Assembly: GCF_030159895.1 (NCBI RefSeq)
Contig: NZ_BSNI01000002.1
Coordinates: 2,506,306-2,570,305, forward strand
Direction of reading: 5' to 3'
From: Maritalea porphyrae
GTDB lineage: Bacteria; Pseudomonadota; Alphaproteobacteria; Rhizobiales; Devosiaceae
Length of the DNA: 64,000 bases
Positions 1 through 64,000 of this stretch are shown here, one piece after another (the first letter of the stretch is position 1; each line of letters starts with the position of its first letter). The notes under the pieces are model-generated. The model ran no database searches, was not told the DNA's origin, and worked only from the letters and a program-made list of their open reading frames with translations. The translations under genes and the position numbers were made by a program.

Positions 1-233
1 ACGTCGCAAATGCTGACGAGCGCGTGCTAAGTACACCAGAACCCGTTGTCTATGTGATGAATCTAGGTAACAGCTCGGTTGATCTGCAACTCCGCGCATG
101 GACCCGCACATCCGACCATTGGGAAACCCGTATGGCGATCAATGAAGCTGGCAAAAAGGCTCTTGATGCAGCTGGCGTGGATATCCCCTTCCCGCACATG
201 CGAATACTTGCGCCAGAACTGGTTCAAAAATAA
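1..233 (+). CDS. MscS-type mechanosensitive channel, 3' end only
   Basis: This is the C-terminal end of a gene that starts before the window; the open frame runs from base 3 to the TAA at 231-233 with no stop. The visible residues include VYVMNLGNSSVDLQLRAW followed by an aromatic-rich segment. This matches the beta-barrel and C-terminal cytoplasmic domain of small-conductance mechanosensitive channels, which open under hypo-osmotic shock to release solutes from the cytoplasm. No membrane segment is inside the window, so the channel pore itself cannot be checked. The family call rests on about 75 residues and the substrate selectivity is unknown. Confidence 0.72.
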   Translation, partial: VANADERVLSTPEPVVYVMNLGNSSVDLQLRAWTRTSDHWETRMAINEAGKKALDAAGVDIPFPHMRILAPELVQK

Positions 234-246
234 TTCACCTTCGCCC

Positions 247-277
247 TTGACCTAGAGCAGCTCCAACCCCCTATTTA
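247..277 (+). promoter_or_regulatory. Promoter with 19-bp spacer before the merR gene
   Basis: A good -35 box (TTGACC, 247-252) and a -10-like box (TATTTA, 272-277) are separated by 19 bp. MerR-family activators typically act on promoters with such overlong spacers, and the spacer holds an inverted repeat GAGC-A-GCTC. The regulator encoded directly downstream probably binds here and controls itself together with the aldo/keto reductase gene. Binding is inferred from spacing and symmetry only. Confidence 0.55.
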
Positions 278-307
278 TCTGAGATAGTCAGATGAAAGGG
301 TGTCAAA

Positions 308-685
308 ATGAATATTGGCGAAGCAGCAAAAATGAGCGGACTATCTCCCGACACCATTCGCTTTTACGAAAAGCGAGGGCTGATCTTGTCTACCAAAAGG
401 GACGAGAAAGGGCACCGCTACTACGCAGAAAGTGATGTGGGGTGGCTGGGGCTATTGGCGTGTCTACGCGGCACCGGCATGCCACTGGCAGAAACCGAAA
501 CGTTCACCCATTTGGTGAACGAAGGTGAACACACAGTGCCAGACCGCATCGACCTTTTGGAAAACCATCGGGAAAGACTGGCCGAAAAACGCGCTGAACT
601 CGACGCCTACGAAAAACACTTGGACGAGAAAATCGCTTACTACAATTCAGTACTTAAAAGCCAAAAACATGAGGCCGCGCAATGA
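308..685 (+). CDS. MerR-family transcriptional regulator
   Basis: A 125-residue protein with the N-terminal winged helix-turn-helix of the MerR family (residues 1-70, including LSPDTIRFYEKRGL), followed by a long charged helix (about 80-117) that would form the dimer coiled coil. No cysteine cluster typical of metal sensors is seen, so the inducer is more likely an organic electrophile or redox signal. An AAAGGG ribosome binding site lies seven bases before the ATG. The stop overlaps the next gene by four bases (ATGA), so the regulator and the aldo/keto reductase are one transcription unit. The 19-bp spacer promoter upstream fits autoregulation. Confidence 0.88.
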   Translation: MNIGEAAKMSGLSPDTIRFYEKRGLILSTKRDEKGHRYYAESDVGWLGLLACLRGTGMPLAETETFTHLVNEGEHTVPDRIDLLENHRERLAEKRAELDAYEKHLDEKIAYYNSVLKSQKHEAAQ

Positions 686-1668
686 ATAAGCCTGAAATTG
701 AACTGTGGACCGGCCAAACAATTCCCCGACTAGGATTTGGCTGCTGGGCCATTGGCGGCCCATTTTGGGCTGATGCCATACCGGTTGGCTGGGGTGTGGT
801 CGACGACAATGAATCCAAAGCCGCAATTGCCGCCGCAATTGATGCGGGGATCAAATTTTTCGACACTGCTGACGTATATGGCGCTGGCCATTCTGAGAAA
901 ATCCTTGGCGAAGCGCTCAAGGGGCATGATGACATTTTTGTGGCCACTAAGTTTGGCAACAAATTCAACGAAGAGAACAAACAAATCACCGGAAAAGGTG
1001 CTGACCGCGCTTACATACGCAAAGCCGTGCAAGCGTCACTTCGGCGTTTACAACGCGAGGTCATCGATCTCTATCAATTGCACATTGACGATCTAGACGG
1101 CGACGAAGCAATCGAAGCTCAAGCCGCCTTAGAAGAGCTCGTCACTGAGGGCCTAATTCGTGGCTATGGCTGGTCATCCGACCACCCAGACCATTCCAAA
1201 CAATGGATTGGTGGCGCAAACTATCGAGCAATTCAGCATGATCTTAACCTGTTCACGCCAGCAACAGAGACACTCGATATTATCAACAAAAACAACCTGT
1301 TGTCGATAAACCGCGCGCCACTTGCCATGGGCATGCTTGGAGGCACGTACAAAATCAATCACAGTTTTGGTGAGGATGATGTGCGCGCAAGCGGCGAGCC
1401 TTGGGTCAATAAGATGGGCGCCGTCAGCAGCGCAGAAGACGCGCAAGAACGTCTAGATGGCATCAGAGAAATCCTAACAAGCGGTGGCCGCACTGTCGCC
1501 CAGGGAGCACTAGGTTGGATTTGGGCACACAATAGTACTGCCATCCCAATCCCTGGTTTTCGCACCGTGGCGCAAGCACAAGAAAATGCCGGCGCGCTCG
1601 AATTCGGTCCACTTGGTGTCGACGCGATTGCTGAAATCGACGCGTTGGTGAAAGGCGAAATTGCCTAA
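682..1668 (+). CDS. Aldo/keto reductase
   Basis: A 328-residue cytoplasmic NAD(P)H-dependent oxidoreductase of the aldo/keto reductase superfamily, with a TIM-barrel fold. The catalytic tetrad is visible: Asp61 and Tyr66 in FDTADVYGAGHSE, Lys90 in FVATKFGN and His134 in LYQLHIDD. The C-terminal cofactor-binding region contains IPIPGFRTVAQAQENAGAL. Members reduce aldehydes and ketones; the real substrate cannot be read from sequence. It is translationally coupled to the upstream merR gene, which suggests induction by a toxic carbonyl or related stress. A strong terminator hairpin follows. Confidence 0.9.
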   Translation: MNKPEIELWTGQTIPRLGFGCWAIGGPFWADAIPVGWGVVDDNESKAAIAAAIDAGIKFFDTADVYGAGHSEKILGEALKGHDDIFVATKFGNKFNEENKQITGKGADRAYIRKAVQASLRRLQREVIDLYQLHIDDLDGDEAIEAQAALEELVTEGLIRGYGWSSDHPDHSKQWIGGANYRAIQHDLNLFTPATETLDIINKNNLLSINRAPLAMGMLGGTYKINHSFGEDDVRASGEPWVNKMGAVSSAEDAQERLDGIREILTSGGRTVAQGALGWIWAHNSTAIPIPGFRTVAQAQENAGALEFGPLGVDAIAEIDALVKGEIA

Positions 1669-1697
1669 GACAACATTCCAAAAATATCAAAAACTAA

Positions 1698-1721
1698 GGG
1701 GTGCCAGCGCACCCCTTTTTT
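1698..1721 (+). terminator. Intrinsic terminator after the aldo/keto reductase gene
   Basis: A seven-base-pair stem, GGGGTGC/GCACCCC with a four-base loop, is followed by six T residues. It lies 29 bases after the aldo/keto reductase stop and faces the 3' end of msrA, which converges on it. Confidence 0.85.
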
Positions 1722-1754
1722 GCTTCAAGCTTGGTCTTATTATTTCTAGCTTCG

Positions 1755-2354
1755 CTAGTGGTCTTTTATGCCCTGATAGGCACGTTTCCCCCAGAGCTGT
1801 TCAACTCGTTTGTTGCGCCCGCAGGTGAACCTATAGAAATTATATTTGAGGCTATTCTTTTTGTAATAGTCTTGGTGATAATCCTCAGCCGGATAAAACG
1901 GCATCGCAGGCTGAACAATTGTTGCCACATGGGCGCCGAGCTCAATTGAGGCCTGCCGCTTCGCCTCTGCCGCTGCCTTCAACTCTTCCTCGCCATCCGC
2001 AAAGATTGCTGTGCGATAGCTCTCCCCGCGATCACAAAATTGTCCATCCGCATCAGTTGGATCGACCGAGCGAAAGAAGATATCAACAAGCTGGCTGTAA
2101 GCAATCACATTGGGATCATAGGTAATCTCAACCGCCTCAAAGTGGCCAGTACCACCCGCCGTTACTTGCTTGTATGTTGGGTTTTCAACAGTGCCGCCAA
2201 TATACCCGGACCGCGCTTCGATTACGCCCGTCACATGTTCAAAGTCGCTTTCAACGCACCAGAAGCAGCCGCCTGCAAATATCGCACGCTCTTCAGCAAT
2301 GCTGGCAGAGCCAATGCCGATGAACAAGGTCAAGGCCGCTAGTGCATATCTCAT
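1755..2354 (-). CDS. msrA: Peptide methionine (S)-S-oxide reductase, exported
   Basis: A 199-residue MsrA that repairs methionine-S-sulfoxide in oxidised proteins. The signature GGCFWCVESDFE contains the catalytic cysteine at residue 30. A hydrophobic N terminus (MRYALAALTLFIGIGSASIA) looks like a signal peptide, so the enzyme probably works in the periplasm. The start at 2354 has GGAG seven bases upstream; an upstream in-frame start would spoil the signal peptide. The C-terminal part has the usual region (FYPAEDYHQDYY). The gene stands alone, convergent with the aldo/keto reductase gene. Confidence 0.93.
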   Translation of the reverse strand: MRYALAALTLFIGIGSASIAEERAIFAGGCFWCVESDFEHVTGVIEARSGYIGGTVENPTYKQVTAGGTGHFEAVEITYDPNVIAYSQLVDIFFRSVDPTDADGQFCDRGESYRTAIFADGEEELKAAAEAKRQASIELGAHVATIVQPAMPFYPAEDYHQDYYKKNSLKYNFYRFTCGRNKRVEQLWGKRAYQGIKDH

Positions 2355-2428
2355 AACTATTCTCCAATCCCTTTTAGCGACATGCAATCAGAATAGCCGA
2401 ACACAAACAACTCACATTGCCTTGAATC

Positions 2429-2459
2429 AAAAAGGGCGCGCCCAAATCAGACGCGCCCC
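2429..2459 (-). terminator. Intrinsic terminator of leuA
   Basis: Read on the minus strand, a GGGCGCG/CGCGCCC stem is followed by five T residues, 22 bases after the leuA stop codon. Confidence 0.8.
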
Positions 2460-2481
2460 AAAACCTGAATTGCAATTGAAC

Positions 2482-4041
2482 TTAACCAGCCATCGCACCT
2501 TGTGCAGCCGCACCGCGCTCGACCAACAAACGGTTGTACGCATTCAAATACGCCCGCGCCGAAGCCACAAGCGTATCGGGTTCTGCTGTTCGACCAGAAG
2601 CAATGCGGCCATTCATTTCAAGACGAACATGCGCGTTAGCTTGCGCATCGGTACCGCCAGTAACCGCATCAACACCATAGTGGACAAGGTGCGGATCGGC
2701 ACCAACCGCTTCTTTAATCGCGTTAAAAATCGCATCCACAGAGCCAGTTCCAGCCACTTTGACCGACTTCTCATCACCTTCAACCGAAACGGTCAATTGG
2801 CACACATGATCACCGCCGATTGACGACGAAACGCTCATCGCCACAAGCTTGATCTTGTCTTCAATCGAGCCCATTTCATCATCGACCAAAGCAATCAAGT
2901 CTTCGTCATAAACGTTCTTTTTGCGGTCAGCCAATTCCTTGAAACGCACGAAGGTTTCTTGGAAAGCATTGTCGCCCAACTCGTAGCCCAAATCCTTCAA
3001 CTTGTCTTTAAACGCAGCACGACCAGAGTGCTTGCCCATTACCAAAGACGTTTCTTTGATCCCAACGCTTGCCGGGGTCATGATTTCGTAAGTTTCTGCG
3101 TTCTTCAGCATACCATCTTGGTGGATACCGCTTTCGTGTGCGAAAGCGTTCTTACCCACAATGGCTTTATTATACTGCACCGGAAAATTGCAGGCAGCTG
3201 CAACAATTTTTGAGGCCCGTGCCAAATGGGTGGCATCAATTTCTGTGTGATATGGCAACGCGTCTCCACGTGTTTGCAATGCCATTACAATCTCTTCAAG
3301 CGCTGCGTTACCAGCACGCTCGCCTAAGCCATTGATGGTACACTCAACTTGCCGCGCTCCTGCCCGAACACCCGCCAAAGAGTTTGCAACGGCCATACCC
3401 AAATCATTGTGGCAATGGGTTGAGAAAATGGCTTTGTCAGAGTTTGGCACGGTCTCGATCAAGGTCTTGATCATCTCGTAATATTCTTCAGGCACCGAAT
3501 AACCAACAGTGTCTGGAATATTGATGGTGGTTGCGCCAGCATTGATCGCCGCTTCAACACACTTCGCCAAAAAGTCCATTGGTGTGCGGGTCGCGTCCAT
3601 ACCTGACCATTCGACATCGTCAATCAAGTTGCGAGACTGGGTTACGGTCTGAGTGACAATCTCCAAAACCTCTTCTTGGGTTTTACGCATTTGGTGCGCC
3701 AAGTGAATTGGCGAGGTCGAAACGAACGTATGAATACGTCCGCGTCGTGCGTGTTTTACTGCAGCACCAGCTCGATCAATGTCAGCGGGGATTGCCCGCG
3801 CAAGGCCTGCAATCACAGCATTCTTGGATCTGCGAGCAATTTCCGACACCGCTTCAAAGTCGCCATTTGACGCAATTGGAAAACCCGCCTCAATAATGTC
3901 GACACCCATATTGTCAAGCAATTCAGCAACTTGCAGCTTTTCTTCGTGGGTCATTGTAGCGCCTGGCGATTGCTCACCGTCGCGCAATGTCGTGTCGAAA
4001 ATATAGACGCGGTCTGTATTGGATTGTGATGTTTGGCTCAT
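2482..4041 (-). CDS. leuA: 2-isopropylmalate synthase
   Basis: A 519-residue enzyme that condenses acetyl-CoA with 2-ketoisovalerate in the first committed step of leucine synthesis. The HMGL-type TIM barrel carries the metal-binding start [15 protein letters not shown] and the later [34 protein letters not shown] is also present. The C-terminal leucine-binding regulatory domain is complete, as expected for the long LeuA type that is feedback inhibited. AGGA lies seven bases before the ATG. The gene is expressed alone behind a leader peptide and attenuator (see 4072-4277). Confidence 0.96.
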
Positions 4042-4071
4042 GATATAGTCCTAATGTGGCCGACCCCGGAT

Positions 4072-4107
4072 AAACAAAACGGGCCGGAAAAATCAAATTC
4101 TTTCGGC
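4072..4107 (-). terminator. Attenuator (terminator hairpin) in the leuA leader
   Basis: On the minus strand a hairpin with a GCCG/CGGC base and an imperfect AT-rich upper stem is followed by CCGTTTTGTTT, ending about 30 bases before leuA. It is a weak but plausible intrinsic terminator. Just upstream a CTGAG/CTCAG hairpin (4141-4161) overlaps the leader stop codon, and a CCCCT/AGGGG pairing encloses it. These are the competing structures expected in an attenuator. Confidence 0.55.
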
Positions 4108-4157
4108 TTTTGTTTTCTCCCCTAAACACCCGCTCTCACGCTGAGAACTGTCGGTAC

Positions 4158-4277
4158 TCAGGGGCTAATAAGGAGGAGGTCGAGGAGTAGGTTTTGCTGA
4201 CCGCGCGCAAGATCAGGTGCCGCAGCATATTGCTGAGCAATCTCTAGATCTTCGATTTTAAACGCGTCGCGTATCAT
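4158..4277 (-). CDS. leuL: Leucine leader peptide of leuA
   Basis: A 39-codon open frame starts with ATG at 4277 (GGAG ten bases upstream) and ends in LLLDLLLISP before TGA. The six leucine codons include a CTA and stand directly before the stop, which lies inside the hairpin at 4141-4161. In ribosome-mediated attenuation, a ribosome stalled at these codons when leucyl-tRNA is scarce lets an antiterminator form; otherwise the downstream terminator stops transcription. The arrangement and the leuA gene behind it make this reading strong, though the peptide itself has no other function I can infer. A possible promoter lies at 4323-4350 (TTGCAG, 16 bp, TATGCC). Confidence 0.82.
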   Translation of the reverse strand: MIRDAFKIEDLEIAQQYAAAPDLARGQQNLLLDLLLISP

Positions 4278-4411
4278 GCAACCATTGCTCCAAGCATTCA
4301 CGAATTAATCAATGCGCTAAAAGGCATAGCAAACTTTTTTGCCGCTGCAAACGCCATAATTTACCATATCCGTCCAAATAGCGCAAAAACTGACGCGCCC
4401 AATCTGTCATT

Positions 4412-4840
4412 CTATGAAAACGTCAACACCGCCAATATCAGCGCCAATGTCGACATGGCTCCGCCAAGCATTCCCAACTTTTTGCCAAGTGCACGTGCGC
4501 CTGCATCACCTGCTGCAACTTTGGGACCAAGGGTGCCGGCATAAAAAACAGCCCCCGTTAGAACGACCACTGCCGCAATTTTGAGCATAAATGTCGCGCC
4601 CAAACCAGCTGGATCAGGATAGGAAATCACAACCATCGCAATGCCGGTCAACCACAACAAAATCACGGCACCCCGGCCAATTCTTTGCAGTTTCTTCAAG
4701 GCGCCGAGCATTGCTTTGCCCGCATCACTTGCAACGTCACCAACGCCCGCCGAAACGACCGCAATTGAAATGCCAACCCCGATGCCTAAAGCCATCGAAA
4801 ACAAATGCACCATCAACAAGATGTTTGATAAAAACGTCAT
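4412..4840 (-). CDS. Small integral membrane protein, function unknown
   Basis: A 142-residue protein with four predicted membrane segments (about residues 5-30, 58-75, 80-102 and 121-141). Between segments one and two there is a charged stretch with DAGKAMLGALKKLQRIGRG. The family is not one I can name with certainty; similar small four-helix proteins are annotated as hypothetical membrane proteins. The start at 4840 is chosen because a G-rich ribosome binding site lies four bases before it. It sits on the same strand as the phzF-like gene upstream with 78 bases between them, so they may be cotranscribed. Confidence 0.7.
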   Translation of the reverse strand: MTFLSNILLMVHLFSMALGIGVGISIAVVSAGVGDVASDAGKAMLGALKKLQRIGRGAVILLWLTGIAMVVISYPDPAGLGATFMLKIAAVVVLTGAVFYAGTLGPKVAAGDAGARALGKKLGMLGGAMSTLALILAVLTFS

Positions 4841-4918
4841 GGTTCCCCCCCATAAGATCCACAAAGGTTAGGCGCGCGCAAACCCCAATGCAAGTGAATT
4901 GCACCTACAAGAAGCGTC

Positions 4919-5815
4919 CTATTCCTCTGGCAGCATCAATGTGCCTTCTGCCAATACGATTGCATTGCCGCCAATGCCAGCATGGGTCAAAACGCCATCA
5001 TCACGCTTGACCTGCGCTTCAATAATACTGGGCCGCCCCATATCTTGGCCTTGCTCGACAACAAAATCGATCAATCCGTCATGTGTGAAATGCAAATCGG
5101 ATAGCAGGCCACAAAGAGCAGCAGCCGCTGAGCCGGTTGCAGGATCTTCGCGCAAATCACCTAAATGAACAAAGCAACGCGCAGCAAATTTCGGGGCGCG
5201 GATCGCATCAATCGGTGTATAGGCATAAACTTCTTTGCTTTGCCCTTCATAAACGCCAGACCAGCCGCGCCGCTCCAACTTGATGTTTGCCAATGCTTCA
5301 CGATCTTGAACTGGCACCAAAACAAACGGCACACCCGCGCTATAGACCGCTGGTTGCATTGCACCGCACCCAATTTGCGCAACGTCTAATCCCAAGGTTT
5401 TTGCAATATCCTCATTTGCTGGCGCATCGCCCAACCTCTCGGGCAATTTTGGCAAACTAAAGCGAGCGTGCCCACTCACCTTGTTGATCCGCTCGGTAAT
5501 CGCAACAATTGTGCCTACTTTTTCTTCCAAGCGCACAGCGGTGATACGTTGGCGCAAACCCAACAGCACAGCTGCCCCAACGGTTGGATGTCCAGCGAAC
5601 GGCAATTCTTCAGACGGTGTAAATATGCGCAGATTGGCTACATGTCGTTCGTTCTTGGGCGAGCAAACAAACACCGTCTCACTCAGGTTGAACTCCTTGG
5701 CAATGTTCTGCATCTGCTCGGTTTGCATATTGTCCGCATCAAACACCACAGCCAGCGGATTGCCCTCCAGCCGTTTTTTGGTGAACACATCAAGAATTGT
5801 ATATGGCAGTTGCAT
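4919..5815 (-). CDS. PhzF-family isomerase/epimerase
   Basis: A 298-residue protein of the PhzF/diaminopimelate-epimerase fold. Typical motifs are LEGNPLAVVFDAD near the N terminus with the catalytic glutamate in NLSETVF, PFAGHPTVGAAVLLG, and REDPATGSAAAALCGLL near the C terminus. Members isomerise double bonds or epimerise small acids; only a few have known substrates, and nothing nearby points to phenazine synthesis. The start at 5815 follows a GGGGGG stretch; the upstream in-frame extension lacks family homology features. It probably acts in the cytoplasm. Confidence 0.88.
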   Translation of the reverse strand: MQLPYTILDVFTKKRLEGNPLAVVFDADNMQTEQMQNIAKEFNLSETVFVCSPKNERHVANLRIFTPSEELPFAGHPTVGAAVLLGLRQRITAVRLEEKVGTIVAITERINKVSGHARFSLPKLPERLGDAPANEDIAKTLGLDVAQIGCGAMQPAVYSAGVPFVLVPVQDREALANIKLERRGWSGVYEGQSKEVYAYTPIDAIRAPKFAARCFVHLGDLREDPATGSAAAALCGLLSDLHFTHDGLIDFVVEQGQDMGRPSIIEAQVKRDDGVLTHAGIGGNAIVLAEGTLMLPEE

Positions 5816-5946
5816 GTTGCCCCCCGCATTGCGCAACAAGGCACCTCTTTTCGCTCCAGGCACCCGTTCAGTATCAATATCATTGATTCGATCATCGCAT
5901 GTAATCATGTCCAGCTGATTTCACCAAAGCAGCATTGGAGAATTTG

Positions 5947-6264
5947 ATGATCACTTGCTATGTAAATTATGAAATCGAGCCCGACAAACTGGCAGAATTT
6001 GAGCACTATGCCAAACTCTGGGTCCCGCTTGTGCAAAAGCACGGCGGCTACCATCACGGATATTTCATGCCCCACGAAAGCGCCAACGATTTAGCGCTCG
6101 CCCTATTTTCGTTTGTATCACTTGCTGACTATGAGCGATACCGCAACGACATAGCGAACGACCCGAAATGTGTTGCGGCATTTCAGTATGCAAATGATAC
6201 AAAGTGCATTCGGCGCTATGACAGGCAGTTTTTGAAGCCATTTATGGCACCAATGGCAAGGTAA
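5947..6264 (+). CDS. NIPSNAP-domain protein
   Basis: A 105-residue protein with the dimeric alpha-beta barrel pattern of NIPSNAP proteins: ITCYVNYEIEPDKLAEFEHY at the N terminus, GGYHHGYFMP in the middle and a C-terminal FLKPFMAP. The family is widespread with no agreed enzymatic role. GGAG stands six bases before the ATG at 5947, which is preferred over the upstream TTG in the same frame. It is divergent from the phzF-like gene with about 130 bases between the starts. Confidence 0.8.
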   Translation: MITCYVNYEIEPDKLAEFEHYAKLWVPLVQKHGGYHHGYFMPHESANDLALALFSFVSLADYERYRNDIANDPKCVAAFQYANDTKCIRRYDRQFLKPFMAPMAR

Positions 6265-6290
6265 ACAACGAAAAATCAGTAGAGACCCTG

Positions 6291-6917
6291 TTAGTACAAG
6301 CGATCTGTTTCATTATACATTGTACGCACCTCAATGTCTTCTACAGGCTCATCCAAATCGCCGTGGTCTTTCAATGCTTGCGCATAAGTTGGCAATCCTT
6401 CGACGCTCTCCCATTTTTCAGGGTTCCACATGCGTGAGCGTATCATCGATTTGCCGCAATGAAAGAAAGCTTCTTTCACACGGACCATAATAGCCATGTC
6501 CGGCAACTTATCATTCACCACCATCATTCCGAGAACCTCTGGGTCCTTTATGATCAGCGCGTCACCATTCACACGAACCACCTCACGTCGGTTTGGAACA
6601 ACAAACAGAATTCCAACGGCTGGATTTTCAAGAACGTTCAACATCGTATCACCTCGGTGATTGCCGATGCGATCTGGAATAGCCAGAGTGTGATCATCCA
6701 AGACTTTAACGAAGCCAGGTGGGTCGCCTTTTGGCGAAACGTCCATAAATCCGCCTGCAGAGATGCTCGAAATAACAACAAATGGCGACTTGGCAATCCA
6801 ATTGCGACAGTGTTGATCAATATGGTTTATTATCTTGTTGCTTTGACTTGGAAACTGTTCGCCTAAAGTCTCTCGAATTTCACTCCCTGTCGTCACTTGG
6901 TGCGTTGGTTCGTACAT
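6291..6917 (-). CDS. PPOX-class flavin-dependent protein
   Basis: A 208-residue protein of the pyridoxamine 5'-phosphate oxidase-like split-barrel fold. Recognisable segments are FMDVSPKGDPPGFVKVLDD and RGDTMLNVLENPAVGILFVV, with a C-terminal segment (CGKSMIRSRMWNPEKW) as in the MSMEG_1061-type subfamily. Such proteins bind FMN or F420 and reduce or oxidise small molecules; the substrate is unknown. The start at 6917 has a GGGAGGGG site just upstream. It converges with the NIPSNAP gene and is transcribed alone. Confidence 0.85.
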   Translation of the reverse strand: MYEPTHQVTTGSEIRETLGEQFPSQSNKIINHIDQHCRNWIAKSPFVVISSISAGGFMDVSPKGDPPGFVKVLDDHTLAIPDRIGNHRGDTMLNVLENPAVGILFVVPNRREVVRVNGDALIIKDPEVLGMMVVNDKLPDMAIMVRVKEAFFHCGKSMIRSRMWNPEKWESVEGLPTYAQALKDHGDLDEPVEDIEVRTMYNETDRLY

Positions 6918-6967
6918 AATTTCCCCTCCCAAATGATGCAGAGTACATCAAAACTGCGACCTGCGAT

Positions 6968-6994
6968 AAAAAAAGGGGTGCTATGAAGCACCCC
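6968..6994 (-). terminator. Intrinsic terminator of ilvC
   Basis: On the minus strand a GGGGTGC/GCACCCC stem is followed by seven T residues, 52 bases after the ilvC stop. A second perfect inverted repeat (TAGCTCT-GGG-AGAGCTA, 7001-7017) lies between gene and terminator. Confidence 0.88.
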
Positions 6995-7045
6995 TCAAGT
7001 TAGCTCTGGGAGAGCTAGGGTTTATTCTATTGAAAGCAAAGCGCC

Positions 7046-8086
<1,041 letters not shown>

Positions 8087-8124
8087 TTATATTCTTCTTA
8101 TGACGGGATTGGTCCCGCCTTGTT

Positions 8125-8754
8125 TCATCGCACGCCGTAAAGCGTTACAAATTGTTCAACTGCGCGCTTGGCATCGCGCACCACATCGGTTTCGCTTAAC
8201 ACCAGTTCTTCACCCAACAGTAGTCGGATTTGCACATCTCTGATCACCAAACCGAAAAATGTTCGAAATGCTTCTTCTTCGTCGCTAAAGTGCAACAACC
8301 CTGCCCCACGACCTGCCTTCAATAGCGGTTTAAGGCGTTGACCAACGGCAAAGCGCCCATTCATCAGAACTGTTGTGCCCAAATTGCTCAGCGGCCCAGC
8401 ATGTGTAATCGCCAACCGGTTCAGTGCAACGGAAATGTCGCCCGATATCACTTTAAGCCAATCAAATGCAAACTGCTCGAGGTGAGACTGCAACGTCTCT
8501 TTAGACATGCGCTGCGGACCAACAGGAACAGAGCGAACCTTTGCCGCTTGCCACTGGACAATCGCTGTAAGCAACCCGTCGCGATCGCCAAACCATTTAT
8601 ACAGCGATTCCTTCGAGCAACGTGCACGCCGCGCCACGCCGGTCATGGTCAGTTTGTCACCGACCTCCACCAACAATGAAAGCGCAATATCGAGCACGTC
8701 CTGCTGACGTGATGTCAATTCTTCATCGCCGAGACGCACTGCTTGAGCCAACAC
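8125..8754 (-). CDS. TetR-family transcriptional regulator
   Basis: A 209-residue regulator with the N-terminal TetR helix-turn-helix: LTMTGVARRARCSKESLYKW at about residues 35-54. The remaining two thirds would form the ligand-binding and dimer domain; its ligand is unknown. The start is GTG at 8754, with TTG at the next codon also possible; GGAG lies a few bases upstream. A 20-bp near-perfect palindrome upstream (8790-8809) is a likely operator and suggests autoregulation. ilvC follows on the same strand 59 bases downstream, so read-through is possible, but a functional link to branched-chain synthesis is not shown. Confidence 0.88.
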   Translation of the reverse strand: MLAQAVRLGDEELTSRQQDVLDIALSLLVEVGDKLTMTGVARRARCSKESLYKWFGDRDGLLTAIVQWQAAKVRSVPVGPQRMSKETLQSHLEQFAFDWLKVISGDISVALNRLAITHAGPLSNLGTTVLMNGRFAVGQRLKPLLKAGRGAGLLHFSDEEEAFRTFFGLVIRDVQIRLLLGEELVLSETDVVRDAKRAVEQFVTLYGVR

Positions 8755-8789
8755 AATTCTCCAATGGTTAAGTGATCGTTATTGACAGA

Positions 8790-8809
8790 ACCGTACCGTA
8801 CGGTTCGGT
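8790..8809. promoter_or_regulatory. Palindromic operator upstream of the tetR-type gene
   Basis: The site ACCGTACCGTACGGTTCGGT is symmetric except for one mismatched pair and lies 35 bases before the regulator start. Position and symmetry fit a TetR-family autoregulatory operator. Confidence 0.65.
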
Positions 8810-9300
8810 AAATTGCAAGAAGAAATTTGAATTTGTGATTTTTCCTTTTTGCATCCCGCTTTGGAAGTGTTTGGCGGGGGTGCAGAACACCATGTTGCGG
8901 GGCTGATGCAGACCCCGGATCTACCCAAGCGGCGCTTGGCGCGTGCGGGGTGGTGCGGGCGGAAATTAAGTATATCTCGCACCGGCCCTTACAACCAAGT
9001 GGCGTTCGCGCAACGAGCGCTGATAAGGGACCTATTAGCGCGGCTAGCGCAACTCCCTTGTCGTCACCCACGGGCTTGACGAGGGAAAGAAACCAACGCC
9101 TCAAAAAACTCCCCTCACCGCCAGACATTCGTCAATGTCCTGAGCGGTTTCAAGAAAAGGTTTGAGCATCATCGCACAAGCTTTTAGCGAGCAAACATCC
9201 CTTAGCCGTAGCAAACAACGGACCAATCCAATGTTGATCCACATCATCGCGCCAAGCGTACTAAGCACCTAAACTGATAGTATATTTCTGGGGGAATGAT
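8810..9300. other. Long intergenic region, GC-rich middle, no gene found
   Basis: About 490 bases separate the TetR palindrome from the flavodoxin gene. The middle (about 8865-9120) is richer in G and C than its surroundings and holds several short inverted repeats, for example CCAAGCGGCGCTTGG (8927-8941). Open frames here have skewed, repeat-like translations and no ribosome binding site. It may be the remnant of a palindromic intergenic repeat family. The last 180 bases are AT-rich and should contain the flavodoxin promoter. Confidence 0.4.
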
Positions 9301-9783
9301 ATGCGCACACTCGTTATCTACTATTCAAAAACCGGCAATTCACGAGTTGTCGCGCGCGCAATTGCAAAAAAGCTGCAAATTGACCTGCAGGAAATCCGAT
9401 GTGATCAGTATCTAGGCGCTGCGGGCGATTTGCGCGCGGGCTTAGACAACATTCTTGGGCGCAAACCTAAACTTCCGCAAATTCCAGATCTTGATGAATA
9501 TGACCAGATCATACTTGGTGGACCAATTTGGCTTGGGCGACCCTGTGCCCCTATACGCGCTGCGGCACACCAATATCTCAAATCCAAAAAGAGTGTCGGA
9601 CTATTCGTATGTGGCATGGGGCCAGACGATTTAGATAGCGCGGCCAAGGAATTGGCGTCTTTGTTAGACGCGCCAGTGGACGCTGTCCTAAAGGCACACG
9701 GAGAAATGCTTGATACGCCGGAGTTTAAGAGTTTGGTCGAAGAGTTCTGCAATGCGATGTCCCGCGAACCGACGACAGCATAG
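9301..9783 (+). CDS. Flavodoxin-like protein
   Basis: A 160-residue cytoplasmic FMN-binding protein. The phosphate-binding loop is at the N terminus (VIYYSKTGNSRVVARAIAKK), and a second flavin-contacting stretch is IILGGPIWLGRPCAPIRAA. Such short flavodoxin-domain proteins carry electrons or act as NAD(P)H-dependent reductases; the partner is unknown. A GGGGGAATGAT stretch precedes the ATG. After the stop there is a TCACCAC/GTGGTGA hairpin (9793-9814) without a clear T-run. Confidence 0.85.
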   Translation: MRTLVIYYSKTGNSRVVARAIAKKLQIDLQEIRCDQYLGAAGDLRAGLDNILGRKPKLPQIPDLDEYDQIILGGPIWLGRPCAPIRAAAHQYLKSKKSVGLFVCGMGPDDLDSAAKELASLLDAPVDAVLKAHGEMLDTPEFKSLVEEFCNAMSREPTTA

Positions 9784-9820
9784 TTTGCAAAGTCACCACT
9801 TGCGATTGTGGTGATCGCCG

Positions 9821-10105
9821 TTATTCGCCCTCGCGAACTTCATATTCGCGCGGAATACCTTCTGTCACTTTGAACCATTTCGAAGATTTTGTGCGTTCCT
9901 GATGTGCCTCAAACGCGGCGCGATTCACAAACAGTTCTGCCACTTTAAGCCGTCCTTCAACTTGTGTTGAAGGCACAACCTCAAAGGACACGCATCCAGG
10001 CTCGGCGCGCGTCAGTTCGATATGCATTGGCAATGCCGCTTCAACTTCTTCTAGCCGGTCCAAAGGCACGTCTATATAGCCGTTGAGATAGATCATTCCT
10101 GACAT
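9821..10105 (-). CDS. Antibiotic biosynthesis monooxygenase (ABM) domain protein
   Basis: A 94-residue single-domain protein of the dimeric alpha-beta barrel superfamily. Conserved positions include PLDRLEEVEAALPMHIELTR, EPGCVSFEVVPS and FVNRAAFEAHQERTKSS, as in putative quinol monooxygenases such as YgiN. These act on quinols or small aromatic compounds without cofactor, though most members are untested. The start at 10105 has GGAGG five bases upstream. It lies on the same strand as metY but behind the metY terminator, so it probably has its own promoter. Confidence 0.83.
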   Translation of the reverse strand: MSGMIYLNGYIDVPLDRLEEVEAALPMHIELTRAEPGCVSFEVVPSTQVEGRLKVAELFVNRAAFEAHQERTKSSKWFKVTEGIPREYEVREGE

Positions 10106-10121
10106 AAGGCCTCCAAGGCAC

Positions 10122-10151
10122 AAAAAGGGTCGCGCTGATTGGCGCGACCCT
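10122..10151 (-). terminator. Intrinsic terminator of metY
   Basis: On the minus strand an AGGGTCGCGC/GCGCGACCCT stem with a six-base loop is followed by a short T-run, about ten bases after the metY stop. Confidence 0.85.
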
Positions 10152-10162
10152 TAGCAGCTTTG

Positions 10163-11431
10163 CTAAACGTTGGCCAATGCCTGATCAATGTCAGCGATGA
10201 TATCGTCGACATGCTCGATGCCAACAGAAATACGCACCAAATCCTCAGACACGCCAGCGGCTTTCAGCTCATCCGCACTCAATTGACGGTGCGTGGTCGA
10301 AGCAGGGTGACAAGCTAGCGATTTTGCATCGCCAATATTCACAAGGCGCAATATCATTTTAAGGGCGTCGATAAACTTAGCACCATTGTCGCGCCCACCT
10401 TTGATGCCAAAGCTAAGGATGCCAGATGCTTTACCGCCGGAAATCTTGTTGGCCAAATCATGATAAGGCGATGACTTCAGCCCGGCATAATTCACCCATT
10501 CAACCTTGTCATGCGCTTCAAGATATTCAGCAACTTTCTGCGCGTTTTCGCAATGACGCTCAATCCGCAAACCCAGCGTTTCCAAACCCTGCAAAATCAA
10601 GAATGCATTCATCGGTGAAATGGCAGCACCGGTATTGCGCAATGGCACAACGCGCGCACGGCCAATAAATGCTGCCTCGCCAAGTGCTTCAGTGTAAACA
10701 ACGCCATGATAGGATGGATCTGGTTCATTAAGCATTGGGAATCGTTCTTTGTTGGCCGCCCAATCAAACTTGCCGCTGTCAACAATAATACCGCCAATCG
10801 ATGTGCCGTGGCCGCCAATATATTTGGTCAATGAGTGAACAACAATATCCGCGCCATGTTCAAATGGACGACACAAATATGGTGTAGCCACGGTGTTGTC
10901 GACAATCACAGGCACGCCGTGCGCATGTGCAATTTCCGCCAGCTTTTGAATATCAACGACATTGCCCGCAGGGTTGCCAATGCTTTCACAAAATACAGCT
11001 CTTGTGTTGCTATCGAACAAATTTTCGATACCCTCAAAGCTTGCATCAACCATGCGCACATCGATGCCCTGACGCGGCAATGTATGTTCGAACAAGTTGT
11101 AGGTGCCACCATAAAGCTGCGCGACGGAAATAATATTATCGCCAGCTTCCGCAATGGTCTGAATGGCATAGGTGATGGCCGACATGCCTGAAGCAAGCGC
11201 CAAGCCTGCAATACCACCTTCCATCTCAGCAACACGTTGCTCCAATACCGCTGTGGTTGGGTTCATGATGCGAGTATAAATGTTGCCCTGCACCTTTAAG
11301 TCAAACAGGTCAGCGCCGTGCTGCGTATCATCAAAAGTATATGATGTCGTTTGGTAAATCGGCACAGCTGCTGCTTTGGTGGTGGCCTCAGATTCATAGC
11401 CATGATGAAGCGCGAGTGATTCAAGTTTCAT
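10163..11431 (-). CDS. metY: O-acetylhomoserine sulfhydrylase (PLP-dependent)
   Basis: A 422-residue enzyme of the Cys/Met metabolism PLP family. It makes homocysteine (or methionine) from O-acetylhomoserine and a sulfur donor. The PLP lysine is Lys203 in HSLTKYIGGHGTSIGG; other hallmarks are YTRIMNPTTAVLEQRVAEME and CESIGNPAGNVVDI. Length and the C-terminal CHPASTTHRQLS favour MetY over the shorter MetZ or MetB types. GAAGGA lies seven bases before the ATG. The 5' leader can fold into two mutually exclusive hairpins next to this site (11439-11484), hinting at translational control. Confidence 0.93.
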   Translation of the reverse strand: MKLESLALHHGYESEATTKAAAVPIYQTTSYTFDDTQHGADLFDLKVQGNIYTRIMNPTTAVLEQRVAEMEGGIAGLALASGMSAITYAIQTIAEAGDNIISVAQLYGGTYNLFEHTLPRQGIDVRMVDASFEGIENLFDSNTRAVFCESIGNPAGNVVDIQKLAEIAHAHGVPVIVDNTVATPYLCRPFEHGADIVVHSLTKYIGGHGTSIGGIIVDSGKFDWAANKERFPMLNEPDPSYHGVVYTEALGEAAFIGRARVVPLRNTGAAISPMNAFLILQGLETLGLRIERHCENAQKVAEYLEAHDKVEWVNYAGLKSSPYHDLANKISGGKASGILSFGIKGGRDNGAKFIDALKMILRLVNIGDAKSLACHPASTTHRQLSADELKAAGVSEDLVRISVGIEHVDDIIADIDQALANV

Positions 11432-11438
11432 CGGTCAG

Positions 11439-11484
11439 TCCTTCGCTAGTGGTTTTCGACGGTCAACCTAGCAAGAATTGCCAG
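11439..11484 (-). promoter_or_regulatory. Candidate switch in the metY leader: two exclusive hairpins
   Basis: On the minus strand a CTGGCAA/TTGCTAG hairpin with a three-base loop (11468-11484) shares five bases with a second hairpin, GCTAGGTT/AACC-A-CTAGC (11445-11472). Both cannot form at once, and the second ends directly at the GAAGGA ribosome binding site of metY (11439-11444). Alternative folding of this kind is typical of riboswitch expression platforms. I could not match the segment to the SAM-II consensus, so the class is unknown or the structure is not regulatory. Confidence 0.4.
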
Positions 11485-11721
11485 CTTTGGACTAGTCAGA
11501 TTGACGCGATCTGGACCGACGAGACAATTTATCTCAGCATGCCGGCAACTCTGACTGCGACCAGGAAAACCTTGATATTTGTCAACGAAAATAGAACAAT
11601 GCAGACAACTATTTTGCCAAGACTTATGGATTTCCATAGCTTGGAGCGAATTAAGATTTTGAGATAAAAGCAAAAACAAATTACGCGCCACAAACACAGA
11701 TGGCAAAAGGGAGAAACTATC

Positions 11722-13923
11722 ATGCGCAAAATGCTGCTCGCTAGCGCGGTGCTTGCTTCAAGCTTGCTGGCCACCAACGCCACTTTCGCAAACGAACGAA
11801 CAATGATTGTCTTAGACGGCTCAGGCTCGATGTGGGGCCAAATTGATGGTGTGCCGAAGCTGCAGATCGCGCGAGATACGCTGCGTGAAGTCCTAAAGTC
11901 CGTGCCTGACACAACAGAGCTTGGCTTGATGGCTTATGGCCACCGCAAAAAAGGCGACTGTAACGACATTGAATTGGTCGTGCCGCCTGCGCTTGGCACC
12001 GCATCAACCATTGCGGACAAAGCCGACAGCATGAAGTTTTTGGGCAAGACGCCCCTAACCGAAGCCGTAAAACGCGCTGCTGAAGAGCTGCGATATACAG
12101 AAGACACGGCAACGGTCGTCCTGATCACCGATGGACTAGAAACCTGCAAAGCAAACGTTTGTGAACTCGGCGCATTGCTTGAATCGCAAGGTGCAAATTT
12201 CACAGCGCACGTGGTTGGATTCGGATTATCTAAAGAAGAAGGCGCACAAGTCGCTTGCCTTGCCGAAAACACTGGCGGTCAATACTTCTCCGCCGATAAC
12301 GGTGCGGCACTCGCAGACGCGCTCAAAGAAACTGTGGTGGCGATCACCCCATCGGTGACACTTGTCCCCGTCGATCAAAGTGGCGAAAAAATTACCGACA
12401 TCACGCTCACCTGGAGCGTTTTGAATGCAGATGGCACTGAAGCCTTTACCGACTACGGATTTGGCAGTGCGGGCGGCAAACTTGGCGCTGGCGACTATAC
12501 CGTAAGTGTTGAAGGACCAGCAGCTTCAGGTGGTGGCGCCATAAGCGTTGTCGCAGATGTAAAATCCCAAAGTTTTGAGATCACGCTTGAAGTTCAGCGC
12601 CTTGAAGCAACCGTCACAGCCCCTGCCCAAATTGCGGCCGGCGCAGAATTTGACGTAACATGGGAAGGGCCAGATCACAAAAGCGATTACATCACCATCG
12701 TTGCTAAAGGTAGCGACGAAGGCACTTACAACGACTATGCATACACGAAAAACGGCAACCCATCCGAAATCAACGCACCCGACGGATTAGGCGCATATGA
12801 GGTGCGCTATGTGCATGGCGAAACGCGTAAGACGCTTGGGGTCGCAGACATTGAAATAGTCGAAATTACCGGCTCAGTTTCCGCGCCAGAACAAGTTGCT
12901 GCTGGCAGTGAATTTGAGGTGAATTGGACGGGCCCAGCCTATAGAAGTGACTATATCACTATTGTCGAAGTCGGCGCTGAAGAAGGCAGCTACAAGGACT
13001 ATGCCTATGCCAAAAATGAAAACCCGGCAAAAATCCAAGCGCCGGACAGTTTAGGCACGTTTGAAGTCCGCTATGTGATTGGCGCAAGCAAGCGCACTCT
13101 TGCCGCTACGACTGTCGAAGTCACTCCGGTTTCTGGGACGATCAATGCACCAGAGAGCGTGCCTGCTGGTTCTGAATTTAAAGTTGAATGGACAGGTCCG
13201 AGCAACCAAGGTGACTATCTCACTATTGTGCCAGCCGGCGCGGAAGAAGGCAGCTACAAGGATTACGCTTACACCCAGCACGGCTCGCCATCGGAGCTGA
13301 CCGCGCCTGATGATGTGGGGGCATATGAGGTGCGCTACGTCATCGCCTCGAGCAAGCGCACGTTGGCGTCACAGCCGATAACACTAACAGAAGTCTCCGC
13401 GAGCTTGAACGTTCCCGGACCCATTATTCCTGGCGGCACCATTCGTGTAGAATGGGAAGGCCCGAACGGACCATCCGACTATATTACGGTTGTGGAAATG
13501 GGAGCGGATGAAGGCACCTATATGGATTACGCCTATACCAAAAACGGCTCACCGGCAGAGATCAACTTGCCCAAAGCGCTAGGCGTATTTGAAGTTCGGT
13601 ATGTTGTTGGCTCATCAGATCGCACCTTGGCAAGCGTGCCCATAACCCTGAAACCAGTAAGTGCAACCGTGACGCCACCCGCAACAGCCAAAGCTGGTGA
13701 AGCGATTGAGATCAGTTGGACCGGCCCGGCCGCAAAAGGCGACACCATCGAAATCGTGCCCATGGGCGCGGATGACGGTGCGGCACCACTTGCCAAGGCT
13801 GGCACGGTGCAAGGCAGCCCCCTATTCATCTATGCACCTGAAGATGCAGGTGAATACCAAGTGCGCTATAAGGTGAAAGACACTGGCAGGGTATTGGCAA
13901 GAGCACCATTGAGCGTTGAATAG
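11722..13923 (+). CDS. Secreted VWA-domain protein with five 88-residue repeats
   Basis: A 733-residue protein. It starts with a signal peptide (about residues 1-23) and a von Willebrand factor A domain (about 25-210) with an intact MIDAS start, VLDGSGSMWGQ. A linker beta domain (about 212-294) follows, then five tandem repeats. The repeats begin at 12607, 12871, 13135, 13399 and 13663, each exactly 264 bases apart. Their core is an Ig-like pattern: AGSEF-V-W-GP, DYITIV, DYAYTKNG, APD-LG-YEVRYV and RTLA. Repeat five is the most diverged. The protein is probably exported and may bind a surface partner through the metal site; no function is known. GGGAG lies eight bases before the ATG. Confidence 0.85.
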   Translation: MRKMLLASAVLASSLLATNATFANERTMIVLDGSGSMWGQIDGVPKLQIARDTLREVLKSVPDTTELGLMAYGHRKKGDCNDIELVVPPALGTASTIADKADSMKFLGKTPLTEAVKRAAEELRYTEDTATVVLITDGLETCKANVCELGALLESQGANFTAHVVGFGLSKEEGAQVACLAENTGGQYFSADNGAALADALKETVVAITPSVTLVPVDQSGEKITDITLTWSVLNADGTEAFTDYGFGSAGGKLGAGDYTVSVEGPAASGGGAISVVADVKSQSFEITLEVQRLEATVTAPAQIAAGAEFDVTWEGPDHKSDYITIVAKGSDEGTYNDYAYTKNGNPSEINAPDGLGAYEVRYVHGETRKTLGVADIEIVEITGSVSAPEQVAAGSEFEVNWTGPAYRSDYITIVEVGAEEGSYKDYAYAKNENPAKIQAPDSLGTFEVRYVIGASKRTLAATTVEVTPVSGTINAPESVPAGSEFKVEWTGPSNQGDYLTIVPAGAEEGSYKDYAYTQHGSPSELTAPDDVGAYEVRYVIASSKRTLASQPITLTEVSASLNVPGPIIPGGTIRVEWEGPNGPSDYITVVEMGADEGTYMDYAYTKNGSPAEINLPKALGVFEVRYVVGSSDRTLASVPITLKPVSATVTPPATAKAGEAIEISWTGPAAKGDTIEIVPMGADDGAAPLAKAGTVQGSPLFIYAPEDAGEYQVRYKVKDTGRVLARAPLSVE
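12607..13920 (+). repeat. Five tandem 264-bp coding repeats in the VWA gene
   Basis: Repeat units start at 12607, 12871, 13135, 13399 and 13663 with no indel between the first four boundaries. DNA identity between units is low enough that codons differ widely, so the copies look old and held in register by selection on the protein rather than recently duplicated. Confidence 0.8.
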
Positions 13924-13934
13924 GCAACGAAAAA

Positions 13935-13957
13935 GGGCCACCCAAACTGGGTGGCCC
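13935..13957. terminator. Bidirectional terminator between VWA gene and cspA
   Basis: A perfect nine-base-pair stem GGGCCACCC/GGGTGGCCC with a five-base loop is flanked by A-rich sequence on the left and TCTTTAAAA on the right. It can stop both the VWA gene and the convergent cold-shock gene. Confidence 0.85.
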
Positions 13958-13986
13958 TCTTTAAAACTCAAACCGTTGAGTTGGAC

Positions 13987-14196
13987 TTAGTCCAAAAGCT
14001 CAAGATTTGTAGCTGACTCGCGACCGTCGCGACCAGCTTCAAGTTCGTAAGAAACTTTTTGACCGTCGTTAAGGCCTGAAAGACCTGAACGCTCTACAGC
14101 AGAAATGTGCACGAATGCATCTTTGCCGCCATCGTCAGGAGAAATAAAGCCGAAGCCCTTGGTTGAATTGAAGAATTTAACTGTACCGTTAGCCAT
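13987..14196 (-). CDS. cspA: Cold-shock domain protein
   Basis: A 69-residue single cold-shock domain. The RNA-binding motifs RNP1 (KGFGFISPD) and RNP2 ([10 protein letters not shown]) are both present, as is the usual start [14 protein letters not shown]. It binds single-stranded RNA and acts as an RNA chaperone in the cytoplasm. The start at 14196 is fixed by family alignment. About 200 bases without another gene lie upstream, enough for the long structured leader that controls many csp genes, although no specific thermosensor fold was confirmed. Confidence 0.95.
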
Positions 14197-14410
14197 GGTA
14201 ATACCTATTGTAGTGGTGCTGGTGCGAATTATTCGATCCAGCGGATTGTCCTTCTTGCAACATGCAATAAGGGGTAACGTTCGCAAATATCAGGGGGAAA
14301 ACCATTCTAACCGGCAAGCCGGGCATCAAGTTAGCCAAAGACGGCTGAAAACGTAGAAGTCTCTATGCATGTGAATAAGACAAATGGCAAGTTTTTTCTT
14401 GTCTCATTTC

Positions 14411-15199
14411 TTATTCAGCAATTGCCAATTTATGGCGCTGCACCGAAAAATCGAACACCTGTCGGGCGTTTTCCAATATCTCCACGTCAGGGAATGGGCC
14501 ATAGATTTTTTCAAAATCGATCCCTTGCATCGCATTCTCAATGCCTGAAAGTTTGGACAGGCCAAGCGGCAAGCGATTTGGAAAACTGCGCATAAATGAC
14601 ACTGATTTGCGATCGGGATTTGGAAAAACTGTATCGCCTGAGAACATCAAATCGCCGTTCGCGCGATGTACAGTCATCACACTTGAACCTTCAAAATGCC
14701 CACCAGCGCATATTAGCTTCGCGCCGCCATTCAGATCCATATGTGTCCCGCTCCAGGTCACCAACGCTTCAAATGGCTGCCCAATCCAACGCGCATCGTT
14801 TTCATGCACATACACCGGGATAGAAAGCAGCTCCGACCACGCTTTGATCGTTGAATAGAAATGCGGGTGCGATATCGCCATGGCCGACACGCCGCCGTGG
14901 CGATCAAAAAACTGTTTTATTTCTGGGTCGACCATGGGCACGCAATCCCAAAGCACGCCCTTCCCCTCAGTCTTGATGAACCACATACGTTGCCCAATGC
15001 CGAATGTCGGCGTGACCCGAATTTCATAAACCCCCGCTTCTCGCTCAATGATTTCAAATTGACGCCCCGCACTGATTTCATCCAGCGTGCGCCACTCCTG
15101 CCCAGTTGCGGGCACATATTGCCGTTCATCCGCGCAAATCGGGCACAAATCTAGTTCTGGATTATCATTTCGCTGAACGCCGCATGTTTCACAAATCAC
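14411..15199 (-). CDS. Metallo-beta-lactamase-fold hydrolase with N-terminal zinc ribbon
   Basis: A 262-residue protein. Residues 1-25 carry two cysteine pairs (CETC and CPIC) that look like a small zinc ribbon. The rest has the metallo-beta-lactamase fold, but the first motif reads SHPHFYS rather than HxHxDH; GGHFEGSS and the later FSGDTVF are kept. This altered first motif resembles a known subgroup of MBL-fold proteins, so it may be family-typical rather than a defect. The substrate is unknown. The start is GTG at 15199 with AGGTGG upstream. Confidence 0.83.
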   Translation of the reverse strand: MICETCGVQRNDNPELDLCPICADERQYVPATGQEWRTLDEISAGRQFEIIEREAGVYEIRVTPTFGIGQRMWFIKTEGKGVLWDCVPMVDPEIKQFFDRHGGVSAMAISHPHFYSTIKAWSELLSIPVYVHENDARWIGQPFEALVTWSGTHMDLNGGAKLICAGGHFEGSSVMTVHRANGDLMFSGDTVFPNPDRKSVSFMRSFPNRLPLGLSKLSGIENAMQGIDFEKIYGPFPDVEILENARQVFDFSVQRHKLAIAE

Positions 15200-15310
15200 A
15201 ACACCACCTATAAAGAAAGTTTTTTCTTATTATATAAATTGGTCGTGTGACGTCAAGCACAACAGAATTTGCGGCATTAGCTTGGCTGATTGAAATCTCA
15301 TGAAAACTAC

Positions 15311-17299
15311 TTATTTGCCACTTGCAACGCTTGGAACTGGCGGCTCTTCGCACTCAGCAGTGCTGGCGCCATTATTTCTAAAGATGGCGAGGAGATCGCC
15401 ACTGGATATCGGTCGTGAAAGCAAAAACCCTTGCATTAGCCGACAGTCCATTTCCAGCAGCAGATTTCGCTGAGCTTTGTTTTCGATTCCTTCTGCCACG
15501 ACCGAAATACCAAGTTCGCGAACCAGTCGAATGACTGACCGTACGATGCTCTGTGTCTTTGGATCATGTTCAATTGTTGCGACGAAACTTTGGTCTAGTT
15601 TTACGCGGTCAAACGGCAATCGTTGTAAGTAACTCAAGCTCGAAAAGCCTGTACCAAAATCATCCAACGCAATCTTTGCACCGAGCTCCTTGAGTTTTAA
15701 GAGCATCGCTTCTGCTTGATCAAAATCCCGCACGATTGACGTCTCTGTTATCTCAAATGTTATGCGATGCGCTGGGAACCTAGAGTTTGTGACCATTTCA
15801 ACTATTTTGGCCATTGTATGCTCAGAGCCAATATCCGCTGCGCTCAGGTTGAAGGACAAGCTTACCTCATCGGGCCATGCGCGCGCCGCACGAAGCGCCT
15901 TGCTCAGCAACACTTCGGTCAACTTACCCATCATGCCGCAGCGCTCTGCCTGGCGGATGAACACGTCTGGCGAAAACTGCACCCCATCTTTGGACCAGCG
16001 CGCCAATGCTTCAACTGCAGCAACCTTGCCGTTTCTTTGGTCAAATATTGGCTGAAATGCCAAGGTAAGTTCTTTTTCTAAATCAGCGTTTTTCAGTTCT
16101 GTTTCGACAAAGCTGCGCTGTCGAATAGCTTTTTCATGTTCTGCAGAATAGATCACGATCTGCCCACGACTGTTTTGTTTAGCAAAGTACAGCGCGTGGT
16201 CTGCCTTTTCGAACAACTGATTGGCCTGCACCGAACCATCGACGGGCGCACTCAAAAGCCCAATTGATGCTGAAACACGAACGGTTGCCTGTGCCAGATG
16301 GATTGGCTCAGAAATGCACTTGCAGATGGCTTCCCCAAGTTCCTTTGCTCGGGCATCATCCAATGCCGGTTGCACAAGAAACCCAAATTCATCGCCACCA
16401 AGACGCGCAACAGTGACTGTATCGCCAGAGAACTTTGATAGACGATTGCCGACTTCCACCAATAACTGATCACCGGCAATATGACCGTAAACGTCATTAA
16501 TGGGTTTAAACCCGTCGATATCAAGCAACCCAACGGTTACATCTGTTGGCCCTTCAGTTGAATAGCCTGACTCAAGCGCCTCAAAGAATTTTCTCCTGTT
16601 GGGCAGACCCGTCAAACTATCAAGATTGGCAAGCTTTAAATTGTCGTTGCTCAACTTCCTTGTTTTTGCGTTACCAGAAATAAGACGCGCAAAATCGTTA
16701 TTGTAAGTGAGCATTGCATAAGCTACCGCGCCAACAACCAACATGGCATTGAACGCCATCGAAATATGCACCAGCTGATTAGTGGCAATATAGTGGATGC
16801 AGAATGGCACCAAGACGGCTGTTGCAACGCTCATTGCAGCGGCGCGCAGATACAACAAACAGCAAGTAACACCGACGATGGTTACAACTACAAAAAACGC
16901 AATATGGCTGTGCGCCACGGCATCACCGAACGGGTAAAGAGACAACGACCAGGAAACAAAACCAAACCCCAGCAACGCAGCAAGACGCACCGACCCTCGC
17001 AACCGCACTATTGCCTCGCGATAGGTATATTTACGATGCTTTTCTTTGACCCAATAGCGCAAGCGAACTGCACACACAGCAGTAAGTATCATGGGCATAC
17101 CAATGGTCAAAATTGGTGGCGCAAATTGATATTGCGTCAGTGCAAGACCAAATGAGCTCACACATGTAATGAAATAGATCATTGGCATTCGCTTAGCGAG
17201 CTCGCGTAGCTGCGCCTGAGCAAATTCTGGGTTGTCGATCGGCACCCGGTACAAATCAAAAAATGCGCGGATTCGGTCCAATTTAAATCGCCTATTCAA
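15311..17299 (-). CDS. Membrane GGDEF-EAL protein (cyclic di-GMP turnover)
   Basis: A 662-residue inner-membrane protein. About six membrane segments fill residues 38-200. The diguanylate cyclase domain follows, with intact GGDEF at 301-305, then a phosphodiesterase domain with EAL at 430-432, DDFGTGFSSLSYL and KLDQSFV. Both active sites look complete, so the protein could make and degrade cyclic di-GMP. No RxxD inhibition site precedes GGDEF. The N-terminal membrane region has no recognised sensor domain. The start is a TTG at 17299 without a good ribosome binding site, so the true start may lie a few codons later. Confidence 0.92.
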   Translation of the reverse strand: MNRRFKLDRIRAFFDLYRVPIDNPEFAQAQLRELAKRMPMIYFITCVSSFGLALTQYQFAPPILTIGMPMILTAVCAVRLRYWVKEKHRKYTYREAIVRLRGSVRLAALLGFGFVSWSLSLYPFGDAVAHSHIAFFVVVTIVGVTCCLLYLRAAAMSVATAVLVPFCIHYIATNQLVHISMAFNAMLVVGAVAYAMLTYNNDFARLISGNAKTRKLSNDNLKLANLDSLTGLPNRRKFFEALESGYSTEGPTDVTVGLLDIDGFKPINDVYGHIAGDQLLVEVGNRLSKFSGDTVTVARLGGDEFGFLVQPALDDARAKELGEAICKCISEPIHLAQATVRVSASIGLLSAPVDGSVQANQLFEKADHALYFAKQNSRGQIVIYSAEHEKAIRQRSFVETELKNADLEKELTLAFQPIFDQRNGKVAAVEALARWSKDGVQFSPDVFIRQAERCGMMGKLTEVLLSKALRAARAWPDEVSLSFNLSAADIGSEHTMAKIVEMVTNSRFPAHRITFEITETSIVRDFDQAEAMLLKLKELGAKIALDDFGTGFSSLSYLQRLPFDRVKLDQSFVATIEHDPKTQSIVRSVIRLVRELGISVVAEGIENKAQRNLLLEMDCRLMQGFLLSRPISSGDLLAIFRNNGASTAECEEPPVPSVASGK

Positions 17300-17506
17300 A
17301 ATGCTTACTGCGGCGCATTATGGGAACCGCAGATAAATAACGCGTTAAATGACATCTTCAGCTCCAATCAACACCCTAACTATGTGTTGCCACGCGCTGA
17401 TTCCCGAATATATGATGAGCGCTCCGACATTCTGGGCAGACCCCTGTTGATTGCCAATCACGCGGGCGCGGTCGTCCAGACTTTTCCAGAGTTGAAAGCG
17501 CCCGAC

Positions 17507-18409
17507 ATGACAAACCATCACACGAATCCCAAACTCGGCATGCTCTTGATGATCTCAATGGCCATGTTGTTGCCGGTCATGGACACTATCGGAAAATACC
17601 TGACCAACTTTCTTTCCCCCGGAACAATTGCGCTTTTCCGGTTTGTGCTTCAGGCAACTTTATTTATGCATCTTTTGGGCATCCAGCGAAAGCTAAGTCT
17701 GCCGCGCGCTCAGTGGAAAACACTCATGGGACTGGGCGCGCTGATTTGTGTTGTAATGCTAACGCTCATGCTGGGCTTAAGCGTTTTACCGCTCGCAACA
17801 TTTATCGCCATCTTCTTTGTTGAGCCGCTAATTCTCGTGTTCTTTTCCGTTGTTTTCTTAGGCGAGAAAGTTGGCTGGCGGCGGATCACAGCGTGTTTTG
17901 TTGGACTTCTGGGCGCGCTAATCATCATTCGACCAAACTATGCGACGTTTGGCATTTACGCCCTAATGCCTGTCCTCACCGCCATTTGCATGGCCGGCTA
18001 TTTCACTTTGACGAAACAGCTCCAAGGCAAAATGGATGGCATCGCCGTTCAAGGGTGGGCAACATTGTTTGGCACTGGCTTTCTGTGCGCCGCCATGATT
18101 GCCGGGCATCTTTCTAGTTTTGAAGACATGGCCTTCGCCCTTCCCCAAGGCATCCACTGGGCGTGGCTGGCACTTTCCGCCACCATCGGCGTGCTTGCCT
18201 ATGTGCTTATCGCAGAGGCGTTCAAACGCGCACCGGCGAGCCTTTTGGCACCATTTCAATACCTAGAAATCGTTGCAGCAACAATCTTGGGCTATCTTGT
18301 CTTTGGTGATTTCCCAGACGCAATCACATGGCTAGGCATCGCCATTATCCTTGGCGCCGGACTTTACGTCTTCTACCGAGAACAAAATACAAGCGAGCTT
18401 AGTGATTAG
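17507..18409 (+). CDS. DMT-family transporter (EamA domains)
   Basis: A 300-residue inner-membrane protein with about ten membrane helices arranged as two EamA repeats, the layout of drug/metabolite transporters. The first repeat begins MLLMISMAMLLPVMDTIGKY, and the second ends in the conserved GAGLYVFYRE. Proteins of this group export amino acids, nucleosides or drugs; the substrate cannot be told. The start at 17507 gives the usual family length; an upstream in-frame extension of 41 codons looks non-homologous. It converges with the M32 peptidase gene, only four bases between stops. Confidence 0.88.
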   Translation: MTNHHTNPKLGMLLMISMAMLLPVMDTIGKYLTNFLSPGTIALFRFVLQATLFMHLLGIQRKLSLPRAQWKTLMGLGALICVVMLTLMLGLSVLPLATFIAIFFVEPLILVFFSVVFLGEKVGWRRITACFVGLLGALIIIRPNYATFGIYALMPVLTAICMAGYFTLTKQLQGKMDGIAVQGWATLFGTGFLCAAMIAGHLSSFEDMAFALPQGIHWAWLALSATIGVLAYVLIAEAFKRAPASLLAPFQYLEIVAATILGYLVFGDFPDAITWLGIAIILGAGLYVFYREQNTSELSD

Positions 18410-18413
18410 ATCG

Positions 18414-19910
18414 CTACGACAAATAGCGATCCCGCAAATGGTTTTTGAAGATTTCAACATCAAGCGGTTTGCCGGTTGCTTGGGTGATCAGCTCAGGCGT
18501 TGAATGCAGCGATGCTTTCTGGTGCACATTTTCGCGCAGCCAAGCAAACACAGCACCAAATTCCCCTTTTTGTACGTCTTCAGCCCAACTCGGCACTTGC
18601 GTTTTCAAGGTATCAAAAAGCTGCGCCGCGATCATTGCACCGATTGTGTAGGTAGGAAAATAGCCAACCGCACCGCTGGGCCAATGAATGTCCTGCATGC
18701 AGCCATTGCCAACACGATCAGGCACCACGCCGACAGATTTTTTCATTTCGTCGTTCCAGGCAGCTTCCAAATCGTTGATTTGTAGATCGCCAGAAAGAAG
18801 TGCCTTTTCCAAACGATAGCGCAACATCACATGCAACGGATAAGTCACCTCGTCCGCATCCACCCGGATGAAACCGCGCTCAACTTCAAGCAGCGATCGC
18901 TTGAAATTCTCAGATTCCCAAGTATCACCAGAAACACCGAATGTGTCGCGCACGACAGGCAGCGCATAGGCAAAAAACTCATCCGTGCGGCACAGTTGCA
19001 TATCCAAAAACAGTGATTGGCTTTCATGCATAGACATGCCGCGCGCCTGGCCAACCGGCTGACCGCGCCACTTTTCCGGCAAACCAAGTTCGTACATTGC
19101 GTGCCCAGTTTCGTGCAAAACGCCGTAAAGGCTCTGGCTAAATGCATCGTCATTATAGCGCGTAGTCAAACGCACATCGCCCGGCACACCGCCACAAAAT
19201 GGATGCGCTGACACGTCAATTCTGCCGTGATTAAAATCAAAGCCAAGCGCCGTCATAAATTTGCGGCCAAGTTTTTCTTGCGCTGCGGTTGGCGTGTCGC
19301 CTTCAAGGGGTTTGAACTGACGGTTATTGGCTTGATGCTCTAGCGCTTCGCTTAAAAAATCCGGCAAGAATGCTTGCAAGGAACCAAAATATTCGTCCAC
19401 CTGCGCAGAGCTCATGCCCGGATCATATTCGTCCAACATTGCGTCATATGGCTCAAGACCCAAAGCTTCCGATTTGGCCACTGAAGCTTCACGCACCAGT
19501 TTAAGAACCGGCTCGAACGCTTTGGCAAAAGATTCAAAATCGTCTTTTGGTCGTGCTGCTTGCCAAACATGTGTGCAGTGAGATGTCGCTTTGGTCAGCG
19601 CCGAAACCAAGTCGTTTGGCAAAGCATTGGCATGATGGAAGCTACGCTCCATCTCTTTTAGGTTCGCCGCATCCCATCCATCAAGCGCCTCACCTTTCGC
19701 TTGTTCGATCATATCACTTAATGCAGCATCGGTTATTTTTTCGTGTGCAACACCTGCAAGAGCTGCCAACTGTTCGCCCCGCACACCGGCGGCACCGTCG
19801 GGCATCATCGTTTCTGCGTCCCAGCTAAGCATAGACGAAGCCCCACGAATTGCAGAAATTTGATTAAAACGATCAACGAGCTGACGATAGGCCGACATAG
19901 TATCCAACAT
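18414..19910 (-). CDS. M32-family carboxypeptidase
   Basis: A 498-residue cytoplasmic zinc metallocarboxypeptidase of the thermostable carboxypeptidase (Taq) family. The zinc-binding motif HETGH is at residues 266-270. Other conserved stretches are HPFCGGVPGDVRLTTRY, HESQSLF and VGYFPTYTIGAM. It trims amino acids from the C termini of peptides with broad specificity. The length matches the family. Two in-frame ATGs (19910 and 19898) are possible; neither has a strong ribosome binding site. It stands alone between a convergent transporter gene and the USP gene. Confidence 0.95.
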   Translation of the reverse strand: MLDTMSAYRQLVDRFNQISAIRGASSMLSWDAETMMPDGAAGVRGEQLAALAGVAHEKITDAALSDMIEQAKGEALDGWDAANLKEMERSFHHANALPNDLVSALTKATSHCTHVWQAARPKDDFESFAKAFEPVLKLVREASVAKSEALGLEPYDAMLDEYDPGMSSAQVDEYFGSLQAFLPDFLSEALEHQANNRQFKPLEGDTPTAAQEKLGRKFMTALGFDFNHGRIDVSAHPFCGGVPGDVRLTTRYNDDAFSQSLYGVLHETGHAMYELGLPEKWRGQPVGQARGMSMHESQSLFLDMQLCRTDEFFAYALPVVRDTFGVSGDTWESENFKRSLLEVERGFIRVDADEVTYPLHVMLRYRLEKALLSGDLQINDLEAAWNDEMKKSVGVVPDRVGNGCMQDIHWPSGAVGYFPTYTIGAMIAAQLFDTLKTQVPSWAEDVQKGEFGAVFAWLRENVHQKASLHSTPELITQATGKPLDVEIFKNHLRDRYLS

Positions 19911-19991
19911 TTTTTGATGTGACTAAAGCGATGTGAGTTTTGAATAGAACCGTTCAGATTTGATCTGTCAATTTCAATTGCACACACGCAC

Positions 19992-20018
19992 AAAAAAAGG
20001 GCCAGCGAACGCCGGCCC
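19992..20018 (-). terminator. Intrinsic terminator of the USP gene
   Basis: On the minus strand GGGCCGGC/GCTGGCCC with a GTTC loop is followed by seven T residues, about 25 bases after the stop of the universal stress gene. Confidence 0.85.
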
Positions 20019-20041
20019 CAAGTATTCCGTCAGGAAGGATG

Positions 20042-20875
20042 TTAGTGTGCGATTAGCACAGGCACTTCTGCTTTTGTGAGAACATCGCGGGTTACACCGC
20101 CCAGAACCCATTCGCGGAACCGTGAATGGCCATATCCACCGATCACAAACATGTTCGCATCTGTACGCTCAATCTCATTCAACAAAGCTTCGCCTGGGTT
20201 GTCCCAACCAGTAATGTTGCGCAATTCAACATTGACGCCGTGGCGATCAAGGTGACGCGCCATGTCAGCACCCGGTTCAATCCGAAGTTCTTCGGTTGAG
20301 TCACCTTCGTGGACCATGGCGAGTGTGACTTTATTTGCCTTCTGCAAGAATGGAATCGCATCAGCAACAGCGCGTGCGGTTTCTCTTGAATTGCGCCAAC
20401 CCACTACGATGTCGGTAAAGGGTTCTTTGGCCGGAACCGCTGGTGGCACGAACAAGCATGCGCGACCAGAACTAAACAGGATTTTCTCTAGCAGTTCAGG
20501 CTGCTCGGAATAATGTCCATATGGTCGTGTTGCCACAAAAACATCAGCAACCCGCGCTTCGTCTGAAATGGCAGCGCCCATTTGCGAACCCACAGTATCG
20601 ATCCGGCGAAGCTCGTTTCGCACTTCGAGCTTTGCAAACTTCTCCTTCAGTTCTTTCTCCGCGTTGTCACCGTGCTCATCAGCTTGCGCTTGCAGCTCCG
20701 CAGCGACCTTGCCCACGGAAAATACACCGTCGCCCGCGCTAATCACATCTGGAACCTCAATGCACAGCAAGCCTGTAAGCATTGCGTCATGCCGCTCAGC
20801 AATCGGCACTGCATATGAAAGACGCACATCGTCTTCCTTACTGCCGTCCAAATATACCAAGATGTCTTTGATCAT
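20042..20875 (-). CDS. Universal stress protein family, two-domain length
   Basis: A 277-residue cytoplasmic protein, long enough for two UspA domains. The N-terminal copy (DILVYLDGSKEDD) is degraded. The C-terminal copy keeps the ATP-binding signature GGYGHSRFREWVLGGVTRDV and the terminal EVPVLIAH. Such proteins are induced by stress and modulate survival by binding ATP or partners; no specific role can be read. The start at 20875 has GGGAG seven bases upstream. It is divergent from the VOC gene at 20995. Confidence 0.9.
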   Translation of the reverse strand: MIKDILVYLDGSKEDDVRLSYAVPIAERHDAMLTGLLCIEVPDVISAGDGVFSVGKVAAELQAQADEHGDNAEKELKEKFAKLEVRNELRRIDTVGSQMGAAISDEARVADVFVATRPYGHYSEQPELLEKILFSSGRACLFVPPAVPAKEPFTDIVVGWRNSRETARAVADAIPFLQKANKVTLAMVHEGDSTEELRIEPGADMARHLDRHGVNVELRNITGWDNPGEALLNEIERTDANMFVIGGYGHSRFREWVLGGVTRDVLTKAEVPVLIAH

Positions 20876-20994
20876 GTCTGTCTCCCCAAAAAGAAACCCA
20901 AAGTGCCCGTCCACAATGATCATGCATGTTCCCCTTGCGGCCCGCTTTGATCTCAATCAACATGTTAACAATGAGGTATGAGGGAGCACGACAA

Positions 20995-21384
20995 ATGGAA
21001 AAGGTAACGGGCGTGGGCGGCATTTTCTTTCGGGCGAAAGATCCCAAAATGCTCTCCAACTGGTACGAAAAGAACCTCGGTATTGCAAAAACGCCGGACG
21101 AATACGGCATATTGGGCTGGCGCCCGAATGGCGGAACGCTTGTGTTCCAGCCATTTGATGATGACACTGACTATTTCAAAAACCCAGAAAAGCAATTCAT
21201 GCTCAATTTTCGGGTCGCCAACTTGGACAGAATGGTGAAACAACTACGCCAGACTGGGATCGAAGTCACCGTTCAGCCTGATGCGGAGCCAAATGGACGC
21301 TTTGCGCAGCTATTTGACCCTGAGGGAAACTGCATTGAACTCTGGGAACCTGTTGGGATCGATAAGGAAAATGAGGAACACTAA
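20995..21384 (+). CDS. VOC-family protein (glyoxalase-like)
   Basis: A 129-residue protein with one full vicinal-oxygen-chelate fold: VGGIFFRAKDPKMLSNWYE, NFRVANLDRMVKQLRQTG and the C-terminal AQLFDPEGNCIELWEP. The conserved metal glutamate is in that last motif. Family members handle glyoxalase, dioxygenase or resistance reactions, and this one is not assignable further. The GGGAG site upstream fixes the start at 20995. The next gene, ogt, starts two bases after its stop, so the pair is one transcription unit. Confidence 0.85.
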   Translation: MEKVTGVGGIFFRAKDPKMLSNWYEKNLGIAKTPDEYGILGWRPNGGTLVFQPFDDDTDYFKNPEKQFMLNFRVANLDRMVKQLRQTGIEVTVQPDAEPNGRFAQLFDPEGNCIELWEPVGIDKENEEH

Positions 21385-21386
21385 GC

Positions 21387-21890
21387 GTGATCGCTGACCT
21401 TCTATATCACCAGATCCAAAGCCCCTTGGGTGTCCTTACTCTTGCAGGCACAGATAAAGCTCTAATTTATTTGCGTTTTGCTGAATATGACACGCCATTC
21501 AAAGTGCCAAACAGTTGGCAGCGAGACGCTAAGCGATTTGAACATGAAGAGGCGCAGCTTCAATCCTATTTTGCGGGCGAACTCGACGTTTTTGACATTG
21601 CAATCGACCTACAAGGTTCGCACTACAATATGAAAGTCTGGAAAGAACTGACACATATCCCATTTGGTGAAGTCATTACTTATGGCGAATTGGCACGGCG
21701 TGTCGGCACCCCGGAAGGCGCACAAGCGGTTGGCAACGCAAACGGGAAAAACCCAATTCCAATAATCGTGCCCTGCCATCGAGTGATCGCCGCCAAAAAC
21801 AATATTGGCGGCTTCACCGGTGGTGTCGATAAAAAGCAGTTCTTACTGAAGCTCGAAAAAGCAAAGAACGTACAGTTTGACCTATTTTGA
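21387..21890 (+). CDS. ogt: Methylated-DNA--protein-cysteine methyltransferase
   Basis: A 167-residue suicide repair enzyme that takes methyl groups from O6-methylguanine in DNA onto its own cysteine. The active site is PCHRV, with Cys130. GEVITYGELARRVGTPEGAQ, the DNA-binding helix-turn-helix with the arginine finger, is present, as is the short N-terminal domain. The start is GTG at 21387, coupled to the VOC gene. The 3' end overlaps the convergent pdxJ gene by nine bases. Confidence 0.94.
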   Translation: MIADLLYHQIQSPLGVLTLAGTDKALIYLRFAEYDTPFKVPNSWQRDAKRFEHEEAQLQSYFAGELDVFDIAIDLQGSHYNMKVWKELTHIPFGEVITYGELARRVGTPEGAQAVGNANGKNPIPIIVPCHRVIAAKNNIGGFTGGVDKKQFLLKLEKAKNVQFDLF

Positions 21891-22628
21891 GTCCGTAAGG
21901 GTAATTGCAGATTTGTAGCGTCGAACCGCTTCTGCAAATCCCATCAACAATGCGTCCGCTGTTATGCCGTGACCAATCGAAACTTCCGCAACGTTGGGCA
22001 CCTGTTCCATAAATGCTGGCAGGTTCTCAAGCGTTAGATCATGTCCGGCATTAATCACAAGGCCAGCCGCACTTGCCGCCCGCGACGTAACCTGCATGCG
22101 TTGCAAATGATGATCGCCTTCTGGCGTGCCAAAAGTGCCACCATAAGGACCCGTGTAAATCTCAATCCGATCCGCACCAATTTCAGCTGCATCTGGCGGG
22201 ATGTTTGGGTCTTCATCAACGAACAAAGAAACGCGAATGCCAGCTTCTTTCATGCGTCGAATTGGGTCTGCCAACACATTGTGTGAGCCTTTGACGTCCC
22301 AGCCATGGTCGGACGTGGCTTGGTTCGGATCGTCGGGCACAAAGGTGACTTGGTGCGGTTTGTTTTCCAACACCAGCGCAACAAAGCTATCGTCTGGATA
22401 GCCTTCAATGTTGAACTCTTTGTCCGGATATTCGTCGCGCACAAGCGCTGCCAAGTCATACACATCAGAACGGCGGATATGGCGCTCGTCTGGCCGAGGA
22501 TGCACGGTAATGCCATCCGCACCCGCATCCAAAACAATGCGCGCAATACCAACAACGCTTGGCCAAGGCAAATCGCGTTGGTTACGCAACAGTGCCACTT
22601 TGTTCAAATTTACAGAGAGTGCGGTCAT
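21882..22628 (-). CDS. pdxJ: Pyridoxine 5'-phosphate synthase
   Basis: A 248-residue enzyme that closes the pyridine ring of vitamin B6 from 1-deoxyxylulose 5-phosphate and 3-amino-2-oxopropyl phosphate. The TIM-barrel motifs are LSVNLNKVALLRNQR, ITVHPRPDERHIRRSDV, FNIEGYPDDSFV and NAGHDLTLENLP. The start at 22628 has GGAG six bases before it. A hairpin (about 22641-22661) lies directly upstream in the leader. Other pdx genes are not in this window. Confidence 0.96.
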   Translation of the reverse strand: MTALSVNLNKVALLRNQRDLPWPSVVGIARIVLDAGADGITVHPRPDERHIRRSDVYDLAALVRDEYPDKEFNIEGYPDDSFVALVLENKPHQVTFVPDDPNQATSDHGWDVKGSHNVLADPIRRMKEAGIRVSLFVDEDPNIPPDAAEIGADRIEIYTGPYGGTFGTPEGDHHLQRMQVTSRAASAAGLVINAGHDLTLENLPAFMEQVPNVAEVSIGHGITADALLMGFAEAVRRYKSAITLTDSK

Positions 22629-22815
22629 CTGATCTCCCCACACTTAGGGGCTGAGCCCTTAAAGAAATGATTACTCAAAGCGTTATGCGAAATCGCGCGA
22701 TGTGGCAACCGGGCACTGGCTAATCTAAGACCAAGGGATGACATATTTCTGCCAATAAGCCATAAGATCAACACCAACGCTTCCGCTTCAATTCCCTCCA
22801 ATAAATGAGCAGCAA

Positions 22816-23409
22816 TTGACTTACCCCAAAATCCTATTCATGCGTCACGGCGAAACCGAATGGAACCTAATCGGCCGCACGCAAGGCATTTTAGATTCTC
22901 CGCTGACTGCAAAAGGCGAAGCACAAGCTGAAGCGCTTGGACGAATTCTGAAAGGGCGAATTGGCACAGCATCTGGTTTTGATCAGTTTGTCAGCCCACT
23001 TGGTCGTACGTTGCAAACCGCGAACGGCATCAAAAAGCATTTCAGCTTTAACCCGACCGAAGATGATCGCCTTAAAGAAGTAGCACTTGGCGATATTGCG
23101 GGGATGACACTTTTTGAAATTGGCCAAGAGTTCCCTGACCACCTGCAAGGCAAGAAAGGGCTAGAATGGTATTTTGATGCGCCAAACGGCGAAACCTTTG
23201 ACCAAGTGCATAGTCGCGCCAAATCTTGGCTCGACGGTCTTATCGGCCCAACAATTGTCGTTTCACACGGCCAGGTCGGCAAAGTGATCCGTGGCATTTA
23301 TTGTGGACTTGATCGCGCGGCCTCCATCGCACTTGATGAGCCACAAGGCGTGGTGCACGTGTTAGAAAATGGCCAAGAAACACTTTGGGTCGAAACCGAA
23401 GACGCCTAG
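22816..23409 (+). CDS. Histidine phosphatase family protein
   Basis: A 197-residue protein of the phosphoglycerate mutase-like superfamily. The catalytic histidine is in LFMRHGETEWN; FVSPLGRTLQTA and VVSHGQVGKVIRG complete the phosphate pocket. It is likely a cytoplasmic phosphatase acting on small phosphate esters; true mutase activity is less likely given its size. The start is TTG at 22816, because the near ATG is in another frame; the ribosome binding site is weak. Its stop shares four bases with the convergent zinc ribbon gene. Confidence 0.88.
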   Translation: MTYPKILFMRHGETEWNLIGRTQGILDSPLTAKGEAQAEALGRILKGRIGTASGFDQFVSPLGRTLQTANGIKKHFSFNPTEDDRLKEVALGDIAGMTLFEIGQEFPDHLQGKKGLEWYFDAPNGETFDQVHSRAKSWLDGLIGPTIVVSHGQVGKVIRGIYCGLDRAASIALDEPQGVVHVLENGQETLWVETEDA

Positions 23410-23663
23410 TCGGCCCTCCAGCGCTCTAGCTTTGGAATACCGCGAGTGAATATCCATGCCACAAATCCGGGCATTCCCTGCTTCTTCATCTGCTGAATGC
23501 AGAAATCCTGCATTTCTTTTGCAGTGAAGTCCGGATTGAAGAACTTGCCATCCTGATAGCAAAGCGAACAATACTTATCGCTCTTGCTCCCATCAGTTTC
23601 CGTTCCACCGCCACCTGGGTCTTTATCCATCGGCATCGAACAGCTTTGACAGAGTTTAGCCAT
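23406..23663 (-). CDS. Small zinc-ribbon protein
   Basis: An 85-residue protein with two cysteine pairs spaced as in the putative zinc ribbon family (PF12674 type): CQSCSMPM near the N terminus and YCSLCYQDG about 30 residues later. The C-terminal half is helical and ends with IPKLERWRAD. Proteins of this type are widespread and uncharacterised. A GGAGG site lies ten bases before the ATG at 23663. The gene overlaps the phosphatase gene by four bases at the stop codons. Confidence 0.85.
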   Translation of the reverse strand: MAKLCQSCSMPMDKDPGGGGTETDGSKSDKYCSLCYQDGKFFNPDFTAKEMQDFCIQQMKKQGMPGFVAWIFTRGIPKLERWRAD

Positions 23664-23734
23664 TTCGTTTCCCTCCATGTTTGATGTCTAATCCTCACAC
23701 GGCTTTCGTGACCCAACAATGACTCAGCGCAATT

Positions 23735-24145
23735 CTAATTTTTGCCCTCGTCATAGGCTGCCCGCATTGCATCCATCGCCGGCTGGTTTTCAATTGCCCA
23801 TTCAGCCAACATGCCGATAGGCTTAAGCAACGAATTGCCGAGCACGGTCAACTCGTATTCAACTGTCGGCGGGCGGGTATCTAGAACAGTACGGCGCACC
23901 AAACCGTCTCGCTCCAGTTTTCTCAACGTCACTGTGAGCATGCGTTGAGAAATGCCATCAACCGCACGCAGCAACTGCAAAAATCTTTGTTTTTCGACGC
24001 CTAAACGCAGCACCACAAGGACTGTCCATTTATCCCCAACACTATCCAAGGTCTGCCGCACCGGGCACACACCGGCATAATCTGCCTCTGCCCACGCACG
24101 TGTCAGGTCTGCTTGGGCTTTGATATCCAGTTGCTTCTTAGCCAT
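23735..24145 (-). CDS. HxlR-family transcriptional regulator
   Basis: A 136-residue winged-helix regulator. The family signature CPVRQTLDSVGDKWTVLVVL includes the single conserved cysteine, followed by RAVDGISQRMLTVTLRKLE, the recognition helix region. Members repress or activate neighbouring redox genes. It is divergent from the NmrA-like gene with a perfect 15-bp palindrome between them (24237-24251), so that gene is the likely target. The inducer is not known; the cysteine makes an electrophile or quinone plausible. Confidence 0.9.
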   Translation of the reverse strand: MAKKQLDIKAQADLTRAWAEADYAGVCPVRQTLDSVGDKWTVLVVLRLGVEKQRFLQLLRAVDGISQRMLTVTLRKLERDGLVRRTVLDTRPPTVEYELTVLGNSLLKPIGMLAEWAIENQPAMDAMRAAYDEGKN

Positions 24146-24236
24146 TCCAAAGCTGCCTTTGCCTTACAGTTACTTGCAGGTGCCTATCGCACTTCAAAGT
24201 GCATTCTTTCATCAATTCGCTGACACCACTATATCG

Positions 24237-24251
24237 GTTACTCAAAGTAAC
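24237..24251. promoter_or_regulatory. Palindromic operator for the HxlR regulator
   Basis: GTTACTCAAAGTAAC is a perfect inverted repeat 17 bases before the NmrA-like start. A related half-site, AGTTACTTGC, lies near 24167 by the regulator start. Such twin GTTACT sites are consistent with HxlR dimers repressing both divergent genes. Confidence 0.65.
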
Positions 24252-24267
24252 TATCAAGGATAATCCC

Positions 24268-25161
24268 ATGTCCAAAAGACCGACATACGCTGTTTTCAAT
24301 GCCAACAGCGATCAGGCGAACCCAATCGTTGCTGAGGCTGCTCGGCAAGGGCTGCAGGTTCGAGCGATCAGCCGAAACGAGCCGGACAAGTCCCAATGGC
24401 CAAACCCGCAAAATATTGAAACCAAAGCATCTGACTTGAACAGCTTTTGGTCCGTCTTTAGCGCCCTAAAAGGGATTAGAGCCGCTTTTTGGCATTTGCC
24501 CACGCCACTGGACGCAAAGTCGCCCAGCATCTGGATTCGCAATCTCATCATCGCTGCGCATATGCGACGGCTCAATCTTCTTGTCATTTCGACATCTGGA
24601 CCAAGTGATGCGCGGTTTGACGATGCGGAATTGATCACAAACAACAAAAAGCTGGAAGACGGATTTCTCAAGTCTGGGCTTAAAGTGATCGTCTTGCGGC
24701 CAACTGTGTATCTTGAAAACCTTAAAACGCACGCTCTCGCGCCGGGATTCGTTCAAGGGGAAGACCTCTACTATCCACCAATCTCAAATGATCGGAGGAT
24801 TAGCTACACATCGCACCAGGACCAAGCAATTGCTGCAATAGCTGCACTGCAAAGGCCAGACCTTGCTGGTAAAAGCTTTGACATTTCAAGCAAGGGGGCA
24901 CCAACTGGCGATGAAATTGTTGCCTATTACAACACACACACCGACGCGAACGCGCAGTTCAAGCCAGAAAGCCCAACCGAACTTGGAGCGCGTATCACCA
25001 ATACGACGGGCATCCCACAAATCGGCAACATGATGCGCGAGCTCTATGAAAAGATAAACGCAATGCCTGAAAACGGTATGGTTCTTGAAGCTTCGAAAGC
25101 AGAAAAAGCACTTGGCGTAAAATTCAGCGACTGGAAATCACGTATGTCAGAATGGCAATAA
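24268..25161 (+). CDS. NmrA/NAD(P)-binding family oxidoreductase
   Basis: A 297-residue atypical short-chain dehydrogenase of the NmrA/NAD(P)H-binding group. The N-terminal Rossmann start YAVFNANSDQANPIVAEAAR has lost the usual glycine triplet, so cofactor binding may be weak or altered. The middle holds VISTSGPSDARFDDAEL and VIVLRPTVYLENL. Close family members are NAD(P)H-dependent quinone reductases or redox sensors. The start at 24268 has AAGGA upstream, and the divergent HxlR gene shares its control region. Confidence 0.82.
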   Translation: MSKRPTYAVFNANSDQANPIVAEAARQGLQVRAISRNEPDKSQWPNPQNIETKASDLNSFWSVFSALKGIRAAFWHLPTPLDAKSPSIWIRNLIIAAHMRRLNLLVISTSGPSDARFDDAELITNNKKLEDGFLKSGLKVIVLRPTVYLENLKTHALAPGFVQGEDLYYPPISNDRRISYTSHQDQAIAAIAALQRPDLAGKSFDISSKGAPTGDEIVAYYNTHTDANAQFKPESPTELGARITNTTGIPQIGNMMRELYEKINAMPENGMVLEASKAEKALGVKFSDWKSRMSEWQ

Positions 25162-25185
25162 AAAAAGGCGGCCATTGGCCGCCTT
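25159..25185 (-). terminator. Intrinsic terminator of ilvIH
   Basis: On the minus strand AAGGCGGCC/GGCCGCCTT with a three-base loop is followed by a T-run, about 30 bases after the ilvH stop. The plus-strand reading ends in TTCATC and is weaker. Confidence 0.82.
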
Positions 25186-25213
25186 CATCCACGTCTATCG
25201 CAATTGCGAAAAT

Positions 25214-25768
25214 CTACATGCCTTCTTTGCCGCGAGAAATCGCGGTAAGGCCGGTGCGCACCACTTCAACAAGGCCAAGTGGTTGCATCAGAGTGATGAA
25301 CTGCTCAACTTTGTTCGGGCGCCCCGTGATTTCAAACACAAAGCTCTCAATTGACGCGTCAACAACGTTGGCGCGAAATGCTTCTGCCAAACGTAGTGTT
25401 TCGACACGGTTTTCGCCTTTGCCAGAAACTTTGATCAGCGCCAATTCACGCTCCAGCGCATTGCCTTCAGCGGTTAAATCGTGCACGCGGTGTACAGGCA
25501 CCAAGCGCTCGAGTTGCAACTTGATCTGCGCCAAAACCTTCGGCGTTGCCGTTGTAACAATTGTGATGCGCGAACGGTGACGATCATGCTCTGTTTCTGA
25601 AACCGTGAGGCTTTCAATGTTGAAACCCCGTGCAGAAAACAGGCCAACGACACGCGCTAGGACACCTGGCTCGTTATCGACAAGAACAGTCAATGTGTGG
25701 CGCTCAACCAGCTGGTTGCGCTCTAAATCCCAACTTGGCTTAAACAAGGACCTTCCCCTTTTCATCAA
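25214..25768 (-). CDS. ilvH: Acetolactate synthase small (regulatory) subunit
   Basis: A 184-residue regulatory subunit with the N-terminal ACT domain (TLTVLVDNEPGVLARVVGLF), which binds valine for feedback inhibition, and the C-terminal domain that holds on to the catalytic subunit. The frame overlaps the end of ilvI by 29 bases. ATG at 25768 or 25765 lies inside ilvI, with no separate ribosome binding site, so translation is probably coupled; a TTG at 25747 is another possible start. Downstream is the shared terminator. Confidence 0.94.
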   Translation of the reverse strand: MMKRGRSLFKPSWDLERNQLVERHTLTVLVDNEPGVLARVVGLFSARGFNIESLTVSETEHDRHRSRITIVTTATPKVLAQIKLQLERLVPVHRVHDLTAEGNALERELALIKVSGKGENRVETLRLAEAFRANVVDASIESFVFEITGRPNKVEQFITLMQPLGLVEVVRTGLTAISRGKEGM

Positions 25769-27497
25769 TGATGTTGCCGATATCTGCCGTGTCCGGCAAA
25801 ATCATTTCGTGGTGTGCCTTGCCCGATGGGATCATCGGCAAGCAGTTTTCTTCCTTGGTCACGCGGCAATCAAAGATCACCGGTTTGTCGCTATCAATCA
25901 TCTCCATGATCTTGTCGTCCAGCTCAGCTGGATCTTCGCAAATGATGCCGTGCGCACCAAATGCTTCAGCCATCTTCACGAAGTCTGGCAAGCTCTCAGA
26001 ATATGAGTTGGAGTAGCGACCGCCGTGCAGCAGTTCCTGCCACTGACGCACCATCCCCATATATTCGTTGTTCAAAATGAAGACCTTAATCGGCAAACCA
26101 TATTGAACGGCCGTCGACATTTCCTGCATGGTCATTTGAACGCTTGCTTCACCGGCAATATCAATCACCAATGCGTCGCGATGGGCCGTTTGCACACCAA
26201 CCGCTGCGGGCAAACCATAACCCATGGTGCCCAAACCACCTGATGTCATCCAACGGTTTGGCTCATTAAAGTGGAAATGCTGAGCCGCCCACATTTGGTG
26301 CTGTCCAACTTCTGTGGTGATGTAAACGTCGCGCTCTTTGGTCAATTCAAACAGGCGCTCAATCGCATATTGCGGCTTAATCACCTTGTCGGATTTCTCA
26401 TAAGCGAGTGACTTCACGTCGCGCCATTCGTTGATTTGCTTCCACCAAGGCGCAATCGCTTCAGTGCGCGGCTCGTTTGTGCGCGAACGCCAGATACGAA
26501 CCATCTCTTCAAGCACCAAACCGCAATCACCAATAATTGGCAGATCAACGACAATGTTTTTGTTGATCGATGATGGGTCGATATCGATATGAATTTTCTT
26601 TGAGTTTGGCGAAAAGCCATCCAAACGGCCCGTGATCCTGTCGTCGAAACGTGCGCCAACGCAGATCATCAAATCACAGTCATGCATCGCCATATTGGCT
26701 TCATAAGTGCCGTGCATGCCAAGCATACCCAACCACTGGTCAGATGACGCTGGAAACGCGCCCAAGCCCATCAATGTAGAGGTAACTGGATATCCGGTAA
26801 GGTCCGCAAGCTCGCGCAGCTCTTTGGATGCCTCTGGCCCAGAGTTCACAACGCCGCCACCTGTGTAAAAGACCGGTTTCTCAGCCTTCAGCATCATATC
26901 AACCGCCATTTTAATGGCCTCAAGCTCGCCTTCCATCTGCGGCTTATAAGTTGGATGTGAGCCATTGTTCGGCTTCATATAGCTACCGAGCGCAAACTGA
27001 ACATCTTTTGGAATGTCGATAACAACAGGGCCAGGACGGCCGCTGGTCGCCACATAGAATGCTTCGTGCAAAATACGCGGCAAATCTTCAACCGACTTCA
27101 CCAAGTAATTGTGCTTCGTACAATTGCGGGTAATCCCAACCGTGTCGCACTCTTGGAAAGCGTCCGAACCGATCAAAGGCGTTGGCACCTGCCCTGTAAT
27201 GCACACCATAGGAATAGAATCGAGCAAAGCATCTGCTAGGCCCGTGACTGCATTGGTGGCCCCTGGCCCTGAAGTCACAAGCACCACGCCGCATTTTCCA
27301 GTTGATCGCGCATAGCCTTCGGCCATGTGTGTTGCACCCTGTTCGTGCCGCACAAGAATGTGCTCAACTTTGTCCTGTTGGAAAATTGCGTCGTAAATCG
27401 GCAAAACAGCGCCGCCGGGATAGCCGAAAATATGTTCGACATCCTGATCGATCAACGCTTGAATGACCATTTCTGCACCGGTCATTTGCTGAGCCAT
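25740..27497 (-). CDS. ilvI: Acetolactate synthase large (catalytic) subunit
   Basis: A 585-residue thiamine diphosphate enzyme that makes acetolactate or acetohydroxybutyrate, the first common step of branched-chain synthesis. FGYPGGAVLPIYDA opens the PYR domain with RHEQGATHMAEGYA carrying the catalytic glutamate. The cofactor motif reads DIAGEASVQMTMQE, with Glu where many members have Asp, and NNEYMGMVRQWQ follows. The start at 27497 has GAGGAGA upstream. ilvI and ilvH form an operon controlled by the leader peptide at 27607-27663. Confidence 0.96.
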   Translation of the reverse strand: MAQQMTGAEMVIQALIDQDVEHIFGYPGGAVLPIYDAIFQQDKVEHILVRHEQGATHMAEGYARSTGKCGVVLVTSGPGATNAVTGLADALLDSIPMVCITGQVPTPLIGSDAFQECDTVGITRNCTKHNYLVKSVEDLPRILHEAFYVATSGRPGPVVIDIPKDVQFALGSYMKPNNGSHPTYKPQMEGELEAIKMAVDMMLKAEKPVFYTGGGVVNSGPEASKELRELADLTGYPVTSTLMGLGAFPASSDQWLGMLGMHGTYEANMAMHDCDLMICVGARFDDRITGRLDGFSPNSKKIHIDIDPSSINKNIVVDLPIIGDCGLVLEEMVRIWRSRTNEPRTEAIAPWWKQINEWRDVKSLAYEKSDKVIKPQYAIERLFELTKERDVYITTEVGQHQMWAAQHFHFNEPNRWMTSGGLGTMGYGLPAAVGVQTAHRDALVIDIAGEASVQMTMQEMSTAVQYGLPIKVFILNNEYMGMVRQWQELLHGGRYSNSYSESLPDFVKMAEAFGAHGIICEDPAELDDKIMEMIDSDKPVIFDCRVTKEENCLPMIPSGKAHHEMILPDTADIGNIIDEKGKVLV

Positions 27498-27556
27498 CGT
27501 TCTATCTTCTCCTCAGTTGGCCGTACCCAAAGTTACTTTAGATACGAATAAGCCAT

Positions 27557-27580
27557 AAAAAAAGGCCCCGTTTGGGACCT
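27557..27580 (-). terminator. Attenuator terminator of ilvIH
   Basis: On the minus strand AGGTCCC/GGGGCCT with an AAAC loop is followed by seven or eight T residues, 60 bases before ilvI. It is the strongest terminator in the leader and lies just after the V/L/I leader peptide, as attenuation requires. Confidence 0.85.
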
Positions 27581-27597
27581 AGACATGCACCGACACT

Positions 27598-27622
27598 CGC
27601 AAACCTCTAAGAGATGTTTGCG
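27598..27622 (-). promoter_or_regulatory. Hairpin over the leader stop codon (attenuator part)
   Basis: CGCAAAC/GTTTGCG pair across a loop that holds the leader peptide stop codon. A GCACCG/CGGTGC pairing with a segment further downstream can compete with it. These are the alternate structures that decide termination at 27557-27580. Confidence 0.65.
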
Positions 27623-27663
27623 CCGCCGGTGCCACTAATCACGAGTACGAGTACGTTCCGCAT
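27607..27663 (-). CDS. ilvL: Branched-chain leader peptide of ilvIH
   Basis: An 18-codon open frame, MRNVLVLVISGTGGANIS, starts with ATG at 27663 and ends with TAG in the loop of the stop-codon hairpin. Five of its first nine codons are valine or leucine, followed by isoleucine, exactly the end products of the pathway. Scarcity of the charged tRNAs should stall the ribosome here and prevent the downstream terminator. A GAG site lies six bases upstream. A possible promoter is TTGACC (27722-27727) with a weak -10 at 27699-27704. Confidence 0.82.
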   Translation of the reverse strand: MRNVLVLVISGTGGANIS

Positions 27664-27861
27664 GGAATGCTCTACCTAAATTCATTTGTTGGGCAACATT
27701 GGTAAGGGGGCATTTTTTATCGGTCAAGCCCCAAAATGGCTCAAAACCGTTCGGTGAGACAATTTTACTTGACTGGTACAACCAAATTTGAAAGCCATAT
27801 GGCAAAAGAAACTGCTCCCTCCAAATGACCAATTGGTCAAAAAAACACCGGACACCCATAT

Positions 27862-29259
27862 ATGACTTTGAATAAACTTGATGCGGTCAGAAGCTATGTC
27901 GACGACAATTTTGACGCATCTGTTAACCGGCTCATCGACTGGCTCAAAATTCCATCCGTCAGCACAGACAGTAAATTCGACGAAGAAGTTCTGCGCGCCG
28001 CAAACTGGATGGGTGAACAACTTCAAGCGCTGGGCTTTCAGATCAAGCTGATCGAAACCGCTGGCCACCCAGTGCTCTATGCCGAGCGCGCATCAGATGA
28101 TGCCGGCGCACCAACTGCGCTTTACTATGGTCACTATGACGTACAGCCAGGTGACCCATTTGAACTATGGGAAACCGCACCGTTTGAGCCAGTCATCAAA
28201 GACAGTAAATATGGCAAAAAGCTAGTCGCCCGCGGAGCGCAGGACGACAAGGGCCAGGTTATGACTTTCATCGAAGCGTTTCGCGCTTGGATCGAAGTGG
28301 CTGGCAACCTTCCCTGCAACGTCAAAATCATGCTTGAAGGCGAAGAAGAAACTGGCAGCCCAAGTCTTGCAGGTTTCTTAGAAGCCAACAAAGAATTGCT
28401 AAAGGCTGACGTGTGCGTTGTGTGCGACACAGCGATGTGGGACATCGACACACCTGCCATTACCTATTCATTGCGTGGCCTAGTCGACGCAGAAATCACC
28501 ATCACTGGCCCAACGCGAGATTTGCACTCTGGCATGTATGGCGGCGCAGTGGTCAATCCACTGCACGCGCTTTCAGCGATCGTGGCGGATTTGCACGACA
28601 AAGACGGCAAAATCCAAATCAAAGACTTCTACGATGGTGTCCCTCCCCTTACCCAGGAAGAACGCGACGAACTCGCAGCGTTGAACCATGACGATGATGG
28701 GTTCTTTGGCGAAATAGGACTATCCGGCCCTGCCGGAGAGCCGGAATTCACCGCACTTGAAAAACTTTGGGCCCGTCCAACTTGCGACGTGAACGGCATG
28801 TGGGGCGGATATATTGGCGAAGGCCACAAAACAGTTATCGCTTCCGAAGCAAGCTTGAAACTCTCTTGCCGATTGGTGGGTGATCAAGACCCCATTGCAA
28901 TACTGAAGAACATCGAAGCGTTTTTCCAAGAACGTTTGCCTAAAGACTTCACCATGAAGTTCACAAATCATGGCTTTGGACACCCTGCCAAACTACCAAT
29001 CGATAGCCCATTCCTAAAGGCAGCAAAAGCTGGCTTGGACTATGAGTTTGACAATCCAACCAAGCTGATCGGTATGGGCGGTTCAATCCCGGCTGTTGGC
29101 CAAATCAAAGAAACCCTGGGCCTTGATAGTGTTATGGTTGGATTTGGTTTGTCGGATGACAACATCCACTCGCCAAATGAGAAATATGAACTGACTTGTT
29201 TGCAGCGCGGCATTCGATCTCACGCAGCAATTCTAGCAAAGCTTGCCGAAGTGAAATGA
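27862..29259 (+). CDS. M20-family dipeptidase/peptidase
   Basis: A 465-residue zinc peptidase of the M20 family, in the dipeptidase-like group. The first metal-binding motif is YYGHYDVQPGDPFELW, the catalytic pair is in RGAQDDKGQ and LEGEEETGSPSL, and the dimerisation (lid) domain occupies about 190-340. It probably hydrolyses small peptides or acyl-amino acids in the cytoplasm. The ATG lacks an obvious ribosome binding site. It is followed by the YbaK-type gene with a four-base ATGA overlap, an operon. Confidence 0.93.
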   Translation: MTLNKLDAVRSYVDDNFDASVNRLIDWLKIPSVSTDSKFDEEVLRAANWMGEQLQALGFQIKLIETAGHPVLYAERASDDAGAPTALYYGHYDVQPGDPFELWETAPFEPVIKDSKYGKKLVARGAQDDKGQVMTFIEAFRAWIEVAGNLPCNVKIMLEGEEETGSPSLAGFLEANKELLKADVCVVCDTAMWDIDTPAITYSLRGLVDAEITITGPTRDLHSGMYGGAVVNPLHALSAIVADLHDKDGKIQIKDFYDGVPPLTQEERDELAALNHDDDGFFGEIGLSGPAGEPEFTALEKLWARPTCDVNGMWGGYIGEGHKTVIASEASLKLSCRLVGDQDPIAILKNIEAFFQERLPKDFTMKFTNHGFGHPAKLPIDSPFLKAAKAGLDYEFDNPTKLIGMGGSIPAVGQIKETLGLDSVMVGFGLSDDNIHSPNEKYELTCLQRGIRSHAAILAKLAEVK

Positions 29260-29732
29260 GCGAATTGAGCACATCAGAAAAGCGCGTGGACGAAGCTCTG
29301 CGCGCTTTCGGTTCCAAAGCGACAATCGTTAAGCTTGATGAGTTGGCACACACCGCTCAACAAGCCGCCGATGCGCTAGGCGTAGATGTTGCTCAAATCG
29401 TGAAGTCACTTGTTTTTCGCGGCAAAGAAACAGATGCGGCGTACCTTCTGCTCGTATCTGGTGCCAACCGTGTTCATGAGCGGCGCACCAGCAAGCAAAT
29501 AGGCGAAAAGCTTTCCCGCGCAGATGCTGAATTTGTCCGCGAACATACCGGTTTTGCGATCGGCGGCGTGTCGCCACTTGGCGCGGTTGGTGACGTCAAG
29601 ATATTTATCGACCAATCTCTTCTAGAACTTGGAGACATTTGGGCAGCAGCCGGCCATCCTCGATCTGTGTTTCCAACAAGTGTACAAGAACTCATTTCAA
29701 TCACTGGTGCACAACCGATTGACGTGCTCTAA
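29256..29732 (+). CDS. YbaK/EbsC-type aminoacyl-tRNA deacylase
   Basis: A 158-residue protein of the editing-domain family. VAQIVKSLVFRGKETDA and FAIGGVSPLGAVGD are typical, the latter near the substrate pocket. Free-standing members remove misacylated amino acids from tRNA, for example Cys or Ala from tRNA-Pro; the specificity of this one is not clear. The start at 29256 overlaps the peptidase stop codon by four bases, so it is coupled to that gene. Confidence 0.9.
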   Translation: MSELSTSEKRVDEALRAFGSKATIVKLDELAHTAQQAADALGVDVAQIVKSLVFRGKETDAAYLLLVSGANRVHERRTSKQIGEKLSRADAEFVREHTGFAIGGVSPLGAVGDVKIFIDQSLLELGDIWAAAGHPRSVFPTSVQELISITGAQPIDVL

Positions 29733-29757
29733 TTGCCTTCATGCACATGGAGGAAAT

Positions 29758-30282
29758 ATGCGGTACTCGATTTTCATTATGAGTTTTCTGTTGGCGACAA
29801 GTTCTGCGAACGCGCAACAAATTACCCAACAATATCTGGCCGACTTCTTTGCCCCCATTCAAGAAAAATCGATTGCTGACGAACGGGAATATTGCGGATA
29901 TTTCGGGCTAAACGATGCTGGCAAGCTGATCGCCACGAAGCCCAAACGCGGCCGCGAGGACAGCTGCTTGGCGGAACCGAGCGACGATATGGTTGAGGTT
30001 CTGGCCTCTTACCACACGCATGGTGCATTCCACTATGAAGCGGATGCTGAAACGCCTTCATCTGCAGATCTGGAAGCGGACATTGATGAGGAAGTCGATG
30101 GTTATGTGGCGACACCTGGTGGCCGGATTTGGAAGAACGATGCGGACCGGGAGAAAGCAATTTTGTTGTGTGGCCGTAACTGCACAGTCTCCGACCCTGA
30201 TTATGACAGCCAAGCTTTCCCACCAGTAAACGGCAGCTACACGCTAGATGGGCTTTATGAACGCGATGATGCGGAGTACTAG
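29758..30282 (+). CDS. Exported DUF4329-domain protein
   Basis: A 174-residue protein with a signal peptide (MRYSIFIMSFLLATSSANA). The middle resembles the DUF4329 domain, with YHTHGAFHYEADAETPS and DGYVATPGGRIWKND. The HTH-G...E...D pattern resembles the JAB/MPN zinc peptidase fold, so a peptidase or amidase role is possible but not shown. GGAGG lies six bases before the ATG. It follows the deacylase gene closely and its stop shares four bases with the convergent transporter gene. Confidence 0.78.
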   Translation: MRYSIFIMSFLLATSSANAQQITQQYLADFFAPIQEKSIADEREYCGYFGLNDAGKLIATKPKRGREDSCLAEPSDDMVEVLASYHTHGAFHYEADAETPSSADLEADIDEEVDGYVATPGGRIWKNDADREKAILLCGRNCTVSDPDYDSQAFPPVNGSYTLDGLYERDDAEY

Positions 30283-31496
30283 GCGCTTGCGGTTTTCGCT
30301 GAGGCACGCAACACCAACATTGCAACCGCACAGCAAAGGCCGATGCCAAATACCGTGGGCCAAATATTCTCAATACCCCAACGCTCAATAAATAACCCAC
30401 TCAATAGCGGGCTCATGCCGTAGCCCGCCCCGATGAGCAGATTTATTGTACCCGACAATCGACCTCTAAAATTCTTTGGGCTTTCATTGGCAATATGCGC
30501 TTGCGTATTTGTGGCGGACATCACCTCACCAAAGGTGAATACAGCGATGCACATTGCTAAAAGCATCAAACTGTTCGTGCTGCCCAGAAGCCCAAACCCG
30601 ATCGCATAACAAACCGCGGCAAATGCAAGATTCGCATAGGTAGAATACTTCCCGGAAAAACTGGCAACCAATGGCGTGAAAACGACAACCATCAGCGCGT
30701 TGATCATCCAGAGCTGCCCGAAAATTCGTGCGCCATCATCCCCAAAGGTCGCGTTTAAATGGATCGGCACACTGAATGCCATCTGTCCATAAATCAGATG
30801 TAAGAAATACCCCACCAGCGCAAACAACAACAGGCGTGGACGTGACAATAACAATGACCACATACCGCCCTCATGGTCCTTTTCCGAATCGCGCTCTACT
30901 TTTTCAGTTTCGACATTCTCTGGCTTGTTTCGTGGCAACAAAAACAATACCAGGAGCATCGCCAAGAAGGTTGTTGAGGCATCACCCCAAAACATCAGCT
31001 GAAAATGATTATTGAACAAAAGGCTGGCAACTGCGGGGCCAATGGCAAACCCTAAATTCCAACCAAAATAGCTGGCACCAAAGACCATCTGCCGGTTCTC
31101 CGGCGTCGAATAATCCGCCTGCCATGCCTGAATAACAGGCGAAACCATGCCATTCGTAAAGGCGATTGCAAAAAGGAAATAGATCAGCTCAAATTGGTTC
31201 GCGAAGAACCCAGCGGATGCAGTCGCCAATATCTCCAAACTTATCGCGCCGAGATAGACGACCTTGCGACCAAACCGATCGGTCAACCAGCCCCCAAGAA
31301 TGGTTGCGGGGACATAGGCGACAAAGACGATGTTAACATAGAACGCCGTTTCCATCGTCGACATGCCCAACTTTCTCGTCAGCATCAACGTCATGAACGG
31401 CATCACAAAGGCGCCGGCTGCAACCACAAAATTGGTCAAACAAAAAATATAAGCGATGCGCGGCAACTGCCGCCATTTATTAAAAAGAGTATGCAA
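30279..31496 (-). CDS. MFS transporter
   Basis: A 405-residue inner-membrane protein with about twelve membrane helices. The motif between helices two and three is LGGWLTDRFGRKVVYLG, the classic major-facilitator signature; SYFGWNLGFAIGPAVAS sits in helix five as in drug-proton antiporters. Substrate unknown, probably export of small molecules. The last residues (SAKTASA) overlap the DUF4329 gene end by four bases. No regulator gene is next to it. Confidence 0.88.
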   Translation of the reverse strand: MHTLFNKWRQLPRIAYIFCLTNFVVAAGAFVMPFMTLMLTRKLGMSTMETAFYVNIVFVAYVPATILGGWLTDRFGRKVVYLGAISLEILATASAGFFANQFELIYFLFAIAFTNGMVSPVIQAWQADYSTPENRQMVFGASYFGWNLGFAIGPAVASLLFNNHFQLMFWGDASTTFLAMLLVLFLLPRNKPENVETEKVERDSEKDHEGGMWSLLLSRPRLLLFALVGYFLHLIYGQMAFSVPIHLNATFGDDGARIFGQLWMINALMVVVFTPLVASFSGKYSTYANLAFAAVCYAIGFGLLGSTNSLMLLAMCIAVFTFGEVMSATNTQAHIANESPKNFRGRLSGTINLLIGAGYGMSPLLSGLFIERWGIENIWPTVFGIGLCCAVAMLVLRASAKTASA

Positions 31497-31565
31497 CGAA
31501 TTCTTCCAAAGAAACGTACGGCCAAGTCAGCCGCAAATAGAAATGCTTGGAGCTAACATAGGTAC

Positions 31566-32450
31566 TTATGCGAGCGGATCAATCCAATGCCAATCTTTCA
31601 TACGATTGCGGAACCATGTCCGTTGACGTTTGGCATATTGGTGCGTTGCGATGATGGATTTCTCAGTCGCCTCTTCCAAATCCATCTCGCCCCGCAAATA
31701 GGCAGAAATTTCCGGCACCCCGATGGCGCGCATGGCGGGCAAGGTCGGATCAAGCTTAAGCGCGTTGATAGCTTCCACCTCTTCAATCGCCCCTGCTTGC
31801 ATCATAAGCTTGAAACGCAACGCAATCCGTTCGCGCAAAACATCCCGTTCAGGATTGAGTACAATCTTCTCAATGTCATAACCCTGAAGAATTGACGGCT
31901 CATTTGGCTCATCCTGCCACTGCGCTAACGATTTGTTTGTAGCTTCTATGACAGATATGGCGCGCGCAACGCGCTGTGGATCTGGTGCCTGCAACCGCTT
32001 AGCCATCTCTGGGTCTTTTTCCGCCAGCAACTTGGCCCGCCCTTTAGCATCAAGTGGTTGAATCACTTCTTCAACTTGTTGAATCACTTCTTGAGGTATC
32101 TCAGGTATCTGCGCGAATCCGTTTGTTAGCGCATCAAAGTAAAGCCCTGTTCCACCAACAAAAATTAGCTTTTGATAGTTGGTGCCTTCTTGTTGAATCA
32201 ACGCTTCAACATCGCGCAACCAAGCACCGGTTGAAAACCGAACTGAGGGGGGCACATAGCCATACATCTTGTGTGGTGCCTGCGCTAATTCTTCAGCATT
32301 TGGTCGCGCAGAGATGATGTTGAGCACATCATAAACCTGCATTGAATCGGTATTTATGATCAGCGATCTTTCATCCGCCGAACGCGCAATCGCCATCGCT
32401 GTCTTGCCGCTTGCGGTTGGACCCGCTATCAACAATGCGCGTTGCGCCAT
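31566..32450 (-). CDS. miaA: tRNA dimethylallyltransferase
   Basis: A 294-residue enzyme that adds the isopentenyl group to A37 of tRNAs reading codons that start with U. The P-loop AGPTASGKT is at the N terminus and NTDSMQVYDVL follows; the C-terminal RQRTWFRNR is conserved. The start at 32450 has GAGGA upstream; an upstream in-frame start would run into the divergent serB gene. Only 23 bases separate the two start codons. Confidence 0.95.
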   Translation of the reverse strand: MAQRALLIAGPTASGKTAMAIARSADERSLIINTDSMQVYDVLNIISARPNAEELAQAPHKMYGYVPPSVRFSTGAWLRDVEALIQQEGTNYQKLIFVGGTGLYFDALTNGFAQIPEIPQEVIQQVEEVIQPLDAKGRAKLLAEKDPEMAKRLQAPDPQRVARAISVIEATNKSLAQWQDEPNEPSILQGYDIEKIVLNPERDVLRERIALRFKLMMQAGAIEEVEAINALKLDPTLPAMRAIGVPEISAYLRGEMDLEEATEKSIIATHQYAKRQRTWFRNRMKDWHWIDPLA

Positions 32451-32473
32451 TATAGTTTCCTCAAAGGATCGAC

Positions 32474-33349
32474 ATGCCAATTCTTGTTCTCACCACCAAC
32501 CCATCAAATCCAAAACTGGACGCCGAATTGGTGGCCGCCATACATGCTGAAATTGGCGGCAGCGTCAACTGGCTGCACCAATCTATTGCGGTGGAATTCA
32601 TCGATCCTAAGGCAAGCGATGCGTTGCAAATTGCAAGAGACATCATCGCCGACACAAAGGTTGATGCCAACCTGGTGCCGAACAAAGGTCGTCGCAAAAA
32701 GCTTTTGATCGCGGATATGGATTCAACCATGATCAACGAAGAGTGCATCGATGAGCTTGGCGCTGCCCTGGGGATCAAAGACAAAATCGCCGACATTACG
32801 GCCCGAGCCATGCGCGGAGAATTGGACTTCGAAGAAGCGTTAGATGCACGTGTTGGGCTTCTAAAAGGCTTACCACTTGATCAAGTGAAAGAAGTACGTC
32901 GCGAGCGCATTACCTATGCACAGGGTGGTCGCGTGCTGATCCAAACTATGAAAACACACGGCGCTTACACCGCGCTAGTATCTGGTGGCTTTACCCTGTT
33001 TGCAGACTATTTCGGCAAACGAATTGGCTTTGACGAGGCGACCGCCAACATTCTCGAGTTCGCTGACGACAAGCTCACAGGCACGGTCGCGCGTCCGATT
33101 GTCGACAAAGACACCAAACTGCAAAAGCTAACCGCACTCGCGGCCGAAAAAGGCCTTTCATTGGAAGACACAATGGCTGTCGGTGATGGGGCAAATGATC
33201 TGATGATGATCAAGGCCGCTGGCATGGGCGTTGCGATCCACGCAAAGCCAATTGTAGCTGCGGAAGCGCAATACCAGTTCAACCATTCAGATCTAAGTGC
33301 TTTGCTGTATTTACAAGGATATGAGGAAGCCGATTTAGTACGGCAATGA
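32474..33349 (+). CDS. serB: Phosphoserine phosphatase
   Basis: A 291-residue HAD-family enzyme that makes serine from phosphoserine. The catalytic motif is DMDSTMINEECIDELG with the nucleophile Asp81 and acid Asp83; GDGANDLMMIKAAG is the metal-binding C-terminal motif. An N-terminal domain of about 70 residues resembles the SerB N-terminal ACT-like part. AAGGA precedes the ATG. The next gene starts four bases before its stop (ATGA overlap). Confidence 0.94.
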   Translation: MPILVLTTNPSNPKLDAELVAAIHAEIGGSVNWLHQSIAVEFIDPKASDALQIARDIIADTKVDANLVPNKGRRKKLLIADMDSTMINEECIDELGAALGIKDKIADITARAMRGELDFEEALDARVGLLKGLPLDQVKEVRRERITYAQGGRVLIQTMKTHGAYTALVSGGFTLFADYFGKRIGFDEATANILEFADDKLTGTVARPIVDKDTKLQKLTALAAEKGLSLEDTMAVGDGANDLMMIKAAGMGVAIHAKPIVAAEAQYQFNHSDLSALLYLQGYEEADLVRQ

Positions 33350-33880
33350 TTGAAACAGAACGCCTCATACTCCGTCCCTTTCGGGAAAAAGACACTGAAG
33401 CATTTACAAGCTTCACTTCAGATCCAGAAGTCATGCGCTTCTATCCGGAGGTGCAAACACGCGAACAAGCCGAGCAATGGCTACAAAGCTGCAATGAGCG
33501 ATTTGAAAAGAACGGCTTCCACATGATGGCCGTAGAACGCAAATCGGACGGCGCCCTACTCGGTCTAGCGGGCTGTGGCCGTCTTCCCTATGATGTACCA
33601 GGCCCAAGCGACGTGGAAGCGGGCTGGCTTCTTCGGCAAGCAATATTGGGGCAAAGGCTACGCAACAGAAGCGGCCAGTGCAGCGATCAAACATACATTT
33701 GCCAATTTTGACGTGACAGAGATTGTCGCCATTACCTACCGCAACAATTGGACATCGCGCAAAGTGATGGAAAAGCTCGGTTTCAAACACAACCCTTTGC
33801 GCGACTTTGATCACCCCAAGCTGCCGCGCACAAGCAAGATGCTTCCACACGTGCTGTACAGCTTTAAGAATGGCGGTTGA
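33346..33880 (+). pseudogene. GNAT-family acetyltransferase, frameshifted
   Basis: The start of a RimJ-like N-acetyltransferase runs in one frame (MIETERLILRPFREKDTEAF) to about 33630, then becomes nonsense. The rest of the domain continues in the next frame: YWGKGYATEAASAAIKHTF and NWTSRKVMEKLGF, the acetyl-CoA binding motif. Removing a single T in CTTCTTCGG (33629-33634) would join both parts as GWLLGKQYWGKGYATEAA, the expected family sequence. It is either a recent frameshift mutation or an assembly error. It is coupled to serB by a four-base overlap. Confidence 0.82.
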
Positions 33881-33883
33881 AGA

Positions 33884-35341
33884 CTATTTATTGAGGCGTA
33901 TCGCCACAAACCTACGTGAACCTGTCGGGTCCGCGATTTTGAGCAAAATCACTTCGCGACCGGCCTCTGCTGCTGTCCCAACAATGTTTTTGACATCCAA
34001 AGCTGAATATACAAGTTGCTGGTTCACTTCGAGAATGGTGTGCCCAATGCGCAAACCCTTGTCTTCTGCATCCGAACCGACCTCAACTTCGCTAACAACC
34101 GCACCATCAATGTTTTTTGGAATGCCAAATCTTTCGCGCCATCCATCATCTATGTCTGCAACCGACAAGCCAAGCAAGGAACCTGTATTCACCGGCACTT
34201 CTTCAGGTGGAAGGTTTTCAATCCCCATGAATGGGTCAACTTGTTCAAGCCGACCAAGCGTGATTTCCAACTCCACGATTTGCCCGCGCCGCAAAACACC
34301 TAGTTTAACTTTCTTGCCGACTTCGGTTTCGGCAACAATACGCGGCAGATCCCGCATTTTTGAGATCGATTTGCCGTCAAATGCCAAAATCAAATCGCCC
34401 TCTTCAATCACGCCGTCGCTCGGAGAACCTTGCACCACACCCGAAACAAGCGCGCCCGCCGTATCAGGTCGCCCAAGGCCCGCTGCGATGTCCTCGCTCA
34501 CATCTTGAATTTCAACACCCAACCAGCCTCGACGTGTTTCGCCGAACTCAATAAGCTGTTCAATAACCGGCTTTGCAAGATTGATTGGGATCGAGAATCC
34601 AATACCTAACGAGCCGCCCGATTGAGATATGATCGCGGTGTTGATGCCAACAACTTCACCATTCATATTGAACAAAGGCCCACCGGAATTGCCCTGATTG
34701 ATGGCGGCATCCGTTTGGATGAAATTATCGTAAGGGCCGGAGCGAATGTCCCGATTACGTGCAGAAACAATCCCTGCGCTTAAGCTGCCGCCAAGGCCGA
34801 ACGGATTGCCAATTGCAACCACCCAATCGCCGACAAGCGCTGTGTCACTATCGCCCAGCTCAACATGTTTGAGCGAACGATCCACATTGACTTTCAAAAC
34901 GGCCAAGTCAGTTTTTTCGTCAGCGCCAATAACTCTTGCTTCAACCCGCGTGCCGTCGACAAATGCGACAAACACCTCGGTAGCACCTTCAATGACGTGA
35001 TAGTTGGTTACGATCGTGCCATTCGGATCAATGACGAACCCTGAACCCAACGAACGGCTTTCAATCGGCTCATCGCTTTCAGGTGGCTGTTGGGGTTGCA
35101 ATTTGTCAAAAAATTCGCGCAATGGCGAGCTTTCAGGCACATTGGGGAATGGAAATCCGCGCCCGTTGGAATTCACAATATAGGTTGTCGAGATATTGAC
35201 GACTGCCCCTTGCAGCTCAGCAGCAAGCGGCGCAAAGGAAGCAGGGCCCCGCGCCAAACTGGCAACAGCGCTTGCCGCCACCAAGATAAGCGCAAGCGTA
35301 ATACGCAAACATGCACGCATTGGCGTTTTTAGAACCGGCAT
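33884..35341 (-). CDS. Do-family periplasmic serine endopeptidase
   Basis: A 485-residue DegP/DegQ-type protease. After a signal anchor (about residues 9-30), the trypsin-like domain shows the triad His115 (TNYHVIEGA), Asp145 (KTDLAVLK) and Ser219 (NQGNSGGPLF). Two PDZ domains follow (about 270-370 and 385-480). It degrades or refolds misfolded envelope proteins. GGGGAGGAAACT before the ATG is a strong ribosome binding site. It is the last gene of the hflK-hflC-DUF2065-protease cluster, with 54 bases before it. Confidence 0.95.
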   Translation of the reverse strand: MPVLKTPMRACLRITLALILVAASAVASLARGPASFAPLAAELQGAVVNISTTYIVNSNGRGFPFPNVPESSPLREFFDKLQPQQPPESDEPIESRSLGSGFVIDPNGTIVTNYHVIEGATEVFVAFVDGTRVEARVIGADEKTDLAVLKVNVDRSLKHVELGDSDTALVGDWVVAIGNPFGLGGSLSAGIVSARNRDIRSGPYDNFIQTDAAINQGNSGGPLFNMNGEVVGINTAIISQSGGSLGIGFSIPINLAKPVIEQLIEFGETRRGWLGVEIQDVSEDIAAGLGRPDTAGALVSGVVQGSPSDGVIEEGDLILAFDGKSISKMRDLPRIVAETEVGKKVKLGVLRRGQIVELEITLGRLEQVDPFMGIENLPPEEVPVNTGSLLGLSVADIDDGWRERFGIPKNIDGAVVSEVEVGSDAEDKGLRIGHTILEVNQQLVYSALDVKNIVGTAAEAGREVILLKIADPTGSRRFVAIRLNK

Positions 35342-35395
35342 AGTTTCCTCCCCAAAATGGCTACACCTTTAATACGGCATTTCACGCCAATCAGT

Positions 35396-35581
35396 TCAAC
35401 TGCGCAACCAAAACAATACAATAAGGCCCAAAACCGCAGTTGTAAGGCCGATCACGCGTATTTGTCCGTCGGGCGATTGCAGGATCGTCGCAATTGTTTT
35501 CTTCATAAAAACAGGAAAGGCTGCATAAAGCAGCCCTTCCAATACCAACGCCAATGCGAGTGCTACAAATAAATCTTGCAT
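35396..35581 (-). CDS. DUF2065 membrane protein
   Basis: A 61-residue protein with two membrane helices (about 4-22 and 42-58) joined by a short loop. It belongs to DUF2065, a family usually found next to hflC, as here. No function is established. Its ATG at 35581 shares one base with the hflC stop, so translation is coupled. Confidence 0.88.
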   Translation of the reverse strand: MQDLFVALALALVLEGLLYAAFPVFMKKTIATILQSPDGQIRVIGLTTAVLGLIVLFWLRS

Positions 35582-36471
35582 CACTGTCCTGACGGTGCCG
35601 TTACCGTATCAGATTTGAAATACTGGAAGAATTCCGAATCTGGCGAGAGAACCATGGTGGTGCCATCGCTTTGTAGCGCATTGCGGTATGATTGCATTGA
35701 CCGATAGAATTCAAAGAACTCAGGGTCTTTGCCAAACGCATCCGCAAATACCTTGTTTCGAAGACCTTCACCTTCACCGCGCAAGATATCCGCATCACGC
35801 TGTGCTGTCGCTACAAGTTCAACTGCTTGACGATCAGCCTGCGCACGCAATGTTTGCGCCAACTCTTGACCACGAGCACGCAAGAACGCAGCCTCAGCCA
35901 AACGCTCCGCTTTCATACGATCGTAAGTTTGTTGCGAAACCTGCGTTGTCAAATCTGTCCGAGTGATCCGCACATCGATAACTTCAATACCGGCGGCAGC
36001 CAACTCAGGACCAACTTGATCCCGCACTTCGCGCATCATCTCTGTACGCTGTTCAGAAAGCGCCGCATTAAATTCACGCAAACCGTAAACTTGACGCAAT
36101 GCTGAATCCAAACGTGTACGAATACGGTTTTCCGCTTCGCTAATTTGTCCACGAACAACTTCACGGAACTTACGAGGATCAACGATTTTGTACATCAAGA
36201 ACGCATCAACTTCGTAGAACTTACCACCGCTCACTTGCACGGTGATGTCTTCAAGTTCATAGCGCAAAATGCGGTCTTCAACGATTTGTACCGTTTCGAC
36301 GATGTCTGTTGGCAATTTAAAGTTTAAGCCAGGCTTCTGCTCAACGCGTGTAATCTCACCAAAGCGCATCACAATCGCTTGCTGACGCTCATCCAAAATA
36401 AAGATTGAGCTCGCAAACAAATACAGTGCGATGAAAAGACCAGCGACTAGGACTATTAAACGTGCATTCAT
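35581..36471 (-). CDS. hflC: HflC protease-modulating membrane protein
   Basis: A 296-residue SPFH/Band 7 protein with one N-terminal membrane helix (LIVLVAGLFIALYLFASSIF) and a long periplasmic part. Conserved stretches are FYEVDAFLMYKIVDPRKF and YGLREFNAALSEQRTEMM. With HflK it forms the ring around FtsH that tunes degradation of membrane proteins. It starts two bases after hflK stops. Confidence 0.96.
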   Translation of the reverse strand: MNARLIVLVAGLFIALYLFASSIFILDERQQAIVMRFGEITRVEQKPGLNFKLPTDIVETVQIVEDRILRYELEDITVQVSGGKFYEVDAFLMYKIVDPRKFREVVRGQISEAENRIRTRLDSALRQVYGLREFNAALSEQRTEMMREVRDQVGPELAAAGIEVIDVRITRTDLTTQVSQQTYDRMKAERLAEAAFLRARGQELAQTLRAQADRQAVELVATAQRDADILRGEGEGLRNKVFADAFGKDPEFFEFYRSMQSYRNALQSDGTTMVLSPDSEFFQYFKSDTVTAPSGQ

Positions 36472-36473
36472 GA

Positions 36474-37538
36474 TTAGTTCCCCGCGCTTGAGTTAGACCG
36501 AGAGTTCAGTTCGTTCAGCGGCAGATAAGGCACAACGCCCGTGCCACCAGCATCATTCTCAATGATAACTTTGTTTGAACGACCCAACACTTCTTCCATA
36601 GTTTCAAGGAACAAGCGCTTGCGTGTCACCTCAGGTGCCTTCGCATACTCTTCATAAACAGAAGTAAAGCGAGCCGCCTCACCTTCCGCTTCCTTTACGA
36701 CTTGGTCTTTATAAGCTGCAGCTTCTTCTGAAATCTGCGCAGCTCGACCACGTGCTTGACCAAGCTTCGTATTTGAATATTGACGCGCTTCTTCTTGGAA
36801 GCGGTCTTGGTCTTGCTCGGCGCGCTGCACTTCGTCAAACGCATCAGCAACTTCGGTTGGTGGGGCCACATCTTCGATCTTAACGTCGTTGATGGTTACG
36901 CCTGTCAAATAGTTGTCGAGCATGGATTGGATCGTGGTTTTCACTTCCAACTCAATGCCTTTACGTTCGTCACGGAAAATGTCTTCCGCTGGACGACGAC
37001 CAACCACTTCGCGCATCGCGCTGTTTGACGCACGGCGCAACACACCATCTGGGTCAGCAACGTTGAACAAATAGTGGTTCGGGTTTGTGATCTGCCATAG
37101 AACCGTAAAGTCCAAATCAACAATGTTCTGGTCGCCTGTCAGCATCAAGCCTTCAGTAGAACCCGAACGTGAATTGCGAATGCTGCCAATACGCGTTTCG
37201 TTTTCTGACGTTTTTGCAATCTCAACAGTTTCAATAGGCCAGAACATGAAGTGCAGACCTGGATTTGAAAACTCTTCTTTTGGCACGCCGAAACGCAGCT
37301 CAACACCAATTTCATCTGGCTCTAGCTGATAAATCGAACGTGAACCCAAAAAGGCGATCAACAATACGAGGCCGATCAGCAAGATCCAGCGTAAATCAGG
37401 TAATCCGCCGCCGAATTGGTCCCGCCCTTGTGATAGAATATCTTCTAGTTTTGGTGGACCGCCCGGACGACGAGGTCCGCCACCACCACCGGGAGATTGG
37501 CCCCATGGGCCGCCGCTATTATTTTCGTTCCAAGGCAT
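36474..37538 (-). CDS. hflK: HflK protease-modulating membrane protein
   Basis: A 354-residue SPFH protein. The first 45 residues are a Gly/Pro-rich cytoplasmic tail (GGPWGQSPGGGGGPRRPGG), followed by one membrane helix (about 50-68) and the Band 7 domain with FTVLWQITNPNHYLFNV. It partners HflC and FtsH. It is the first gene of the operon; the promoter should be in the 77 bases upstream. Confidence 0.96.
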   Translation of the reverse strand: MPWNENNSGGPWGQSPGGGGGPRRPGGPPKLEDILSQGRDQFGGGLPDLRWILLIGLVLLIAFLGSRSIYQLEPDEIGVELRFGVPKEEFSNPGLHFMFWPIETVEIAKTSENETRIGSIRNSRSGSTEGLMLTGDQNIVDLDFTVLWQITNPNHYLFNVADPDGVLRRASNSAMREVVGRRPAEDIFRDERKGIELEVKTTIQSMLDNYLTGVTINDVKIEDVAPPTEVADAFDEVQRAEQDQDRFQEEARQYSNTKLGQARGRAAQISEEAAAYKDQVVKEAEGEAARFTSVYEEYAKAPEVTRKRLFLETMEEVLGRSNKVIIENDAGGTGVVPYLPLNELNSRSNSSAGN

Positions 37539-37615
37539 TGGAAACCTTTCAATTGATCTGAACTGTGTTCGTTATATAGGAAAACCGCGCGATTGGATCA
37601 ATGCGAGCGCAATTT

Positions 37616-38128
37616 TTATCTTTTTTCGTAAACTGAAATCTCATATTGTGCCGTATCTTTTTCATGCGGCTCAAATTCAGGCTTGTCTACACATACCCAA
37701 ACATTCTCGATGGGTGGAAATACGACATCACCATCAGGTTCCGCATCAATATGAGTGATATATAGCCTGTCCGCAATCGGCATTGCGAGTTTATAGATCT
37801 CTCCGCCGCCAATTACCATCACTTCATCAACGCCATCAGCTTTTGCAATGGTCTTAGCGTGTTCAATTGCAGAATCAAACTCATTGATAACGATAACGCC
37901 ATCTGGCTGATAACCCTGCTGCCGTGTCACCAGAATGTTGGTCCGTCCAGGCAATGGCTTTCCAACAGTTTCAAACTGCTTGCGGCCCATCACCATCGGC
38001 TTGCCCATGGTCTGCGCTTTGAAAAACTTGAAATCTGATGGCAAATACCAAGGCATGCCGCCATTAGCACCAATCACATTATTCTTCGGCACAGCAGCGA
38101 TTAGCGCTATCTTTATGTCACTTGTCAT
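37616..38128 (-). CDS. folA: Dihydrofolate reductase
   Basis: A 170-residue DHFR that regenerates tetrahydrofolate with NADPH. The active-site motifs are IGANGGMPWYLPSDF (acidic Asp in the pocket) and PMVMGRKQFETVGKPLPGR; VIGGGEIYKLAMP binds cofactor. The start at 38128 overlaps the upstream pyrophosphatase gene by 11 bases. thyA, whose reaction produces dihydrofolate, is the first gene of this operon, so the two steps of the cycle are encoded together. Confidence 0.95.
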   Translation of the reverse strand: MTSDIKIALIAAVPKNNVIGANGGMPWYLPSDFKFFKAQTMGKPMVMGRKQFETVGKPLPGRTNILVTRQQGYQPDGVIVINEFDSAIEHAKTIAKADGVDEVMVIGGGEIYKLAMPIADRLYITHIDAEPDGDVVFPPIENVWVCVDKPEFEPHEKDTAQYEISVYEKR

Positions 38129-38444
38129 GATCATCCAAGTACACGAACCATTTGTCGCGTAGTTCTTTTTCCAGGTCGATATTGTTGTTCTTCGCAAACA
38201 GCAAAAGGTGAGCCAAGACATCAGCACATTCTTGACCGAGGTCCGCGCGAATCTCGTCGGCGCTTTTCCCTTTTGACCGCCCGCGCCCGCTCAGCCTAAG
38301 ATACTCGGCGTTAAGTTCACCAATTTCTTCGGTCAGCTTAAGTGCATACCAATCATCGTCACGCCTAATCGCGCATCGCCGAGCATAGGTATCACTGACC
38401 TTGGCAACTTTGTGAGTTAGTTCTTCAAGCGAGAGCTGACTCAT
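38118..38444 (-). CDS. MazG-like nucleotide pyrophosphohydrolase
   Basis: A 108-residue all-alpha protein with the MazG-type metal motif: [17 protein letters not shown] followed by [17 protein letters not shown], i.e. an ExxE pair and an ExxxD pair. Such proteins hydrolyse (d)NTPs to the monophosphate. Lying between thyA and folA it may supply dUMP or clean the pool for thymidylate synthesis, an inference from context. It overlaps thyA by four bases and folA by eleven. Confidence 0.82.
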
Positions 38445-39235
38445 ACCGCAATTGGTGCCTTGATGGTCGGATGCGCGTCGTATCCGTCAAACGAGAAATC
38501 GTCAAACTGGAAGTCGAAAATCGACTTGCGTTCTGTGTTGATCACCAATGTCGGCAATGGCTTGGGTGATCTTGTAAGTTGCAGCCGAGCTTGCTCAAAA
38601 TGATTGTGATAAATATGCGCGTCACCAAACGTGTGCACAAACTCACCAACCTCATACCCTGTGACTTGCGCAACCATGTGCGTGAGCAACGAGTATGATG
38701 CGATATTAAACGGAACCCCTAAGAAAATGTCCGCTGAGCGTTGATATAGCTGACAAGATAGCTTTCCGTCCGCAACAAAGAACTGGAACAGGCAGTGACA
38801 AGGCGGCAACGCCATGTCTTCGATTTCAGCCGGGTTCCAAGCCGAAACGATGTGACGACGCGAATTGGGATTGTTCTTGATCCCTTCGACCAAACGTTCA
38901 ATCTGATCAATGGTTTCGCCATCACCTGCGGGCCATGAGCGCCATTGCGATCCATAAACGGGACCAAGATTTCCATCTTCGTCCGCCCATTCGTCCCAAA
39001 TGCGCACCCCATTTTCTTTGAGATAAGCGATATTCGTCTCACCCATCAAAAACCACAAGAGCTCGTGGATTATTGACTTGAGATGAAGCTTTTTGGTGGT
39101 GAGCAGCGGAAATCCCTTTTGAAGGTCAAACCGCATCTGGTAGCCGAACACGCCGCGCGTGCCCGTGCCGGTGCGATCACCGCGATCCACACCATTTTCC
39201 AAAACATGACTGAGTAAGTTCAAATAGGTCTGCAT
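38441..39235 (-). CDS. thyA: Thymidylate synthase
   Basis: A 264-residue enzyme, the same length as the E. coli protein, that methylates dUMP using methylene-tetrahydrofolate. The nucleophile cysteine is in [12 protein letters not shown], and the dUMP pocket contains [28 protein letters not shown]-like [12 protein letters not shown] is also conserved. It heads the thyA-MazG-folA operon with four-base overlaps that make all three genes translationally linked. Confidence 0.97.
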
Positions 39236-39281
39236 AAACCTATCAATAAACGATTCTCAAAACTGGGTTGAGTCTCATTCG

Positions 39282-39758
39282 CTATTCCGAAACGTTGGGC
39301 CAAGATTCCAACAGTTTTGGATAATTCACATCCGCTTTTGCAACATTCCCCGGAATGTCTGTTTTCCACAAAGCGCGCACGGACTTCGAGAAATTCAAAT
39401 AGAGTTTGTCCTCATAAACCGTCCATGCTTCAGGATCACCCTTTGCCAAAGCGCCTTTGGATGCAGCATAGGCACAATATCCGCCATATTGAGGTGCGTA
39501 TTTTTCAGGATCGGCCAAGAACAAATCTAGATTTTCTTGGCTAGAAAATCGCCATTCTGCGCCCTTAAAGCTGGTCGTTAGGGCTTTATCGCCTTTTGTC
39601 GCTTCACCAATTGTGAAATAGGCCACGCTGTCATAGCCCCCAATCGCGACGCCGGGCACAATACCGGTGTAAATTTCATCCGCGGCAAAACTTGGCGATA
39701 AAAACATAAAAACACCGCTCGTTGCCAAAGCAGTTTTTAAGAAAAGACGGCGATCCAT
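39282..39758 (-). CDS. Exported YHS-domain protein
   Basis: A 158-residue protein with an N-terminal export signal beginning MDRRLFLKTALATSGVFMF; the RR pair hints at Tat export but the consensus is incomplete. The YHS-type domain follows with IGGYDSVAYFTIGEA and PQYGGYCAYAASKG. The family is thought to bind metal ions or haem-like ligands in the periplasm, without a defined enzyme. GGAGA lies nine bases before the ATG at 39758. Confidence 0.82.
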   Translation of the reverse strand: MDRRLFLKTALATSGVFMFLSPSFAADEIYTGIVPGVAIGGYDSVAYFTIGEATKGDKALTTSFKGAEWRFSSQENLDLFLADPEKYAPQYGGYCAYAASKGALAKGDPEAWTVYEDKLYLNFSKSVRALWKTDIPGNVAKADVNYPKLLESWPNVSE

Positions 39759-39848
39759 GGCTAATGTCTCCAACTGAATGTTTCATCTAACATAGCAATA
39801 ATAGCGCATTCAGCACCTCAATTGTCGATCACAAGCCTGCGAACAAAC

Positions 39849-39872
39849 AAAAACGGCGCCCAATGGACGCCG
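39849..39872 (-). terminator. Intrinsic terminator of the DUF2853 gene
   Basis: On the minus strand CGGCGTCC/GGGCGCCG with a short loop is followed by five T residues, 30 bases after the stop codon. Confidence 0.8.
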
Positions 39873-39901
39873 CGATGCAACTAACAGTCTGTTCGAAAAG
39901 A

Positions 39902-40219
39902 CTATGAGAATACTGAGAGCTTGCCAGCTTTTTTAGCGCACAGATAATAGAACGTCAGCCGTTCCTTCATCCGGTCAGCCTTCATGTCATTGGCGACTTC
40001 GGCAATAATAGCATCCAACTTGTCGTCGCTATCTTTCATGCCAAGCTTCTTTTTCAAGAAGTTTTCACGAACCGTTTTCAGCTCTTTTTCGTCGCTTGCA
40101 GAAACATAGGCGCTGTCGCGCTTGCTCAACACCAAACGATATGTTTTGGCCATTTTCTCCACAATTGCCGGATCGGCCTTTGCATCGTATTTTTGAATTT
40201 CTTCTAGGTGCTTGCTCAT
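39902..40219 (-). CDS. DUF2853 family protein
   Basis: A 105-residue, mostly helical, charged protein of the DUF2853 family: KYDAKADPAIVEKMAKTY near the start and RMKERLTFYYLCAKKAGKL near the end. No function is established for the family. The start at 40219 has GGGAG ten bases upstream; an alternate start two codons earlier has none better. It is divergent from ssrA. Confidence 0.85.
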   Translation of the reverse strand: MSKHLEEIQKYDAKADPAIVEKMAKTYRLVLSKRDSAYVSASDEKELKTVRENFLKKKLGMKDSDDKLDAIIAEVANDMKADRMKERLTFYYLCAKKAGKLSVFS

Positions 40220-40334
40220 TGCCACACAACTCCCTCAATTTGCCGCCTTTAGCCACTCACAACCGGTGACCCCGCATATCGAACGATTCCACAACCAAAA
40301 CGCCAAGTAAAGCGTTTTACTCGCACACTGTGGA

Positions 40335-40362
40335 TTGCATTTTGTAGAATCGAACCTATATT
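40335..40362 (+). promoter_or_regulatory. Candidate promoter of ssrA
   Basis: TTGCAT (40335-40340) and TATATT (40357-40362) are 16 bp apart and would start transcription near 40369, at the expected 5' end of the tmRNA acceptor piece. Confidence 0.5.
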
Positions 40363-40369
40363 AGAGGTG

Positions 40370-40700
40370 CTGGCAACAGCTATGGCGATAAATCGCGATC
40401 GTAATAAACCATTCGGACCCGGGGGCGGTACCCGGCGCCTCCACCAAAACATCTAATGCGATGCTAAAGCATAAGATTTTGGGGGCGAAATAGGATCGAC
40501 GAGGGTGTAAAAGGTTTGCTTTCGCTCGGCATGGTACCACCGCATCGGGCCATTATGATAGTTGCAAATGACAACTTCGCTGAGGCACGTCTGGCTGCGT
40601 AATGCGGTTCGACACCTCGAATTGAAGCCCTATTCCCCTAGCAGGGTCTAGGCGGGGTTCGCAGGTACCTGGCAACAGAAACCTGCACTCATTTTTTACC
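40370..40700 (+). ncRNA. ssrA: Transfer-messenger RNA, circularly permuted two-piece form
   Basis: tmRNA frees stalled ribosomes and tags the peptide for proteolysis. Here the 3' acceptor piece is encoded first (about 40370-40446, ending CGCCTCC-ACCA). A spacer of about 34 bases follows, then the coding piece from 40481 (GGGGGCGAAATAGGATCGAC). GGGGGCG (40481-40487) pairs with CGCCTCC upstream of the terminal ACCA to make the seven-base-pair acceptor stem, which proves the permuted order. The tag frame at 40564-40602 reads ANDNFAEARLAA then TAA. A hairpin with GCAGG/CCTGC followed by ATTTTTT (about 40658-40700) ends the transcript. Exact processed ends are estimates. Confidence 0.93.
40658..40700 (+). 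terminator. Intrinsic terminator of ssrA
   Basis: A GCAGGT/ACCTGC stem with a 14-base loop is followed by ACTCATTTTTT. The stem may overlap the 3' end of the tmRNA coding piece. Confidence 0.65.
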
Positions 40701-40797
40701 CAAGTCCCAGTTTCAGCTGCCTATCCACTTGCAATTGCAATAAATTTAGGGCTGATATGGTCATGAACCGGATTCGGAATAACAACAAGGAAAAGTG

Positions 40798-41307
40798 ATG
40801 GCCGAAGACCTCATTCGCTACGATGTTTTGGCACAAGAAGCGCTACGTGGCGTGGTGCGCAAAGTATTGACTGAAGTAGGCAAAACTGGACTACCAGGCG
40901 AACATCATTTCTTCATTTCCTTTGTGACAACCGCCCCGGGTGTTCGCATCTCCGAAAAACTGCTTAAGCAGTACGAGAACGAGATGACTATTGTTTTGCA
41001 AAACCAGTATTGGGACCTAAAGGTGCACGATACCGGCTTTGAAGTTGGACTGTCGTTTGACGGACAACCAGAAAATCTTGTTGTGCCTTATTCAGCAATC
41101 AAAGGATTCTTTGATCCATCTGTGCAATTTGGCCTTCAATTTGATGTTGTTGACGAAAATGGTGACGTCACAACGCCGATTGCGGAAAACGGCGACGATG
41201 ATGACGCACTAGAAGACACCAAGTCTGAAGCTGGCGATAAGGCAGAAGACGGCGATGATGACAAAGAAAATGTTGTCAGCCTCGATTCTTTCCGCAAAAA
41301 GCCCTAA
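40798..41307 (+). CDS. sspB: SspB adaptor for ClpXP (alphaproteobacterial type)
   Basis: A 169-residue protein of the alpha-type SspB family (COG3814). The substrate-binding barrel includes GEHHFFISFVTTAPGVRIS, DLKVHDTGFEVGLSFDG and LVVPYSAIKGFFDPSVQFG. An acidic linker (about 128-158) precedes the C-terminal VVSLDSFRKKP, the short tail that docks on ClpX. It captures proteins carrying the ssrA tag, whose gene is just upstream. The ATG at 40798 with AAGG seven bases before is preferred to the GTG one codon earlier. Confidence 0.92.
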   Translation: MAEDLIRYDVLAQEALRGVVRKVLTEVGKTGLPGEHHFFISFVTTAPGVRISEKLLKQYENEMTIVLQNQYWDLKVHDTGFEVGLSFDGQPENLVVPYSAIKGFFDPSVQFGLQFDVVDENGDVTTPIAENGDDDDALEDTKSEAGDKAEDGDDDKENVVSLDSFRKKP

Positions 41308-41314
41308 TCCCATC

Positions 41315-41524
41315 ATGAAAAAACGATCCATCACAATTGCCGGGCACCGCACAAGCGTGGCGCTCGAGCAAGAGTTTTGGAGTGAAATTGATGATCTGGC
41401 CAAAGAGCGCTCCCTTACACTCTCTCAGCTCATTGAGGAAATTGATGAGGCGCGCACCACGGAAAACCTTGCATCCGCACTGCGTTTAGCCGTGCTTGAA
41501 AACCTGAAGAACCAAACTTCTTAG
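41315..41524 (+). CDS. Ribbon-helix-helix domain protein
   Basis: A 69-residue protein of the RHH_4 type: KKRSITIAGHRTSVALEQEF, then LTLSQLIEEIDEA as the helix pair. These small putative DNA-binding proteins often sit next to sspB or fumarase genes in alphaproteobacteria; target unknown. It begins seven bases after the sspB stop, so the two are probably cotranscribed. Its stop shares four bases with the convergent AsmA gene. Confidence 0.85.
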   Translation: MKKRSITIAGHRTSVALEQEFWSEIDDLAKERSLTLSQLIEEIDEARTTENLASALRLAVLENLKNQTS

Positions 41525-44500
41525 TTGCCGCCCTCGATCAAATCAATTGGCACGTCTTCGTCCGTCAGGTTGGGATCAAAGGGCGCATTCGGGTCGAACA
41601 AGGCATCCAAATCAAGCAATGGTAATGGCTGATCATCTAAGTTCAGCGGTGGAAGCTCAGTAACGCTCGGGCTTTCGCTTTGCTGTTCTGCAGCGGCAGC
41701 CTCAGCAGCAGCTTTCGCCGCAGCTTCCTCACGTTGCTTTCGCCGTGCTTCTTCCTCTGCTGCAAGCTTTGCAGCCTCTTCCCGCGCAAGTTGCGCTGCT
41801 TGTTCCGCCATGCGCCTTTGTTGTTCTTCAGCTTGCGCAAGTGCCCGCGCTTCCTGTTCTGCCCGCAACTTCTCAAGCCGATCTACTTCTAACTCAAAAG
41901 CTTTCACCTGAATAGAATCGACCATTTGCTGAATATCAATGCGATATTCTGGGGCCATAAGTGTGCCGGAGATTAATGCGTCAACCCGACCTGTGGTTTC
42001 GTCGAGCACAGAACCATCGCCAATGTTTTGTGTCGGCGTAAGTGACCAACCGCTCTCTAACCCCATATCAAGCAAAGCCAGGCTCGCATCACCAATCAAA
42101 CGGGTGCGCTCATCTTCAATTGCGATATTGCTGATCAACACTCTGCCTGCAGCTAAGCTGAAAAGCCCCTCAAATCCCGTCGAAACAAACGGAGCGCCAG
42201 CAAGCTCGGTTAGCACCCTTGCTTCCAGATCCTGCGCCTCCATTTCCAAGATATTTTCAACGGCATTGATCTTTTCAAATATCTTGGGATCAAAGTCCTC
42301 AACCCGCAGCCCCATAACCGAAAAGCTGCCATCGCCGCCCAAGCTATTTACAACGCCCGCGAAATCTTCGCCCGTTCCTGAAAACTGTCCACTTCCCGAC
42401 ACTTCGCCTTCAATACGATTTGCAACGGCTTGGGGGAATAGGTCATCAAATGTCACCCCATCAATTGCAAAGCGACCCGCGACTTGTTTTTGCGCGACAC
42501 TGCCGTGGCAACATAGCGAAATATCTGCAGAAACCTCTCCCTGACCACGCGCGCCAACAAGGTTTCGAATTCGGTTCTCGTCTTTGGTCCACGTGACATC
42601 AAAACCCACTTCGGTAAGAAGAGCATCACCATTTGCAAGCAGAAGCGGCGTCTCGACATGAAGCCGTCCGCGCGTATTACGCGCGCCATTATCAACGCCA
42701 AACGGCCCATTGGGCCAAATCTGCCCTTCATCCCCTAGATTGGCTGCTGCGCCACCCAAGAACGTTGAAAATGCAGCAACATCCAAACGGCCGACATTAA
42801 TATCTCCGGTCACAACGCGCACATCGCCTAGAAGGCGGATTTGCATATTGCCTGAAACATCTTCGTCACCAGCGCGCAATTGCAGATCATTCAATTCGAC
42901 ATTGCCGACGCCAGTAAACTTAAGGTTGGTTTTGCCATTGACGACGGGGACCTGAAAACTCTCTAGTCCGATCCAATCTGCGAAGCCTTCCGTATCGGCA
43001 AGCTTTACGCGCAATTCGCCATTTCCGCGCAGACGGTCCAAATCGCTTACAATTAGAGACCCTTGATACCCCAGCGCGTCGTCAGCGCTGGTATATATTC
43101 CAGTCAACTGTACGCTGTTAAAAATCGTGCCTTGATACTCAAGTTTAAGCGCGGCGGGCACTTGATCATCAAATGCATCACCGTCGAGCCCCAATTGAGC
43201 AAATAGTGCGCTTGCGGACGGTGCATTGACTTCAAACTTGCCAATTGTGGGTGTTGTAAATGCATTGGTCAGCCCTTCAGTAAGCATGACCTCTGCGTTC
43301 ATGCTCAACTCCCCTGCACTGCTGGTGAGCAGCAGTTTCTGCTCGTTCGCCGACCCTGGTTCTGTCAATTCAAAATCAAATCGCGCAGGCCGATTAGCTG
43401 AAAAAACACTTTCAATCGAAGGATGTAATTCTGGTAGAGGTAGAACGGACCAAAGCGCTGCAACATCAGCTTGTGGCTGCAGGTCGGCGCGCAAAGTACC
43501 CTCAAAGCGAGGCGACACAACTTCACCTGTCATTTGCCCCGCACCTTCTAAGCGAATTTGTGCGATTTCCTCAACCCGACCGCGCGCTAGATCAATAGCA
43601 TCTGGGCTCCACTGCCCTTCAAACGCGACGCCGCGCGCGAGTTGGCCAGAGATATCAAGACTTTGCGCAGCAATATTAAAAGTGCCAACCGGAAAACTGT
43701 TTTGAAACTTGTCGGCGCGTTTTGGATCTGGCAACAGCCCCATCAATTGCGCTGTCGCCTGCGCATCGAATGCCCCTAATTCGGCACGAACAGACAACCG
43801 ACGCTGATTTTCTTCCCGCCAATCAACTTGTCCACTTATTTCATAGCCATCGAGGTTAAAGGCCAAATCTGCAAATGTAGCGCCTGAATTTGAGAAATCT
43901 ATGCCGCCAACAATGCTCGCCTTTGCGCCAAAGAGTGGGTTGCTTTCGCCAAATGCTCGCCAGGAACGTGCAAGTGCATCCAAGCGTTCCGTTTCAATTG
44001 AAAAGCTGCCATCGAACGCTGCGTTGCCTTGAGCCTCGATGAGCTCCCCTGACAAAGACAACAAACTATCGCCAGCCAGCTTGGCGCTAAAACTATCGAC
44101 GGTCCAATTGGCACCATCAGTTTTTGCATCAAGCAGCACATTGCGCAGCGCCAACTCCCGCACGCCCAATTCAGAAATATCAACAGACAATGCGCCGCTT
44201 ACATTGCCCAGCGCTGGCGGCGCTGGCAATTGGGTCAAAAGAGAAACCAAGGCATAGGGATCACCTTGGGTTTCACTGAGCGCATCTTTGGGCAATAAAG
44301 GCACAACCCCGCCTGAAATCACCGCATCGAAATACCGGTCCGCACCAAGCCGCAGGTCAACTGCACCCGTGAGCCGAGTCCCGGCTCGATTTTCATCAGG
44401 CTGGATTGAATACTCAGTTAGCTTAAGCCGATCTGGCGAAAGCTGCACCTTGCCTTCCATTACCATATCGCCGCGCACTTCTGTTTCGGCAACATTTTGC

Positions 44501-45231
44501 GGCGTCAGCCGCAGCGTCACTTCGCCATCATAAAATGGTGACAGCGCAGTAGTGGTCAGCAACCCCTCGCTTGCAAGAGAAAATGACTTATCTGGTGGTG
44601 ACAAAAACGAGCTTACGCGGATATCGCCGCGCGTATTCAGGTCTGAGGTGTTTAGTCGTAACGCCAGCTCTTTTTCGTTAAACACGCCAGAACCCGTAAA
44701 GGCAAACGGACCACGTAGGGCTGTTGCACTCAGGTGTCCTTGAATATTTTCAACACGCCAATGCTCGTCGGAGCGCAAATCGCTGAGCAAAAACGACCCA
44801 TTGATGATGTGAGCATCTTCAATTGAAACATTGTCGCGTCCGCCATTTTGCGCCAGCGTCACGGGTAAATCTAGGCCACCATCTTCGGCTACTTTGAGAT
44901 GAAATGATGGTGTGTCCAACACAAGTTTTTGCACTTCATAATAGTCGCGCAAGAACTCCATCAGCGCCAAATGCGCGTCAACGCGGTCGATTTCTAGAAT
45001 CGGTGCGCCCTCTGGCCCAACGACCACGCGCGACATCACCATTTGCGGCTGCGGCAGCAGCGTAAACGACAAATCACCATTTATTTTGACGTCTGTGCCC
45101 AGCGCTTCAGAAGCGATAACTTCCATGCGCTCACGATATGGAGACCAGTCATAAAGACGCGGAACCACGAATGCTGCCGTGAGCAGCAGAATAAGTACAA
45201 CGCCTACAACAATATAAAGCCGATTTAACAA
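41521..45231 (-). CDS. AsmA-family envelope protein, very long
   Basis: A 1236-residue protein anchored by one N-terminal helix (about residues 3-24). The AsmA-type start SPYRERMEVIASEALGTDVK is followed by a long chain of beta strands typical of the AsmA/lipid-bridge proteins, and the C-terminal AsmA domain lies around 990-1110. The last 120 residues are a Lys/Glu/Ala-rich coiled coil (EEQQRRMAEQAAQLAREEAA) and a Pro/Asp-rich tail. Such proteins are proposed to carry phospholipids between the membranes. The coding region is complete and uninterrupted. Confidence 0.88.
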   Translation of the reverse strand: MLNRLYIVVGVVLILLLTAAFVVPRLYDWSPYRERMEVIASEALGTDVKINGDLSFTLLPQPQMVMSRVVVGPEGAPILEIDRVDAHLALMEFLRDYYEVQKLVLDTPSFHLKVAEDGGLDLPVTLAQNGGRDNVSIEDAHIINGSFLLSDLRSDEHWRVENIQGHLSATALRGPFAFTGSGVFNEKELALRLNTSDLNTRGDIRVSSFLSPPDKSFSLASEGLLTTTALSPFYDGEVTLRLTPQNVAETEVRGDMVMEGKVQLSPDRLKLTEYSIQPDENRAGTRLTGAVDLRLGADRYFDAVISGGVVPLLPKDALSETQGDPYALVSLLTQLPAPPALGNVSGALSVDISELGVRELALRNVLLDAKTDGANWTVDSFSAKLAGDSLLSLSGELIEAQGNAAFDGSFSIETERLDALARSWRAFGESNPLFGAKASIVGGIDFSNSGATFADLAFNLDGYEISGQVDWREENQRRLSVRAELGAFDAQATAQLMGLLPDPKRADKFQNSFPVGTFNIAAQSLDISGQLARGVAFEGQWSPDAIDLARGRVEEIAQIRLEGAGQMTGEVVSPRFEGTLRADLQPQADVAALWSVLPLPELHPSIESVFSANRPARFDFELTEPGSANEQKLLLTSSAGELSMNAEVMLTEGLTNAFTTPTIGKFEVNAPSASALFAQLGLDGDAFDDQVPAALKLEYQGTIFNSVQLTGIYTSADDALGYQGSLIVSDLDRLRGNGELRVKLADTEGFADWIGLESFQVPVVNGKTNLKFTGVGNVELNDLQLRAGDEDVSGNMQIRLLGDVRVVTGDINVGRLDVAAFSTFLGGAAANLGDEGQIWPNGPFGVDNGARNTRGRLHVETPLLLANGDALLTEVGFDVTWTKDENRIRNLVGARGQGEVSADISLCCHGSVAQKQVAGRFAIDGVTFDDLFPQAVANRIEGEVSGSGQFSGTGEDFAGVVNSLGGDGSFSVMGLRVEDFDPKIFEKINAVENILEMEAQDLEARVLTELAGAPFVSTGFEGLFSLAAGRVLISNIAIEDERTRLIGDASLALLDMGLESGWSLTPTQNIGDGSVLDETTGRVDALISGTLMAPEYRIDIQQMVDSIQVKAFELEVDRLEKLRAEQEARALAQAEEQQRRMAEQAAQLAREEAAKLAAEEEARRKQREEAAAKAAAEAAAAEQQSESPSVTELPPLNLDDQPLPLLDLDALFDPNAPFDPNLTDEDVPIDLIEGGN

Positions 45232-45431
45232 GGAACTGACCGCAGCAATTCGAAACCTCTCGCAAAATCCTATGCGTTTGCGCCTGCTACGTCACCCTAA
45301 AATAATGCCAATTTCAACAATTGTGTGTTTGAAATCACCGCATTACGGCTTTACCCCTTGCACTTATGGCGCAAACCAGCCTATCACCGAATAAGGTAGG
45401 AGTGCGATTTTAAGGGGGATCGCGCAAGAAT

Positions 45432-47066
45432 ATGGCAAAAAACGCCCGTCTCATATACCGCGTTGTCCACCGCTGGGTGGAACCCCACTTGGCGACTTTT
45501 CGCACCGCTCAACAACCAAAAATCTGGCTGCTATCCATCGGCGCCGGCATCGCTGGCGGCATTGTTGCGATCCTATTCCGATCAATGATTGGCTGGCTAC
45601 AATTCCTATGGATCGGCACAACATCCGAACGCATACTTGATCGCCTGGCCCAATTGCCTTGGTATTTCACCATGGGCGGTCCCATTTTTGGCGGATGTCT
45701 TATTGGCCTGATCATCTATTTCAGACCCAAATCACGCTATGGCGGGGTTGCCGACGTTATTGAAGCGCGCGCCCATGACGGCAAAAAACTCTCGCTAAAA
45801 GAGGCCCTAATTGGCACCGCAATTTCTCTCATCACACTTGGTTTTGGTGGCAGCGCCGGGCGTGAAGGCCCGGTGGTCTATTTTGCGGCGTCTGTATCAA
45901 AGGCCTTGTTTCGCTACTTTGAACTACCGCCTTCTGCCCGCCGCATCATGCTCGGGTGTGGCGTTGCCGCCGCTATTTCCGCCAGTTTTAACGCCCCAAT
46001 CGCTGGAGTGCTGTTTGCGCATGAGGTGATATTAGGGCATTTCGCCATGTCCGCCTTTGTGCCCGTTGTGATTGCATCCGTGATCGCCTCGACCATGTCG
46101 CGCGCGTGGTTTGGCGACAACCCCGCATTCCTGGTTCCAGATTTTCAAATCACCTCCTACTGGGAAATTCCAGCCTTTGCGCTGCTAGGCGTCACTTGTG
46201 CGGTCGTCGCTATCTGTTTCCAATCCTCATTGATTGGCGGGGACTGGATAGCCCGTCACTTCAGAATTAAGGCATTCATCCGCCCCGCAATTGGCGGTTT
46301 ACTTGTGGGCTTTATCGCCCTTGCCTTCCCTCAAATTCTTGGCGTTGGATATGAAGCGACCGACGCTGCATTGACCAACCATTGGTCGTTGCAAACAATG
46401 CTTGCATTGATCATTGCCAAAACAATTGCCACCTCAATTACGCTCGCATCCAGAATGGGTGGCGGCATTTTCTCGCCTTCGCTTTACCTCGGGGCGATGA
46501 CAGGTGGCGCGTTTGGTTTGATGGCGGCAAGCGTTTTTCCAGAACTAGCGTCATCCGAAGCGCTCTACGCGATTATCGGCATGGGCGCAGTTGCGGCGGC
46601 GGTTCTTGGTGCACCAATTTCAACAACTGTGATGATATTCGAGCTGACAGGTGGCTTTGCCTTCTCTATTGCGCTGCTATTTGCGGTATCGATTTCAACG
46701 GGCATAAGCCAAGCCGTAATGGGGCGGTCATTCTTTTATTGGCAGCTCTATACCCGCGGCATCATGCTCGAAGAAGGTCCGCACAAACACTTTGTGAAAT
46801 ATTTCCGTGTGCGCGATTTCATGACCCCGTTTGACAAAGACGGCGACCAGGAACCTTTCGACATTCTTTCTGGCAAGCCCTGGCTGAAATCCAATGACAC
46901 ACTGGAAAATGCCTTGCGTGCCTTTGACGCGACACACAAAGAGTGTCTCCCCGTTATGGAAGGGTCTGGCAAGCGAATGCGACAGGTTGGCTGGGCAACC
47001 CATGTGGCAGCCCTTTCAAGCTTCAACAAGGCCCTAGTCGACCAAAGTCGCGAAGAGCATTTGTAA
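45432..47066 (+). CDS. ClC-family chloride channel/transporter
   Basis: A 544-residue inner-membrane protein. The anion-selectivity motifs are GSAGREGPVVYFAA and GGGIFSPSLYLGAMTGGA, and GAPISTTVMIFELTGGF follows. About 70 C-terminal residues resemble an incomplete CBS domain. The gating glutamate of GREGP is present. It may be a channel or a proton-coupled exchanger and may help with acid or halide stress. The nearest ribosome binding site is GGGGGA about 12 bases upstream. Confidence 0.93.
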   Translation: MAKNARLIYRVVHRWVEPHLATFRTAQQPKIWLLSIGAGIAGGIVAILFRSMIGWLQFLWIGTTSERILDRLAQLPWYFTMGGPIFGGCLIGLIIYFRPKSRYGGVADVIEARAHDGKKLSLKEALIGTAISLITLGFGGSAGREGPVVYFAASVSKALFRYFELPPSARRIMLGCGVAAAISASFNAPIAGVLFAHEVILGHFAMSAFVPVVIASVIASTMSRAWFGDNPAFLVPDFQITSYWEIPAFALLGVTCAVVAICFQSSLIGGDWIARHFRIKAFIRPAIGGLLVGFIALAFPQILGVGYEATDAALTNHWSLQTMLALIIAKTIATSITLASRMGGGIFSPSLYLGAMTGGAFGLMAASVFPELASSEALYAIIGMGAVAAAVLGAPISTTVMIFELTGGFAFSIALLFAVSISTGISQAVMGRSFFYWQLYTRGIMLEEGPHKHFVKYFRVRDFMTPFDKDGDQEPFDILSGKPWLKSNDTLENALRAFDATHKECLPVMEGSGKRMRQVGWATHVAALSSFNKALVDQSREEHL

Positions 47067-47098
47067 CCATAAACTCTTCGCTTCCCCCTGCTAGACAC

Positions 47099-47524
47099 CT
47101 ATTGCGGTAGGGTTGCAGGTGTGTACTGGGCTGCAAACTCAGCGCTTGGCGGGATGGGCTGAATGATATCAATCATCACACCATTCGGGTCCTGAGCAAT
47201 GAAGTGACGCTGGCCAAAATCTTCATCACGAATATCCAACAAAAATGAAATTCCAGCGCTCCGCAGCCGATCATATTCAACGTGAGCATTTGAAACCTCA
47301 AAATTGAGGATCAACCCATTAGTTCGCGCTTCTGCCCCTGCTGGCACGGTTGGATGATCAAATTGCAGCACTGCAATATTGACCAATTCATCTTCTTTTG
47401 ACTGCAAATGCACGTACCAATCACTTTCGAATGTGGGCGTAAAATTGAAGTGATTGCAGTAGAATTCAACTGTCGTTGCGACATTATCGACCATCAAAAC
47501 AGGATAATAAGAACTTGTTTTCAT
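47099..47524 (-). CDS. VOC-family protein
   Basis: A 141-residue glyoxalase-like protein with one VOC domain: [38 protein letters not shown] and the metal motif [18 protein letters not shown]. It may detoxify or bind a small molecule sensed by the TetR regulator encoded divergently. AGAGG lies seven bases before the ATG at 47524; the frame upstream runs over the operator region and is not part of the protein. Confidence 0.87.
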
Positions 47525-47547
47525 CACTTTACCTCTCTGCTCAATTA

Positions 47548-47593
47548 ACATACAGTCTGTATGTATCTTCCATTTAACATACAGGCTGTATGT
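47548..47593. promoter_or_regulatory. Twin palindromic operators between VOC and tetR genes
   Basis: ACATACAGTCTGTATGT (47548-47564) and ACATACAGGCTGTATGT (47577-47593) are perfect inverted repeats around one central base, 29 bp centre to centre. The second ends directly at the ATG of the TetR-type gene. They are the likely binding sites for autoregulation and for repression of the VOC gene. Confidence 0.85.
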
Positions 47594-48181
47594 ATGCAAT
47601 CAAAAATCTACAAATCAAACAAAGACAGAACCCAAGCCACACGCGCTCAATTAATTGCAGCAGCCAGAGAATTGTTTGTTGAAGGCGGATATGCCGACAC
47701 GGGCACGCCAGCGATCGTCAAGAAAGCCAAGGTGACAAGAGGCGCGCTTTATCATCATTTTGTGGACAAAGCGGATCTGCTTACAGCGGTTATTGCTGAA
47801 GAAGCACAGGCAGTAGCTGAGAGCATAATCAGCCATGCTGAAGGGACCTCAGCAATTCAGTCCCTCAAGAACGGTTCTCGAGCTTACATTGAGGCCATGC
47901 AAGTGCCAGGCAGGACGCGCTTACTGCTCGAGATCGGCCCTGCTGTTTTAGGCACGAACCTGATGCGCAAAATTGACGATGGCGCAGCGCATCGAACCCT
48001 TTTAGATGGACTAAAAGCGGCATTTGATGATGACCAAGCAAAATCCAAAGACATTGAAGTGCTAGCAGACCTTTTGTCCGCAGCATTTGATCGCGCCGCG
48101 ATTGCAGTATCAGCGGGTGCGGATGCAGAAATATACGTAAACGCTATGGAGCGATTGATTGAAGGCTCGCTTGCCCGCTAA
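47594..48181 (+). CDS. TetR-family transcriptional regulator
   Basis: A 195-residue regulator. The DNA-binding part is [20 protein letters not shown] then [18 protein letters not shown]. The rest is an all-alpha ligand domain of unknown specificity. The ATG at 47594 follows the second operator directly and has no ribosome binding site, so either the mRNA is leaderless or a start further upstream is used. It is divergent from the VOC gene that it most likely controls. Confidence 0.9.
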
Positions 48182-48250
48182 GGCGCGCAACTGGCTATGT
48201 CAACTTAGTCTCAATAAGAACATGGCTAAATGCAACTGCGAGCACCAAAA

Positions 48251-49228
48251 CTACGCCGCAATTCGCAAAACCACAGAACCAACCTTACGGCCCGTGTCCA
48301 CGTGATTATGGGCAGCAACGACCTCTTCTAATGTGTAGGTGGCATCAATAACGGGCTTCAATCCGCCTTCAATCGTCAACTCCATAAGCTTCTTATACAT
48401 CTTCGCCGACATGACGTCTTTTTCATCATCGCCGGTCAGCAACAATGCGCGCTTGTTGAAGCTGTTTTTGATCATTTCCCAGACGTTTTTGAAAATAACG
48501 ACAAGCAGCTTACCCTCAGGCTTCAGCAAGTGCTCTATCTCGCCGAATGGCGCATTTCCCACATTGTCCATAATGTAGTCGAACTTCTCGCCTGAAGATT
48601 TAAAATCGGCCTTAGTATAATCAATGACCTTGTCTGCACCCAGCGATGTAACCAGCTCGGCATTTTTGCCGCTACACACACCCGTTACATTGGCGCCGAT
48701 TTGCTTGGCAAGGGGAACTGCCGCCACCCCAACCGCGCCAGAAGCGCCGTTGATCAGAATACGGTCGCCTTTTTTTAGACCCGCCGCATCGAAATAGGCC
48801 TTCGCCGTTGCCCCGCCAAACAACACCGAAACCGCCTCTTCATGGCTTAAGCTGTCAGGTTTTGCGGCAATCGCACCGCTGGCATCTAGACAAACATATT
48901 CTGCGTGACACCCAAACTTGAACCCAGACGAGCCCACGACCTCATCGCCTACGCTAAATCCAGTTACACCTTCGCCAACTTGCTCGATAACGCCAGAAAG
49001 CTGCAAACCAAGCACCGGGTGTTTGGGTTTAAAGGGGCCCATGGCCAATCGCGTTGGAAATGATAGACCGCCCGGAACGCGCAATGCCCGAACGCGCACA
49101 TCGGCAATGTCCACCGTTGATGCAATCACCTTGACGAGAATTTCGCCCGCTTTCGGGGTCGGCTTGTCAACTTGTTCGATTTTTACATTTTCGGCCGGAC
49201 CGAACTCGCGGTAAACAGCAGCTTTCAT
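48251..49228 (-). CDS. Zinc-independent MDR oxidoreductase (quinone reductase-like)
   Basis: A 325-residue NAD(P)-dependent medium-chain oxidoreductase. AGEILVKVIASTVDIADVRV opens the catalytic domain and ILINGASGAVGVAAVPLAKQ is the nucleotide-binding loop. The structural zinc cysteines are absent, which fits the quinone oxidoreductase side of the family. The substrate is unknown. AGGGA lies ten bases before the ATG at 49228. It converges with the tetR-type gene and may belong to the same stress response, but no shared operator was seen. Confidence 0.9.
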   Translation of the reverse strand: MKAAVYREFGPAENVKIEQVDKPTPKAGEILVKVIASTVDIADVRVRALRVPGGLSFPTRLAMGPFKPKHPVLGLQLSGVIEQVGEGVTGFSVGDEVVGSSGFKFGCHAEYVCLDASGAIAAKPDSLSHEEAVSVLFGGATAKAYFDAAGLKKGDRILINGASGAVGVAAVPLAKQIGANVTGVCSGKNAELVTSLGADKVIDYTKADFKSSGEKFDYIMDNVGNAPFGEIEHLLKPEGKLLVVIFKNVWEMIKNSFNKRALLLTGDDEKDVMSAKMYKKLMELTIEGGLKPVIDATYTLEEVVAAHNHVDTGRKVGSVVLRIAA

Positions 49229-49315
49229 AATGATTGTTCCCTTATTGGTGTTCACAACACATGGGAAGCACCAAGCCAATGTCAAGCGTTTCAAGCAATT
49301 GTCTGCTCCAATCCG

Positions 49316-49828
49316 CTAGAGCACCTTTGCAAACTCTTCGCGCAATAACCGCGCCCGTGCGCGCATTGAAGCTGCTTTGTCATCTTGTGCGTGTTGCAAA
49401 AGCGTCTGAATTGAAGACCCATCACCATTTGCCTTAGCGGTACGGCAACGGGCGTCTAGAGCCCAAACGCGCAGCAAAGTCTTCTTGTCAGCGCAATATT
49501 CAGCAACGAGTTTGCTGAGCTTATCAGTGGTCAAAAGATCGTTCGGCATATATTTAACGGTTTGCAACAAGTGCAAGCGCGGCTCCCAATAGGTGAATTG
49601 CGGTGCCGCCAAAATCAGTTTTTCAAGAACCTCTGGATAGATCGCTTGCCCCCTTTCGGCAGCGTTTTTTACGAGCCAAGTTGAGGCCGATTGGTGCATA
49701 CGATCATCTGAATCAAAAAAACTCAAAATCTCGCGCCAATCATCTCGAGAGAGTTCATTGCTCAGCGCATGTTTCAATTCATCAACATGCGTTCCATCAA
49801 ATCGCAAAATGGCTTCAACAAGCGACAT
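49316..49828 (-). CDS. Helical-repeat protein, function unknown
   Basis: A 170-residue all-alpha protein made of repeated helix pairs, similar in pattern to HEAT repeats (for example LEKLILAAPQFTYWEPRLHL). I do not recognise a family. No signal peptide or membrane segment is seen, so it is likely cytoplasmic, perhaps a binding scaffold. The ATG has only a weak ribosome binding site. It sits 87 bases from the MDR oxidoreductase start on the same strand. Confidence 0.65.
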   Translation of the reverse strand: MSLVEAILRFDGTHVDELKHALSNELSRDDWREILSFFDSDDRMHQSASTWLVKNAAERGQAIYPEVLEKLILAAPQFTYWEPRLHLLQTVKYMPNDLLTTDKLSKLVAEYCADKKTLLRVWALDARCRTAKANGDGSSIQTLLQHAQDDKAASMRARARLLREEFAKVL

Positions 49829-49893
49829 TTATCCCCCAAACTTCAAACATCAAACTTTGTCCTCCAAAATGGGTAGAACTTGAATGATGCTCG

Positions 49894-49925
49894 AAAAAGC
49901 GCCCGAACAAAACTGCCCGGACGCT
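49894..49925 (-). terminator. Intrinsic terminator of the phytase-like gene
   Basis: On the minus strand an AGCGTCCG/CGGGCGCT stem with one G-T pair is followed by five T residues, about 30 bases after the stop codon of the 49953-52142 gene. Confidence 0.78.
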
Positions 49926-49952
49926 TTAGTGTTTATGAGATATTGCTAGATG

Positions 49953-52142
49953 CTAAAGCTTGCCAATCGAGAAGAACAACGTCTCCCCTGAGTGATCGTC
50001 AACCCCGTCATTGTCGGTAACGGCGAATCCTTCACCAGCGGCGTCAATTGCAAAGCCTTCAATTTTGTCCTGAACGTAACCGTTCAGCGATTGAAGGTCA
50101 GGAATGAAATCACGCACCTCTTCTTTGGCAACAATTGGCAAATCGGAACCAAGTGGGGCAGCTTGCATATCATCAAGTTTTACGCGGTAGAGCTTTTTGA
50201 CTTTCGCATTTTCAGCGATCTGATTGTCACGCTCAATGATATAAACGTATTCGCCATATGTCGTAATCTCAGAAAGGCCAACCCAGCCATTTGCTGTCTC
50301 ATCAAGCGGGTAACGCACTGCACCCCATTCGCCAGTTGAAGGTTGGTAAGAAACCAGTTTCACCTGCCCTTTTGGGTCGTCCTGCCATTCCCGCTGGATG
50401 GCAATCCAAAGCACCATATCATCGCCTTCACCGACACTTGTGATGCCTTCGGCAGCGAAGCGTTTTTCTACAGCAAGCAATTCAGCTGGGAATGGCACTT
50501 CTTGCTTGATCTCGCCCTTTGCATTCACATTGTAAATCGCATGTGGTGTCAAACGATCAGCACGGCCCTCAGAGGCGAGCCAATAACCGCCTTTGCCATC
50601 CAAGGTGATGCCTTCAAGGTCTAGCTTTTGCGCAGGTGCACCATCACGCGTCACCCCAATACGCTTTGTGATTTTGGCGGGCATGCTCGTTGCATCAATC
50701 TCATAGATTGAAGGTTGCGCCCGCAGGAAGCTGTCGTTCACCGCGTAAAGCTTTCCAGGCACTTCGGCGTCAGCTACAAGCCCTGACAGAGCAACCCAAC
50801 CAATTGGGCGATGGTCGTCAGCCATTTCAGACATGATTTGCGGGTAAGCAGCTGGTGCGTCTTGCAATTCATAAATCATGACATGTGAACGTACGCCGCC
50901 ATCTTCGACCAATTCCGCTTCGTTTGCAGACACAAACAGATTGCGCGAGGGAATTGTCAGCGCGCCTTCTGGTGCAATCCCGGATGGTAGCAACTGCACA
51001 AATTCAGGGTCAGCACCGGTGTCTTTGTAGACGCCGACCAACGATGCACGCTCCAGCAACACGAAGAAGTATGTGTCATCGCCAAAGGTACCTGTTGCCA
51101 AGCCCTCAGGTTCCACACCCTTATTGCCAGAGCGTTTTTCCGGGTAGTGACCAGCGCGCGCGGCCAAGATTTCCAAAGATGTGCCCGATTCAAACTCAAC
51201 TGAACCATCTTTGTGGTAGATGGTGAACCCGCGAGAACCGCCGTTAAAGTCGCCCTCATTAGCGCCAATAAAGCGATTATCATCCAACCACTTCACCGCA
51301 TCGGGTTCGCGCAAACGTTCAGTTTGGCTACCGTCAAATGTGAATGCGCGTTCTTCTTCAACATCGATGTAAGAAAGATCAACTGCACCAGCTGAAAAAT
51401 GAGATTTCACTTCGCCAGTTACACCGTCGATAATGGCATAATGGTTGTTTTCCTGCATTGAAACAACGATCTCATTCAGCGCATTGAAATCAACAAACTC
51501 TGGCTCTGGATCAGAACCACCAATCTCAGCCAGACCTGTCAATTCAACCTGCTTTTTGCTTTCACAATCAACAACGCCGTTCGCAACACTGAAGATCGTC
51601 ACAAAGCCGGCTGGCAATTGAGGCAACTCGCCATCGTTCAAATCCTCGTCGCGCTCATTCTCAATTGCAATTGCGACCAGTGAATCGTCGTGTGAAACCG
51701 CAACGCTGTCAGGCTGACCGCCAAGATCGCACTTGGCGACTACCTCTTTTGAGGCGATATCAATCACTGCCAAATGCCCAGAGGGTGCCACATTGCTCTC
51801 AGAGGTGTTCACACCAACAAAGGCGCTATTGCCAACAATCGAAACCGATGTTGGCTCGCCAGTCAGCGTCAAAAAGCCTGCCGCCTTTGGCGCTTTGGGG
51901 TCCGCAATATCGATGAAGCCGATACCACCCAATGGACTGTCTGAGTAAATCAACGTCATACCGTCTTCTGTGGCCGCAATGATTTCTGAGGATGATTCGC
52001 TGTTGGCATCTATGCTCGCTGGAATATTGCTGGCAACGGGGAAGCTGGCGATCCGGTTAAAGTGGGGCGCAGCGGCTGCATTTAGGGCGGTCAAGCTGAT
52101 CGCACCAAATGCAAAAGCGCCAAGGATATGTTGGAATTTCAT
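49953..52142 (-). CDS. Exported esterase-like phytase family protein
   Basis: A 729-residue secreted protein with a signal peptide (HILGAFAFGAISLTALNAAA). The N-terminal half resembles a beta-propeller (choice-of-anchor type) with VAVSHDDSLVAIAIENERDE and DDNRFIGANEGDFNGGSRG. The C-terminal half matches the esterase-like phytase domain: LEGITLDGKGGYWLASEGR and IEGFAIDAAGEGFAVTDNDG. A phosphatase or phytase-like role in acquiring phosphate is possible; the active site is not established. AAGGA precedes the ATG at 52142. Confidence 0.85.
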   Translation of the reverse strand: MKFQHILGAFAFGAISLTALNAAAAPHFNRIASFPVASNIPASIDANSESSSEIIAATEDGMTLIYSDSPLGGIGFIDIADPKAPKAAGFLTLTGEPTSVSIVGNSAFVGVNTSESNVAPSGHLAVIDIASKEVVAKCDLGGQPDSVAVSHDDSLVAIAIENERDEDLNDGELPQLPAGFVTIFSVANGVVDCESKKQVELTGLAEIGGSDPEPEFVDFNALNEIVVSMQENNHYAIIDGVTGEVKSHFSAGAVDLSYIDVEEERAFTFDGSQTERLREPDAVKWLDDNRFIGANEGDFNGGSRGFTIYHKDGSVEFESGTSLEILAARAGHYPEKRSGNKGVEPEGLATGTFGDDTYFFVLLERASLVGVYKDTGADPEFVQLLPSGIAPEGALTIPSRNLFVSANEAELVEDGGVRSHVMIYELQDAPAAYPQIMSEMADDHRPIGWVALSGLVADAEVPGKLYAVNDSFLRAQPSIYEIDATSMPAKITKRIGVTRDGAPAQKLDLEGITLDGKGGYWLASEGRADRLTPHAIYNVNAKGEIKQEVPFPAELLAVEKRFAAEGITSVGEGDDMVLWIAIQREWQDDPKGQVKLVSYQPSTGEWGAVRYPLDETANGWVGLSEITTYGEYVYIIERDNQIAENAKVKKLYRVKLDDMQAAPLGSDLPIVAKEEVRDFIPDLQSLNGYVQDKIEGFAIDAAGEGFAVTDNDGVDDHSGETLFFSIGKL

Positions 52143-52289
52143 GTTGTACGGTTCCTTGATTGTGAGATAAACCGCTGTTGGGGATATTCCGGCCATGCAA
52201 CAATGAGATGACAATTCTAAGTTGACCGCTGCATATACAAATATTGGCAACTGACCTATAAAGAACAAAACGAGATTCGAGCGCGTTCT

Positions 52290-54623
52290 ATGACTGCAAG
52301 GCCGGGCAAAGCCCCCAGTTCACAACCTGGACCAATTACGTCGCAATTTGGCGGCGGCGCACCGCGCTATCTAGATGGCCTAAATCCCGAGCAACAAGAC
52401 GCGATTGAAAGCATTGAGGGACCGCTTTTGGTGCTTGCTGGTGCAGGCACCGGAAAGACCCGTGTTCTGACCACCCGCATCGCGCACATCCTGGCCACCC
52501 GCCGCGCCCGTGGCCATGAAATTTTGGCCGTGACCTTCACCAACAAAGCGGCCCGCGAAATGAAAGAGCGGATTTCCAAATTTGTTGGCGGTTCTGTTGA
52601 AGGCATGCCTTGGCTTGGCACATTCCACTCGATTGGCGCAAAGATTTTGCGTCGTCACGCCGAGCTCGTGGGATTGAAATCCGATTTCACCATTCTTGAT
52701 ACTGACGACCAAATCCGTCTGCTCAAGCAATTGCTGCGAGCGGAAAATATCGACGAAAAGCGTTGGCCTGCACGTCAGCTTGCGCACATGATTGATGGTT
52801 GGAAAAATAAGGGCCTACAGCCTAAGCAGCTCGATGCATCAGACGCAGGTGTTTTTGCAGATGGCAAAGGCGCAAAGCTTTACGCCGCCTATCAGGCGCG
52901 GCTGAAAACTCTTAATGCGGCCGACTTTGGCGACTTGTTGCTCGAATGCATTCGCCTTCTTAAAGACAACCCGACCGTGCTCGAAGAATTTCACCGACGC
53001 TTCAAATACATGCTGGTGGACGAATACCAAGATACGAACGTGGCGCAATATTTGTGGCTACGATTGTTGGCGCAAGGCAATTCCAATGTCTGCGTTGTTG
53101 GCGACGATGACCAATCCATCTACGGGTGGCGCGGTGCTGAGGTCGACAATATCCTTCGTTTCGAAAAAGACTTTCCAGGCGCAAAAGTGATCCGATTGGA
53201 ACGCAATTATCGCTCCACTTCAAAGATTTTGCGCGCTGCGTCTCACCTTATTTCACACAATGAAGACCGTCTGGGTAAAACCCTTCAAACCGATGTGGGC
53301 GAAGAAGGTGATCCGGTCACTGTTACTTCGGTTTGGGATTCAGAAGAAGAAGCCCGCCATATTGGTGAAGAGATCGAGCAATTTCAACGTCAAGGCCATA
53401 CGCTCAATTCAATTGCCATTTTGGTGCGCGCTTCATTCCAAATGCGCGAATTTGAAGAACGTTTTATCAAACTTGGCCTAAACTATCGCGTCATTGGTGG
53501 CCCACGCTTTTATGAACGCAAAGAAATTCGCGACGCTCTCGCCTATTTGCGCGCCACAACGCAACAAGCTGACGATTTGGCGTTCGAACGCATTGTCAAT
53601 GTGCCCAAACGCGGACTAGGCGACGCAACTATTCGCCTTCTGCATGACGCGGCTCGTGCCGCCAATGTGCCGCTTATTCAAGCCACCCGCGATCTTATTG
53701 AAACCGACGAGTTAAAGCCAAAACAGCGCTCAACCCTGCGCTTTTTGATCAGCCAATTCGACGATTGGGCCAACCGTTTGCAAAACATGCCGCACGCCGA
53801 AGTCGCCGAAGCAATATTGGACGAGAGCGGCTACACACAGATGTGGCAAAACGATCGCTCTGCCGACGCGCCGGGCCGTTTGGAGAACCTCAAAGAACTT
53901 GTTCGCTCAATGGAAGAGTTTGAAACGCTTGGCGGATTCTTAGAGCACGTTTCCCTCGTCATGGAGCGCGACAGCGGCGATGGTGCCGAAGACGCGGTGT
54001 CCATCATGACTTTGCACGCGGCAAAAGGACTTGAGTTCGATACGGTCTTCCTTCCCGGTTGGGAAGAAGGATTGTTCCCCCACCAACGCTCGCTTGATGA
54101 AAGCGGTCGCATCGGTTTGGAAGAAGAACGTCGCCTCGCCTATGTGGGCATCACCCGCGCCAAAAAACGCGCCAAACTTACCGTCGCACAAAACCGCCGT
54201 ATCCACGGCCTTTGGCAGTCGTGTATTCCCTCGCGTTTTCTAGATGAATTGCCGGCTGACGCTGTGGAAGTAAAAGACACAGGCTCAAGCTATGGCGGTT
54301 ACAATTATGGCGGACGTAATGCCGCGTCCAAATTCGACACGCGAGACCCGTTTGATAGTGTTTATGAAACCCCTGGGTGGCAGCGCGCGCAAAAACAAAA
54401 CAAAGCACGGGCTCACGACCGAGGCCCCACGATTGAAGGCGAATTGGTTGTCCGGTCTGGCAGCATAAACACCTCATCATCTTCATTCAAACAAGGCGAC
54501 AAAGCATTGCACCTTAAGTTTGGTGAAGGCATTGTGGCCAGCGTTGATGGCAACAAGCTGACCATTGACTTCCCATCCGTTGGGCGCAAAAAAGTGCTCG
54601 AGAGCTTTATTAAACGCCCATAA
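52290..54623 (+). CDS. UvrD/PcrA-type DNA helicase
   Basis: A 777-residue superfamily 1A 3'-5' helicase for DNA repair and clearing of stalled forks. Walker A is AGAGTGKT (50-57), the DExx box is VDEYQDTN and motif III QSIYGWRGAE. Motif VI contains RRLAYVGITRAKKR. The C terminus holds a Tudor-like domain with KFGEGIVASVDGNKLTIDFP, which in PcrA/UvrD binds RNA polymerase. It may be called uvrD or pcrA; the symbol is left open. The prmA gene follows 12 bases later. Confidence 0.94.
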   Translation: MTARPGKAPSSQPGPITSQFGGGAPRYLDGLNPEQQDAIESIEGPLLVLAGAGTGKTRVLTTRIAHILATRRARGHEILAVTFTNKAAREMKERISKFVGGSVEGMPWLGTFHSIGAKILRRHAELVGLKSDFTILDTDDQIRLLKQLLRAENIDEKRWPARQLAHMIDGWKNKGLQPKQLDASDAGVFADGKGAKLYAAYQARLKTLNAADFGDLLLECIRLLKDNPTVLEEFHRRFKYMLVDEYQDTNVAQYLWLRLLAQGNSNVCVVGDDDQSIYGWRGAEVDNILRFEKDFPGAKVIRLERNYRSTSKILRAASHLISHNEDRLGKTLQTDVGEEGDPVTVTSVWDSEEEARHIGEEIEQFQRQGHTLNSIAILVRASFQMREFEERFIKLGLNYRVIGGPRFYERKEIRDALAYLRATTQQADDLAFERIVNVPKRGLGDATIRLLHDAARAANVPLIQATRDLIETDELKPKQRSTLRFLISQFDDWANRLQNMPHAEVAEAILDESGYTQMWQNDRSADAPGRLENLKELVRSMEEFETLGGFLEHVSLVMERDSGDGAEDAVSIMTLHAAKGLEFDTVFLPGWEEGLFPHQRSLDESGRIGLEEERRLAYVGITRAKKRAKLTVAQNRRIHGLWQSCIPSRFLDELPADAVEVKDTGSSYGGYNYGGRNAASKFDTRDPFDSVYETPGWQRAQKQNKARAHDRGPTIEGELVVRSGSINTSSSSFKQGDKALHLKFGEGIVASVDGNKLTIDFPSVGRKKVLESFIKRP

Positions 54624-54635
54624 AGGCAGCACCCA

Positions 54636-55505
54636 ATGACCCTTGAACAAATCTTTGTCCCGATGTCCAAACAAGACGCATTTGCCCTGGCCGACGCGGT
54701 AATGGAAGAGTTTGGCTTGGCGCTTTCCGCCTCAGCCTTTGAAAATGAGAATGGCGACTGGGTGTTTGAAGCAACGTGCGATCAAAAGCCTGACGTTGAG
54801 CGCTTCAACGAACTGGCGCAACGTGTTTTGAACGGCAAAGTTGAATTCACCATCGGGCAAGTGCCAGATAAAGACTGGGTCGCCCACTCACTTGAAGGGC
54901 TGTCGGCAATCGACACAGGTGAATTCTTTGTGCATGGAAGCCACGAAGAAACACCTATTCCTGATGACAAGATCGCCATCAAAATAGATGCGGGCCAAGC
55001 CTTTGGCACCGGCCACCACGAAACCACTACGGGTTGTTTAGAAGCCGTATCTATCGTGGCCAATTCTGACCTCGCACCAAAAAAGATTCTTGATTTGGGA
55101 ACTGGCACCGGCATTTTGGCAATTGCTGCCGCAAAACGGTTAGATCAGAATGTGCTGGCGACAGACATTGATGCCAAGGCAATTGAGGTGACGGCTGAAA
55201 ACACCGAAATCAATGGCGTTGCTGACAAAATAGAAACCGCGGTCGCCACTGGCATGGATCATGAAATCTTTGCACAACGCGGACCCTTTGATTTGGTTTT
55301 GGCCAATATTTTGGCCGGGCCACTGGTAGAGTTGGCACCTGATATTGCCAAACACACCCATGAAGGCAGTGTGGTTGTGCTAGCCGGGCTTTTGAACCGT
55401 CAGGCTGACGGCGTGATTGAAGCCTATGCCAAAAACAAAATCGCCCTTCTCGAACGTGTCGAAAAGGGCGATTGGACAATCCTAAGATTGCAACGTGAGG
55501 CGTAA
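54636..55505 (+). CDS. prmA: Ribosomal protein L11 methyltransferase
   Basis: A 289-residue enzyme that methylates ribosomal protein L11 using S-adenosylmethionine. The cofactor motif is ILDLGTGTGILAIAAAKR and the catalytic part DLVLANILAGPLVELAP; DAGQAFGTGHHETTTGCLE is the family signature. Its start is 12 bases after the helicase stop, so the two form an operon. The stop is three bases from the end of the first of three small convergent genes. Confidence 0.95.
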   Translation: MTLEQIFVPMSKQDAFALADAVMEEFGLALSASAFENENGDWVFEATCDQKPDVERFNELAQRVLNGKVEFTIGQVPDKDWVAHSLEGLSAIDTGEFFVHGSHEETPIPDDKIAIKIDAGQAFGTGHHETTTGCLEAVSIVANSDLAPKKILDLGTGTGILAIAAAKRLDQNVLATDIDAKAIEVTAENTEINGVADKIETAVATGMDHEIFAQRGPFDLVLANILAGPLVELAPDIAKHTHEGSVVVLAGLLNRQADGVIEAYAKNKIALLERVEKGDWTILRLQREA

Positions 55506-55508
55506 ACC

Positions 55509-55655
55509 TTAGAAGCTGTTGCGTGAACGCTCTTCGTTCAACAAATTGCGGTAGCCATGTGTTTCCACAAAGCGAGCAACTTCGCGCTCAGCGTGCTTAG
55601 AACGTGATGTTACGATTGCGTCCATTACGTTGCGGAAGAAACCAGATTTAGCCAT
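55509..55655 (-). CDS. Small basic paralog A (48 aa), function unknown
   Basis: An open frame of 48 codons with AGGA eight bases before its ATG. It encodes MAKSGFFRNVMDAIVTSRSK, continuing with HAEREVARFVETHG. It shares the core FFRNV-DA-V-SRSKHAER-VA-F with the next gene. An amphipathic helix is likely. I do not know the family; it is too short for most gene callers. It is the nearest of three copies to prmA, which it converges on. Confidence 0.8.
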   Translation of the reverse strand: MAKSGFFRNVMDAIVTSRSKHAEREVARFVETHGYRNLLNEERSRNSF

Positions 55656-55694
55656 TTTGTGCATCCTAAAAAAGTGTGGCGATTACGCCAAAAA

Positions 55695-55838
55695 TCAAAA
55701 GCCGTTCAAACGATCATTGTTGATCGCTTCGTGTCCGTGGGTTTTCAAAAAGTTTGCAACCTGGCGCTCAGCGTGTTTTGAGCGAGAAGAAACCATTGCG
55801 TCTACTACGTTGCGAAAAAATCCAACTGTCTGTGCCAT
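55695..55838 (-). CDS. Small basic paralog B (47 aa), function unknown
   Basis: An open frame of 47 codons, with AGGAG six bases before the ATG. It starts MAQTVGFFRNVVDAMVSSRS and continues KHAERQVANFLKTHGHEAI. It is identical to paralog A at about 26 of 47 positions; differences fall mainly at the C terminus. The three genes face the same way on the minus strand and look like tandem duplicates kept by selection. Confidence 0.8.
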   Translation of the reverse strand: MAQTVGFFRNVVDAMVSSRSKHAERQVANFLKTHGHEAINNDRLNGF

Positions 55839-55991
55839 ATTCGTCTCCTACAATTTCCACCAAAAGTGGGGTTGCTTTTTTGAATTCGTGAAACCAATGT
55901 AGCGCAGTAAAATTTTTTAGGTAGAGCTGGAAACGCACCACAGCCATGCGTTTTTGGAATACCGATAGACCAATACAAACGGAGACATGCA

Positions 55992-56022
55992 AAACGCGCC
56001 GCTTTGAACAAGCTGCGCGTTT
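55992..56022 (-). terminator. Hairpin between small paralogs B and C
   Basis: AAACGCGC/GCGCGTTT with an inner AGCTT/AAGCG-like pairing forms a long stem. On the minus strand it lies about 30 bases after gene C and is followed by TTTGC, a short T-run. It may terminate gene C, which would give genes A and B a separate promoter. Confidence 0.5.
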
Positions 56023-56054
56023 AAAAATCGGATAGAATAATGTGAAATGGCTGT

Positions 56055-56189
56055 CTATAGCGTGTGATTTTTGGTGAAATCATGGTGCTCTGCTTCCACG
56101 ATGTGGTCGATATCATGTTCAACCGCTTTCGAGCGTGAGTTCATGATTGCAGCAAAAATATCGCGTACAAATTCAAATGGCTTAGCCAA
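56055..56189 (-). CDS. Small paralog C (44 aa), diverged
   Basis: An open frame of 44 codons starting with TTG and a perfect AGGAGG six bases upstream. It encodes AKPFEFVRDIFAAIMNSRSK after the initiator, then AVEHDIDHIVEAEHHDFTKN. It keeps F-R(D/N)-AxI/M-SRSK-E but has lost most of the C-terminal identity and gained several histidines. It is the most diverged of the three tandem genes. The strong ribosome binding site supports expression despite the unusual start codon. Confidence 0.7.
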   Translation of the reverse strand: MAKPFEFVRDIFAAIMNSRSKAVEHDIDHIVEAEHHDFTKNHTL

Positions 56190-56278
56190 TTTTTCCTCCT
56201 GTCCGAGAAACCAACAAACAAATCAAATCGCAGACACATCGCAGTGAAAGATCGGCGATTCAAAGGATACCGTACCGA

Positions 56279-58108
56279 ATGTTTAACAATGACGGCTCAA
56301 TTCAATTCCAACAATTTGATGAAAAAGCTGACTCAACCCAAGTTCTGCCGCGCCTAACTGCATTGCGCGCCGCGCTATCTGCTGCAAATGTGGATGCCTT
56401 TATTGTCCCGCGTGATGATGCGCACCGCGGTGAAAACGTTCCGGCGGGTGACGAACGCCTTGCCTATATGACAGGCTTTACCGGGTCTGCAGGCTATGCA
56501 CTTGTAACCAAAGACCGCGCGGCTCTCGTGGTTGATGGGCGATACACGATCCAAGCGCCAGCGCAAACAGATACCGACCACATTGAATGCGTCGACATGA
56601 AGCCAGATGCTGCACAAAAATGGTTAGTTGATGCGCTTGAAGCCGGAAGCAAAGTCGGGTTTGACGGTTGGCTACATACACCGAACGCCATCAAAACGCT
56701 GCGCGAGGCTTTGGCAAAAGCCGAAATCAATCTGGTTGAAACCAACAACTTGGTTGATGAAATTTGGACAGACCGTCCTGCCCCGCCAACCGACAAGATT
56801 TTTACATTGTCGTTGGATCAAACAGGCAAAAGCGCTGCGGACAAAGTGAGCGATCTGATCAAGACAATTGAGGAACGCGAAGCCGACGCTCTCGTTCTGA
56901 CTTTGCCAGAAAGCTTTTGTTGGTTATTCAACATTCGCGGCTCTGACATTCCAAATACGCCGGTGACACTAGGCTTTGCGATCATCGAGAAATCTGGCAA
57001 AGCAACACTGTTCGTGCAACCTGAAAAGATCACTGCCGACGTTCAAAATGAACTTGGTGACGTGGTAGCACTGCGCCCGATTGGCGACTTAACCGGTAAC
57101 CTTGCAGAACTTGCACAAGACAAGACCATTTGGCTAGACGGCAACACCTGCCCTTCCAAATTGGCCAACATTGTCACCGAAGCTGGCGGCAAACTAGTCA
57201 ATGAAGCTGATCCAGTTCTCAAAATCAAATCACGTAAAAACGCTGTAGAAATTGATGGCATGAAAGCCGCTCAGCGGCTTGATTCAGCCGCGATGGCGAA
57301 GTTCTTGTCTTGGCTTGACGCCGAAGCACCAAAAGGCGAGTTAACCGAAATCGCTATCGTCAAACAGCTTGAGCAGATACGTCGCCAGGCCAACTCTCTC
57401 GTCGACATCAGCTTTGAAACCATTTCAGGCTCAGGCCCAAATGGCGCGATTTGCCACTACCGTGTTACTGAAAACTCAGATCGTCGCCTTATCCCTGGCG
57501 AATTGATGCTGGTCGATAGCGGTGGTCAATATCGCGAAGGCACAACTGACATTACCCGCACCATGGCCACTGGCCCTGCAACAGCAGAGCAAAAAAAGCA
57601 CTTCACTTTGGTGCTCAAGGGCATGATCGCTCTTACTCTAGCAACATTCCCAAAAGGCACGACCGGCTCGCATCTGGATATTTTGGCGCGTCAATTCCTG
57701 TGGGCAGAAGGTCTTGATTACAATCACGGAACCGGTCATGGCGTCGGCGCTTTCTTGGGCGTACACGAAGGGCCATGCGGCATCTCTCCACGCTATACAG
57801 CACCACTTGAAGTCGGCAACATCATCTCAAATGAACCGGGTTACTATTTGGAAGGTAGCCACGGCATCCGCATTGAAAACCTGATTGTTGTTGTTGAAAG
57901 TGACAAGGGCACCAAAGACCAGCCATTCTATAGCTTTGAAACCATCACTTTCACGCCAATCGACACGCGCTTGATCGACAAAAGCTTGATGACGGAAACT
58001 GAAATCAACTGGCTGAATGACTATCACAAAAAATGCTACGAGATCGCAGCGTCACAATTGAGCGATAGTGACAAGGCGTGGTTGGCGAGCGCGACAAAAG
58101 CGATTTAA
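56279..58108 (+). CDS. Xaa-Pro aminopeptidase (aminopeptidase P, M24B)
   Basis: A 609-residue three-domain aminopeptidase P, the long form shared with eukaryotes. It removes the N-terminal residue before proline. Metal ligands are visible in LMLVDSGGQYREGTTDITRT, HGTGHGVGAFLGVHEGP and NEPGYYLEGSHGIRIEN. The first two domains (1-330) have the creatinase-like fold. Likely cytoplasmic. It is divergent from the three small genes. Confidence 0.95.
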   Translation: MFNNDGSIQFQQFDEKADSTQVLPRLTALRAALSAANVDAFIVPRDDAHRGENVPAGDERLAYMTGFTGSAGYALVTKDRAALVVDGRYTIQAPAQTDTDHIECVDMKPDAAQKWLVDALEAGSKVGFDGWLHTPNAIKTLREALAKAEINLVETNNLVDEIWTDRPAPPTDKIFTLSLDQTGKSAADKVSDLIKTIEEREADALVLTLPESFCWLFNIRGSDIPNTPVTLGFAIIEKSGKATLFVQPEKITADVQNELGDVVALRPIGDLTGNLAELAQDKTIWLDGNTCPSKLANIVTEAGGKLVNEADPVLKIKSRKNAVEIDGMKAAQRLDSAAMAKFLSWLDAEAPKGELTEIAIVKQLEQIRRQANSLVDISFETISGSGPNGAICHYRVTENSDRRLIPGELMLVDSGGQYREGTTDITRTMATGPATAEQKKHFTLVLKGMIALTLATFPKGTTGSHLDILARQFLWAEGLDYNHGTGHGVGAFLGVHEGPCGISPRYTAPLEVGNIISNEPGYYLEGSHGIRIENLIVVVESDKGTKDQPFYSFETITFTPIDTRLIDKSLMTETEINWLNDYHKKCYEIAASQLSDSDKAWLASATKAI

Positions 58109-58144
58109 AAAACAAGGCGTGCCCAACCAAAAGGGTATTTGATT

Positions 58145-59332
58145 GTGTCACGTCCATTGTTTGAAATTTTCAACGCCTTTGCAAAACTCGGTCTCACCTC
58201 TTTTGGTGGGCCGGTTGCTCATATGAGTTTCTTTCGCGCCGAATTCGTTGAAAAGCGCAAATGGCTCACTGATGATGCCTATGCTGATTTGGTTGCGCTT
58301 TGTCAGTTCTTGCCCGGCCCTTCCAGTTCGCAAGTTGGCTTTGCACTCGGCGTGCAGCGCGGTGGATTATTTGGCGGCATCGCTGCCTTCTTGGCTTTCA
58401 CTTTGCCATCCGCGCTATTTTTGGTGCTGTTTGCCCTTTATGCCGACACGCTATCAGGAACGTTTGGGGACGGTCTTATCCACGGCCTGAAAATTGTCGC
58501 CGCAGCAGTCGTCGCACAGGCGATTTTGGGCATGGCGACAAGTCTATGTAAGACACAAGCCACTGCAACTATTGCGGCTCTGTCCCTGCTTATTGTCACA
58601 CTGATCGCTGGCCCGCTCGGCCAGGTCCTAGCAATCACCTTTGGGGCGTTTTTAGGAAAGTTCGTGAATAAGTCAGAACATGTCCCTACATTCCAAAACA
58701 CACCAACACGACATATCCCCGTTTTTGCTGGATACATCGCCTTAGCGTTTTTTTTCGCACTACTCCTATTTCTTCCCCTATTGGCGCAGTTCACATCGGA
58801 CCTTCGGATCCAGCTCCTAGACAGTTTTTATCGCGCTGGCGCATTGGTTTTTGGCGGCGGTCATGTGGTCTTGCCCTTGCTTAAAACCGAGGTCGTCGCC
58901 ACAGGAATTGTCAACAAAGACAGCTTCTTAGCCGGCTATGGCATAACCCAAGCGGTGCCCGGGCCAGTTTTCAGCTTCGCTGCCTTTTTGGGCGCTGCAA
59001 GCGCGCCAATGCCCGACGCTGCGCTGAACGCCGCCATCGCCACAATCGCTATTTTCTTGCCCGGTTTCTTGCTGGTCTATGCTATGCTTCCGCATTGGCA
59101 GAAATTCAGAAACTGGCAGGGCGCACGGTCCATCTTGGCTGGCGCAAACGCCGCTGTAGTCGGGCTTCTAGCCGCTGCGTTCTTCACACCGATTTGGCAA
59201 AGCACTGTCCTTACAGCGCTTGATTTTGCATTGGTAATAGCTGCATTTCTGCTGTTGATGGTTTACAAGCTACCGCCTTGGCTGGTGGTCTTAATCGGCG
59301 CCATCGTTGGCACTCTGCTCGGACAAATCTAA
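58145..59332 (+). CDS. chrA: Chromate transporter ChrA family
   Basis: A 395-residue inner-membrane protein with two homologous halves, each starting with a GG-rich motif: LTSFGGPVAHMSFFRAEFVE and ALVFGGGHVVLPLLKTEVV. Each half has about five helices. The family exports chromate or related oxyanions, or transports sulfate; this copy may have another substrate. GTG at 58145 with AGGG nine bases upstream is preferred to TTG at 58139. Its stop overlaps the convergent azlD gene by four bases. Confidence 0.88.
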   Translation: MSRPLFEIFNAFAKLGLTSFGGPVAHMSFFRAEFVEKRKWLTDDAYADLVALCQFLPGPSSSQVGFALGVQRGGLFGGIAAFLAFTLPSALFLVLFALYADTLSGTFGDGLIHGLKIVAAAVVAQAILGMATSLCKTQATATIAALSLLIVTLIAGPLGQVLAITFGAFLGKFVNKSEHVPTFQNTPTRHIPVFAGYIALAFFFALLLFLPLLAQFTSDLRIQLLDSFYRAGALVFGGGHVVLPLLKTEVVATGIVNKDSFLAGYGITQAVPGPVFSFAAFLGAASAPMPDAALNAAIATIAIFLPGFLLVYAMLPHWQKFRNWQGARSILAGANAAVVGLLAAAFFTPIWQSTVLTALDFALVIAAFLLLMVYKLPPWLVVLIGAIVGTLLGQI

Positions 59333-59649
59333 AGCATTCCAAGCGCTGCGCGCAGTACAGCGACAGACACAACCCCAACGGCCACAACGCCAAGCAAGGG
59401 CAGTCGAAAAGCAGCAAGCATCGTGATGATCGCAGCGCCCGTTTCAGCTGGTCCAGTGGCAAGAACTGTCGGTGCAATTACCGCCATCAAAACAGCCACG
59501 GGTACCGCCTCCAAAGCGGCACGAGTTCGGCCCTTGAGATCTACAAATCGGACCAGCAACAGCCCAGAAATACGGGTGACGTAGGTGGCGACACCCATGC
59601 CTAAAATAGCGAGCAATGTAAGCGGATCAGTGTGGAAAAAACTCTCCAT
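59329..59649 (-). CDS. azlD: AzlD-type branched-chain amino acid exporter subunit
   Basis: A 106-residue membrane protein with four helices of the AzlD family: LTLLAILGMGVATYVTRISG and ALEAVPVAVLMAVIAPTV. It is the small partner of AzlC. A GGAGGG site lies six bases before the ATG at 59649. It follows azlC with two bases between them. Confidence 0.88.
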   Translation of the reverse strand: MESFFHTDPLTLLAILGMGVATYVTRISGLLLVRFVDLKGRTRAALEAVPVAVLMAVIAPTVLATGPAETGAAIITMLAAFRLPLLGVVAVGVVSVAVLRAALGML

Positions 59650-59651
59650 TT

Positions 59652-60374
59652 CTAACCCTCCACCGCTTCTGGATCGGTCAAAATGGCAGCGACCAACACG
59701 CCAGCGGCCGCACCCGCGGCAATGTACCAAGCCCCAGGCACCAATGCCTTGCATGCAATAGCCGCCAACCCGCTGGCCGCTAGAATGATGCCCGTTTTTT
59801 GACCCTGCCAGAAGCCCATAATCAGTCCGATAAAAATCGCTGGGAATGCAAAGTCAAAACCCCATTTCGCTGGATCGAGATTAGCAAGGAGCGTGCCCAA
59901 ACTAGAGCCAACTCCCGTCATCACCACCCAATTTATATAAAACGGCATCGCAAGCCCCATCATGAAGGCAAAGCTGGCGTCCTGTTTTCGTGCACGATGC
60001 TCAGATAACGCCCAAATCTCATCCGCAAGAAAACCAAACGCGATCAACTGCTTACCGAATCCCATTTGATGGGTCTTGGTGCCCAGCGATGCACTCATCA
60101 GCACATGGCGAATGTTGACCAAAAGCGCACTAATTGTAATGGCAACCCACGGCACTGGGTCCGCCCAGAAGTCGACAGCAACGAACTGCGAGCCGCCAGC
60201 GAACACCACGCTGCTCATCAACATGGTTTCGAATGGTGACAAGCCCTTTTGGGCAGCCAACGCGCCAAACACCAAGGCGATAGGAAACGCAGCGACAACC
60301 AATGGCGCGATCGCACGCAACCCATCCGCAAAGTCGTTTGGCCGCAAATCTGTGTTGGATGAAATTGTCATCAT
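59652..60374 (-). CDS. azlC: AzlC-type branched-chain amino acid exporter subunit
   Basis: A 240-residue inner-membrane protein of the AzlC/YgaZ family with about six helices. The signature is FPIALVFGALAAQKGLSPFE and FAGGSQFVAVDFW. Together with AzlD it exports leucine-like amino acids or analogues. No ligand site was seen. It is directly downstream of an AraC-type gene, which may control it; they are 60 bases apart on the same strand. Confidence 0.9.
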   Translation of the reverse strand: MMTISSNTDLRPNDFADGLRAIAPLVVAAFPIALVFGALAAQKGLSPFETMLMSSVVFAGGSQFVAVDFWADPVPWVAITISALLVNIRHVLMSASLGTKTHQMGFGKQLIAFGFLADEIWALSEHRARKQDASFAFMMGLAMPFYINWVVMTGVGSSLGTLLANLDPAKWGFDFAFPAIFIGLIMGFWQGQKTGIILAASGLAAIACKALVPGAWYIAAGAAAGVLVAAILTDPEAVEG

Positions 60375-60434
60375 TGATCTCCTATGTCCTAGGACTTTAG
60401 AGACAAAAACACTGAATGGATTGGACGAAATGCG

Positions 60435-61304
60435 CTAGTTTTGGTGGGCGTGCATATTTTTGTAGGCGCCGGGGGTGATGCCAATCCGGCGTTTGAAATG
60501 CCGGTTCAGGTGAGACTGATCAAAAAAGCCACATTCAATTGCAACGGACATGGGGTCTCGCCCCAAATTCAACAGCTTCCGCGCCGCGCGGATGCGAATA
60601 TCGGTGAGATAGCTATGCGGCGTTTGGTTCATATTCTTGGCAAACACACGCACAAAATATGCCCGGCTCATGCCGGCGATATTGGCCAGCATTTCAAGGT
60701 TTAACTCATCGCCAAAATGCGCCTGCATATAGTCGCAAACACGCGCAATTGCGCGCGGTTCCCGCTTTTCCAACAGTCCTGTCGACCAACTTCCATATTT
60801 GTCGATCAAAGCACCCAAGGAGCGAAAAAGGGCTTCGTCTTTTTCCAAGGGGTCTCTGCTGTGCTCAATAACGTTGTGCGCTTCAATCAAGGCGCGGGCA
60901 ATGCGCTTGTCATCACACATCAGCTCTCGAAAGAACAAAGAACCAGATTGGCGAATGCCAGGCAAATCAGCAGCGATCTCATCCATCAAGCGGACCGACG
61001 GATAGAACATGCGGTAAGTGTACCCCTGTTCCAAAGGACGACCATCGTGCACATCCTCGGGGTTCAACATGAATACAGAACCAGGACCTCCAACAGACTC
61101 CGACCCCTTCAGTTTGTGGCGTTGATAGCCAGAAACCACTGCACCAATTACAAAAGTATCATGGGTGTGAGGGGAATACTCGTGGCGAAGAAATGTGGCT
61201 TTGAAGCACTCTAGGCTGTCATAGCTTTCTTCACGCCAAAAGGTAGCGTGCTCGCCCTGCTTGAGCTCAATCGTCGTTTCATCTTGCCCCGAAATCATCT
61301 CCAT
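60435..61304 (-). CDS. AraC-family transcriptional regulator
   Basis: A 289-residue regulator. The N-terminal cupin-like domain is about 1-160 (HTHDTFVIGAVVSGYQRHK), and the C-terminal pair of helix-turn-helix motifs lies at about 190-285, with LEMLANIAGMSRAYFVRVFA and FFDQSHLNRHFKRRIGITPG. It has the same strand as azlCD and precedes them, so it may activate the exporter in response to an amino acid. The start at 61304 (ATG) has no clear ribosome binding site; a nearby ATG is also possible. Confidence 0.9.
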   Translation of the reverse strand: MEMISGQDETTIELKQGEHATFWREESYDSLECFKATFLRHEYSPHTHDTFVIGAVVSGYQRHKLKGSESVGGPGSVFMLNPEDVHDGRPLEQGYTYRMFYPSVRLMDEIAADLPGIRQSGSLFFRELMCDDKRIARALIEAHNVIEHSRDPLEKDEALFRSLGALIDKYGSWSTGLLEKREPRAIARVCDYMQAHFGDELNLEMLANIAGMSRAYFVRVFAKNMNQTPHSYLTDIRIRAARKLLNLGRDPMSVAIECGFFDQSHLNRHFKRRIGITPGAYKNMHAHQN

Positions 61305-61371
61305 GCACAAACACTAGCGCAATGGTGACAAGCCGTCTTGGACAAAATTGCACATCTCAAATTAGAAGAAA

Positions 61372-64000
<2,629 letters not shown>

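Follow-up and report, generated by a model that had tools for sequence, protein, structure and literature searches.

Small genes between prmA and an aminopeptidase gene in Devosiaceae: an unannotated family with a predicted LsrB/VtlR-type promoter and possible kinship to DUF1127

The analysed window, a stretch of 64,000 nucleotides, contains three small genes on the minus strand: gene A (55509..55655; ATG start, 48 aa), gene B (55695..55838; ATG start, 47 aa), and gene C (56055..56189; TTG start, 44 aa). They are flanked by two genes of the plus strand. On the side of A lies the convergent gene prmA, encoding ribosomal protein L11 methyltransferase (54636..55505; PF06325, E 9.9e-58), and on the side of C the divergent gene for an M24 (Xaa-Pro type) aminopeptidase (56279..58108; PF00557, E 2.4e-53), termed pepP here, whose product also has a Creatinase_N domain. 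These Pfam assignments confirm the location given in a preliminary description of this DNA. The latter had also reported three same-strand frames of 48, 47, and 44 codons, each preceded by a ribosome binding site, and was correct in this respect: RBS-like stretches are present before A (TTTAGGATG), B (TAGGAGAC), and C (GGAGGAAA), that of A being AGGATG and that of B AGGAGAC. An alternative in-frame ATG of gene A is located at 55664, three codons upstream. Genes A and B represent, respectively, the prmA-proximal and the pepP-proximal copy of the pair usual at this place, and C is a diverged extra copy. Orthologues of A were found at two further loci (L014 and L015). Gene A begins 39 nt after gene B, and the two are probably co-transcribed. 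Elsewhere in the window, at 40331-40689, a tmRNA gene of the alphaproteobacterial two-piece permuted type, with the tag ANDNFAEARLAA, was identified by ARAGORN.

The products of A and B share 61-65% identity over the aligned part. Their close similarity had been recognised before, with a slightly lower figure of about 55%. Gene C is diverged from both. Its TTG start is supported by the Maritalea porphyrae orthologue (L014/L109), which has an ATG at the aligned place. Divergence and TTG start had been described correctly, as had the richness of C in histidine (5 of 44 residues); the orthologue, however, contains only 2 histidines, and this trait is therefore not conserved. Both the divergence and the histidine content of C are local features of a gene found in two genomes only.

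Comparison of A, B, and C with Pfam, NCBIfam, and PHROGs revealed no family above noise (best E 0.078). Plasmid and phage collections were searched with B; the matches had E-values of 3 to 8 and were rejected. The three genes gave no match in Rfam, and nothing was found at E 0.1 when nine related loci, among them that of lsrB, were searched against Rfam.

M. porphyrae is placed in the Devosiaceae, order Hyphomicrobiales; we infer that genus g1 and family f1 of our genome set are Maritalea and Devosiaceae, respectively. The Devosiaceae sample consisted of 30 of the 96 prmA matches listed (L013-L042, the window included). Members of the small-gene family are present at 29 of these 30 prmA loci, that of the window among them, and a tandem pair occurs at 27; L026 and L036 have a single member. 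At all 29 member-bearing loci, the pepP-proximal member is flanked by prmA and pepP, both of which have the opposite orientation. At L035, no member was found beside prmA, and both copies are located beside pepP on another contig (L004). Gene C is present at two of the 30 loci, that of the window and that of M. porphyrae. The PrmA protein of the window is 86% identical to that of the M. porphyrae comparison locus L109, which is identical in DNA to L014 of the same-genus genome G301.

The dN/dS values determined against M. porphyrae (NG86) are 0.10 for A and 0.13 for B. The same comparison for C gave a pN of 0.263 and a pS of 0.855, with dS saturated; the evidence for C is weaker than that for A and B. 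In the family-wide comparison, mean pN and pS of the prmA-proximal copy (43 aa, 21 loci) were 0.058 and 0.377, and the pepP-proximal copy (44 aa, 14 loci) was looser (pN 0.327, pS 0.617). A and B are real genes under protein-level constraint, not products of chance. The earlier proposal of a conserved family of small proteins with a genuine role, for which a search for syntenic homologues and an analysis of substitutions had been suggested as checks, is thus supported on both counts, by homologues with conserved synteny and by purifying selection.

Relatives outside the Devosiaceae were searched for with two profiles, A2, built mostly from pepP-proximal copies, and A4, built from longer outside relatives. 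Among 397 genomes of the order, 130 were matched by profile A2 (E ≤ 0.01) and 201 by profile A4 (E ≤ 0.001). In the class sample, A4 matched 19 of 385 genomes; two of these (G000 and G082) are from the order, and the other matches were weak (best E 1.6e-7). Among the best 11 A2 loci outside Devosiaceae (L098-L108), nine have both prmA and pepP as neighbours, L108 has prmA only, and L106 neither. Another 39 outside loci were hand-picked from the A2 matches to spread over families; L148 of this set is the same locus as L106. Both neighbours were present at 26 of them, prmA only at three, pepP only at one, and neither at nine, the last number being counted against the interpretation favoured below. 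The 26 loci with both neighbours come from 18 families; at each of them, the small gene is flanked by prmA and pepP and runs in the opposite direction to the two. One Devosiaceae locus, L152, was added to the 39; among the sampled loci, no protein could be read at L140 and L144. A, B, and C belong to an unannotated family whose genes, across the order, are often located between prmA and pepP. In the literature consulted, mainly open-access, no mention of a small gene between prmA and an aminopeptidase gene was found.

Several genomes carry additional small genes of similar appearance. In genomes of one genus of family f44 (g73), the number of matches reaches five. Genome G416 encodes four paralogues of 44-49 aa (MNFFNRAFEKVISAREEQAQRYV...; L148-L151), of which only that at L150 adjoins prmA and pepP. 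A second type of small protein, about 70-80 aa long, with a similar helix and an [LM][ST]DxxER tail, was seen at L008, L011, L120, L130, and L135; neither prmA nor pepP was found at these five loci.

The conserved part of the Devosiaceae proteins is an N-terminal helix with the pattern FFxRAxDAxVExRxRxAERyV. In 27 of 36 outside relatives this helix is followed by an LDDxxLxxLG-like segment (more fully, LxxLDDxxLxxLGxxRxel-like), in which they resemble DUF1127 proteins; the segment is absent from the other nine, which belong to families f21, f23, f42, and f44. In profile comparisons, A2 matched A4 over the N-terminal part (98.5%, E 1.5e-15), and A4 matched DUF1127 over the C-terminal LDDxxLxxLGYxRxEL part (91%, E 1e-6), a match that speaks for the segment-bearing subset only, since A4 was built from such members. 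Its alignment comprised 25 of the 36 outside proteins, all having or nearly having the DUF1127-like segment; the nine proteins without it (L098, L113, L121, L122, L123, L126, L129, L141, and L150) and two near-duplicates (L103 and L107) were left out. The DUF1127 alignment (A5) contained 20 of the 30 DUF1127 proteins read.

The Devosiaceae profile itself did not match that of DUF1127, and A, B, and C gave no hit to PF06568 (gathering score 23.3 bits) at E-values up to 10. The best outside relative scored 23.1 bits against this cut-off, and only two of the 25 A4 proteins touched PF06568 at E ≤ 1, a result that weighs against the favoured interpretation. The C-terminal LxxLxxRxLxDIGIxRxDI segment of DUF1127 is absent from A, B, C, and the other aligned Devosiaceae members. 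As the direct profile match failed, the Devosiaceae proteins were not filed under DUF1127, a family (PF06568) exemplified by the SDPs of A. tumefaciens, the VtlR targets of Brucella, CcaF1 of R. sphaeroides, and YjiS of E. coli. The small genes described here share with DUF1127 their size, tandem occurrence, basic character (A and B), and an LsrB/VtlR-type promoter such as precedes the DUF1127 pair of this genome. Unlike DUF1127 proteins, their products have a conserved N-terminal helix in place of the PF06568 match and the C-terminal segment. Arginine makes up 14.6% of A, 8.5% of B, and 4.5% of C, compared with about 14% on average in DUF1127 proteins (PMC12501420). The net charge of C is -3, which, together with its lack of an upstream box, was also counted against the favoured interpretation.

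The AlphaFold model of B is one long helix with an FF-containing N-terminus (mean pLDDT 66, low confidence). That of an outside protein consists of a helix at residues 18-47 and two short helices (mean pLDDT 68, likewise low), with a pLDDT of 86 in two of the ten-residue blocks of the long helix. Amphipathicity was dropped as a stand-alone argument, the shuffle p-values being 0.35 for A and 0.16 for B. The most likely history is descent from a DUF1127-related ancestor, with the second part lost by Devosiaceae and by some members outside them. Alternatively, the second segment may have been gained in the other lineages.

The sequence before B contains the 15-nt box GCATGGCTGTGGTGC (55935..55949, minus strand), which fits the published LsrB/VtlR-type consensus GCAT-N3-TG-N3-T, and a predicted -10 hexamer, CTACAT (55897..55902, minus strand), beginning 47 nt from the first base of the box. 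Among the six Maritalea (g1) loci, the sequence upstream of B is conserved in the region around GCATGGCTG. The VtlR-binding motif is given as CAATGCAGCCATGCA in the accessible text of PMC12595884, and its reverse complement starts with TGCATGGCTG. For LsrB, the accessible part of PMC8844928 reports the above consensus at positions -61 to -49. The box before B lies at the distance expected of an LsrB site (some 48 nt ahead of the first base of the -10 element) and is a predicted binding site. No LsrB-type box was found before A itself, nor in the upstream sequence of C.

Across the Devosiaceae loci, the exact consensus occurs before copy 1 (pepP-proximal) at only 16 of 29 loci, a count that speaks against the favoured interpretation and where several promoters begin with TCAT, and before copy 2 (prmA-proximal) at 14 of the 21 loci with room for a box. 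Its frequency in background tiles, which include the sites themselves, was 54/1098. When box and -10 element were scored together, using a consensus derived from the six g1 loci, which are not independent of it, values of at least 16 were obtained for copy 1 at 26/29 loci and for copy 2 at 8/21, against 0/1783 control windows; the box between the two copies scored at least 14 at 18 of the 21 loci with room. Among 40 further promoters (39 outside ones and the Devosiaceae locus L152), 16 scored at least 15, L152 not being one of them, versus 13 of 3071 control windows. Nine of the 40 were no better than shuffled sequences at the 0.05 level, another point against the favoured interpretation. These 40 promoters were taken from the 26 outside loci with both neighbours, L152, eight of the 11 best A2 loci, and five other loci, L114 and L131 (prmA only) and L148, L149, and L151 (neither neighbour). 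Seven loci were left out of promoter scoring: L106 (represented by L148), L120, L130, L133, L135, L136, and L146.

Within the genome of the window, the box pattern with one mismatch had 42 matches, compared with six for the reversed control. Most of the 30 matches inspected were set down as apparent coding noise, and the -10 spacing was therefore added to the search. The exact consensus combined with CTAYNT at the right distance was found at three sites (reversed control: 1): before B, before a tandem pair of DUF1127 genes, and once inside reading frames; the last site was set aside for this position. The DUF1127 pair (L073/L074; G000:C2:1955905-1956490, minus strand) has before its first gene the box, a CTACTAAAAAAATTT stretch, and a -10 element in the layout seen in B and its Maritalea relatives. 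No exact box is present before the third DUF1127 gene of this genome; the locus of A, B, and C is separate from all three. The exact consensus is present in only six of the 30 DUF1127 promoters that were read in the order, and the box is thus not typical of DUF1127 genes in general. An exact GCATGGCTGNNNTGC box was also seen at L043 (G000:C2:1708856-1708870, minus strand), before a gene recognised by eye as DEAD-box-helicase-like. The start of this gene is 173 nt downstream of the box, which is followed by a CTTGAC -35-like hexamer. Judged from these elements, the helicase-like gene is a possible further LsrB target.

A gene for a LysR-type regulator adjoins trxB in the same genome. The best PDB match of its product is 9HH1 (E 3e-112), the A. 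tumefaciens LsrB structure; the gene is an lsrB orthologue. Across Rhizobiales, lsrB and trxB are described as a consistent operon. Activation by VtlR/LsrB has been reported for three Brucella genes of the DUF1127 type (PMC12595884) and for Agrobacterium atu1667, an orthologue of two of them, and the sRNAs AbcR1, VrsA, and NfeR1 are among the targets of this regulator. A search for AbcR (RF02345), a known LsrB target, gave no match in the genome of the window, the controls of that search being silent as well. The known regulon (abcR1, atu1667, vrsA, and nfeR1) and the present case have in common the GCAT-N3-TG-N3-T box at a similar distance from the -10 element and the position of lsrB beside trxB. 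They differ in that a gene between prmA and the aminopeptidase gene was not found mentioned in the regulon literature consulted and in that the box before B is a predicted site.

On balance, we consider it fairly probable that A, B, and C encode small regulators with kinship to DUF1127 and are under predicted LsrB control. The redox-responsive LysR regulator LsrB/VtlR would bind the box before B and activate the B-A transcript, with C lacking such a box. The products would be largely one-helix proteins of about 5 kDa, those of A and B being basic. A and B may then act in the manner of the LsrB/VtlR-controlled DUF1127 small proteins, as regulatory adaptors whose acidic partner would be a sensor kinase, such as PhoR in the case of A. 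tumefaciens DUF1127, or RNA, as with CcaF1. DUF1127 proteins of both A. tumefaciens and E. coli have been reported to bind PhoR, and R. sphaeroides CcaF1 to bind RNA (PMC12501420). The second segment would have been lost in Devosiaceae and in some members from a few further families, and Devosiaceae would have kept the helix as a tandem pair. The acidic, box-less gene C, known from two genomes, may have drifted to another role or may be decaying. We lean, by a narrow measure, towards the broader view of an order-wide, LsrB-controlled family of Hyphomicrobiales, located between prmA and pepP and forming a sister group of DUF1127, with single-helix proteins in Devosiaceae and some others, tandem copies in Devosiaceae, and a separable function of the helix. 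The core helix, the locus, and the protein make-up differ from those of the known DUF1127 case; the predicted regulator and part of the segment are shared with it.

The lack of a direct DUF1127 profile match for the Devosiaceae proteins would also suit a real syntenic family whose function is unrelated to DUF1127, which has a membrane or other partner, and for which the box is shared wiring only. The same reading could draw on the single long helix with an FF-containing N-terminus predicted for B, on the restriction of the DUF1127 match to the C-terminal segment while the Devosiaceae and outside forms have the N-terminal helix in common, and on the nine outside members without that segment. 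We regard it as rather unlikely: three quarters of the outside members (27/36) do possess the DUF1127-like segment, and one promoter layout is common to both gene groups in this genome. A regulatory role of the B-A transcript as RNA, with the peptides being secondary (a dual-function sRNA/mRNA), seems improbable. Small RNAs are among the LsrB/VtlR targets, and the authors of the atu1667 study, as far as its accessible text goes, leave protein versus RNA action undecided; the changes, however, are concentrated at synonymous sites, as seen for copy 2 at 21 loci, and the small genes have no Rfam match.

Since copy 1 and pepP are transcribed divergently from a common intergenic region at the family loci, the box might be thought to serve pepP and not the small genes. 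Box, spacing, and -10 element are, however, oriented towards the small gene, a second box lies between copies 1 and 2, away from pepP, at most of the loci with room for it, and in the window C is interposed between box and pepP; this possibility is very remote. Chance open reading frames, suggested by the shortness of the frames and by the absence of a family in the libraries searched, can practically be dismissed in view of the synteny at 29 of 30 family loci and the dN/dS values of A and B. This explanation is refuted for A and B and, less strongly, for C, by its M. porphyrae orthologue.

If LsrB-controlled small regulators related to DUF1127 are indeed encoded here, the redox-responsive LsrB/VtlR regulon gains an unannotated syntenic gene family; in the accessible literature, the small-protein output of this regulon is DUF1127. 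Since Devosiaceae keep one part of the longer form, they would offer a natural dissection of which part binds what. For annotators, the positional rule prmA-X-pepP would provide a means of finding genes that are missed by Pfam and NCBIfam.
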